From: Escallonia rubra
Taxonomy: Eukaryota; Streptophyta; Magnoliopsida; Escalloniales; Escalloniaceae
Reading direction: 5' to 3'
DNA length: 64,000 bases
Assembly (NCBI GenBank): GCA_033065855.1
Contig: JAVXUO010001387.1
Coordinates: 248,001-312,000, forward strand
Below the pieces are notes generated by a model that was not told the origin of the DNA, searched no databases, and saw only the letters and a program-made list of their open reading frames with translations. Shown here piece by piece: positions 1 through 64,000 of the stretch (position 1 is its first letter; the number at the start of each line of letters is the position of its first letter). The translations under genes and the position numbers were made by a program.

Positions 1-357
1 AGGTTCTTTATTATACATCGTGGAACAAAGTTGATTTTACAAGAATTATTATAAAAAGCCTGATTGTATTATCCGAAACTATTTTCATAGTCACGCGTTA
101 TTCTTAAATGAAAAGACTATAATGTATCGCATTTGAAAACTGTAACTAACTAATAAGAGTTCGTCTTTTGAATATCAAACCGCAGTGAGAATTGATAGAT
201 GGAATCCACTCTCAACTTTTTTCTCATCGAACAAGTTTAAAAGCTTATGAAGACGCTATAATGACTTTAGCAACTAATATATAAAATTTAAACGATGAAA
301 CAGAAAACGTGAAACATGAAACTCAAATGAAACCTTGTTTTTTCTGTGATGTATTTA
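1..357. other. A/T-rich left flank, no gene seen
   Basis: No open frame, RNA gene or recognisable repeat stands out. Its last nine bases, 349-357 (ATGTATTTA), are the left copy of the target-site duplication of the adjoining Mutator-like element. Confidence 0.6.
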
Positions 358-1481
358 GGATTAAATACATATAAAACCCCATACTTTGGGGTCATTTACA
401 CGGAACACCCTAGAGTTTGAATTTTGGTACGCACCACCCCAAACTTCCAATTATGGTGCGCATAACACCATTTAACGGTTTTTAGTCGATTTTTTGGGAG
501 TTTGTTAGAAGTCAGAGGGTACAAAGGTAACTTCCTCCATATGTGTCCAGTTCCCTCTGATCTTTGGCCGCCCTCTTCGGACTACTCCGCCTCTCATCAT
601 CCCCGTCATTGTCCTCCACCATCAAATTCGACCCCCTCAGCTCGAACGGTAAGAGTGGGAGCAACGAGTTCGGGGAAATCAAGTCTTAGTGCCATCAGAA
701 CGCGGGCCCTATGTTGATCACGTTAAGGGTTTGTCGCTGGGAAGTCGGTGGATAGGCGATACTGATAGGCGCGGTAATTGGGGGTGTCAATTAATTGGTC
801 TTGAAAGGGCGTCGTCAGGAGGATGAAGATGAAAGGGGGAAGGATGTAGAGAGGATGGCGTGTTTGGGGGTGAAAGGAGAGGTGGATGGAGGAGGAGAGG
901 GAGGGAGTGGGGGGTTAGGGTTTCACGGGGGGAGGGGGAGGGGGGGGGCGGCGACGGGGGGAGAACATGCCGATTGGTGGGGGGGCTGGGGGGAGTGGGG
1001 GGAGGGAGGGTGGCCAGGAAGAGTGGAAAGAGGAGGGGAAGGGGGAGGTGAGGAAATAGGTGATCGTGGCGGTGAGGGTGGGGGTAGCAGTAGAGGTGGC
1101 GGTGGAAGTGGACATGGTAGTGGCGGTGGCGGGGCCTTCGTCGGTGAGGGTGGTGGGGTGTGTGTGACGTGGCCGAAGAGGAGGCCGTCCACGTTGGCCA
1201 GGGCGGCGGAGGTGCAGGGGAGCAAGAAGACAAAGGGTTGACCAAGGATCTGGATCTTTTATAAAGGCAGGTCGTCCATGGCTGTCAACAAATACGTTTT
1301 AGTGAAGTGCCCATTTTGACTTTAAAATTATAACAGCCGTCTTTAGATTTTAAATTTTAACCGTTAAATGGTGCTATGTGCACCATAATTGGAAGTTTGG
1401 GGTGGTGCGTACCAAAATTCAAACTCTGGGGTGTTCCGTGTAAATGACCCCAAAGTATGGGGTTTTATGTACCTTTAATCC
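358..1481. mobile_element. Non-autonomous Mutator-like element (Pack-MULE) with captured gene fragment
   Basis: Long terminal inverted repeats of about 125 bp (358-482 against 1357-1481 reversed) are around 94% identical by eye and share the stretch CATACTTTGGGGTCATTTAC. The element is flanked by a perfect 9-bp direct repeat ATGTATTTA at 349-357 and 1482-1490. Long inverted repeats with a 9-bp duplication are the hallmark of plant MULEs. There is no transposase inside, so it is non-autonomous. The interior is very GC-rich and carries, on the minus strand, a decayed piece of a host gene. The right end lies only 109 bp before the IPMDH start codon, which fits the known MULE preference for the 5' ends of genes. 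The high similarity of the two ends suggests a fairly recent insertion. Confidence 0.9.
510..1279 (-). pseudogene. Captured, decayed FAM175/Abraxas-like gene fragment
   Basis: Read on the minus strand, an ATG at 1279 opens MDDLPL, then a stop (TAA), then a stretch with NVDGLLFGHVTHTPP. Other frames downstream give TLTATITYFL, IGMFSPRRR, FQDQLIDTPNYRAYQYR and finally VEDNDGDDERR followed by KDQRELD. From memory these match, in order, the N-terminal 250 or so residues of the plant FAM175/Abraxas-like (MPN-family) BRISC-complex subunit. Several frame shifts and stops separate the pieces, and the middle (790-1130) has decayed into G-rich low-complexity sequence. It sits wholly inside the MULE, so it is transposon cargo and not a working gene. 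The family call rests on remembered motifs and was not searched. Confidence 0.65.
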
Positions 1482-1590
1482 ATGTATTTAATGCCCAATG
1501 ACCAAAAAGCCCTCCTTAATTCTAGTATAATTTGTTCAAGCCCAGCCAGCCCCTTTTCACTCGCGGTATTCTGACTCTGCTTCACCAACA

Positions 1591-7718
<6,128 letters not shown>

Positions 7719-8134
7719 ATTAAACCAAGTGAAACCTAGGAGAAGGGGTTTATTATTTTCACCCTAGTTGTGCAATTTAAGAAAGTTTTGAGGATGAGTT
7801 ATTTTTGGAGGTCGGCCTAAGGACACATTATTAATTTCACCCTAGATTTTGCCTTCACGTCTCCGCCCGCATCTGTTGTACGGTCAGTTATTTAGCATTT
7901 TCTTGCCTGAATTTGGGTGTTGTATCTCAGCTAGACTTGTGATTTTGTTATTTATCATGAACTTTGCTGAAAAGTGCTGTTGTAACATGAAAATAATGGT
8001 GCCAATGAAGAAAAAGCTTTCTCCTTTTCCCATTGTTTCCTCTCGCTCAGGATATATAGTGGGAGAGCTACCGCTGGGAAAACAAAAGAGGGCTGATTGA
8101 GAACCAGAGTCAGGAGTGCTGCTAAAGCTTAGTG
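7719..8134. other. IPMDH 3' untranslated region and flank
   Basis: T-rich sequence after the IPMDH stop with AATAATGG-like polyadenylation signals near 7990. No further open frame is supported. Confidence 0.4.
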
Positions 8135-8495
8135 CATTAAATGAACCGGCATCAATGGAATACTCAAAGAGTCAAAGGCCTTCAGATCATCAAGGACAAG
8201 CATCTTGATAAGGCCATAACAGACTACCTAGTTGCCAAATAACTGATCATCAAGAGAGACGAGGACTTCCACCCCTTGAGCAACATAATCAAAGGCTGCA
8301 ATTTCCTTCTGTTGGCCACTGAGTCTAATATCATGGGCGTGTTAATAGAAGGCAACCAATATGCTGACAAGCTTACCAACAGGGGGTGAACGAAGACGGG
8401 GCTGTTGTCTTCGTGGAGAAACCTCCGCAATAACTTGGATTGCCGCTAGCGGATGCTGCCAGAGTGGCATACCTCCGTGAATGCATACCTCCGTG
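8135..8495 (+). pseudogene. Remnant of a LINE-type RNase H domain
   Basis: Different forward frames read HPLSNIIKGCNFLLLATES, then EGNQYADKLTNRG, then DGAVVFVEKPP and PLADAARVAYLRE. This order (HPL..I..C..LL, then EGN..AD.LA..G, then ..PP....L..D..G..FLRE) is that of the RNase H-like C-terminal domain found in plant L1-type LINEs and in related host RNase H-like proteins. Stops and frame changes break it and no reverse transcriptase is nearby, so it is a 5'-truncated, decayed copy. A 17-base unit (GCATACCTCCGTGAATG) is repeated in tandem near its end, around 8469-8500. Confidence 0.5.
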
Positions 8496-9189
8496 AATGA
8501 TACGTTATCTCTAATTTTTGTCTATAAAAAGAAAAAAAAAAATTCATTGCTCAAAACTCACAGGTAAACGGCAATGATGTCTTTATTTGGACATGGACAA
8601 TAGGCAACGGTCAAAAAGATCCCGTGCTCCTTGTTTTTTTTTTTTTTTTTCCTTGCTTTTGATTTAGTTTGAATGGGTGAATGCGAACCAAAAGGAAAAA
8701 AAGGGGGCTATATTTTAGGAAAATAAATTTACCCTTTATAAGTTTAATTACAATTGTAACCTGAGTATATATTTCAATATAATCGCTACTCTTTTCTTTT
8801 GAAAACTTCTATGAATATTTTCATATTTTTTATTCACTTCAGAAATTCATTCAAATCAACACCACGACCGCCCATTACCACGTCTTCCATCCCCGCTACC
8901 CACTATTGGAGTGGGTATGTCGGGAATCTGGTACAGTAGTTGGGAATTTGGTTGGTGGATCTAGCACGGTGGTGGGTCTGTGTTAGTGAACGATAAATAA
9001 CTGTCCCAAAAAGCTTTCGACGGCAATTTCTTAGCAATTATATTACTACAGACCTTTAAATGGCGTTGGGAACAAAACTTTCGATGTCCTCTCCGTTTGT
9101 CGCTACAAAACTTTGGCCAATAAAGGGTAAGAAGTGATATGCCGCTAGAAGCCAAATTTGAAGCTAAAGGTTAGTCAAATCCGACTACA
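8496..9189. other. Intergenic spacer before the BRIZ gene
   Basis: A/T-rich spacer with a long T-run near 8632-8650. No gene is seen; the distal part is presumably the promoter of the next gene. Confidence 0.4.
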
Positions 9190-9197
9190 TATAAAGG
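9190..9197 (+). promoter_or_regulatory. Probable TATA box of the BRIZ gene
   Basis: TATAAAGG lies 43 bases before the ATG at 9241. The position would give a very short 5' untranslated leader, so it is plausible but unproven. Confidence 0.4.
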
Positions 9198-9240
9198 CTA
9201 TTCAAAGTCGTTCACTTTCTTCGTTTCTCCCTCCTCCGCC

Positions 9241-12200
9241 ATGTCCGAAGCTACCTCAAGTACTGCCGGCACGACCTCTGGGCCGCCGCCTGAGGAATTG
9301 TGTTCTCCGTCAACCACTGTAATTCCCGGCGCCGGCGTCGATTCTGCCTCCTCCACCTCCATGTCTAACGTTAGCCAGGCCTTCCCTTTCTCTTCCGGAA
9401 ACCCTAAAATCGAAGAGACCAGAGGCGTCATGCATCTTTACCTGGACGACGTCGCTTCGTCTTCATCTGAACTACCTGTAAGCCTCGTTTCTCCATTACT
9501 CTTTCAAGCTTGATCGACGCAATTATCTTAATAACCTGCTTTGAATTATACACACTTGTACTGATTCTATGGTTTGGTCATCTGACGATTTACCGGAACT
9601 TTTGTTCCGATTATGGTTTGTTGGACTATTTATTGGAGGAGTGAAGTAATTGGACATTGGCAACACTTTCGTGTGGGGAATTTTTAATTTGGAATCCAGA
9701 TTCTTGGGAAACTGAATCATTTCCGCAAACCTACATTTCCCTAGCAAAAGGCGTAATTATTTTTTGTTAATTTCGATGCAAAAACAAATTATGTTTCGAT
9801 TAGTAAGTATCATTTGCTCATTTTGATTTTAAATTGTTGCATTCTTATAGGAATTCAAAAGATTTAGTTTTCTCTCCTTTAGTAGCATCAAAAGGGCTCA
9901 TTTTTGTGTCATTCATTAGGTTGGAAGAAATCCTCTTGTTTGTGTGCTTGGGGTGCCGAACCACATGACGTATGCAGATTTTTGTCAGTTTTGTGGTTCC
10001 TTTATTCAAAATATGGTGGAAATGCGGATTGTCAGGTTCGCCTTAAAAATCTAATTTGTTTGTTATAGCCGGTTTTAATTGATCATTTGGACGAATCTGG
10101 TTATGACTTTGTGGTATCTCCATGAGGCTCTAGGACAGATGGGATGGAAGATCGGTATAGTACTTTGATAAGGTTTGATGATCAGATCTCAGCGGATAAT
10201 TTCTACAAGCATTTCAATGGGAGGCGTTTTTCATCCCTTGAGGTTTGCTTCTGTTGTCTTTTACTGCTCAGCAAACAATTAGTAATTTCAAACATAAAAG
10301 ATGCCGTTCTAAATTAAGTTTTGGGTTTTATATGCAGGTAGAGGCTTGTCGTATGCTTTTCACTGTTGATGTACAGTATACAGGTTCAATTGAACACACG
10401 CAGACACCCCCCACGAGCTTTACAGAACAGCCCTCATGTCCAGTCTGCCTTGGTACTTGTCTTAAACTTTGAAAATGTAGTATTGAAAGCCTTGTTGGTA
10501 AAAAGCTGGACAGGGCTAAACGAAACAGAACAAAGCCTTTCCCCAAAGGTTGAATTGCCTCTCGAGAATATGCTCATTGTGTTGGTCATTTCTGAGCTTC
10601 CCAAGGATTGCAGTTCGCATGGATTGCGTAACCATAATAGCATAGTTTGCAGGAGCCTAGGAGGGTTAAGTCAAAGGTTACCACTGTAATGGATTGACAT
10701 AGCCTTTAACAATCTTGACTTTGTTTATTTGTAGCTTTGGCTGAAAGTTGGCTGGCTTTACATAATGCACTTTGCTCCACTTTTGTAAATTATGTCAAGG
10801 AACATGAAAGAAAAGTTTTGTAAAGTTATAAACTAACCAGTACTAAGTTTCAAGGTTAATTTGATCTAAAGCAACCTGTTTAAAATGGGTTGCATCTTGG
10901 AAAGTTAAACCCCATTTGACCAACAACAGATCCTGCCAAGTTGTAGGCCTTAGTCAGGCATGTTCTTCGTAGCCATTTTGGTACTTGTGATGTGCTGCAT
11001 CTCATTATTGTAAATTAGGGTACCTGTGACTAATCAGTAACTGCAACCCTTTTAAAGATATTCTCTTCTCAAAAAGTTTAATCTTATCCCTAGTTATTCA
11101 CATTGTAAGTTGGCACCAGAGACAACATGAAGAGTTGTATCGTTAACCCTACACACACAGAGACGCACACACTTGTATGTTCCTCAGCTTAAAGTGTTGT
11201 GCGGCCGGGAGAAATTTGCACTATGGACCTACAGTCACTTGCAAAGATTTTTCAACCTTGAGTGGCTTGATCCAACTCTAAGATACTGACATCCTGTACT
11301 AGTAACAAATTGATAGTGAGCTGTCTGTTTCTTTAAATTCATTTAGACCATAGGGATTAACTTATAAGTACTAGCAGGCCACTTATTTTGTTGAAACCTC
11401 AATTGATTTTTTTTTGTATACTTTGTACTTAAACTTTACTCATTTTTCTCCCTTGTTGTAGAAAGATTGGACCAAGATATGGGCGGGATTCTCACAACTA
11501 TATGCAATCATTCTTTTCACTGCTCTTGTATTTCTAACTGGAGCGATTCTTCTTGTCCGGTAAGTACTTAGATAGCTCATGATGTTTTGCTTGAATTTGC
11601 TCTTAGCAAGAGGCCAAACATCATCATTAGTGAAGGTCATTAATGGAACGTGAAAATGATGATTGTCCAAATAAATTTAAAACCCAATTACGCTGGACCA
11701 GTATGAAACTAAAAGAATTAAGTCATTTTGTGTGTGTGTCTCTGGATTTTAGCACCAACATTCAGCTTTGAGTGTCATCACTTGCTATCATAGAAGGAAA
11801 TAAAGGAGGCATTGTTGATTTTTTTGGTGGATGTGGAAGTAGGTTTAGAGTTTAAGATATGATGTTATATATAGTGTGTGCTGCTTAGTATTTGTTTCTT
11901 TTTTTCCATTTCATTCCTGATATTACTATCTTCTTTTATGGTGGTCTAAAGTTTGCGCGTTCTTCTTTTTGTATGACAAAAAAGATGCATCTATCGTGGA
12001 AGTCCCTCCTGAAATTCTACAATCCCACCAACTGAAAAAGTCATATAATCTGAAGCAGTAGTGTCTCTGTTCACTGCCGATCCGTTTAACTCTGGATAGC
12101 AAACACTTGATATCTGTAAGATTCTTCATTCCCCTGCAGACAAAACTTCTGCCTGAGCTTAGAGAAAAGAGAAGTAAGAGAGCCGAATGCTACATGTCTT

Positions 12201-15061
12201 GTTTCAAATAGTAAGCCTCCCCCCTTTACCTCTTTGACTCGCCAATCTTGGTTAAACTTGTGCACTAGTAGGATCCCTATCTGCCTTAGACTTCTGCTTC
12301 GCTCCCGGGGATAGGCCTAAGTAAGCACTAGCATAAAAGCTAGCTTACATCCCAAAATTTCTGCAAACACTGTCACGTTGTTTATCTTAAGCAATTGTTG
12401 CTGATTTTAGTTTTGACAGTATTGAGATATGGCTTTCCTCCTCCTTGGTTCTCTCAATCCCCCTAGCCTTTGGGTTTTTCTTTGCCTAATCATCCTTCTT
12501 CTCTCTGTTGAGAGTTTAATATCTCATTCGTTTTTCCGCTGTTCTCTTCTATAGCTCCACCCCTTCTAATCTCATCTGCTTCAACATCTCATCCATCCTG
12601 CATCATCATCAGTCTCCCATCCATTAATTGATGTAAGGAATCAGATGACAAAGTCGTGAACGTGCTAAGTTAAATAGTCCTGACTTGGTTTGAGCATGTA
12701 ATTGCAGGTGTGCCGATTTTGCCAGCAGCAGCCTGAGAAGTCTAAATGTTTCGTATGTCAAACTTCAGAGAATCTCTGGATCTGTGTAACTTGTGGCTTT
12801 GTTGGTTGTGGGAGGTAACGATCATACTTAATTAATTTTGAACATTCATAGAGATTTTTTCTTTACCATGCAAAGAGTGACTAAATACATAGCTGCAGCG
12901 TAAAATTAAAAACTGCTAATTTCAATTCTTTGAACGAGATAATTTTGGGTTGTAGGTATAAAGAAGGACATGCCATAAGACATTGGAAAGAAACACAACA
13001 CTGCTATTCACTTGAATTGGAAACTCAACGTGTCTGGGATTACGTTGGGGACAACTATGTTCATCGTTTGATTCAAACTAAAACTGATGGGATGTTGGTC
13101 GAGTTGAATCACCATTGTGCGCATGCTGATGATGGTTTTGGAAGTTGCAAATGTGGTGGTGATCCTGGATTTAGTGAGGCTCTGTTAAACAGTAAAGTTG
13201 AAGCTGTACTGCTTCTGCCTTCTTTTACCTGTCGATCTTCCTTTAACCTTTCTGTTACATTTGATGGCTTCCCTGGACATCCTTACGACTCAAAAACACC
13301 ATATGTTTTTCTCATTTCCACAGATTGTCAACGAGTACAATGAGCTCCTTACCACACAACTTGAGAACCAGAAATTAGTAAGTTTATACATTACCTTCTT
13401 CATAAAAATGAATTGCAGTTTGTTTCTGCTAAAGCTTGTTCAGGAATACCAAGCAAAATGAATCCATAAGTTGCCCAGGAAGTCGAATCAACTGACATTT
13501 TGCTTATATTTGTTTTAGCTATTATCATTTTTTGATAGATAAAGATGGTGCTGTATAAGAAGATGACTTTTTCTGCTTATCATATTAACAGCCTCTGCTT
13601 TGATGATAGTATTTTGACTCTTTGCTCCAAGAAATCGAAGAAGAAGCTGAATGGGAAAGATTTGAAGCTGTTGACAGGATTTTGAATCATGATCCGAAAC
13701 TGCAAAAGATGCAAGCTAAGCTGGATAAATGTATCAAAGAGAGAAAGTTTCTAGATGATGTAAGTATTTGTTTTTGCCACTTTTGTTGCTGTTCATTTGT
13801 CAGATGGAGTAGCAGAACACCTTTTTGTCATTATTATTTGGTAATACTTTTGAGCTGGGTGATCATTTTTGTGTCACGTTGATGGGTCTTACATGTAGAT
13901 CAATGAGAATCTTTCAAGGAACATTGACATATGGGAAGCCAAGATCCTGGAGGTTGAGGAAAGGTATGGTCCTCTCTCTCTCATAAGTCATCATTTATTA
14001 TACTGTAACTGGTAAAAAATAACGGAAATTCATGCGTTGGTCATAACGGAAATTCATGCGTTGGTCATCAACTGTTCTCTGCATCTGATCACTAGAGTTT
14101 TGAGATTTCAGGATATACGATGGCCTGCTTTTTCGTTCTAATGCATAGTGTTTGTGTTTTGAGGGCATAGTTGTTGTTAATGTTCCCAATTATCCAAAAC
14201 TTTACGTATTATCTTCGACACTTATTTAATCTGCTATACAAGTCTCTTCAAACTATTTCTCAAGTGTCAGTTTTTAACTATGCAAGGTCACTGATACAAC
14301 TATAAAGTTCATGAGGGTGTCAGTGATGTCTTCAGAATTCAGCATGGTGATTTTGCTTGTTTTAGGAATGCTGTTGTGACTTATGGTATTAGTAGGCTCA
14401 TGTTTTCTGTAACCAATGAACAGAGGAATTTTGTGTTCTCGGAGGGGACACTAACAGTTGAAATGGATCCCTATGCATGTATATTGGCCTTGGTATCTTA
14501 GAATGTCAGGTGGAATTAAGGAAGACCCAAAAAGTAATGTTCTAAAAATCTTAATTTTATCATTTTTGGTCTGTGGAGATACTTTTGGTTTTGGAGAATA
14601 TCTCCTGGTTTATCATTCGTCATGGTATTTCAAACCAAAGCTCTCACCTCTCCTTGAGAATAGAAAAATGTAATACAGATGACAGCACTTATCTTACAAG
14701 CAAGTTGTATAATTTTCTCCTGTTTTACCCACCCTTTTGATTCTCAAGAGTATCTTTGGTTCTAGGGATAAGGAGGCTACAAGATTGAAGGACCAGAAAA
14801 TACAACAATTGGAGGAACAGGTACTGTTCACCTTGCAAATCTAATGACCTTCGCTTTCTGCTCGTTTTCAAGGCATTATAACCTGCAATTCCGGTGCAGC
14901 TCAAAGATTTGATGCTGTGCATTGAAGAAGGGAATACAGCGGAAGAACTAACGTCGTCCAGTGAAATTAAGGATGGCGACGTCTTGCCACTTCAAATGGA
15001 GTCTTCTTCAAGTAACAAAACTAAAGGGACGAGAAGGACCAATGCCCACAGAAGCAGCTAA
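9241..15061 (+). CDS. BRIZ: BRAP2 RING and ZnF-UBP domain E3 ubiquitin ligase
   Basis: Twelve exons give 505 residues: 9241-9477, 9920-10035, 10134-10242, 10338-10452, 11462-11559, 12708-12814, 12956-13205, 13324-13377, 13610-13759, 13899-13963, 14766-14820, 14900-15061 (1518 bases, in frame). A Ser/Thr/Pro-rich head (residues 1-78) precedes a BRAP2 RNA-recognition-like domain ([19 protein letters not shown] to [12 protein letters not shown]), a RING-H2 finger from about residue 188 (CPVCLERLDQ...[11 protein letters not shown]...CPVCR), a UBP-type zinc finger ([17 protein letters not shown]...[13 protein letters not shown]...[15 protein letters not shown]) and a C-terminal coiled coil ([13 protein letters not shown]...[16 protein letters not shown]). 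Arabidopsis BRIZ1 and BRIZ2 form a heteromeric E3 ligase needed for seed germination. Which of the two this matches cannot be told here. Intron 10 carries a 24-base tandem repeat near 14021-14067. Confidence 0.93.
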
Positions 15062-17328
15062 TCGGCAAAAGATATGTCTTTCATGCTGTAGTATATTGTT
15101 GGATCTATGTCGTATCTTTCTTTTCGCTGTCTCTGTGGCTTTGCAGCGGTTCTGGTTTTGCTAATCTTAGCATGTTTATGTAATCTGTGCGATGGATGAC
15201 ACTTTTAGGAATATTAGATTTACTGGAGTTCTTATCGCTGGTATTGGATAGAGTGGACCATTGTTTCTGTATTTCTGTCTGTTGCAAAAATGAATGGAGC
15301 CTCAAACTATTCCAAATAAAATGTTTCACCCAGCCAATCACACTTGGACTTGTTCTCTGAGCTCAATATCCAAAAACTTGGAAGAAAATAGATGGGAACT
15401 TGCGATGTTTATTCAGTTGTAATGTCGGCCAAACTACAGATTTTTTAAGCGAAATTGATAAAAAAGCAAAGATAAAAAAAATTAAAGTAAAGATTGGAAA
15501 ATTCTCTTCATCCTTCTATTGAAAATAATGGTGAAAATTTTGAAACTTTTACACACGAGTGAGGTATCCGGGGTGAAAATCAAATCCAAAGCAGATGATA
15601 GTTTATCGAAACTATAACATGATTATGTTCTTCTGATCCCATAAATATTGCTTGGTTGTGGTTAGTCCCAATAATTTATAATCGCTTGATGAGGAGGACT
15701 GATGTTATAGGATGCATGAGATGCTAAAAAAGCAGGATGTTAATTTACTATGTATCCAACAGTCTTAAACAATCGGAACCATTGATCATGTACTGATCAT
15801 AATATTTTCTACTTCTAACGCAACCATCAAACAATTTTTGAGTCTCTCACGATCAAAGGATTACAAAAGGTTAGAGGTTTATTTTTTTTGGCTGTCAACT
15901 AGATCAATGAATCTCTTGGTTGCATTTCCTAGAATACCTAATACACGATGTTTGTTTTTTTATTTATAGTTTTTGTTTTGTTGCCTAATAAATTTACCCA
16001 ATTAAAGAGAAATAATCCCTCTGTTCCAAAAACAAAAACAAAAAATAGTCTTTTTTTGCCATACTAGTTTTTATGAATGAGTATAGAACCAAAGGCAAAT
16101 TTTGAAAGAATAGAGACTGATATGCATTAATTAAATGTTAAAGACTATTAAATGTTTAAAATAACTCTTTTGGGACGAAAGAAAATTAGACTTTAAATGT
16201 TTATTAGTTTTGACCACATGTGTTGCACACGGATCAATCACTAAAATATTAAAGCATGTATGAAGTTTCTTTTCACCTCATGTTCGTCACTAAAAAGTTA
16301 AGAATTGTCTTAAAATACGTTTTAGCAACAAAAGAAGCTAAAAATGCGTGAGAGGGTGCAAATTGTATTTTCAACCACTTGATAAGAATGTTTTAGGATT
16401 GCTCTTAAATCAATGTATAAAGAAGCACAAAATGTTAACTCTTTAAAGAAAGATCAAAATAACATGAAAAGTAATAATAATCTAATTTTTTAAATGGGTA
16501 GATTCCCGTACTTCAAATAAGAAAAAAAAAAGGTGTCAAGAGAGAGCGAGAGAGAAAACACACGTGCAAGAGAAGGATAGGAAAAAAAAAAGAAGGGAAA
16601 GAAAGAGAGAAATACTAATTTGATTATAAAATTAAGAGTAAAATTGCAAACAATCTAGAGTTAATTTGGTGATTGGTTTACAAAATAAATTGTAATCTCA
16701 TATTGTAAAAATTTAATGTAAGTATTAAAGATCACCACTGAATACAAAAACAAGGAAATATCGAATATAATTAGGGATCAATTTACAAAACTGAAATATG
16801 AGACCTTCTACTTTGAATTAAAACCATCAAATTAGCTTGGGCTACATGCAAATATTCGTGCAAGTATATCGTGGCCAAATTTTTAGAGTGAAGTGGAGAT
16901 CGAGAAAAAAAGTATGCATGTCTAAAAAGTTAGATTAAAGGAGAGATATATGAGATATTGACATAATTTTTCTGTGTTAGAGAGAGAATGAATCGTGAAT
17001 GACAGAGTGAAAGAAAAAAAAAAGAATTCAAATCAAATTGAATAGGTGAGAGAGAGGGAAAAAAAAGAATTTTAAATTATAATTAAAAAGGTAAGTAAAT
17101 CTAAAATATTTTTAAAAAGTCAAAATTAAAAAATTCGTAAGTTAAAAAATTGTTCAAGTAAGCGCTATCTTGAATAAGTAACAGATACGTACAACGTACG
17201 AGTACATGTATGAATTAGATTAGATTTGGGACGGATTATCCACCGAACCCGGTCAAAATAGTCAACCTTAAACTACAGATCAAACTGGACTCCAGTTATT
17301 GACCACGTTGTTAACACCCCGCCTTAAA
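15062..17328. other. A/T-rich intergenic region
   Basis: About 2.3 kb without gene signal. It begins with the BRIZ 3' untranslated region, contains a Stowaway-like remnant (16016-16182), purine-rich GAGAGA tracts near 16540-16620 and 16980-17060, and ends at the flotillin promoter. Confidence 0.5.
16016..16182. mobile_element. Degenerate Stowaway-like MITE (Tc1/Mariner)
   Basis: The left end TCCCTCTGTTCCAAAAAC resembles the plant Stowaway terminus CTCCCTCCGTCCCAAAA. The right end TTTTGGGACGAAAGAAAAT is a decayed inverted copy. Length of about 170 bp and the A/T-rich interior fit. The TA target duplication is not clear. Confidence 0.45.
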
Positions 17329-17340
17329 TATATATATATA
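17329..17340 (+). promoter_or_regulatory. Probable TATA box of the flotillin-like gene
   Basis: An alternating TATATATATATA run lies 120 bases before the ATG at 17460, followed by a pyrimidine-rich leader (TTTTTTTTTCTCTCGATT). It suggests the locus once had, and may keep, a functional promoter. Confidence 0.45.
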
Positions 17341-17459
17341 GCCCTTACCCTGAAGGCCACAACTACGTACCTTTTTTTTTCTCTCGATTGCTATCTCTTT
17401 CTGTGTTTCTGTGAACCCTAACATCAGTTCTTTCAAGTTTCTTTCAATCAGTCACCACC

Positions 17460-19980
17460 ATGTATAAAGTCGCCGGTCCGTCAGAGGTCCTTGCGATCAC
17501 CGGATCCTTTATCCAAGATATAAAGCTTGCCAAGAAAAAATTTATCTTCCCTGGCCAAAAATGCATTAGGGTTGACATCTCTCCTGTCAACTATACCTTT
17601 GATGTGCAGGCCATGAGTGCCGAGAAGCTCTCCTTCGTCCTGCCGGCTGTTTTCACCATCGGCCCGCGCGTCGACGACCACGAGAGCATGCTCAAGTACG
17701 CCAAGCTCATCTCCTCCCACGACAAGCTCTCTAGTCATGTCCAGGAGCTCGTGAAGGGCGTTATCGAGGGCGAGACGCGGGTCCTGGCCGCGTCCATGCT
17801 TCAAGGGCACCAAGGAGTTCAAGCAGGAGGTCTTCAACAAGGTTCAGCTTGAACTTGACCAGTTTGGGCTGCAGATTTACAATGCTAACGTTAAGCAGCT
17901 TGTTGATGTTCCGGGGCATGAGTATTTTTCGTACCTTGGACAGAAGACCCAGATGGAGGCTGCCAATCAAGCCAAGGTATGTTACAAAATCATCATCAAG
18001 CTAGGCAATTGATTTAGATGATTATTGCTTCGGATCAATACTCTTGTATGGTAGAATTTGGGCACAAGATTTTTCAAAAAAGAAAAGAAAAAGATTAATA
18101 TCTAGAAATTTTCATTTTTTGGCACCAAAAGTGAAGCTAAACTTTTCATCGTCGTGCATTATTCTTATTTAGTAACCGGTTGTGATCCATGTTTTTTGTC
18201 TATCTCAATGGACGAGCACCAAGAAAATAATTAGTTTAAATAGGGTACAATTATATATGAGCAATTAGTTTTTTATTTTGGGCTTCGATCCATGGCTTTT
18301 TCGTGTCTCACAATGTAGTGGAGTGCGGTTGAATAAGAAGCATTGTGACCTTTTGAAGCATACTTTTAGGCCTGTGATGGGATGTATCAAAAAGAAGAAA
18401 AGGTTCACCTCATTTTTTTCGTGGTTAACTTTCTAGGTTGATCATGTAGCTGAGGCAAGGATGAAGGGAGAGATTGGTGCAAATTAAAGGAACGAGATGG
18501 GCTGACGGTACAAAATGCAGCGAAGATCGACGCTGAGACGAAGATAAGGTCTACTCAAAGGCAAGGCGAGGGTAAGAAGGAAGAAGTTAGGGTCAAGACT
18601 GAAGTACAGATATTTGAGAACCAAAGGGAGGCTGAGGTGGTCGAGGCCAACACTGAGTTGGCAAAGAAGAAGGCTGTGTGGTCTCAGTCCGCAAAGTTAG
18701 CGGAAGTGGAGGCTGCCAAGGCGGTGGCAATAAGGGAGGCTGAGTTGCAAAGGGAAGTGGAGAAGAAGAATGCCTTGACTCGAACTGAGAAACTCAAGGC
18801 TGAGAATTTGAGTAAGGCCAGCGTCGAGTATGACATCAAGGTACGTAGCTTTACTGTCTATAGTGCATTACCCAAATTCATGATTACTTGTGGCAGTATT
18901 ATGGTGATTTTAGAATCTTACCTGATCGCTGCCATTGTAGCATTAGGCATGCATGAGTTTCTTAACGTCAATAATGCTTGATTGAAGCGTTTCTAATTGA
19001 TTATATCACTCAGTCTGCGACCTTCTTTGTTTTGCTATAGCTGATGCTTCTTAATTTTGAACCCAATTTTCTCATATATTGGGACGCTGATCACCATATC
19101 ATCCCATAATATATAGTACGAAATTACTGTCAGAGGTTAGATTTATCCGAATGCACTTGTTGTTGAAACTGCGTTTTCTTCTGAGATCGATCGAAACAAG
19201 AGTGAATTAAATCACTTTTAAGCTAGCCATCGACCTCCCTAAACGAACTTATGATCTGCACAGCGTGGTTACACCGTTTTTTTTATTGGTTAAGACACTG
19301 ACCCTGTGATCTAAATCAAAGGTGCAAGAGGCAAATTCAGAGTTGTACAAGAAACAGAAAGCAGCAGAAGGGGTTCTCTTCGAGAGCCAAAAGATAGCTG
19401 AGGCAAATAAAGCCAGCTCAGACGCATCCCTGTACACTCGTCAGCAAGCCGCCAATGCCGAGCTCTACGCTATGCAGAGGGAAGCCGAAGGAATAGCGGC
19501 GCTGGCGCAAGCGCAGGGCTCTTACCTGCGCGAGCTTCTTGCAGCAGTGAATGGCGACTACAAAGCGCTCAGGGACTTCATAATGATTGACAGAGGTATA
19601 CCCCAGGAGATGGCACGGCTTAACGCGAGTGCTGTGCAGGGATTGCAGCCCAAGATTAGCATCTGGTCCGGTGCCAATGGCGATCAGGGCGGCGGCGCAA
19701 TGAAGGACGTTGCTGGTGTGTACAAGATGCTGCCACCTTTGTTCCAGACAGTGCATGAGCAGACTGGGATGCAGCCACCTGCATGGCTAGGCTCATTATC
19801 TACTTCTTTTTTTTTGGTTAGACGGTTTCCGGAGAGAGCCGACTAATTAATTCGTTTTAACGCAGCTGCATTCCCAGGGCTCGAACACGAGACCTCTGGT
19901 TAAGCTAGGACAACCCCTTACCAGCTGACCTACGCGCTTGGTGGTCTAGCTCATTATCTACTTCGGACGGAGCTAATTAA
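17460..19980 (+). pseudogene. Flotillin-like protein gene, disrupted
   Basis: Plant flotillins are SPFH-domain proteins that scaffold membrane microdomains in endocytosis and in rhizobial infection. Exon 1 (17460-17976) starts [15 protein letters not shown] with the SPFH domain, exon 2 is 18437-18840, and exon 3 starts at 19322 with [17 protein letters not shown] and runs to [12 protein letters not shown]. Residue order follows the family throughout. Two frame lesions are visible. Near 17800, after VLAASM, the bases for TMEEI(F) are missing (about 14 bases), so the first frame ends at 17852. Near 18484 the GEIGA.. [12 protein letters not shown] region has about five extra bases and an immediate stop. 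A SINE at 19807-19948 then splits the last codons: without it the tail would read [12 protein letters not shown] and stop at 19980. Codon sense elsewhere is well kept, so inactivation is recent, or the two indels could be assembly errors. Confidence 0.85.
19807..19948 (-). mobile_element. tRNA-derived SINE in the flotillin 3' end
   Basis: On the minus strand the element has a tRNA-like head with an A box (TAGGTCAGCTGG) and, about 40 bases on, a B box (GTGTTCGAGCCC), the internal RNA polymerase III promoter, and it ends in a short poly(A) run (the T-run 19807-19815). It is bounded by a perfect 16-bp direct repeat GCTCATTATCTACTTC at 19791-19806 and 19949-19964, as expected for LINE-driven target-primed insertion. 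About 142 bp long. The perfect duplication points to a young insertion. Confidence 0.88.
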
Positions 19981-22430
19981 TTCGTCTGCCTAGAAATTTG
20001 TCATGGTTTATGCAACACTTTGCTTTAATTGGCATATATATAGGTGCAATACATTATAGTTATATATAGGAGTTTTTATTGGATGATCTTCGTCACGAGT
20101 TAAGCAAACATATATCTCTGCTTGGTGTACTCTTTTATCATACAAACTGTTGGTAATTTTGGCTATGTTCATCTTGGCTCATACGTACATAATTTGACTA
20201 GTTTTGATCCCGTGCGTTGCATATAAAATATTTGTTGAGGACTCGTATTTGTATGTCTAATAACAATTACAAAATTGGTAGTGGTAATAAGATAATTAAA
20301 ATTTTATTTTTTTCCCTTTTTAAAGGAGTTCTCTTTCCAATTTTTATCGTTAGAAATAAACTTGAGCAATAATTGTTAGTTTTTTTGTGACAAAAGAAAA
20401 AGAAAAATAGTGTATAAAATAATGAAAATAGTTTTTCCTAACTAATAACAATTGCAGTGATAATAGTAATAAAAATAATCCGTGTCTAGAGGTTGTATTA
20501 CTTAAAATCATCAAGAAAAGAGTAACAATATATAATAAATGTTGAAAAAAATAGGAGTGTAAACTATATATAAACTTGTAATGAAATAAAAGGAATGAGA
20601 TTATGGTAGTTTAATAGAAAAACTGATAGAGAATAAGCAAACAATAAAAAAGATTAAGATTAAAAAGGAATATATAGAGAATTACTTTTGTCAAAATTTA
20701 GGAACTTAGAATTGTAAAGATATAAATAAATTTTTTTAGTGGACATCATAGAAGAGAGAGAAATGTAAAAATATCAAATGGAAAAAAGAAATTCAAATCA
20801 AAATGTTGTGTAATCCAAATCATTGGTAAGCAAATAAAATATTCAAAATAGGAAAGTCTTGGCTGTTCATAAACGATACATAATTTGATTTCGTCCATAA
20901 TTTAATGTGGTTTGGAACCTTGGTAATAGCTTTACTTAATTGAGACTAAAATTTAGATCAATATCTTAGAAAAAAACTTGGAAGACAATGTCTCAGAAAC
21001 AATGCATTGCGTGGGCTCAAAAAATTTAGCTTTACTTAAAAAAACTTGGAAGACAATGTCTTAGAAACACAATGCAATCCGCAGGCTTTAAGAATAAGAG
21101 CGTGGGCTTGCTTTAATAAAGTCCGTCGTGAACGTGGGTTCAAAATTTTGAGCTCATCAAAATTATGAATCAGGCATGAGCAAATGTTTTTAAGGAGAAC
21201 GCTACCCCCACCCCCCCACCACCTAGCGAGTAATAAATTCAGCCTGTCCAACTTTTATGTAATACAGTATATTTTATGTGTACAAGACATGTGCTTTAAT
21301 TTTTTTCTTTTGTCTTTAAATCATCTCAACGTCCAACATATAAATTCAATATAATCTACAACCTCCTAAGCCTTAAACCTAATAACATATTACTTTTCTT
21401 TTCTTTTCTTAATTTTCACCTCAAACTTACACGAATGAAAGGTATGTTCTTGACTTTTCTGTTACTCATCCTCTTTAACCCATTTAAATTTTAAAAAAAA
21501 AACATCTATGCTCATATCCCTCTCCAGTTTCCTCTTTCTACAAAAAACAATGCAACACACATGTCGAGTTTTCGCAGTCCAGTGGCAAATCAACAATAAA
21601 GCATTAAGCCACTTTAATTAAATTCTTTTTGTGGTGGTGAGCTGTAGTGGCGGGTGGATCGACGGTAATTGTGAGTTTGTGTGAGGTTAATGGGCAAGAG
21701 GATGAGGGAGATAGGAAGAAAGAGAGAGAGTGCATGTAGGTGGATCATCGATGGCGGAGAGTGGTCGGTGTGGTTGTGATGCTTTGGTCGTGGTTGTGGC
21801 GGGTTCTTTGTTTGTGACAGTGGTGGGTAGTGGTGGTTTCACTACACTTTTCATCATGATCGTGACTAATCAATAGGTTTGACTGGTTATTGAACAAATA
21901 AAAACAAATTTACAATCATGAATAACGCCTGGCATGGGCTGCCCGTGTCCAGCCCATACCCATAAAAAATTATATGGGCTGAACTTAGACATATATTATA
22001 ACTCCCGATTGGTTCAGTTGGGCATGAACACGAGTTTTTTTTTTTTTTTTTTGAGTGGACTGGACATGGTCTGACCTTGAGCCCATTCAACTCGCCCAAG
22101 TTATAACCTTACTTAGGAAGATACTCTGAAATAGTGACTTCACTAGAGTGATCAATATTTAGGTATGCACGTAGTTAGTAATAACATAACTATTTTAACA
22201 AAAGATTTTATTTATAGTAACAAGTTAAGTTTTAGTACGAGCATTAGCAGATTATAAAACACTCATTTTACTCTATCATTCGGAGTTTTTAACATGTGAA
22301 ATTTTATGGGATGTGTATGAGAATATCATTTGCCAGCTTTTACTTCAGAACTATGAATTGTCACTTATAAACTCATAACACATTTCTTGAATAACAATGT
22401 GACAAAAAGCTTTTGATGTTGGTAACAATA
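19981..22430. other. A/T-rich intergenic region
   Basis: No gene is supported. It holds a local direct duplication of about 70 bp (AACTTGGAAGACAATGTCT at about 20975 and again at about 21044), a long T-run at 22034-22052, and short palindromic GGGCTG/CAGCCC motifs near 21940-22080 that may be transposon debris. Confidence 0.5.
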
Positions 22431-22439
22431 AAAATTGCA

Positions 22440-23740
22440 GACAGCTACTCCCCGTCACCATGTAGACTTTCTTACGAACTTTGGCGACAAAAATTTAGAC
22501 CGGTGTGCATACAGCAATTCCATTGTCTTTTCGTCAAAATCGATTACCCCTTGCTCCCGGAAATCCTTCCTTCCAGTCTTGGCACCGTCTGGTTTCGTCC
22601 GTCTGAGGTAAGTTTCGTGCCTTTGCTTCTCTTCTGCTGTCACACAAACTAGTTATGCCGTGATCTTTCTCATATGTTGGGTTTCTTGTCATATGTGGAT
22701 GTATGTGGATGTCAAAGTTAAATGTTTTCATCTCTACCTCTTAGAATATTCATGCCCTTGAATTCGATTACCACATGGGTTTTGCCTATTGTTGCTTTTT
22801 GTAGATCATTTCTCTCTGTGGAATGACTTTGCTTCATAAAAAAAGGGTGAATCGAGGGGAAATTAACGTGTTTCGGATAGTTTCCTGTTACATAATTTGA
22901 CCAAAGGAATGATGAGAACACAAATTCCTGTAATTTACAGTCTCTGATTAATACCGACATATGTTGTAGCTTATGACATGTTAGCAAGAACTTTTAACCG
23001 TATGGTGGCAAGCACGGTCCAGTTCTAGCATAAAAGGGCGTGGATTTTGCCTCACCTTGATATTCCAGTTAACTCTTTTATTTTTTATGTTGCATATATG
23101 AAGAAACCTTATTTTTTACTTTTACCTAGTTTGTTGCGTTACTTGATCTGTTGTTCTGACTGTCATTGAGGTTCTGCATAATCGTGGCCATTCAGATCCG
23201 ATTATGTAGGTTGAAGTGTATCATAGTACCATTTTGTGTGAGTTCGTATCCATCCTTTTTCTTGATTGGGTATCAACTACGATGAGGCCCGTGATGTTGT
23301 ACATGGTTTCCAGCTTAGTAGCTTTCGACATTCGGAGAATCTCTAATAAAGCAAATGGATAGGTTCAGTTTCACACAAAAGAAATTGACTTTAAATGAGT
23401 TAGTGATTAGAGGGATAAAATTCTGAAAGAATAATATCAGGTTTCCCAACCTTACTTCGAAAATATGGCTTTATAATTATGTGGATCATTATAGCCCAAA
23501 TTTGTCAGAATTATATGCCATCACAGTTCCCTTTTTTTTCAAATGTGCTATTGCCACATTGTTTGGAAGTCAACTTTTGGCACAAAGGTTGGGAAGCTGA
23601 TCATTTTTTACAATGGCCTTTGAAGCAACGAAGTTTGTTGATGCATGTTGTATTAGGTAGGCGTTGTTGAATAAACAACTTCTTTTTATTGCGATTTCAT
23701 CATGTGAAGCTAAAATTTCCGCATTTGCATTTTGCCGCAG
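22440..23740 (+). other. Probable 5' UTR exon and intron of the F-box gene
   Basis: A strong donor (GAG|GTAAGT at 22607/22608) and an acceptor (TTTTGCCGCAG ending 23740) lie upstream of the F-box ATG, consistent with a non-coding first exon ending at 22607 and a 1.1-kb leader intron. The start of the exon is not determined. No other gene is seen in this stretch. Confidence 0.4.
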
Positions 23741-23778
23741 CATTTTACCTAATAAGGGAACTCTGTCTGGTGCTCTCA

Positions 23779-25170
23779 ATGGAAGGTTTGCCAGATCAGT
23801 TAGTTGGGGAGATATTGGACAGGATTAAGAAAGCCACAGACAAAAGCTCTATTGCTTTAACTTGTAAGCGCTTCCATGGACTGGATAATGAACGGAGAAA
23901 TTGTCTTCGGGTAGGCTGTGGATTACACCCTGCCAATGAAGCTTTGATTTCCTTGTGCAACAGATTCCCCAATTTGACGAAAGTAGAAATTGTTTACTCA
24001 GGTTGGATGTCCAAATTAGGGAAACAGTTGGATGACCAAGGACTTCATGCTCTTTCAACCAACTGCCCCTTTCTGACTAAGCTCACGTTGAGTCACTGTA
24101 CTTTCATCACTGATGCTGGTCTAAGTTACCTAGCTTCCTGCTCCAAACTTTCATCACTGAAGTTGATTTTCACCCCAAGGATTACCGGTTGTGGCATATT
24201 ATCTCTTGTTGTGGGCTGCAAGAACCTTAGAGTTCTCCACCTCATTCGATGTCTGAACATCAGCAGCGCTGAGTGGATAGAGTATCTTGGTAAGCTTGAA
24301 ACACTGGAAAATCTCTTCATAAAGAACTGTCGGGCGATTGGAGAAGGTGACTTAGTAAAGCTTGGACCTAGTTGGAAAAAAATAAAGCGCTTGCAATTTG
24401 AGGTTGATTCCAATTATCGTTACATGAAGGTTTATGATCGTTTGGCAGTAGATCGGTGGTTGAAGCAGTGCATCCCATGTGAAAATATGGTAGAGCTTAG
24501 CTTGGTGAATTGCATCATCATCCCAGGGAGAGGGCTTGCTTGTATATTGGGAAAATGTAAGAATTTGGAAAAGGTTCACTTGGACATGTGTGTTGGAGTG
24601 AGAGATTGTGACATTGTAGGCTTGGCCCTAAGTTCAAGAAATCTCCGCTCCATCTCCCTCCGAGTCCCATCAGATTTCTCTCTTCCTCTTCTGATGGACA
24701 ATCCATTGAGATTAACAGACGAGAGTTTAAAATCAGTTGCCCAAAACTGCTCACAGCTTGAATCAGTTAGGTTGTCTTTTTATGATGGAGAGTTTCCTTC
24801 GCTTTCCTCATTTACATTGAATTCTATACTTTTTTTAGTACAAATGTGCCCAATACGGAAGCTTTCTCTTGATCATGCGTATTTCTTTAACGATGTGGGA
24901 ATGGCAGCTCTTTGTTCGGCTCAGTATCTTCATACCTTGGAGCTTGTGAGATGCCAAGAGATTAGTGACGAGGGATTGCAGCTTGTAGGCAGATTTACTC
25001 AGTTGTGCATTTTACGGCTTAGCAAATGTTTGGGAATCACGGATGATGGGTTGAAGCCACTTCGGGGTTCGTACAAATTGGAATCATTATCTGTGGATGA
25101 CTGTCCACAAATATCTGAAAGGGGCATTCAAGGAGCTGCCAAATCTGTGACTTTCAAGCAAGACCTATAA
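23779..25170 (+). CDS. F-box/LRR-repeat protein
   Basis: Intronless frame of 463 residues beginning MEGLPDQLVGEILDRI. The open frame extends further 5' (to 23689) only from non-ATG codons, so the ATG at 23779 is preferred. The first 45 residues are an F-box (LPDQLVGEIL...SSIALTCKRFHGLDNERR), which binds SKP1 in SCF ubiquitin ligases. The rest is leucine-rich repeats of the cysteine-containing FBXL type: LTKLTLSHCTFITDAGLSYL, LRVLHLIRCLNISS, LEKVHLDMCVGVRDCDI, LHTLELVRCQEISDEGL, LRLSKCLGITDDGLKPL, LESLSVDDCPQISERGI. These read substrates or small ligands in the family (as in TIR1, MAX2). The substrate of this one is unknown. A three-copy 87-bp tandem repeat lies just after the stop, in the likely 3' UTR. 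Confidence 0.92.
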   Translation: MEGLPDQLVGEILDRIKKATDKSSIALTCKRFHGLDNERRNCLRVGCGLHPANEALISLCNRFPNLTKVEIVYSGWMSKLGKQLDDQGLHALSTNCPFLTKLTLSHCTFITDAGLSYLASCSKLSSLKLIFTPRITGCGILSLVVGCKNLRVLHLIRCLNISSAEWIEYLGKLETLENLFIKNCRAIGEGDLVKLGPSWKKIKRLQFEVDSNYRYMKVYDRLAVDRWLKQCIPCENMVELSLVNCIIIPGRGLACILGKCKNLEKVHLDMCVGVRDCDIVGLALSSRNLRSISLRVPSDFSLPLLMDNPLRLTDESLKSVAQNCSQLESVRLSFYDGEFPSLSSFTLNSILFLVQMCPIRKLSLDHAYFFNDVGMAALCSAQYLHTLELVRCQEISDEGLQLVGRFTQLCILRLSKCLGITDDGLKPLRGSYKLESLSVDDCPQISERGIQGAAKSVTFKQDL

Positions 25171-25205
25171 TGGATGTACTAAATCTCGCGGGTTCAAATG
25201 ATTCT

Positions 25206-25467
25206 GTCACATTATCACTATTTCGCTTTTCTTAATGGATACTGCATACAAGTTACCAGTGCATATATGTTCAGAATTGTGTAAATGTTGTTGTCACATT
25301 ATCATTGTGTTGCTTTTCTTAATGCATATTGCATAAATGTTACAGTGTGCATATATGTTCACAATCGTTTAAATGTTTTTGTCACATTATCTCCGTGTTT
25401 GCTTTTCGCAAGGCCTATTGCATTCAATGTTACAGAGTGCATATACTTGCAGAATCATCTGATGGTG
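25206..25467. repeat. Three-copy tandem repeat, about 87 bp per unit
   Basis: Units begin GTCACATTATC at 25206, 25293 and 25381, and each carries GCATATA(T/C)...TTCAGAAT or CACAATC motifs at matching positions. The copies have diverged by point changes and small indels. The array starts 36 bases after the F-box stop and so probably lies in its 3' UTR or flank. Confidence 0.75.
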
Positions 25468-26253
25468 TATGATCAACTTTTGTCCGTTGATAACATTTGT
25501 TACGAGTGTAACATATATATGTTTTTGTAGAATAAATTTATTACGTGGTACGTTAAATCGAAAATGATCCAAGTTTTTCTCATTTCACCCAAGTTTTTCT
25601 CTAGTAGTCATACCCTTTTAGACTTTCAGTTTCAGTATTCATGATGAAAATTTTGTTTTCTTGCTTCAACCTTGGTTCTGGCAACTCTCTTAAATCCTTC
25701 TTTTTTTGACAAAATTATAGTAAAATGTTTCCGCGGCCATTGCAAAAATTATCGGTATAAATTCGTCGCTAAGGTACTGCCAAAAATGCCAGCAACGAGC
25801 TAGGTTACAATTTTCTCTGAGGAATGTTTTGCTCCAAACCCGACAACGAAGAGCAAAAAATTTCCATTGATATGTGAATGGTTTTAATTTTTAAATTAAA
25901 GTTTTTGACATCTTTTTTTAAGTTTCTTGCCGAGGGCAAAAGTTGTAGCCAACATAAGTTCTGTGAGTAGAAGTTCGAAGTTCACCTCTCTGATTTAAAC
26001 AAGAGAAGAACATTATTTGCTTTCTAACTCCATTCAAAATTCAAAAACATTATGAACCATCTCCTTGATATATACAATTCTAGAAAATGGTACCGCAACA
26101 GGTTAATATATGTTTTTCAGTTTCCCAGTAAAGTATCATTTGCGAGATTTCAAAAACATAAAAGAAAATAATAAAATGTTAGCCTAACACAGTGAACTAA
26201 TATTCAAAATATGCCTTGTTACAACAGAACACTAGGACAGGCTGCTTCTAGTT
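25468..26253. other. Spacer between convergent genes
   Basis: The F-box gene (+) and the acetylornithine aminotransferase gene (-) run towards each other here. A/T-rich with no open frame of note. A stretch near 25720-25870 with GTCGCTAAGG and GCCAGCAACGAGC resembles foldback-repeat debris. Confidence 0.4.
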
Positions 26254-29200
26254 TTAGTTACCATCATCAAGCACCGGCAAACATTTAAGCATGATATCAG
26301 CTGCAAGGTTCAGCTCTTGCTTTGAGATTACCAATGGTGGCACAAGCCTAACAACGTTTCCCTTTCCCGCAGTTAATACAAGGAGCCCAGAATGTCGGCA
26401 GGCATCCACAAACGTCGAGGCAGAAACATCCAGCTCTATTCCAATAATAAGCCCCAATCCCCGTACTTCTTTCACGCGTGAATTTCCTCTCAATGTCTGC
26501 GTCAACAACTGTTTAAAGTACAGACCTTTCTCTGAGACGTCGGCCAGAAAACTGCTCTTTGAGATTTTATCCAGAACGGCAATTGCGGCATTACAAACGA
26601 GGGGGCCACCGGCAAAAGTGCTTCCATGGTCACCAGAATCTATGGCAGCTGCAACTCTCTCAGTCACTAGTACAGTTCCTATGGGTAAACCTCCAGCAAG
26701 AGGCTTAGCAAGAGTCATGATATCCGGGAATATACCATAAGCTTCATGTGCCCAAAGATAACCAGTTCGGCCCAAACCACATTGAACCTACAGATAGAGA
26801 AAATTCCTATTTAAACTATGATAACAAGAAGTAAATATCTTACAAAGATAACTGCCGAAAGTATGACCATGAAATAATGGTAAAACTAAGCTTTAATCAG
26901 TAAATTAAGCACCATCATCTCCGAATACATCTTGTCTTCGGCCTTCAAGCAAACACAATTCTAGTGGTCCTAAGCGCACTAATCAATTGACTTGTCTACA
27001 TTATTTCAATATTTGTTTTACTGACAAGTCTACATTTTCTCACTATTGTCCATCTGTAAGGCAAAGCTCCTAGACAAGCGGTATGTGTTAAAAGTATGGA
27101 CAATAAAGAATGGGAATGACAAAAGTGATGTCTGAGCAGCTCGACCATTCAACGGTCTCCAAGAACTTCTAGCAAAAAGACATGATAGCAAGGCTGTTCA
27201 GTAAAAATTCTAATTCTTTCCGACCTCAGACCATTCCCAAGTAACATGAGCAGGGTCTAAGGAAGTACATTATAACTCTTCCAAGTTCCAACAAACAAAA
27301 CTGAGATAGTGGCACCTTACCTGTCACACATGTTAGCGCCAATACAGAAGCGCACTTCTATTTCATGAAAACCATAAATGAAAAAAAATTCATCACCAGT
27401 TTAAAAGGACATTTCAAAATGTTTGCCCTTCTAACTCTGCACAAGACTCATTAAAGAAATGATCACAAATTGAGTAATAAGCACGTCCAACAGCCTTTTC
27501 TACACTGTTTACCCCAAAACTAAGAAGATTTGATGACATGCCAATATCAGTATAAAAAATTATCTTTCAGGCTTAGATGTACCTCATCATAAACCAGTAG
27601 AGACCCAGCATCATCACAGGCAGTACGCAAGGACTGCAAGAATTCCTTCTTTGCGCTGTAAATGCCACCTTCGCCTTGAATAGGTTCCACAAATACTGCC
27701 GCAATATTGCCACTGTTAATTAGTTCTGTTGCAGCATGGGCATCCCCATACTCCAAAAACGTAACTCCAGGCATGACGGGTTCGAAAGGTGATCTGTAAT
27801 GTTCTTTGCTTGTCAAGGCAAGAGCACCCATAGTCCTCCCATGAAAGCAATTACTAAAGGAAATAAACTTGGTAGGTGGCTTCTTCCCATCAGGACGTAA
27901 GAACCTTTGAAATTTTCTAGCAAATTTTATAGCAGCTTCATTGGCTTCTGTTCCAGAATTTGTGAAAAAAACACGATCGGCAAAAGATCTAGCAATGAGA
28001 CGTTCTGCTAGCTCCACCTGCAGGAACAAAAGGTTTACTCTGGTTTAAAATAGAAGCAGACCAATCTCTGTCAACAAAGTAGTTATATTGCCAACAAGAG
28101 AACAAAACATTAACTTCAATAGTCCTGTCTGTCTGGATTTTCATTATTAGCAAAAGAGTTGACAAGCTAATTAGGCTCAACATACGGAATACACGCTGAT
28201 TTAAAACTATAAAAGGTTTTCAATCTGATATCTCCTTATAATCTCCATGATTATGCACAATTAGAATTCTGCATCTCAACTACGCATTTGCTGAAAGTAT
28301 TTAACTAGCCCTCCTAATTCCTTTTCAGTATCCCATTGAATAATCTGCATTCTGCTAAGACTCGTTTCATCAAAATTCCCACGGTAACTAGAATCAACAC
28401 GGAGAAAGTATTTCATTAGGTTGTCACGCCAATGCAAGTTGCAGAATGTTCATGGTTGAAACTAGCCTCATGGAACGATGAGACATTAACTAGAAGGGAA
28501 CTGGCTAGATATGAATAGACCCGGCATCATTAAAATGTTCATGCCCTCTATAAGAACAGTAGAAGCCTTCATACCATACCTAAACCCACGAAAAACATTT
28601 ACTCACTGCTATGCACGAGCGGTAGCAAAATGGTCATATAAAGACAAAAGGAAGCACTCAAATCCTAACACGTCGACAAAAGTTCAAGGGTGAACAACTG
28701 TTAGCATGGCTACAAGCAGGATGGAGCGACGCAACACAGATGCGCAGATATGAAAGCTCTAATAAAGCAGAACACAAACATTCAGAAGCGACACTGATAC
28801 ACGTACGTTGCTTTCCACATAGATGTGATTTCCCTGTACGTTATACTTTTCCAACGAATATCAGAATGTGCCTTTTTGAACCTCTAGTAACCAGTTATCC
28901 AACCTCACAAGAGATGCTTGATGCATTTAAGTCCAAGGCATCAAGTCAGTAAAACCAATCGCACTATACCCTCCATCTTTCCTTTAAATCAGTTGCAAAG
29001 CTATCGCATTCCAAACAATCAAAGTAATTAACATCAGTTGATATGCATATTCACGTAATACTAACCGATAAAGTGTAATCTACACACATTGTGTAAATCA
29101 GCAAAATTGCACAAAGAATTGGATACCCAACAAATTGCATTAAATCACAACTCAGCATCAAGTAAAAAAAAAAAAAAAAAAAAGCACAACCAAAACTGTA

Positions 29201-29637
29201 CAGCCCCAGAATATATGAGAAGAGGACCCCACCTGAGGGATTGTGTGGAAGAGGTTGCTGACGTGGGTGAGCCTACCGGCCTGCTCCGTCACGGCCTGCA
29301 CCCAATCGGGATCGCCGTGCCCCAGCGCATTGACCGCGATCCCCGACGTCATGTCCAGATACTCCCGCCCCTCGGCATCGTACAACTTACAGCCCTTGCC
29401 ACTGACGAACACGACCGGAGCCCTAGCGTAGGTACCCACCATGACCCTCTTGTCGTCCTCAATCACCTTCTGGCTCAGCAACCCCGGCCCTACCCGCACG
29501 TCCACGTCAGCACTGGCAGTGACCCTCCCGTTACCGGACGGGATCGTCAGTCCTCCTCCATTGCGAATGTTGACCGAACGGTGGAGCTTGGTGGAAGGGG
29601 AGATTGGATTGGTGAAGAGGAGGTGAATGGAGCTCAT
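26254..29637 (-). CDS. WIN1: Acetylornithine aminotransferase, chloroplastic
   Basis: PLP-dependent enzyme that transfers an amino group from glutamate to N-acetylglutamate 5-semialdehyde, giving N-acetylornithine in plastid arginine synthesis. Three exons, all in phase 0: 29233-29637, 27583-28017, 26254-26787, giving 1374 bases and 457 residues, about the Arabidopsis length. The ATG at 29637 ([20 protein letters not shown]) opens a plastid transit peptide rich in Ser, Thr and Arg. Motifs in order: [77 protein letters not shown] (Asp that binds the PLP ring nitrogen), [13 protein letters not shown] (Schiff-base Lys) and [17 protein letters not shown]. Exon 1 is notably GC-rich. Arabidopsis WIN1/TUP5 is the likely orthologue; ornithine and GABA aminotransferases are less alike in these motifs. 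Confidence 0.95.
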
Positions 29638-30770
29638 CGTGGCTTCGGGCAAAAATTGCGGCCAAATTACGAACTTTAATGCTGGGGTTGTAATGTGGGA
29701 GATAAGCTGGATGGAAGGCGAGGGGCGGGGGGTGGAGGGAAGCTAATTAGGGTTTAAGAATCAGAATCCATGGTGATCGTGACAGCAGTCAAGATTGACG
29801 ACCACTTTGGACAAGAGGAGATATTTGGCATGCTTTCCCTTACGTTAAACAAAAACGTAGTTAATTAACGTTTTGAGATAAAAAAAAATTGGTCATTATA
29901 AATTTAAATATAGTATAATTTCAACAAATGTGTGTATGTTAGGCATCAAAATTATAACATTAAAGATATTTACTGCAATGGTGATTCTTATCTTATGTGT
30001 TATGATTACGATGCCTATTTTGACGTAATACTTATTTTATTACAGAAGAATAGATGTGTTCAATATCATTCGTTATTTTTCTCATATCAATTGAGGCTTT
30101 TTTATACATTTTCAATCTAATTTTGTGGATAAAGTTTTAAGAAGTTAACACAGCTTATTTATGGCATCGCAAAAAAACTGCCTTCAGGGTGAGCAACCAT
30201 CAGCTAAGATAATAGTGTACAGTTAAATGTAATACGAGTGATAAATTTGTATCGTATTCTATAACAGTTAAAGGTCGATAAAATTTAATGCAGCTGTATT
30301 TTTTCAAGTAACTTAATGGTGGCAGTCTTTTATAAAATTTTCTCACCATCGAGCTGACAGACTTAGACAAAATTTTCATCTAATCAGCGTCGCCGCCAGA
30401 AAAATTTTCATAGAGAAAAATATTAGTACTCCGTATCAGGTTGGTCAAGCTGACAGACTTTTTGGCATAAATAATTGAGTGCGGCCCGAGAGACTTTTTT
30501 TGCATAATTGGCGACATATTTAAAGACCATCGGATTTTGGTCGATCCGTTCAAGTTGAGATTGGGTAATCGGCCCAGTACTTGTACCAAGCCCAACACTC
30601 TACTTTTCTTTTTTCCTACCCTTCATGGGCTCACCCCGCCCTTTTTTTTTTTCTCATTTTTATGATCATGGGCTCAATTCAATTTTGCCGCAAAAAATCT
30701 CCATCAGACTGGTTAGCGACTCGAGACTTGAACAACGTCCCAAGTACCAAGCAGATGTGCGGAGTGCTTT
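29638..30770. other. Intergenic spacer upstream of the acetylornithine aminotransferase gene
   Basis: Contains the 5' leader and promoter of the minus-strand gene near 29638-29850, then A/T-rich sequence without gene signal. Confidence 0.45.
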
Positions 30771-30774
30771 GTTT

Positions 30775-31135
30775 AAGATCGTTCGGGTGCATTTTGGGAT
30801 TGTCAGACCTGGATTAAATCAGGTTGTTATGTATCTGCTAAACATTCAAAACTGGTTAAATAGGTTTTTAAAAGGTAAAAATTGATTCAATCTTAATCCA
30901 AGAAAGGACGATTATAGATGAATCACTTTTTCATAATCAGGTTTCACCAAGTACTGGAGTATCCCTATTGATTACGAGGGCCTTTAGCACGTTTTATTCA
31001 AGCACTAAATTGTTGATTTTTTTGCCGTATTGAAATTGTTTATAGTACTTTTATCCAGACAGACACTATCATAGCTTGAAGCCGATTTTACTAAAACTAA
31101 CTTAAAGTTAATTTTAAAAGTTGACTAAGATGTAA
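30775..31135 (+). repeat. Second copy of the dispersed repeat found in IPMDH intron 3
   Basis: Aligns in the opposite orientation with 3095-3490. Landmarks: GGATTAAATCAGG near its start, AATCAGGTTTCACCAAGTAC, GGCCTTTAGCACGTTTTATT and AGCTTGAAGCCGATTTTACT. No coding content and no clear terminal repeats. Probably an old short DNA transposon. Confidence 0.55.
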
Positions 31136-31580
31136 TTTGAAATTTACTTTCAAAAAATTTTAACAAATTCTTAGTCTCGACTGATACGCAAACTATGCCA
31201 AAAATATTCCTTACCATTTGAATAAATAAATAAAAACAATTGCGAATTCGCCTCTGTACATGTTATGAAATTCAATTGGTCCGATTGATCAATGATTTTC
31301 CTAACTCAACTGGGAAGTCAAGTTGTCGGTGGTCTTTCTCTCTTTGTTTAATTTTTTAGTGCCCAGCAATGGAGGTGTACAAAACACGTAGGCTCGAGCT
31401 CGACTAATTTTTATTTTTTAATACAGCGTGATCACTTTACTTGCAATTTCATTTTTCACATTCTTTAATAATATCTAATGGTTGGTCGCATATTCAGTCT
31501 CACGTCCACGTTTACAACTTATACATATATGAATTTTTTTGGCTACTACTTATGTTGACGAAATCTTGCTCATACCTTCC

Positions 31581-31750
31581 ATACAGCGATAATTAATAGT
31601 CGCTAGATGTTTTTTGTGACTTTTATCTAGTGACGCTAAAAATTGATGTTAAGAATTGTCGCTGAAAGTGTTAGTAGGAAAGTCGTTAGAAACATTTAGT
31701 AACTATTAATTCTCATTATATGCAGCATTGAAGAATGATTATATAATCTG
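31581..31750. repeat. Foldback repeat, family copy a
   Basis: Carries the family words AATTAATAGTCGCTAGATG, TTTATCTAGTGACGCTAAA, GTCGCTGAAAGTGTTAG and AACTATTAATTCTCATTAT. The left and right ends are imperfect inverted copies of each other, so the transcript could fold into a long hairpin. No open frame. Confidence 0.6.
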
Positions 31751-32119
31751 AGTTGCAGCCAAAATTTATTCTACATATGTATCTTCTCAACTTCTCGACT
31801 AGACCCACGAGTTATCCAAGTCTTTCTCCAAAAGAAATTTAATCCGATTGTGTAGTCTAAAGTCAAGGGATTTTATTTGATTAGAAGTTAACTCCAAATA
31901 CTTCTCTCAAACCGTATCATAAATCATAGACCATAGTTCGAAGCTACAAAATTTTATTAGACATTCTGTACTAATTTGACAATGCTTCTATATTTGTTAA
32001 AAAAAATAAAAAATTCAATGACGATAAATATAACGTACTGTGATCAACAAATGAGACGAAAGGATACTAAAATCTTGAATATTGTTTTAAGGAAAAAAAT
32101 TGGTTGCTACATTGGTCGG

Positions 32120-32299
32120 AGTAATCTTACAGAGACAATCAATCGTCTCTAAATGTTCTTAATGATTTTTATTTAGTGACATTAAAAAAATTGCTGCTAA
32201 TAATTGCCGCTGAAAGTGTTATAAGAAAAATTATTAGAAATATTTTGTGACTGTTAATTGTTACTATGTATGGGGTTGGAAGAAGATTCTTATAATTTG
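32120..32299 (+). repeat. Foldback repeat, family copy b
   Basis: Aligns in inverted orientation with 44320-44495 over its whole length, at perhaps 80-85% by eye. Shared words: GACAATCAATCGTCTCTAAA, GCTGCTAATAATTG, GAAAGTGTTA and GGGGTTGGAAGAAGATTCTT. The ends are imperfect inverted repeats. It is non-coding and MITE-like; the superfamily is not assigned. Confidence 0.7.
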
Positions 32300-33444
32300 G
32301 ACATGGCAAAATTTGTTCTTGTTTTAAATCCATGTTAGGCTCATATTATTATCATGACCAGCCATGCATGTGTAAATGTTGCAACAGAACAAAGACACTG
32401 GTATTGACCAATGAACCAGTCCAGTCCTACCACCTTTTTCCTTTGACTCTTCCTCTAAATCACCATTGTTGTGAAAACAGATGAAAGTGGACACAAAAGA
32501 ATACTCTAAAGTAACTTGCATCAAAAGAGACGAGAAAGATACAAAGTTTGGCAATAGCTTGGGCCACTTTACGTTTCCCATGAACCATGAAACTTGGCAA
32601 AAGAGTAACGGATAGAAAGAGAGAGAGAGTCGCACTGACAGATGCATGCAAACACACAATACCAAGAGTACTGAGATCATAAAGATATCATAATAACATA
32701 CTTTCCTTGTCTTGTTTCTTTTTGGGATTTTCTCACTCTCCAAACCCAAAAGATATACTGGCAGGTCCGTCTCTCCATGCAGCAGCAGCAGATGGTCTCT
32801 CAGTCCAAAGAGTGCGTAGATTTGAACACCAGACCCCTCTCGCGTGCGCCCTTTTGCTCTCTCGGGAAACCCCTTTTTCCTCTGTAAACTATGAACTCAG
32901 TGAGTGTGTGTGTGTGTGTGGGGTCAGTGTGTGTTTTGGAGTGTTATAGAGTATAGACCGACATTCTCTTCTTTTCCTAGCGGAATGTTTCTTGAAATAT
33001 CATATGGAAGGGGCAACTCCAACCTCCGCCTTGAAGAATGGCCGAATGAGGCCAACACCACCACTTAATATAGGAAAACTGCTATGATTTGTTTCAGACA
33101 AATTAAGGAAGACCAGAAGAGAAGAATAGAAATGGAAATGTTCCAAGTAACTTCAGTAACTTGCAGTTCTAGACTGTTAATTTATGTAGTTACAAAACAC
33201 ACATTTGTCTCCAAATTTTAAGTTTTCCACCTGGTTGAAAGCCATTTCACAAGTTTTAAACTTAAATGTTCTTCTTTATTTTTTAATTTTTTTCTCACAA
33301 GGTAGAAGAGAGACTAATATATTTTTCGCATCGCTGCAGGCTTTTTTTTTAGGGAAATTCAATCTGCTTTATTTTTTCTTTTCTTTAAGAAGTGCCCCTG
33401 AGGTGAGCAAAATATCCTTGAGGATGGATATCTTATAAAACTAA
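32300..33444. other. Spacer with no supported gene
   Basis: Open frames of 60-141 codons exist here but none resembles a known family or shows splice support. It contains a (GT)n run near 32903-32919. Confidence 0.4.
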
Positions 33445-33745
33445 GGCCCCGTACGCTTACCATATTTGTTTGCTGTTTTCATTTTCTGTTTTCATATTCA
33501 ATTTAAAAATCCGTTCCTGTACTTTTATCATTTTCACAAAAAAAAATTTAGCTATTTTTTCTTATATTGGGTTAAGTTTGAGTGAAAAAAGCTGAAAACA
33601 CCTTTTAGGTGTTTTCAGTTTTTTGTTACTATTTGAGTAATTTTATCCAAAACGAAAACAGAAAATGGTAAAAGTACGCAAAAAAAGAATATTTTCCATC
33701 ATCATTGTTAAAAACAGAAAACGAATATGGTAAGCGTACGGGGCC
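33445..33745. mobile_element. PIF/Harbinger (Tourist-like) MITE
   Basis: Both ends begin with the same inverted sequence GGCCCCGTACGCTTACCATA (identical over the first 22 bases) and the element is flanked by TAA at 33442-33444 and 33746-33748. A three-base TAA/TTA duplication with GG-starting termini marks the PIF/Harbinger superfamily. 301 bp with an A/T-rich interior and no transposase. The near-perfect ends suggest a recent insertion. Confidence 0.85.
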
Positions 33746-33748
33746 TAA

Positions 33749-35003
33749 GAGGCTCTCCATGCAAACTGAAAATCATCTACAAAATATTAGGTTCCTTTTA
33801 ACATTGTCTAATTTGTTTCTCCAATTTTTTCTGATTTTGCGTTGATTGCAGAACTTTGCTAGAACATTTGTAAGCTTAGAAGCGCTCCAGTTTCAACATT
33901 AGATAGTTCAATGTAGGCTTCCCAATCGTGACACAGTTTAAGAGTTCAATAATCAATTTTTGAGGGAACCCTTTCTGTCTCTTCGAAGGGATTTTTTTGG
34001 CGCTGCTGAAGGACAGTTGCTTAGGTCAAGGCTGGGCTTAGGTGGGCGTGAGAAAATTCATTTCTTCGCTTATTACAAGATTCATAATAAGTCGTCGATT
34101 ATAAACTCGTAACATGTTTCCAAAATTAAAAGCGTGACGTAAACATTTTGTGTGACAAAATCTCGAAATGATTTTTAACTTCAAATATCATGAATTTAGG
34201 CACCAGATACAACACTTGTGATCCAACCCTGGACCAGAGATGTCTTCAACCCCATCAAAACGGTTCCGTTTACAGCACCCAAAAGATTGCACGGTCAAGA
34301 TCACCACTACTGAACCAAAAGATTTCATCTTCTTCTCCCTACACACACACAAACCCTAAAGAGCACAGTGACCAACCAAAGCCATGGACTGACGTGATCA
34401 CACCCATTCATTCACCTGCCTGTGCCCCATCCGTCCATGCACGGCACTGATCCTAATTAACCTCCATCTGTAACGTACTTTTAATCAGAGCCTCCTCCTC
34501 TTATATAGCGGTTCATCAGGAGCTCCCACACGGTCACTCCCATGCACCACTGCTACACCCAGCCACTCTCTCCGGACAAAGCGAGCAATCATCATAGCTA
34601 TCAAGGAGCCGAGCAGTCAAACAATCTTTTCACTTTAATTGACGCAACTGTGACGAGTTTTGCTATTTAAGCTACCACTGCAAGTTAAGCAATCCAACGG
34701 CTACAAGTCTATCCCCTTCTCGAGATCATGACATCTCACCCCTTCACTATTAACCCCATCTTTTCACGTATCCCATCTCATTTGTTTAATGATTCCTTTG
34801 TCCCACCCCAACCCTCCATTGATCACCCATGGGGGCAATCTGGTCATTAAGGAAGGGTATATCCCCTTCCTGAAGCAAGGACGAGTATGTAAATATAAAT
34901 GACAGATTGTGGTCTCTTCGTATTTGACAGGAATATCTCTAGTGAAATCTTTTTCAAAGAAATTCAGAATAAAAATATGAGTTTCTTCTTGGATAAATCG
35001 AGG
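33749..35003. other. Upstream region of the ERF gene
   Basis: No coding signal. C-rich stretches at 34300-34600 and 34720-34860 contrast with the A/T-rich spacer to the left and may hold promoter elements of the ERF gene; none is assigned. Confidence 0.4.
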
Positions 35004-35013
35004 TATATAAATA
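35004..35013 (+). promoter_or_regulatory. TATA box of the ERF gene
   Basis: TATATAAATA stands 80-90 bases before the ATG at 35094, at the normal plant spacing for a short leader. Confidence 0.6.
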
Positions 35014-35093
35014 GTGGAACTGCGAGTTCATCAGTCCCCATGTGTATCTCAGTCTTCCGTTCTAGCTAGCTTCATAAAAGAGGATCTAAGACA

Positions 35094-35969
35094 ATGAGCA
35101 ACTACCAGTTCCAAATGTTGCAGAACGTTCCGTTCTGGCTTAAACCGGAAAACCTTGAACCGGCCGAAACTTTACCATATTTGTACCAGTTCCCGCATTT
35201 TCATTGCGATACAGGTCCTTGTTTCTCATGCCCTTTGGTTTCGGCTTCTCCGAAACTTGTCGACCCACCAAGCCAAACTCCCGTGCAGGGGTACATTCCA
35301 TCCGATATGCCGGTTGTTGATCGGTACGAACCCGAAAGCCCTCCTCCTCTTGAAGGAATTGCTGCTGTTGTTGGCGAACAAGTTTTATTTGGACGTCAAA
35401 ACTTAAAGAAGGAAACTTCGTTTACTTGGAAAAACGTCAATGATGACTCGGGGGCTGTCACGGTTTCGCAGCGTATCGGGGAGAAAAGAAATGCCGGCGG
35501 TAGCGGTGGAGTTCCGGTGCAGAAAAGCTACAGAGGGGTGAGGAAGAGGCCATGGGGGAGGTGGTCGGCGGAGATTCGCGACCGTATAGGCCGCTGCCGA
35601 CACTGGCTCGGCACGTTCGACACGGCGGAGGAAGCGGCGGGTGCGTACGACGCGGCGGCGCGGATGTTACGTGGGTCCAAAGCTCGGACCAACTTCGAGA
35701 TTCCTTCGGTGATACCATCTGTGTCACCTCTGGCTGCGTCACCAACGTCGTCTCGTTCTTCTTCGGAGGCGAAGAAGAGAGAACGCAAGAAGGCGCGCAA
35801 AAGCGGAAAATGCGCAGTGGTGACCTCTGTTGCTCAACTTTTTAGCAATCCCAATAATGCTGTAATGAGTGGAGCAAGTAAAGGTGGTACCGGAGTTGCA
35901 AATCTGGAGCTTGACTTGAAACTAGGTGGTAGTTTCATTGGCAGAAACAGGGCGTCAATGGTGGTTTAA
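35094..35969 (+). CDS. AP2/ERF-domain transcription factor
   Basis: Single exon, 291 residues, beginning [18 protein letters not shown]. One AP2/ERF DNA-binding domain at about residues 146-203 ([18 protein letters not shown] then [20 protein letters not shown] and ending ARTNFEIP) binds GCC-box-like DNA. One domain with the [18 protein letters not shown] pattern places it in the ERF rather than the DREB branch. The [12 protein letters not shown] form recalls Arabidopsis ERF084-type group VIII members, but this is from memory. Past the domain there is a Ser-rich stretch, a basic [13 protein letters not shown] segment likely to be a nuclear signal, and LELDLKL at about 271-277, an LxLxL EAR-like repressor motif. 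It is therefore likely a repressor. N-terminal half not recognised. Confidence 0.9.
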
Positions 35970-37362
35970 CTTAATCTATTATCGTTAAAATAGCTAGATA
36001 TGATGGTAGTTTTAGGATAGTTGCTGGGGTTTTGTGTAGCGGTTCATGCATGTGACATGCATGGAAGCTGAACTATTTTGGGGTGCTTCATGGTTGTATT
36101 TTTATGGTAGAAATGGCATGTGGAAGATGAATATAGACGATGACAACTTTTGCTTACTGTTTATGCCCCTCTGTAACATGCCGGCATACTTCCAACATCT
36201 TTAAATTTTCCTTTACCGAAATCAGGTGTTCTACGAGTACTACGGAATTTTGCAGCTTATAACTACTATAACAGTGAGACTGTAAGAAGATGACTGAGAG
36301 TCTGACAATTTCTTCTGCAACAGCACAATGAAGAAATGTCGTCTACCGTGAGGTTAAACCCTGATGATTACCTCACAAAAGTGAAAAAGTTTCTTTTGCC
36401 TCCTTTTCCAATGGAGTTGTGCTTGTAAGAACATGCATGTTTGAGGAAATTTTCAAGTCGCATTTAAACGGCGATGCAGAAGATATTGGCATCAAGTTCA
36501 CGTACAGTAGATGTTATTTAAGTACGTACACAGCTAAAAGTTGTACTGCTGGAGGAATTGATAAAAGAGTCGTCTGAAATTCTGGGTAACCCTTTTCCTC
36601 ATTGCAAGGGTTCTCTAAAGTCGTCCATGGAAGCTGGGGAAGGAGGGGCAATAGATACAGTTCCATCTCTGTTAGACACATACTAGCTAGTACTCCTCAA
36701 ACTCCCATCTCGTGGATTTAGAAACACTTGGTGCCTTGGTGGTACTACAGCGAAGCTACTGGCTTGAGTGTACTTGATTGTGAGTTGCTGGACAGGCAGG
36801 GTTTGAGTACGTAGGCACGTACATATTAATTGCATCTTTGAAGATCTTTCTGTGTCCCCTCTCTATCACAGTCTCTGAGTGTATCCGAAGGCTGTGCGCA
36901 TATCATTTCGCCCTTAATAACAGGCGCGTCAGTGACAGCAATAGTCCTTCTCTTCACATGTCCACCATTGATTCCATTTCCATCGCCTGGGCTGTGCAAT
37001 GTGTTTTAAATCATTCAATCTTGGCTCCAGAGCTCGGGACTTTTAAAATCTTATAACAGCATAAGTATAAGAATAATAAGATTTCGAATTAACAGGAACC
37101 AAAAGAAGTCATACATTATAAAAGCTATATTCTCTCGTGACGAAAGTACACGAAGATGCGGTAACATACGTGTCCCCTTTGAAATTGGTAGCAAACGCGT
37201 CCCTTTTAAAATTGATCTTCACTATTTTTCACTATTCTTGATGTTAGAATATGATTGTGTGTGTTTTTTATTAGTTTAGGAGGGAAAGACGGAAAGAGGT
37301 AGGTAAAAATTACGATACCCTAACCTCTAAGAAAATATATAATTATATAGAATAGTGAAAAT
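35970..37362. other. Intergenic spacer after the ERF gene
   Basis: Holds the ERF 3' untranslated region. No gene is supported. It ends at the target duplication GTGAAAAT (37355-37362) of the next transposon. Confidence 0.45.
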
Positions 37363-37557
37363 TTAGGAATGTATACGAACCGAGTTCAGCCGAACTTAGG
37401 TATGTTAAAACTCGTTTATTTAGTTTCAGTTCGTGTTCGTTTAATCTTCAAAATGAAAATTTAGGGCTGTATACGAACCGAGTTAGCCAAACAGAGGTTT
37501 GCTCAAATTCGTTTGTTTAGTTTCAGGCCATGTTCGTGTTCGTTTAATCTTCAAAAT

Positions 37558-37737
37558 TGTTAATATTATTTGTAAGATTGTATGTAGTCAAAGGGGTTAT
37601 ATTGTTATTTTTCCTAATCTATAATATTCTTTAGGATTTTCTAATCCTTGTAGGATACTACATCAATGCCTATATAAAGGCTCTTTGTACATATATATTA
37701 TGTGAAATACAAGAATAATATCTTTTATCTTCCAACA
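37558..37737 (+). repeat. Left LTR of the Ty1/copia fossil
   Basis: 180 bp, starts TGTTAATATTATTTG and ends CCAACA. Includes a TATA-like CCTATATAAAGGC near 37669-37681. Matches 42492-42666 with about 95% identity outside small indels. Confidence 0.93.
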
Positions 37738-40700
37738 TGGTACCAGAGCCGTGACAATCCGACCAGCTATCTGTCGCCCAAGCCAGTAAAAAAAATTATC
37801 CCATTTCTTGATTACTTTATCGACTTTTCTTAGTTCGATTTTTGATCCAATACCACCACAAGATTCCATCACCGATCACAGCGCCGCCAACCAAGCCACC
37901 AAATTCGTCTCCACGCGCCCTCACGCGCTACCCAAAGTTTCTGCTGTCAGATCCAAGCGCCACCAGTTTTCCACGCGCCCGCACGCTCCCACCCACTGGA
38001 TCTTCATAAACTTCTGGGTTGACCCACGGCCCGCCGCCCGACCCGTATCCGATTTTACAGCCCTGTCTGCGTCAGACCCGACCCTACCCGACACCCGGTT
38101 CACTGTTTCCGGTTCATTTAGATTAGTTTTATTCATTTTGACCGGTTCACTTGATTTTGACCTTGTTTTCTCAGGTCTCAGACCGGTTCCCACCATTTTT
38201 TATCGTTCTGAACTCATTCCCACCATCCGTTTGCTCAAATTCCGCTCATATCTTTTTTTTAGCCTCTCATTCAGTTCCTTTATTATCTCTTACTCATCTC
38301 TTTGCTTGGTAACTGCAATGGATCCTACACAACTTATTTCTATCATCCTTGATGGTTCTAATTATAGTTTGTGGGACCAAGCTATGCGTAGCTTCATCAA
38401 AGGTAAGAAATTATGGCGTTACCTTACTGGCGATATTACTATACCCGTCAAAACTGCAGGTGAACCTCAACTACAATTCAATGAAAGACTTGACGACTGG
38501 GATAGCAAAAATCATCAGATCATCGACTGGTTCCGCAATACCTCTGTTCTATCTGTCTATCAACAGTTTGGCCGCTATAATACTACCAAAGAAATTTGGG
38601 ATCTTTTGGCTCAGCGATACACTACTGCAGATCTTGCTCATCAGTATCAGCTTCATGATTCCCTTCACCGGATGAAACAAGAGCCTGGTCAATCTATCAA
38701 TAGCTTCCTTTCTCAGATGCAAGGGATTTGGGATCAATTGGAACTTTCAGAATCATCATGGACTTGTTCTGAGGATTCAGCTCATTTTATTGCTTACCGT
38801 GACCACTTTCGCCTTATCCAGTTTCTTATGTCTCTTACTGATGCTTATGAATATGTCTGAAGCTCCCTTCTGCATCTGAGTCCATTACCTACCCTAGACA
38901 ATGCTGTTGCTGAACTTCTTTCTGAAGAAACTCGTCGAGGCCTTTTACAGACCCGTCGTCCTGATACTGTTCTTGTTGCTCATTCCCGCCCTTCACAAAT
39001 CTCTTCACCCTCATCAGCTTCGAGACGTTCGTCATCTTATTCCTTTCAGCAGGAATGTTGATACTGCCATGAGTTCGGTCATTAAACTCTTGATTGCCAT
39101 GTACGCCCTTGCAGACTATGTCGTAAGACTGACGCTGGTCACTTCCCATAAGACTGTCCTCGTAACCCTGAAAAATGGTCCAAGAATACCAGGTCAACTA
39201 GTGCTCCACCAAAACCTGGGATTCAGTATAGGTTTAAGCCTCATTCCCACTATGCTGCTGATGATGATGTACTGAACGATTCCTCGTCTTCCGCTCTTTC
39301 AGTTAATGATGTTGCTAAAATAGTAAAGCAAATCATGTCTAATTCTGGTACTTCGTCTTCCTCTTCTCTTTCAGTTACTTCAAGTAACTCCTCTTTATAT
39401 TTTGATTCTGGATGCTGCAATCATACGACATCTGATCCTTTTCCTTTTGTCTCTAAGCAACATATGTCCCAATATCCACTCATTCATACTACCGATGGTT
39501 CTCATATGCATGTTAATCATGTTGGTCATGTTTTTACATCAACCTTGTCTCTTCCTGATACTTACTTTATCCCTTCTCTTAAGTTAAACCTTATCTCAGT
39601 TGGTCAACTTTGTGATCTTGGTTTTGACTTACACTTTTCTCGTACTGGTTATCCTATGCAGGATCCAGAGACGAGCCAAACTATTGGGATCGGCCGTAAA
39701 GTTGGACGATTGTTTGAGCTCATCAATTTATACATCCCTCATCTTCTTACCGTTCCACCTCAGTCTGTTGCCTCCGTTGCCTCACAAAATTCTCTTGAGT
39801 TATGGCACTCTCGTTTAGGTCATGTTTCATTTTCTTGGCTCTATCCTCTAGTATCTAGTGGTTTGTTAGATATTGTCAGTTCAAAAAAATTTGATTGTTT
39901 ACCATGTCAGCTTGCTAAACAAATTGCACTTCTATTTCCTTTAAATACTTCAATTTCTTTTGCTCCATTTGATCACGTTCACTCTGATATTTTGGGGCCT
40001 TCTCCAAACAGTACTATGGGAGAATCCAAATATTTTGTTATTTTTATTGATGATTATTCTCGTTTTACATTGTTATATTTGATGCAAAATCAATTTGAAT
40101 TATCTCAAATATATCATACTTTTGTTACCATGGTCAAAATTCAATTTTCTTGCAATATTAAGCTTTTTCGTACTGATAATGCCATGGAATACAAATCAGA
40201 AGAGTTTCTCCAGCTTTTTCAAAAGAATGGAACCATTACTCGTAGATCGTGTCCCAGCACTTCTCAATAAAATAGGCGTGCTGAACGCAAACATCGACAT
40301 ATTCTAGACATTGTTCGTGCTTTGCTTATTTCTGCCTCGTGTCCTGAAAATTTTTGGGGGGAAGTTGCTCTTACGGCTGTCTATACTATCAATCGTGTTC
40401 CATCTCCCACAATTGGTAATCAGACTCCCTATGATCGTCTCTATGGGTCCCCTCCCGACTATAGTATGCTTAAAGTATATGGTTGTGCTTGTTTCATTCT
40501 TCTCCAACCGCACGAGCGTACAAAATTAGAACATCGTGCACGTTTTTACTGTTTCATAGGGTATGGTATTGAACATAAGGGGTATCGGTGTTGGGATCTT
40601 GTCTCTACTCGTTTACGTATTTCTCACCCTGTTATTTTCTGGGAACATAAGATGTTCTCCTCTATCTCTTCTTTTCATTTACCTCATTCATCCAGTGTTC

Positions 40701-42491
40701 CATTTTTTACCAATTCATTTGTTCTGTTATTTTATGACTCTGATGAAACCCACATACCACCGCCTGGTGACTTTACGGCCCCTCTTGAGATGTCTACCCT
40801 CCCTGCTGATCCTGTTACACCTGATTAAGGTTCATCACCTTTCTCTGAGGTAACTGAATCTACACATTCCCTTCATGATCATCCACTGCGGGCACGAAAA
40901 CCTCCAGCATATCTTCAGGACTTTCATTGTTTTCTGCTATTATTCTTTACATGAGCCTCAGCTTATCACGAGGCTAGTTCTGATCCCGCTTGGCAGCAAA
41001 CAATGCACGATGAATTACAGGCACTGGCTAAAACCCATACTTAGGATCTAGTTGATCTTCTTCCTAGAAAAACATCCGTTGGATGCAAATGGGTCTATAA
41101 AATTAAGACTCGCTTTGATGGCTTCATTGAGTGTCATAAGGCCCGTTTGGTAGCAAGGGTTTACAGAGGAATATGGTATTGACTACGAAGAAATATTTGC
41201 TCATGTAGCTCGCCTTACCTCTGTTTGTAGTTTACTTACAGTTGTTGTTGTTCGCAGTTGGCCTTTATTTCAGATGGATGTCAAGAATGCCTTTCTTAAT
41301 GGTGATCTCATTAAGGAAGTCTATATGCAGCCTCGTCCAGGATACTCTCATCCTCCGAACAAAGTTTGTCGGTTTCGTCTTGCAATATATGCTCTCAAAC
41401 AAGCTCCTCGTGCCTGGTTTGCCAAGTTCAGTTCCACTTTGCAGTAATTTGTTTTTGCATCAAGTGCATATGATTATGCACTCTTTATTCGAAATCTGCC
41501 CAAGGTATCATACGTGTGCTCCTTTATGTGGATGATATGATTATCACATGCAGTGATCTTGATGGCATTTCTATTCTCAAGCAAGATTTTAATCACCACT
41601 TTGAGATGAAAGATCTTGGTACACTCAGTTACTTTCTTGGACTTGAAGTTTCCACTGCCTCTGACGGATACTATCTTTCTCAAGCTAAATATGCTTCTGA
41701 TCTCCTTTATCGTGCTAGTTTGACTGATAGCAAAACTGCCTCTACTCCTCTCGAGCCTAATGTAAGGTTTACTCCTCTTGATGGTACACCTCTTCGTGAT
41801 CCTACTTTGTATCGTACATTGGTTGGCAGTCTTGTGTACTTGACCGTCACTCGTCCTGATATTGCATATGTTGTGCATTTGGTTAGCCAATTTCTCTCTT
41901 CTCCACGTACAACTTATTTTTCCACAATCCTTCATATGCTTCGATACATCAAGGGTACATTATTTCATGACTTACATTTTTCATCTCATTCCTCTCTTGA
42001 GCTACATGCATATTCGGATGCTGATTGGGCTGGGGATCCTACCGATCGACGCTCTACTACTGATTTTTGCTTCTTTCTTGGTACCTCTCTTATATCTTGG
42101 AGAAGAAAGAAACAGACCCTCACAACACATTCTAGTATGGAAGCTGAATACCGAGCACTGACCGATACAACCCAGGAGCTTCTATGGTTGCGTTGGCTAC
42201 TTGATGACATGTGAGTTACACATTCTACTGCTACACCTTTATATTGTGATAATCGATGTGCCATTGAGATTGCTCACAATGATGTGTTTCATGAGCGCAC
42301 CAAACACATTGAAATTGATTGTCATTTTGTGCGTCATCATGTTGTTCGTGGCACTGTTTGCTTACATTTGGTCACTTTTAGCCATTAAACGGTAGACATT
42401 TTTACCAAATCACATCCTCTAGGGCGACTTTAAGAGTTAGTTTTCAAACTCCAGCCGGCTCGTTCTCTCCCACCTTGAGTTTGAGGGGGGG

Positions 42492-42666
42492 TGTTAATAT
42501 TATTTGTAAAATTGTATGTAGTCAAGGGGTCATATTGTTATTTTTCCTGATCTAGAATATTCTTTAGGGTTTTCTAGTCCTTGTAGGATACTACATCCAT
42601 GCCTATATAAAGGCTCTTTGTACATATTATGTGAAATACAAGAATAAAATATCTTCTCTTTGAACA
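42492..42666 (+). repeat. Right LTR of the Ty1/copia fossil
   Basis: 175 bp, starts TGTTAATATTATTTG just after a polypurine tract and ends TGAACA. Shorter than the left LTR by a few small indels. Confidence 0.93.
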
Positions 42667-42876
42667 AAAAATTTGTTTGAACTCGTTCGCGGTTCGTTTA
42701 ACAAAACTCGTGTTTGGCTTGAGTTCGTTCGTTTATTTGTACGAAATGAACTCGAACTTAAAAACTCGTGTTCTTGCTCAAAACAATTACTTCGAACTAG
42801 AACTACACATTACTTGATCCAATTGTCTAATTGATTTTAGGATTTTTAACTTTAAACTAATTTATACTATAATTAA

Positions 42877-43308
42877 GGTAGCGTTTGAAAACTATTTCGT
42901 TTTCAGGTTTTTCTCTAGTTTTGTAAACTGGGGAAAAAAATGTGTTTGACACAGTATTCAATTTTTTTTCTTCAGTTTTGAAAATCAGTTTTTAAAACAT
43001 GGATGTTTTTTAAAACTCTCATTTTGGAGTTTTGGGTTTCCAGTTTTAATTTTTGTTTTGAGACCACCACCACCGCCCGCCGGCCACCTCGCCAGCCATG
43101 CCCCACCACCGCTACTACAACCACCACCAAAGAAAAAGCTCAAAATAAAAACTGGATAATCAAACACCCAAAAGAAAAAAAACTCAACATAAAAACTGAG
43201 TAATCAAAGACGCATTTGTTTTTGCAAAAGATAAAAACTAAACTGGTTTTTGTTTTTATTTTTTTTGAAACAAAAAAACCAAAATTATAAGTGATTTCAA
43301 AGAGACCC
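42877..43308. repeat. Possible MITE insert within the hAT-like element
   Basis: Begins GGTAGCGTTTGAAAACTATT and ends, inverted, with a partly similar GGTCTCTTTGAAATCACTT. The stretch interrupts the hAT-like sequence and contains A/T-rich and CCACC-rich parts unlike it. A TAA precedes it but the matching right flank is CAA. The boundaries are tentative. Confidence 0.35.
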
Positions 43309-43954
43309 AAGCTATATGAGTTTTGAACATGTTATAATTAAGTTATTATCCAGACGAGCTGTTCACAAACACATTCGTGAATACTTTGAAATGTTCATAT
43401 TCAGCTCGTTTAATAAACGAGCTTTAATATTTTGTTCATGTTCGGTTCGTCTATTATACAAACGAACATGAACGAGTTTTTTGTGGAACGAATCACGAGC
43501 AGTTCATGAACAACTCGGTTCATTTACAGTCCTAAGTGGAATTAACCTTAAACTTATCAAATATCATCCGTCCATCAAAGTTAAGAGATTAGGGTCTACA
43601 TGCTTCTTATACATTATAAAATAATTAGTATATTGGATGTTAAAATCAAATAGCCCCACAGTGTTATTTAACCAAATTACTTAATTAACGTTCAAGTCAA
43701 ATAAATACTCTTTAACATTAGTATTGATCTGTTAGGCCATCTAATTGGATTGAACCCATTGAATCCATCACAATATGCACTCCCTAAGTCCATAACACGT
43801 CAACTACAATGTACACTATCCCATCCCTCCTTTGCCCATGTCCCCGAACAACCAAGCGCCTGCCTATAGTAGGCTGGGCGATCGTTCAAAACAATACAAA
43901 GTTTTCTGAACACATTCGCTTTGAATAAATTTTTGGTTGTAACAAGATAGTTAT

Positions 43955-44110
43955 AGTCCGGTGAATAGTAATAATTAAAAATTATTGAATATAGTTATCG
44001 TCATTTCTGGTACTAGTTTTAGTTTCTAAACGTCACTAAATAAAAGTCATTAAAAATATTTTAACAACTATTAATTTTTACTGTATGAAATATGTTTCTA
44101 CAATTAGAAT
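43955..44110 (-). repeat. Foldback repeat, family copy c
   Basis: A diverged member with the words CGTCACTAAATAAAAGTCAT, TTTTAACAACTATTAATTTT and AATAGTAATAATTAAAAAT in the same arrangement as copy d. The match is partial. Confidence 0.45.
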
Positions 44111-44319
44111 ATCATCCAAAAGTTGTTTCATTTCCTATGGACGTTGAGACTAGAGCATCCCTCCTAAAGAAATGGTGCCATGTTTTGGACCTTTGGTAAT
44201 GGCAAGATTGATGCTCCCTCTAATTACGTGGCCTAACCCGTTATAAACATTATATTTAAAGTGGTAAGTTTCCTTTTATTTAACTATTTTACTCGAACAA
44301 ATTCTGACTCCTATTCAAA

Positions 44320-44495
44320 TCGTAAGAATCTTCTTCCAACCCCGTATATAGTAACAATTAATAATCGCTAAATATTTTAATAACTTTTCTTCTAACACTT
44401 TCTGCGACAATTATTAGCAGCACTTTTTTAACGCCATTAAATAAAAACCACTATAAACATTTAGAGACGATTGATTGTCACTATAAACATTCCAC
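44320..44495 (-). repeat. Foldback repeat, family copy d
   Basis: Inverted match to 32120-32299 over about 175 bp, with words AAGAATCTTCTTCCAACCCC, AATAATCGCTAAATATT, CAATTATTAGCAGCA and TTTAGAGACGATTGATTGTC. Its ends are imperfect inverted copies. Confidence 0.7.
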
Positions 44496-45004
44496 GCCCC
44501 TCTTGAATTTAGTTATTCATTCAGACCCGTCGAGGCACAATAAGACGATGGCAATACAGAACCAAGATGATAGGTGTAGAAAGTGTTTCCACAACCATAC
44601 AAGGTCCAGACATGCTTAATGAAACGAACAAGTTAAACTAAGGAAAAATAACATCAGACAAATCTCTCAAAAGTACTAGCATCTGACGTTACATCTATAC
44701 TAGTTACAAATATCTGTGAATATTTCCAGAAAGGAATGAGAATGGTGTCACAGGATTCCGGCATCGTAGAAACCTCCGGGTGAAAGAATATGGCTGAATC
44801 TAATAGGTTAAGATCTCTACACTAGCCTCGGTACCTTCATGTAAAACACATACTTCCGCATCCTTTTTTGCTCCAGAAGTCGTGAAGGCAATCTTTCCTG
44901 TAATTACAGTTACAATTATCCCCTACAACAATGTTAGCACTTATTTTAGGTAAACATGCCGCTCTTTATAGTTATCCCACTTCATTTGGAAAGCAGATCA
45001 TCGG

Positions 45005-48000
45005 TTATTCGTGATCATTCTGGCTCATTCCATGTAAAAGCTCAGAGCTTGGACCCTCCTCCAGAGGGAGATTCAAATCAGGCAGCACAAACTTGGTCTC
45101 CTGAACAGTGACTTCGTTCTGAAGTTCGGAACAACTGTTCGACTGAGACAGCTTTGGCGAGGCATCATGATCATTGGCTGCCACATTTGGTGCCAAGATC
45201 AAAGGGATGACGTTGGAAGTGGCTACCTTTTGCTGGGTCTGACCAGGAGTTGCTTCCTCGGATGGAACTGTTGTAACTACTTCGGCTGCCTGTTGTGTTT
45301 GCAACTCCAGCTGTTACGAGACAGAGACATTGTTAATTCTAGTGTATTGTTATGAGGTGTTTCACCTGTACTAATCAGATAGAAATTCCAGAAACAGTAA
45401 CTCAAATAGATATAATAACTTTTGTGGGAAGAAATGTTGTTATTCTCGCACTTGTAGAGTGTCTTAGATGCATCACTACTCTAAAGTTAAGAATTAAGCT
45501 ACCGATAGACATAACAAGCAACAAGCCTTGGTCGGGGAAGCAATATTTACCAATACCAAAAGCAGTGGGTTATCAAATGAGTTGAGTGTTGATTTATTGT
45601 ATGACTTGGTCAGGTTTCTTCATAAAGTCTGTTTAGGGGCCTTCGATGCATGTAACGGTTACCTAGTCTTTTTAAGGTTTGCTCAGTCGATGATCTACAC
45701 AAAAAAGTCTGCTGGCATGCAGACTCCTGATATTAAGTGTACATGTCAACTCGTACTTTATCAACGGAATCAATTTGATTAAGTGTTTTTACAAAACCAG
45801 ACACATATCAAGGCTATGTTGCACTGCAATGGTCACAGTGCTAGACAGCTTCAACTTAGCAAGTGTAGTTTGTAGACACGTGGTTGAAACACGGTCATTT
45901 TCTTCTCATCGGAAGACTACAATTTTTAGGAAACACAATTCAATCAATCTCACTGTAAGTAAGCTTCAATGCGAAAACATCTCATCAATTACATTGAAAC
46001 TAAGAAAACAAAATTGATGAACCAGAATACATTGTCGTTGTGCTATGAAGTAGAATTGACGACAGACACGTGGCTAACTGACGCACTCACTTAAAAGATC
46101 TCATATAAAGTTTTTTTTTGTGTTGTAACTAATACCTATGATGCCAATTATAGGAGTTTATATTGTATTTTCACCGTTACCATACGAGTAGTCAATATCT
46201 GCATTATACATGGTACACGAGTGGATATACAATATGTCAAGCGAATGGAGAAATAAAATGTCAGAGTAGAGTTTAAAATGATTTCACCTTTATTCTCTTC
46301 AAGCTTTCATTTGTGGCTCTTTGTTTCTCCAAAGTGATGCGTAAGGTCACCAATTCCTGCTTGGCAAGGACTTTCAGAATCAGTATTCAGGTCCCAAATA
46401 AGTGGAATCAAGATGACAGATTAACAAACAATAATAGAAAAAGAAAATAAAAAGCATACCCTCTTCAAATGCCTTCGTTCCTTTAGAAGCAAGACCTCAT
46501 CCTCTTTAAGTTCATTTAATGTCTACAAACAAATACACAACACTAATAAGAGCCATGACACATGATTTGGCTAGAAGTATAGCTGGTAAACTCAGACGTT
46601 TACATCATCATTTTCATCTTACTTTAATTTGTTTTTATCTTTTCCTTTTCTCTAACATAGACAAAGGCCTAGTGTAAAAGATGACCTTGCCCCTAATGGG
46701 TAATGGCTGCAACCAGGTGGAAGATAATATGTTCGACAAACTGGAAACAACTCTGCTGCAAACTCCTACTTTCCTTTCAATTCTTCTAAAAATATAAGCT
46801 TCTTTATATTGTTCATTGGAAAACCAAGTTGTATTCGAGAAGCATAAAGAGTAGGCTGCAGGCCACTAAAGATGTTAATACAGCTGGAAACCTCTAATGA
46901 AGATGCAGCAGATAGTGCAAAACTCGGAATCACCAATTGATGTCCCCATCCAAAATGAGGAAATTTATGAAGATTAATGTCTCGTTGAAGTCCAAGCAAG
47001 GACTAGAATTTGCATCGAAATTGATACACAGAAAGTAATTACTGAGGAAAAACCAGCATGTTGGATGCATGTCATGATCATATGGCTCACCTTCTTTTTC
47101 CTTGACCTCTTGGTTGGGGTTGTTTCGCATGTTCCAGCAACCTGAAAATGATGGGCTCTTTTAGTAAAGTGTATATAAGCAATTTATTAAAAATGTAATG
47201 CCCACAGTCAACTCTTTTTTATGCACTTGGTCTGTTGGCAACTGGTCAAATATTATAAATAACTCAAAGTGGCAAAAGAAATCTTTGTTTGTTGGGATTA
47301 GATTCTGCATTTCCTATGAGTAACAGAGTAAGTAACTCAAAAGTAGTGAAAGAAATATCTGTTCGTTGGGATTAGATTCTGCGTTTCCTATGAGTAAATA
47401 CAGAACCTAATGCCATCATTAGCCTTGTAATTGCATTGGATCACTCTGCTAACTCTGTAAATCCCTGTCCACGAGGCTTATCATGCATACAGCATACCTC
47501 ATGGAAAACACTCGTGAGCATGACACAATCATTTATTTCACGTTCCTTAGCAAGCCAGTTCTTCCAAAATTTAGCGAATTAATTTCGTCCAGTAGAAGGA
47601 GAACATTCAGAGAGTACAGTCCTATATATCTCCTCCATATAAGACAATCAGTAAAGAAAAACGCCCTTCCGGTTTCACGTTACCGTCTGTGCACCATCTT
47701 AGATGCCTATAAGGGTGCAGGACCAAGAACTTAGAAAATCTAGACCAGGAGGGAACCGGTTCTAGAAGCCATAACTTGGTCAGTGGCCATAGATCTTCCA
47801 GAGACTTAAATATTCTTCTTCTTCTTCTTTTCTCCATAGACCACAGAAAGGGTAACACGGCTTACATGTGACCATGACCCAACTTTACACGTTTATGGAC
47901 TTCTCCAAAGAAATACTTGTTGAAACACCCACGTAAGCACACACAAATTACACCATACATGGGCCAACATTCACGTACTAAACCAAAATTTTTAAACCCC

Positions 48001-50176
48001 AAACAATATGTGTGTGTGTGTGTGTACGCGCATTATTTTAGAAATTGTTAATTGCCAAAGGGAAACAAAAGGCCACAAAGCTATCTTCTTTGCTTTCTTC
48101 AAAGAACCCATTGGGAGCGGATACGTGGAAAACCACGCACTTATCATGAGCCCGTGGCTCCCAAGTTTAAATGAAGATGAGGGTATTGCTTAGCCCCACT
48201 TGAACAAAAATAAAGAATACAAATTGAAAGGCATGTCAATCCGTAGAAGGTGTACTCCCCAATGTTAGTTGGCAACGTTGATTTGGTAATCCATTGTCAG
48301 CTTGCAACATTAGGCCCATATGACCAAATTGGTCCCCCCACCATCCCTCCTCCAAAGAGGAAAAATCAATGAAAACCCACGGAATTAGAGGGCCCCAGTC
48401 ACAAGCTAATGCAGTCCCAGTTAAGTTAACCTCCACCCCCAACCCTCCGCCCCAAATGTATGAATATTACCCCCTAGCATGGACCCCCAAGGGATTAAAA
48501 AGCTAAACAAGCTGTCAGTCATAGGAGAATAACATCCCAAATCAAGGCCCTTAAATGAAAACCCATAAAGTAAACCCCCACTTTTGTCTTAGTATTTTTA
48601 ACGGACAGACAGTCGAGCTTGTCGTCTAAGCAAAAGTAAAAACGAGTCTCGTTTTATTTTGTTCGAGCGACGAGCCTCGGGTTGACCCAAAAAGAAGGTC
48701 ACTTTTGACTTTGTCAGGCTTTGGAGGACAAAATAGACAAAGAATGGTTGGGATTAAGCTGTCATGCAACTCCAGAAATGTTTACTTGTCTCACTAACTA
48801 AAGATATATATTTTCTACAACCTCGAAAGAACTGGGGAGTCCAAGTATAACGACAGGGAGAAAATGCCACGTTTCGAGGGTACACGCAACACCAAACGAC
48901 CTCGAGCACACCAGATCCTTGCCCTCCTTTGCACGAATATAAAGTGCACAACCACTAACAACACCACACCAAACTAAACGCAGACCTACAATTTTGCCAC
49001 GAAAACACGCCACCGAATAAAACGGCACCCTGCTGTTGAAATATTCTCTCTGACTAAAATGCCCCTGCAGCCACTCTACCATTGGTGGGGCAAGAGGGGT
49101 TTGACTCTCCCGGAATAAAACCTCTTTTTGTCATTTTTGCATTTCTTTTTGGATCAAATGGAGTGCCATACCGACTCCAGACAAGAACTTGGGGACAGTT
49201 TATGCGTCGGCTCATGAATTCCCCCCCCAACCCCAAAGGAGGGCGTAATGACGAGATTGCCCTTTTGGAGGAGGGTGTTTTGGTCTTTTCAGAGCTAAAA
49301 AAGGCATGCCACGAAGACCCATAATAATGGGTATTGGCCGGTGAGCGGAAAAGTGTTTGAGAGAAAAAAACGTGACAAGTCATTCAATCTCACGACCAAA
49401 TGCGTTGAAGGGAAGTCACCAGTTTTCTTTTTACGGAAAAAAGAATAAATAAATATACAAAAATAAATATGAAGGCCATCTTTTTCTAAAAATAGGTCAA
49501 AGCCATCGGAGACAGGTCGGAATCGGATCGGAGAACCACCATGCAGAGGAGGGCATTGTGGTAAATTGGAGTTTCGGGGTGGCAGGTGGGGAAAAATAAG
49601 TCTCATATCTGACTTCTCCTGAACGCGTCGCAGTAAATATGGTGGTACGCGAGGGGTATTTTGGTCAGAAAAACAACGCATCGAATGACACGAGAGTTTA
49701 ATGAAACCACTCGTCGGCGGAGCCACCTTCGTACCTGACTAAACGAGCTGACAGAGGGTATGAACGGCGGCCGGAAAAGTGACACGACAACCTGGGAGAG
49801 AGACGGGGACCTGGGAGAGAGAGACGGGGATGAGCACACAAACCTTAGATCTCGACAAGTCCGAGGCCCTGGGACGCGGCTGGCTCGACTCCTCGTAACC
49901 GTCGACAGTGCCAACACCGCCGCCGCCGCCGCAGCTCCCTCCTCCGGAAGTGCCCCCGCTCCACGACAGCGGCGTGGTGGGGCTGGCCCTGGCAGTGAGC
50001 TTCTTCCCCTGGAACGTCACGTGCTTCGACCGGCGCTGGCGCACGCTCCACTCGAGCGGCACCGCAGGGGTCCCAGAGTGCTTCTTCGGCGGCGGGGCCC
50101 GGTGGAGATGCACGAGCAGCTCCACCACCATGGAGTCGTCGGCCATGGCGGCTTTCACCCACTCCTCGTCGGCCAT
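45005..50176 (-). CDS. Plant coiled-coil protein with C-terminal EAR motif
   Basis: Five exons join in frame: 49844-50176, 47091-47141, 46460-46522, 46288-46356, 45005-45310 (822 bases, 273 residues). The ATG at 50176 (MADEEWVKAAMADDSMV) is the first in frame; an upstream extension has only a GTG. Residues 1-111 contain PLEWSVRQRRSK, RASPTTPLSW and a Gly-rich run. A basic cluster TKRSRKKK (likely nuclear signal) is followed by a coiled coil (TLNELKEDEVLLLKERRHLK, ELVTLRITLEKQRATNESLK). The basic-then-leucine layout resembles a bZIP, but heptad leucines are irregular. The tail has FVLPDLNLPLEE, a DLNxxP-type EAR motif that recruits TOPLESS co-repressors. I do not recognise a named family; a nuclear co-repressor role is inference. 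Intron 1 is long (2.7 kb), and a (GA)n tract lies about 100 bp upstream of the ATG. Confidence 0.8.
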
Positions 50177-50276
50177 GCCCTCCACCCCTTTTGAGCTTTA
50201 GCGACACCAACCCAGATGGGAAAACTGAAAAGTGGTGGAAAGAAAGAAAGAGAAGAAAGAGAGAAAGGAAAAGTGT

Positions 50277-50299
50277 AGAGAGAGAGAGAGAGAGAGAGA
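50277..50299. repeat. (GA)n microsatellite
   Basis: About 11 AG units, read as CT on the strand of the minus gene and lying about 100 bases before its ATG. Such CT tracts are common in plant 5' untranslated leaders. Confidence 0.8.
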
Positions 50300-51334
50300 A
50301 GGGAGGATGGTGGTGGCAAATAAAATCTGAATGGGAAGTTATGAATGCATACAAAAAAAATTAAATAAAGAATGATAATTATGAGGGGCTTAGGCTATAT
50401 ATGTGGTGAAGATGCCCATTTGTGTGTTCTTTGTATTGGACTATGGTTGGATTGGATGGACTCGCTGTTTGGTGGGCGCCACCTTGTGGGGACGTGGCAC
50501 TGACCGGCTGCCTCGTTTTCCTTAGTACCAAATTTCCTCCGGCTACTTCTACTTTAAGGATTTGGCAAACACGCAGTGGACATGGCGAGTTGGACTGCGG
50601 AGAATATGTGTTTGCTTCAACTGTGTGTGGGTGGTCTGTGTACATGGATTCCATTTTCTGACTCTGTTGAAGTTTGAAGAGGAAACAGGATTAGAACTGG
50701 ACCACCCCAAATATCAATAATGTGTACTTGATGATTTGTAAAATTACTGGCCGGAGTATTCTTGTTTCACTTGCTATCTGGAGACTAGATTTTCAAAAAA
50801 TAGAACAATGTTGTGGAAAAATGGCTATAGTTCAAGCAAATTCGCTCGATCCCCTCCGCCAAATTTTTGGGTGAATTTCGTTGGATGCGTCAAATATGTG
50901 ATGTCTTGACCATTTCGCGGATTGAACTAGCTTGAAGAAGTGCAGCGCAACGCGTTTTGATTACTCTCTTATCTTGTTTTGCTCGTACTAAATTATGGAA
51001 AAGACAAAAGTCAAGGGCTTGACTGATGTTATTTGTAAAAACGGAACATAATTGAGTTGCTATAAAAAGCTTAAAACGGGTTGACCGCTGGTCAAGAGTA
51101 ATCCAATGATGGGCTACTCTTTTTTTTTTGTTTTGTTATTACGCAATGTTTTCGAGGGATTTCTTCGTGTGATTGCTTATACAGTGGTTCTTATTGACAT
51201 GCGGCCATTTTGTTTTCTTCTTTTTTGCTACTCGCGGAATGAGTTAAAGATGGCCCCTATATGAGTAACTTATGCAAAATAAAGTTTGCCAAAGTCGTAA
51301 AATTACCTCTTTTAAATGCGTTTAAAAGCCTTTT
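50300..51334. other. Intergenic spacer
   Basis: Promoter side of the minus-strand gene. No other gene is supported; it ends where homology with the second duplication copy begins. Confidence 0.4.
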
Positions 51335-51848
51335 AAGGCTCACACATCCATGCTACGTTACAAAAAAGAAAAAGAATGGACTTGTTGCCTAATCTTCAAG
51401 TGGCATAAGGTAAACCTTTGTGCTGTGCTGACAAGCTCACCAAATCAACTAGGAACCTCTCAGGTGGTCACTTGCCACCAAACCTACCAGAGCCGATCTA
51501 TGTGGAACGCCCCTGTCGAGTTAATTATGCGTTGTCTCTTCAGTACCAAAAAGAAAATATGTGCAAGAAACTCGTGGCAATCCCCGTAAGTAGTTTTGTG
51601 AAACTTTAATACGGGGGGAGTACTTTAGTGTGCTTGTGCTTCGTAATATGTATATATGTACTAATTAAGTTTTAGGTAAGGCGTTATGTTTAAAAAGTTT
51701 CAAAAACACTTTAATGACAGACAGTTCACGAGTTTTTAACCACCGATTGCTTTTGAGCTTATTAAACATATTGTTATACATTAACTAGACTAAATCACTT
51801 GAAAAAATGGATGCAGTCCCGGAGAATTCCCCGGCTTCTCTAACTTTT

Positions 51849-52702
51849 GGGCAAATTACAAAATGGTTATTTGAGTATGGGATCATGTTCTCAATGTTCT
51901 TTTCAAGTACAAAATGTTTATCGCTGATCCTTTAAAATCACTTTTGTGATTTGAAAGGTTGTATTGATCAATAACTTTGCATCTAATGACCCCGTGGACG
52001 TGACATGGCAGCTGACATAGCGTTGTGACATGGCAAAAAATGGGATAGATACATTCTAACAACAAAAAATTGTCATATGAACATTAATGGCAAAACATTG
52101 TCGCTGAACAACACGTCTTCTAGATGTATTTTAATGACAAAAGATTATCATTATACATGTTAGCAACTGCGACAAAAATATTTGTAGTGACATTTTACTA
52201 TCGCTAAAAAACTGTTACAACATGACTGTTGTACAATAAAGAATCCTTATCCCAAAATATTTTCCATAACAAACCGAGCTTTTTTTACATGGATACCACA
52301 CAAGCTCATATTTAATCACATTTTCCAATCAAACAACGCGTAGCGAACTATAACCACTTGCATCCACATAATTACTCTCTTTTTCTCTCTCTCTCTCTCA
52401 CACTCACCCAAAACAGAAGGGTGGAAGCAGCAGTGATGTCCGGTGGTAGGAGTCAAACGATAGATTTGGAGCACCCATTTGGGGAGAAGGTGCTATGTCA
52501 GCTGCCAAACGGCCATTAGTCGTAAAGTTACCAAAATGTTTCTTTGTCAAAGGACTATAATTTTGAAAATCTCGTTTGATGGTCAAAAGGACCTTTTCAA
52601 TCAAGACATTGATTTTAAATGATAAATGGGAATTTTTTTTGTACTCGAAGAATTATTTAGAGCATAACCCCGTACTTTAAGGATCATTTTAGTAATTTAC
52701 CC
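51849..52702. mobile_element. Mutator-like non-autonomous element in copy A
   Basis: The termini GGGCAAATTAC and, inverted, GGGTAAATTAC continue into about 65 bp of imperfect inverted repeat (GAGTATGGGATCATG against AAGTACGGGGTTATG; TTCAAGTACAAAA against TTCGAGTACAAAA). The flanks are CTAACTTTT (51840-51848) and ATAACCTTT (52703-52711), a 7-of-9 match to a 9-bp duplication. The matching position in copy B (about 58730-58755) has no insert. 854 bp, no transposase; it includes CT repeats at 52378-52400. Confidence 0.7.
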
Positions 52703-53119
52703 ATAACCTTTTTTCAAAACAAAAATTGTTTTACCTTAATCAATGCTTTGATCAATATCTCATTTAGCACGTGAAGAAACGGAACCCAAACCAGTTTTCA
52801 GATATCGTTTATGTCACGTATCGTTGAAAGACGAGTATTTAGCTAGTAATGCTATTTTTTAAAACAAATAAAGAATCGGGTAAGCATCTAAGCGTTTGGA
52901 ATTATACCTATCACGTTAAAGAAATGATAAATTCGTTCCAAACTAACCGGTTACTGAAGTAACTAGTTCTATTTCACCTTCCTTTTTAAGCCCCCATGAA
53001 ATGCACGTAATATTTGCTTCTAAAAAGCACGATCAACTGGTGCTACTTGAATCTTAATCCTCATGGTATTCTATATATTAGATAATTTTTTGTTGTTATA
53101 CTTAGCTATAGAAAGATCG

Positions 53120-53240
53120 TTGCAGTCTCTCGTATAGTAACAAGTAAATACTCATTGAATATAGTTAATGACATTTTTAAAAACATTGTCGGTAATAATT
53201 TTTAGTAACACTTTTTTGTGGTATTAAATAAAAATATTAA
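53120..53240 (-). repeat. Foldback repeat, family copy e
   Basis: Has TATAGTAACAAGTAAATAC, ATTGTCGGTAATAATTTTTA and GGTATTAAATAAAAATATT in the order of copies c and d. Copy B of the tandem duplication lacks this piece at the matching place (about 59110-59150). Confidence 0.45.
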
Positions 53241-55184
53241 ATTATTATTAGACATGAGACTAAACTATTTTTTTACTAGCCAGATACTTTGTCAATCCGA
53301 AACTTTGTCAATCCATCCATCCCATCTTCTCTATTTGTGAGCATATATTTTACTATTATTTGTTGGACCTCCTGCCCATCTCACGCACGTGCGTATGATT
53401 AGCTCCATACGCACGCGCCGGAGACACGCGACGTGGCATGGTTTGAGATAAGCTTTCGGCCAACATCTTGTAATCCTGGTGCACCCTCTAGTGTAAACAT
53501 TTGAAACAATGCAGGCAATGGCTCACAAAACTTTTGTCGAGTGTCACGCAGAATTCTATTTGTTGACGTGGATTGATAGGCACTCAAATTTCATTATTAT
53601 TATTATTATTATATTTAACTAAATAACTAAAATCGCATATGAGGATGCGATAGCACAACTGTTAATGTGGAGCGCAGTTAGCATTTCCCTTGTTGAAAGT
53701 AGAATAAAAACATTGTTTTGGTGATTATTTACGCACCCTTTAAAAGTAAATGATATTTTATGTACATACATTCTTATCGGGACATCGCGTCAATTATGGG
53801 GTAAACTGTCATCTGAGTCCCTTTGTTTAGGAATTGAAGGTTAGTATGAAGATTTTACTCAAAAGTGTAATACCTCGTTGGTCACACTCAAGTGATGGCC
53901 TTTCAAATAGGTTCTTGTAAAGTATCATTCGTTTGTATTTTAAGTTTAACGATTTCTCAAACTCGTTAGAATAAATTTACTTTTTGTAAATCAATCAGTG
54001 TAGCTTTCATTTTCGAGGAGCTCTGCCAGAAAAAATAAAAAAAGAAAGAAGAAAGATGCTTTGGTTAGGATTTCACAAAAATGTCTAGATACTCGAAAAA
54101 AGGTACGAAGGTTTCATATGATGCAACTTCTTTACATTCTCTTTATGCTTCAACAACGTCAAAGATAGCCTCAGTGAGTAACCATCGCCACAAAAAATCG
54201 AGCCTCGCTGACCAAATCCTGTCTCTTCCGATCTAATTATCGAAAAGGCAGCCCCCAAAGTTGCCTCTCTCAAAGAGTTTTATAAACACCGCTATGAACC
54301 CGCAAAAATTGTCTATTCCAAATTCATGTAATATCATAATCCCCAAAGTCCGCGGCAGCAATGGATAGAGAGATTAACGAAGATCAATTGCTTCTCTAGG
54401 GTGAAAAGCAGCATGAAACCAATAGCAATGGTAGAGTAGATGCGATTCAAAAAGGCCGTAACTTGTCCAAGATTAATTTAGTCACGGACGCACTTAAGAG
54501 TTGGGATGAAGCAATAGGTACTCCCAAAACTTTATTATTAAGTAAAGACGTTAACTCGAAATCTAATAAACGGTGGAATCAAGAAATCATACCAAGAACG
54601 GTTTTAGGCTGACGACTTTCAACTAATGTTATCTTACAAGCAAAACTAAGAGTAAAAGTCAAAATGTGGTTGTCACCGAAGTGCAATTTGAAAGACTTAA
54701 AAAAGAAAAAAAAACACCACAAGCTTGCATGTTTCTTAAGCCTTTAGGCCCAGATTCATTCTATTATAACATGCACAGGCAATTAAGTCATTTTCTTATT
54801 TGTTTAATAGGGTTAAGGTTTAACCCCCTTGTTTTTTTTTTTATGATGCTATTTTTCTTTTTAACTGGCGAGGATCAATGCCACACACCCACGACATTCT
54901 TGGGCGATCTTAAAGGAGGAAAAGGCAACGATATAAAGAAAAAAAGGAATACGATGAAGATATTTGTTATTTCAATAGGATCATTGTTTCCAAAAAAAGA
55001 AAAAAAGCGAAGAGACAAGGGATGAGAATGAGAATATGGGAAGTCCGAGATATGGTGGACGAAAATGATGGTGTGGTGGCTAATCGGTAACCACTATGAC
55101 CGAAGACTGATGACCATTAATGCGGGGACTCTATAAATAAAACTTGCTAAAATTCTGTTCAAGTTATTGACCATCTATATTTAG

Positions 55185-55836
55185 GGGTGAGTACCAAACC
55201 GTTCAAACCGATTCAAACCATTCAAATTTATTAAACCGAACCAATCCAATCTGAACCATCCAAAAATTTTAACGGTTCGATTTTACATTTCTCAAACTGG
55301 CCTTGGTTCGTTTAACGATTCATTTTTTTAAAATCGATGACAAATCGAACCGAATCGACATATGATTTGCTAATTTTTTTTAGTGACATTCATTAATAAT
55401 TTTCAAGTATACGTTGCTTAGCAAAATTTAAATAAAAAACCTCTAAAGTTAGAAGAAAACAAAATAATAAAAACACTTATATACTACAAAAGTCTAGTAA
55501 TCGATATGTGTTATATATTTATTCATTCTTTCACATACGTCAATGAGAAAGCCAAAGTTGAGTTTTTATTGTAACATATGTCTTGAACAATCTTATGTTG
55601 ATACGTGCACTTAAATATTGCACGTAATAAGGTTATGGGCAATTTTAGGAAAAACTATTAACTTCAATTTCGAATGACATTTGAATCTAATAGTACGTGT
55701 GTAAAGGGATAAATTTTTAAAATGGGCACAAAGCGATCCAAACCGATAATGTTTTTCTCGGTTTGGTTCAAGATTTTTCAAATCGTGGGATAACGGTTTG
55801 TTTACGTTTGACTTACAAACCGAACTTTACTCACCC
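55185..55836. mobile_element. hAT-like non-autonomous element in copy A
   Basis: The ends are GGGTGAGTACCAAACCG and, inverted, GGGTGAGTAAAGTTCGG, flanked by ATATTTAG (55177-55184) and TTATTTAG (55837-55844), a 7-of-8 match to an 8-bp duplication typical of hAT. Subterminal parts are rich in AACCGA/TCGGTT motifs. 652 bp, no transposase. Copy B around 61600-61625 is the unfilled site (TTGACAATATGCTTTATTTAACATG). Confidence 0.75.
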
Positions 55837-56015
55837 TTATTTAGATTCCCTAACATCGAATCGAGGTTTGCTTTTATCACGTTAAGTGACAAGTGTCATA
55901 GTGGTGAATTAGCAGAGATTCGTAAAATGATGCCTTGCATTATATCATATGGTCTCCATTTATATTGATCCAATTTATATAGTTTCACAATGCATTTTTA
56001 TGTAATAAAAAGAGG

Positions 56016-56722
56016 GTCAATTGCGCTAGGCACCCTCAAGTTATCACTGTGTAGCGCTCTGCACCACAAACTTTTTTTTAGCTACCTTACACCCCAAACT
56101 TGCATAAGTTTGGCGACCATCACCCCCCGTCAATTTTCCGGCCAACAGCCTCGCCGGAGAAGTAATTTAACTCAAACAAATGGGGCATTTTTGACAAATT
56201 CCCCTTTTTCTGTGACATCCATCTTCATCTTCATCTTCTACCTTCCATCTTCACCAACACCATCACCACCAATATGCAGCCCACTCCCACCTCCATGCCC
56301 ACCACCACGACCTCCACCAATCACCAAACCCATCGCGACCTCTTCTCTCAACTGTCGTCGCCACCTTTGATTGGAATACCGCCGCCACTTTAGCCACCAT
56401 TACAGAAACCCGTCACAAAAACCCACCACACCATCAATTTTTGCTCTAGATCCCACCACAACTATCAATTTATACCATACACGAAGCCTAGAACCCTTCT
56501 TCCTCAATTTGATCACAATAAACCCTAGATCCCCAATTTTTGACCTGATATTCCAAAAATACCCTCCCGAGTTCAGCTATTTGCCTGAATTTTGGTCGGA
56601 ATATGGTCGGAGGTGATCGATGTCACACTTATGGAAGTTTGGGGTGGCAGATAGCTAAAAATAACTTTGTGGTGCACAGAGCTGCCGCGAGAAAACTTAG
56701 GGGCGTCCAGTGCAAATGACCC
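56016..56722. mobile_element. Mutator-like non-autonomous element next to the uS15m start, copy A
   Basis: Long inverted ends of over 100 bp (GGGTCAATTGCGCTAGGCA against GGGTCATTTGCACTGGACG; ACACCCCAAACTTGCATAAG against CCACCCCAAACTTCCATAAG), flanked by a perfect direct repeat TAAAAAGAGG at 56006-56015 and 56723-56732 (9 or 10 bp depending on where the ends are drawn). Interior words resemble the ends of the 358-1481 MULE, so both belong to one family. The interior is Pro/His-codon-rich low complexity without a recognised gene. It lies about 160 bp before the ATG at 56884, and copy B has the empty site near 61765. Confidence 0.82.
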
Positions 56723-56883
56723 TAAAAAGAGGTACTTGAATACGAGAATAAATCCGAAATTAGTCGTCAAAAAGGTCCGATTTGGTTCGGTTACCGAAAT
56801 CGGATCATTTCAAATCACTCCTGCAACGAGTATACAGTGAGCGAGGGAGCAGGTGTCAAAAAAACCCCAAAAAGGTCTCGCGA

Positions 56884-58143
56884 ATGGCGACTACGGCCGT
56901 ATCCCTCCGCCTTCGAACCACCAAAACCCGATCAGTGCGTAGCCCTAACCTCCTCCACTTCTTCTCTACCTCCTCAACCCCCAACCCCGACAACCAAAAC
57001 GCCACCGCATTACCTCCTCCACCGCCTCCGCAGCCCCAATCATCCTTCTCTTCCTACTTCAACGACGTTAAGGCCAGCGTCAAACAACAACGGCCACCGC
57101 CACACAACCGCCAGCCCAGCCATCCAAATAGTGCGCCCTCCTCTTCCCCTTTATTCGCAGATAAACCAGCCGCCAAAGCGGCCTCCTTCGAAGAGATCCG
57201 CAAGAACATAGAGAAATACCGCCGGGGCTCCGCCACCCCGCAGCCGCCGTCCTCATCTTCTTCCTTCCCTCCCTCCCAGCCTGTCTCCTTCCAAGAGCTC
57301 TACAAGAGAAACGTCATCTCCAGGGGCGAAGAGCAACAACAACAAAGTCAACAAAGCAGTGACTCCGCAAAGCTCAGGTTTGACAGGATTCGCGACAGCC
57401 TGAACCGGATGCGGAGCGATAACCAACCGGAAGGCGCTGTCAACAGGCCGACCGAGACGCTGTCGCTCCAGAGGTCTCAGGACAGTTTGAGAATTTGGCC
57501 GGCGGAGAGGATCGGAAGGACGGAGCTGCAAGCGGCTTTGCGCGGCAGTGGCGAGAGGAGGAGTCAGGCGGAGTCGGCTGCGGCGAGGATGGAGTTTGTG
57601 AGGAGTTATAGTTACGATGAGCTGGGGGCGAAGCTACGGAAGCTGCGGCCCGAGGCTTCCAAGGGGGGGAAGAAGGAGCGGTTCTCGTTGGCGGAGCTGA
57701 ATGAGAGGCTGATTAAGTTGAGGGAGATGGAGGAGCAGGAAAATGAGTCGAGTACAGCCGGCAAATTGTTTAGGGATATAAGGAACAGACTCGTGCAGAC
57801 AAGGTTGTCAGAGAGGGAGGAGATGGAGAAAAGATCTGGTATGTGATTATCGGTCCATCAAACTTTTGTGTGCTACCTTACGATTATAGATTCTATCCTG
57901 ATGTGTTGATAAGAGCTTGCGTAGGAATTTTGCTCCTTTCTATTGTTAAATTTTGAATAAGATGATGATCATAGAAAGCAGGTCGCGATGAGGATTATAT
58001 GTTTTTTTTGTATGTTATATTTGCGGCGTAACTTGGATGTCTAAGGCAAATTCAAAGTCTCCTATAGTTACAGTATGCATCATACCTGCGATGGACGGAC
58101 TTCGGACATCATAGTGCGTAGATACACTAGGGTCTATATCTGG
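56884..58143 (+). pseudogene. uS15m-like gene, 5' partial copy A (exon 1 only)
   Basis: The ATG at 56884 opens MATTAVSLRLRTTKTRSVRS, an Arg/Ser/Thr-rich mitochondrial presequence, then a Pro/Ser-rich linker and conserved words FSSYFNDVKAS, SFEEIRKNIEKYRR, VSFQELYKRNVI, RFDRIRDSLNRMR and FSLAELNERLIKLREMEEQE. The exon is intact to a donor at 57838/57839 (TCTG|GTATGT). Downstream intron sequence matches copy B to about 58143 and is then cut by the start of copy B, so all later exons, including the conserved ribosomal domain, are missing. It could still make a short protein by intron read-through (stop at 57844-57846), or splice into exon 2 of copy B; neither is shown. Confidence 0.75.
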
Positions 58144-58184
58144 TATGTTACAAAAATGAGTGTTGTCTAATCTGTGTAGAGGAT

Positions 58185-61100
58185 CGCCTCATCCATGATA
58201 TGTCACAAAAAGAGTGGACATCTTGCCTAATCTTGTAGTGGCGTGAGGTAATTCTTTGTTATGACAAGCTCGCCAAAGCAAGTAGGAGCTTCTCAAATGG
58301 TCGCTTGCTACAAACCCCCACCTCAACCTGAACAACCTCCCCCCCCCCAACACACACACACACAACAGCTGATCTACTAGATGATCTGCATTTGGATGGA
58401 TGTGCTTCCAATGCTCCCGAAGTGGCGAAGTTAATTATGCGTAGTCTCTTTGGTACCAAAAAAACATGTACAAAGAACTTTCCGGGATCCCCATAAGTAC
58501 TTTTGCAAACATGAAGTTCCCATTTTACTTATGCGTCCATTCAAAATACTAATTAAGCTTCAGGTAAGGCGCTATGTGTGAAAGTTCCAAAAACACCTTT
58601 AAAAGTAGACAGTCATCATTTCTTTTGATACTGTCGGCTTTTATTTTTGAGCATCTTAAATGTAATTTTATACATCCATTAAACAGCCCACTCTGGAAAA
58701 TTAACGCAATCGTGAAGAATTATCCTGAATTCTTGGCACTAATTTTTTCACAAAACAGAAATTCTTTACCTTTATAGTAAATCACTTGATCAAAATCTCA
58801 GTGTAGCATATAAACAAAAGGAGCCAAAAGTGTTCAAACATGGTTTATGTCGCATCTGTCATGGAAATAATTGTTTAGCTATTAATGCTCTCTTCTAGAC
58901 AACAAAGTAGCGAGTAAACATAAAAACTTTTGAAATTATATCTATCACGTTGAACAAATGATAAATTCATTTCAAACTAAGCAGTCAACACTTCCTTTCC
59001 TCTCATAAAGGATAAAATACATCTAAATTGAACTAGAGCACTTGAGTAGCTATTTTGCCTGCCTTGTAGAAGCACGAGCACGTGATACTATTTGAATTTT
59101 GTTCCATTTATGGGATTGTAGATATATTTAGTTGCTCTTCTCGTGTGGATGGCTTGACTGAATGCCATCCTTCCCATCCCCTCTCTCTTTCTTCTGTAAT
59201 TGTGAACTTATCATTTGTTGGACCTCCTGCTCATCTCACGCACATGTATATGAATAGCTCTATATGCAGGCTCCAGAGACCCTCGATGTGGCATGTTCGG
59301 CCAGTGGTAACAGTTGTGACAGGAATGCAGGCAATGGTGTGCAATTTTAGGAATGCATAATTGGTGCACCCCTATATTCGACTTAGCTCATTGTTAGTTA
59401 CAAACTTTTGTCAAGTGTCACATGGAATTGTGAATATGTTGAAGTGGATTGATGTCTATACTTTATTTTTTTCATAAAGTTTAGTCACTAAATATCAAAA
59501 TTGCAGTTAAAGGGCGTGACACAGCAAGTGATACTGTGGAGTGCGAGCATTACTTTCCTTGTTGAAAGTAAAATTAAGACATTGTTTAGGCGGGTTTACC
59601 TTCATACTAGAATGGTACTGTACGTACCTTTTCTCACTGGAGTGTCATGATGTCATAACACTATCGGTTACACTATTGGGTAAATTGCACCCAGACGCAG
59701 GATTTGGTGGTTGATTTGCGGTTACCTGTGTTGGTGGTGGTGGCGGCTAGGGTTGGTCTTGGATGGGGTTTTGATGGCGGAGAAGAGAATGGAGAAGAGG
59801 AATGGACACGGGAGGGAAAATAAAAGCAATTGAAGGCTATTAATGTAATCTGCCCACAATCATCTTTCCAAAACGCAACTTTTGAGCTCGAGTGTATCGG
59901 GCGATGTCAGGTTGGATGATTTCTTTGAACGGATGCAACACAATAATCACCACATTGGGCCAGTTGGGGGTGAGTTTTTGCAACTCGCCATGACGACGAG
60001 CGCTTCTTTGCGATTTATTCTACACTGTTATATTGCTTCCGATATATATACGGATTAAGGTGTACTTCAAGAGATATACTCAAAGGTGTAGCACCTGCTT
60101 CCTCACTCACATGTGGCACTGTCACATTACCGATATGGTGATGGCCTTTCAAATAGCACCTTGTGAAGTGTCGTCCACTTGTAATTTCAAGTTCTAACCG
60201 TACCTCACTACGCAACAGAAAATGAAAAGGTTCACTTTGTGTGTATCAGCCAGTGAAAACTTTAATTTGGAGGTCCGCAGAAAAAGAGGCTTTGGTTAGA
60301 CACTTCAAAGACTTTCATGTCGCTGCTCTTCCTTTTTCAACGACTGACAAAGCCAGCCTGCAACTAATAGCCACTGCCACCGCAACAACAGCACGAGCCC
60401 AGCAGACCAGATTCCCCCTCTTCACTTCTATTTATCGAAATGCCAACCTCCAAAGTCGCCTCCGTCAAAGATCCATAAACACCACTCTTGAATCTGCAAA
60501 AATGTGTGTTTCAAATTCATGTAATCTCGATAGCAGTCGATAGGGACATTGATCATAACCAATTGCTTCTTTAGGGTGAAAACAACGTGAAACAGTGAAG
60601 GAAGACAGCGTAGACGCTACTTAATAACACTCCAAGGAAAGCTTTCATTTTTCAAACAACTTGCCCAAGGTTAGTTCAGTCACCGATGCACTCAAGAGCA
60701 GATATGAAGCAAAATAGGCAAAAATGTAACTCACGATTTTATAAAATGTGGAAGCAAGAAAGCAAACCAAGAAATATTTTTGAACAAAGGACTTTTAACT
60801 GGTGTTATATTGTTATCTCACAAACAAAACAAAAATAGATGTTGAATTGTGGTCTTGACTGGAATAAAATTTGAAAGACTCGAAAAAGACACCCACATGC
60901 CTGCGTGGACGTTCATCGTCACCGGGTGCAAGGCATGTTACTTTGAAGCAATCTAATGCTCCTTTTTAATTTCGGTATTAGATGTGACATAATTTGTAAG
61001 ATATGTATCAATAGTTGCTATAGTATCGTCAAACTATTGCTATTTGTGTCCTTATCATGGCATGTCATAATGTTATATACTACGTGTAAACCAATAAGGT

Positions 61101-63216
61101 TATAGTGACAAAACCCCGTACGATATTTTAGTAATGCAATTCTCATGGTTTACCGGGAAAAAAAAGGAGGAATTCTAACAAGCATGTGTCTTATATACAT
61201 CCCCAGGCTCATTTTCATCCTATTCTAATATGCACGGGCAATTAAGTCATTAATTTATTTTTATAGAATTAAGGTCTATAACCCCCGGTTAATTTCTTTT
61301 TGCAGATCTATGCCACAGCCCACACCTTCTTGGGGGCGATGGCAATGATTGGTAAAGATTAGAAGAAGAATAAGAAGGAATGTGTTATTCCTGTCATTGT
61401 TCTGGAAAAAATCAAGAAATAAGGGAGGAGGATGAGAACACGAAAGGCCAGATAGATGGCGGGATTAAATGATGGATGTGGTGGTGAGTTGCGGAAAACA
61501 AGCCAAAAGTCCACGACCGCTTCTGGAAGGGATCTAAAAATAAAGGATAAAAGAGAGAAAAAATGTGTATCCTTACTACGATTTTATTCGAGTTATTTGA
61601 CAATATGCTTTATTTAACATGAAACTGCTGTTTGTTTTTCTACTATAAGCAACAAATGTCACCAAAGACGAATTATCAAAGAATCATAAAAAAATGATGC
61701 CTGGCAATGCATCGATCTCGGACTCTCCGTGATCCACTTTATGTCTTTGGTTACGGTATATATATAGAAATAAACTTGTTTACGAGTATTAATCCGAAAA
61801 TAGTCGTCCGAGAAGAAGTCCGATTTGGTTCGGCTAACGAAATCGGGTAATTTGGAATCACTCCTGCACCGAGAACACAGTGAGCGAGTGAGCTTAATTC
61901 TTCAGGTGTCAAAACAAACCTAGGCTCTCCAAAAAGATCCCAACAAGGTTTCGCCAATGGCGACAACGGCCGTATCCCTCCATCTCCGAACCACCAAAAC
62001 CAGATCAGTCCGTAACCCTAACCTCCTCCACTTCTTCTCCTCCTCCACCCCGAATCCCGACGACCAAAACGCCACCGCGTCACCTCCTCCACCGCCCTTC
62101 TCTTCCTACTTCAGCGACGTTAAAGCCAGCCTCAAACAACAACCTCCACCGCCGCACCACCGCCAGCCCCGCCCTCCAAATAATCCCCCCTCCTTTTCCT
62201 CTCTGTTCTCTGGTAAACCAGACTCCAAAGCCGCCTCCCTAGAAGAGATCCACAAGAACCTAAATGAATTCCGCCGCCGCTCCACCGCCCCGCCGCCGCC
62301 GCCCTCTTCTCCCCTCTCTCCCTCCCGGCGGCCTGTCTCGTTCCAAGAGCTCTACAAGAGAAAAGTCATCCCCAGGGGCGAAGAGCAACGAGAACAAAAT
62401 CAACAAAGCAGTGACTCCGCAAAGCTCTCGTTTGACAGGATTCGCGACAGCCTGCACCGGATGCGGAGCAATAAGCAACCGGAAGGCGCTGGCAACAGGC
62501 CGACCGGGACGCTGTCGCTCCAGAGGTTTCAGGACAGTGGGAGATTGCGGCCGGTGGACAGGATCGGAGGGACGGAGCTGCCTCTGGCCGCGCTTGGCAG
62601 TGGCGAGAGGAGTAGTCAGGCGGAGAAGGCCGAGGCCGCGACGAGGAGGGAGTTTCTGAGAAGTTATGGTTATAGTGAGCTGGGGGCGAAGTTGAGGAAG
62701 CTGCGGCCGGAGGCTTCCAAGGGGGGGAAGAAGGAGTGGTTCTCACTGGCGGAGCTGAACGAGAGGCTGATTATGTTGAGGGAAATGGAGGAGCAGGAGC
62801 AGGAGCAGGAGCAGGAGAATGAGTCGAGGACTGTCAGCGGCGTGTTCACGGACTTGAGGAACAGTCTCGTGCGGATCAATGCGTCACATGAGGAGGAGAA
62901 GAAGAAAAGGTCTGGTACGTGGTTATCGTTATATCGATCTTTTGTGTGCTAAGTTGCGATTATTCTTATGTGTTGATAGAACGTACTTAGGTAATTTGCT
63001 CCTCCTTATTGTAAAATTTGGGATTAGATGATGACATAGAAAGTAGGTGATAATGAGGATTATATGTTCTTGTATGTTATATTTGTGGCGTAACTTGGAC
63101 GTCTAAGCCTAATTCGAAGTCTCCCATAGTTACAATATGTACCGTAGCTGCGATGGACGGATACTTGTTGGACTTCATAGTGCATTGATACACTAGGTTC
63201 TATACCTCGTTTTGTA
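58185..63216 (+). repeat. Tandem duplication, copy B
   Basis: Homologous to 51335-58143, including upstream non-coding DNA and the first exon, with scattered substitutions and indels. It lacks the three transposons of copy A but has its own extra stretch of about 350 bp around 59684-60030, opening GGGTAAATTGCACC. Beyond 63216 the gene continues into sequence that copy A lacks. Confidence 0.85.
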
Positions 63217-63543
63217 GTTTAACCACTGACGCATCATTAATTTCATTTTCCCTATTTTAAATCATGTGCTGGCATTTCAAAGGGGTACTATGAGGAATGT
63301 TGTTATTTACGTTGATTTTTTGAATAGTGCCGCTTCCTAGTTTATATCATTTTCCCGTCCCCGGGAAACTTATCCATGTGCATGGGTATGAGTAGTCTCT
63401 GTTGTACATCCTTTTACATATTCTCATATATTATATTGACCCAAATGAGTGTACAAACAGTTCAGAGAATTGACGTATTGAGTCATCTTGGTGAAACTCC
63501 AAACTTCATGTTGGGACCACCGAAGGAAATCTTGGTTGAAAAG
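61957..63543 (+). CDS. Probable mitochondrial ribosomal protein uS15m, copy B (3' end outside window)
   Basis: Exon 1 is 61957-62914 (319 codons plus one base) and exon 2 is 63461-63543; together they stay in frame. Residues 1-35 (MATTAVSLHLRTTKTRSVRN, then LLHFFSSS) look like a mitochondrial presequence. A disordered Pro/Gln linker and the words SYFSDVKASLKQQ, VSFQELYKRKVIPRG, SFDRIRDSLHRMRSN and ELGAKLRKLRPE follow, then exon 2 with LGETPNFMLGPPKEILVEK. From memory, the PPKE.LVEK stretch precedes the S15 domain in plant mitochondrial uS15-like proteins (Arabidopsis At1g15810/At1g80620 type); that domain would lie past 64000. Exon 2 ends AAG|GCAAGT, a GC-AG intron donor. An EQEQEQEQE expansion near residue 285 is absent from copy A. 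Pairing of protein and family was not searched. Confidence 0.65.
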
Positions 63544-64000
63544 GCAAGTGTCGTTTGGTATTTTATGGTTCTTTCTTTTAATTGTTATATGGAATTTTAC
63601 TGAGTTCCTGCTCCTCGTCCCAGTGTGTACATTGATCCTTCTTCAATTCTTGTGAAGAATGAATGTTTGTGTGAGCTGGTTATGAAACCCCTGCACAACA
63701 AGACTCTTCATTCATTATTCAGTTCTCTGGCCAGCTTCTTGTTTGCGGTGATCCTCATTATATGAGAAGAATCATGTGTAGAAACAATTTTCTCCAGAGA
63801 CTTTTTTCCTCCCTCTGGCTTTTCCTTCTTTTCTCTCTGTTTCGAAACCTTTGTCATACAAAACTCGATCACAGCCTTACACACTTTTTTGCATAGTTTG
63901 CATTGCCTTCTCCACGGAGGTGTTTACTTCTTGTTACTTTTTCTGTAAAGGTGCATTATTTTTCTTATGCTGCTGCTGTGATTTAGAATCCTCACACAAT

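Follow-up and report, generated by a model that had tools for sequence, protein, structure and literature searches.

The window, by which we mean the whole stretch of 64,000 nucleotides of the Escallonia rubra genome analysed here, carries an intact gene for isopropylmalate dehydrogenase (IPMDH), a gene of leucine synthesis, at positions 1591-7718 of the forward strand. Assembled by hand on GT-AG splice sites, the gene has 11 exons and 405 codons, with a stop codon ending at 7718, and the first 208 residues of its product match "3-isopropylmalate dehydrogenase 2, chloroplastic" (5j34, 3r8w; E 3e-94), which we take to be the Arabidopsis IPMDH protein. When the IPMDH protein was searched against the genome, all 5 matches fell at the window locus, which is therefore the only IPMDH copy detected at that sensitivity; a second IPMDH gene for promoter comparison was not found in the 566-Mb genome. 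A degenerate copy of the start region of exon 2, including an AG, was observed in intron 1 (1899-2021 compared with 2028-2156), and this AG is a possible decoy splice site. The gene is preceded on the same strand by a native spacer (1491-1590), for which motif positions place a TATAATT at 1526 and a pyrimidine patch at 1550-1558, and beyond the spacer lies a transposable element of 1,124 bp (358-1481).

The element is bounded by a left terminal inverted repeat of 123 bp (358-480, + strand), which starts with GGATTAAA, and by a right terminal inverted repeat of the same length (1359-1481, - strand). The two repeats match at 116 of 123 letters, while the best of 20,000 random pairs of 123-mers drawn from the window reached 54/123. 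Both repeats are abutted directly by a perfect 9-bp target site duplication, ATGTATTTA (349-357 and 1482-1490), which would be expected by chance with a probability of ~6e-6, as calculated from the local composition; a chance origin of the repeats and the duplication was thereby ruled out. The preliminary description of this DNA had reported inverted ends of about 125 bp, a perfect 9-bp duplication and an element ending 109 bp upstream of the IPMDH start, and all of these were reproduced, with the IPMDH ATG at 1591 lying 109 bp past the element end. A search of the genome with the joined flanks of the element, as an empty site would read, matched only the window locus.

This element belongs to a large Mutator-like (MULE) family. 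Among the best 40 of 286 candidates that were scored, at least 8 full-length sisters of the window element were found at 83-93% identity, so that the same-genome sister copies for which the preliminary description had proposed a search do exist, complete with repeats and duplications. A pattern of 35 letters from the outer end of the repeat, with up to 3 mismatches allowed, identified 333 family ends in the genome (169 forward and 164 reverse), and the reversed control pattern gave 0 matches in either direction. When 39 loci were examined, both ends were present in 32; the other seven were the donor locus described below, L010, where no end was found, L015, whose two ends point the same way, and L023, L028, L035, L038 and L039, each with one end in the stretch taken. 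Of the 32 two-ended copies, 31 are flanked by target duplications, either of 9 bp with no more than a single mismatch (23 at 9/9 and 5 at 8/9) or of 10 bp without mismatch (3), and the one without a duplication, L030, sits within a tandem array. For comparison, when sides were paired at random 2,000 times, 0.9% of the pairs reached 8 or more matches. The left end GGATTAAA and the right end TTTAATCC were each present in 30/32 copies. Three of the loci, L018, L019 and L022, have the same flanks and duplication, which suggests a duplicated locus or redundant contigs, and they are therefore not independent. MULEs have been described as having target duplications of 9-11 bp and terminal repeats of typically 100-500 bp (PMC3310237); the window element and its family have duplications in this size range, and the repeats of the window element are 123 bp long.

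The family rearranges its interior. Among L033 and L037, and L018-L020 and L022, composite members were observed in which part of the interior of another subfamily lies inverted beside different sequence, as were members ~400 bp longer than their relatives. A head-to-tail tandem array, whose unit of ~1.27 kb consists of one family MULE and a spacer of ~273 bp, was also observed at G000:C1890:64951-87607 (L061, L062); its copies are ~93-95% alike over the stretch compared, two stretches of it having been read and the middle being known from search matches. Tandem Repeats Finder, with a period limit of 500, missed this array, which is revealed by the repeat ends and by self-comparison. MULE transposase domains are abundant in the genome (3309 first-look candidates), and among the 150 candidates scored none was shown to lie inside the repeats of this family. 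One family end, at C368:85929, has a SWIM zinc finger 3.2 kb further inward, on the minus strand at G000:C368:89098-89445 (L064 3099-3446; Pfam E 7.9e-11), and no partner for that end was found up to 96500. This locus is a possible remnant of an autonomous element, which we regard as a weak lead.

The interior of the window element consists of a fragment of a host gene (538-1284, - strand; element positions 181-927) flanked by subterminal sequences. The alignment with five sister copies from subfamilies without the fragment shows that the left subterminal sequence (481-537) is common to them, and the right one (1285-1358) is likewise common to sister subfamilies. A DNA search of the genome with the interior gave 19 matches, comprising 15 pieces in 12 element copies (including that of the window), 3 weak matches of 56-58 bits and, at C1345, a match 712 bases long. 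The C1345 locus was recognised as the donor because of the protein search with the fragment and because no family repeats were found in the 3.5 kb around the gene there (L010); for this reason the reading of all interior matches as sister elements was rejected. The donor has an uninterrupted open frame (C1345:44008-44988) for a protein of 327 amino acids beginning MDDLPLQKIQIPGPTLASLL, which matches the Pfam family MPN_2A_DUB_like (Abraxas MPN) with an E value of 1.1e-7 and 32.1 bits, against a curated cut-off of 27, and which had no match among solved structures. From the Pfam name, the donor may be the plant ABRAXAS orthologue, and we refer to it as an ABRAXAS-type gene. When the donor protein was searched against the genome, one of 30 matches fell at the donor itself and the other 29 inside the 12 element copies; the protein of the fragment also weakly matches C2267 (E 1.44, 35%).

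The fragment corresponds to donor bases C1345:44247-44993, 747 aligned bases that extend from 5 nt before the donor ATG to approximately codon 247, and the same donor piece is present in eleven sister elements. Identity to the donor is 89.2% for the window copy, which has exact stretches of 61, 34 and 31 nt, and 93.2% for the consensus of the 12 copies. It might still be argued that this is a plain non-capturing MULE or a foldback repeat with a G-rich interior that is gene-like by chance, since the interior is partly of low complexity and a Pfam scan of the frames from one sister copy and from the consensus gave no match, nor did the fragment frames match any solved structure. Such an origin is extremely improbable in view of the alignment of the 747 donor bases and of the protein matches that run across the fragment in 12 copies, and an interior without gene origin was rejected on these grounds. 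Because subterminal sequence and captured fragment together make up the interior, without an internal transposase, the element is non-autonomous. The window element is thus a Pack-MULE with a fragment of a host gene for an ABRAXAS-type MPN-domain protein. The preliminary description had used that term and had spoken of a captured host-gene fragment; the sisters, the target duplications, the terminal repeats and the repeat-free donor gene at C1345 bear it out. No prior report linking a Pack-MULE with Abraxas was found in our literature search.

The edges of the fragment record part of its history. The left capture edge is common to 11 of the 12 copies and is deleted in the remaining one (L013). 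In sister subfamilies that never show the fragment, other sequence stands at this position. At the left edge the MULE and the donor have CATA in common, an overlap that would fit a repair-type capture, of which it is no proof. Five sisters (L006-L009 and L012) retain more of the donor 5' leader, L008 and L009 retain more MULE sequence at the right edge, and the lineage of the window copy is without ~30 bp at the right edge, between two copies of TGGCTG, which we read as a probable deletion. A tree of the copies placed 0.070 substitutions per site between the donor and the copies and 0.050 on the branch of the window copy itself, with several internal nodes of low support (26-74). Since the donor was used as the outgroup on which it was rooted, the tree cannot itself test whether there was a single capture; the evidence for one is the left edge that the copies share. 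After its capture the fragment was amplified, and the insertion in the window is not recent.

The captured fragment is broken and non-coding: in the window copy it contains stops and frameshifts, and its protein matches lie in differing frames. The copies vary to almost the same degree in all three phases (4.3, 4.7 and 5.1%), and the differences between the consensus and the donor, counted by donor codon position, are 18/245, 14/245 and 25/246; constraint acting only on the donor would produce this slight excess at third positions. When all copies were taken together, C-to-T changes were found at 6.0% of CG, 8.1% of CHG and 3.4% of CHH sites, compared with any change at 2.6% of A/T sites. For the window copy the corresponding counts are 4/98, 8/80 and 8/413, and as 4/98 at CG sites compares with 22/525 at A/T sites, CG decay in this copy is not raised.

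These results suggest the following history. A non-autonomous MULE of a large family captured ~750 bp from the start of an ABRAXAS-type gene, together with the final bases of the 5' leader of that gene, most probably through repair or template switching within a MULE that was already there. The hybrid element then spread to at least 12 sites, presumably mobilised in trans by a transposase from elsewhere, and one hybrid copy landed immediately before the start of the single IPMDH gene that was detected, generating the 9-bp duplication. We hold this account of the identity and history of the element with high confidence.

The position of the window copy is not exceptional for the family. Outward-facing frames of at least 45 codons within 700 bp were listed at 28 further loci, with L019, L022 and L030 left out. 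The start of a PPR gene lies 44 bp beyond the element at L009 (Pfam), that of a FANCJ-like helicase 126 bp beyond it at L029 (E 1.2e-14, solved-structure match), that of a terpene cyclase family member 249 bp beyond it at L014 (E 5e-14, solved-structure match) and that of a RING-finger gene 613 bp beyond it at L006. The neighbouring start at L012 (205 bp) presumably resembles a golgin; the starts next to L012, L029 and L014 had no match in Pfam. A gene start with database support was therefore present within 250 bp at at least 3 of the 28 loci, the database comparison having covered a minority of the listed frames. With an assumed 35,000 genes, 0.43 loci would be expected within this distance (P for three or more ~0.01), a limit of 250 bp that was chosen after the distances were known; when the window copy, which had been chosen for its place, is added, the count becomes 4/29 and P 0.001. 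The Pack-MULEs of maize and rice have been reported to show an occupancy peak just upstream of transcription starts (PMC7337890). Because 3/28 loci are alike and because Pack-MULEs peak there in other plants, target preference can explain the place of the element before IPMDH. The element is thus one of a known kind in a typical place.

The proximity of one family member to a FANCJ-like helicase gene (L029 2072-2476) is a separate observation. FANCJ and Abraxas are both part of BRCA1 biology, and the presence of a FANCJ-like neighbour beside a member of an Abraxas-carrying family is probably a coincidence.

The preliminary description had conjectured that the element may have supplied or displaced promoter elements of IPMDH. 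TATA-like sites are located at 50 and 280 to the left of the element, at 370 in the left repeat, at 1260 in the captured fragment and at 1526 in the spacer, and everything to the left of 349 has been shifted by ~1.13 kb. The spacer is judged the likeliest place for the start, because its weak TATA-like site, which begins ~32 bp before the end of the pyrimidine-rich stretch, and that stretch itself remain, and because upstream ATGs argue against long leaders: a transcript begun anywhere upstream of 1278 would contain nine or more ATGs ahead of the one at 1591. On these motifs, the native 109-bp spacer would probably provide the main start, with the distal DNA pushed away by 1.13 kb and with little or modest change in expression. 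However, since the TATAATT of the spacer is weak and a TATAAAA is present at 280, it is also conceivable that the element sits within the 5' leader, or that transcription begins inside the element. For the leader to contain the element, the ancestral start would have been at ~312, with a pre-insertion leader that the coordinates put at ~145 nt, and IPMDH would now be expressed by read-through or from a switched start. Such an insertion would agree with the strong enrichment of de novo Mu insertions near transcription starts in maize (PMC7337890), but the same study found older Pack-MULEs to be depleted in gene bodies, and a read-through leader of ~1.28 kb would carry 22 upstream ATGs (316 to 1498, counted unspliced), which makes this possibility a doubtful one.

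Alternatively, the element itself might supply the IPMDH promoter, either from its terminal repeat or from the putative TATA-like site TATAAAGG (1260-1267, + strand), which would then be a TATA box created by mutations within the captured fragment and would direct a start ~30 bp past it. This site, which points at IPMDH, differs by two transitions from the TGTAGAGG of the donor. The TATAAA core is found in 9/12 copies, the others being TATAGA in L008 and L009 and AATAAA in L004; since most copies have it, the core is a family trait, with nothing specific to the IPMDH site and no adaptation there. It has been reported that the terminal repeats of maize MuDR and of Pack-MULEs carry promoters (PMC3310237), and that a japonica promoter of rice PsbS1 with a MULE-like insert exceeded the indica type in reporter activity (PMC4178011). 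Promoters of MULE repeats, however, are known to point inward, which at the right repeat would be away from IPMDH, and a transcript from ~1290 would run through eight ATGs (1368 to 1498) ahead of the real start, unless they were spliced out. We therefore regard a promoter supplied by the element as unlikely, and a main start in the native spacer is the reading that we prefer. It is very improbable that transcription of IPMDH driven by TATAAAGG through the antisense fragment gives rise to small RNAs against the ABRAXAS-type gene; if this were true, the level of the ABRAXAS-type gene would be tied to leucine synthesis. No prior report joining a MULE insertion to isopropylmalate dehydrogenase was found in our literature search.

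The general understanding of Pack-MULEs is unchanged by this element. What had been an unnamed "captured gene" is now a worked case, with a donor, a capture edge, a family that was amplified and an insertion at a gene of amino-acid synthesis of which a single copy was detected. At the IPMDH locus one could examine whether expression is altered by Pack-MULE insertions close to gene starts or whether these are simply tolerated. The element resembles the tomato PM-ZIBP family as described (PMC3310237), a multi-copy Pack-MULE family with the fragment of one donor gene, which is still present in the genome. The single-repeat PM-ZIBP member is 944 bp long, and the most frequent size class of Pack-MULEs in tomato is 1,000-1,200 bp (PMC3310237). 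In contrast to PM-ZIBP, the captured gene here is of the ABRAXAS type, and the window element has single terminal repeats, whereas PM-ZIBP was described for tandem ones (PMC3310237). A further likeness is found with OsMULE-JSS1, a MULE-like insert with a 9-bp duplication and inverted repeats of ~80 bp located 0.4 kb upstream of rice PsbS1 (PMC4178011); for that insert, insert-free alleles and reporter data are available, whereas the IPMDH element is known here from its sequence. Finally, the place of the window copy and of some sisters relative to gene starts resembles the peak upstream of transcription starts in the rice and maize surveys, which used transcription starts, whereas the present analysis concerns gene starts, in one family and one genome (PMC7337890).
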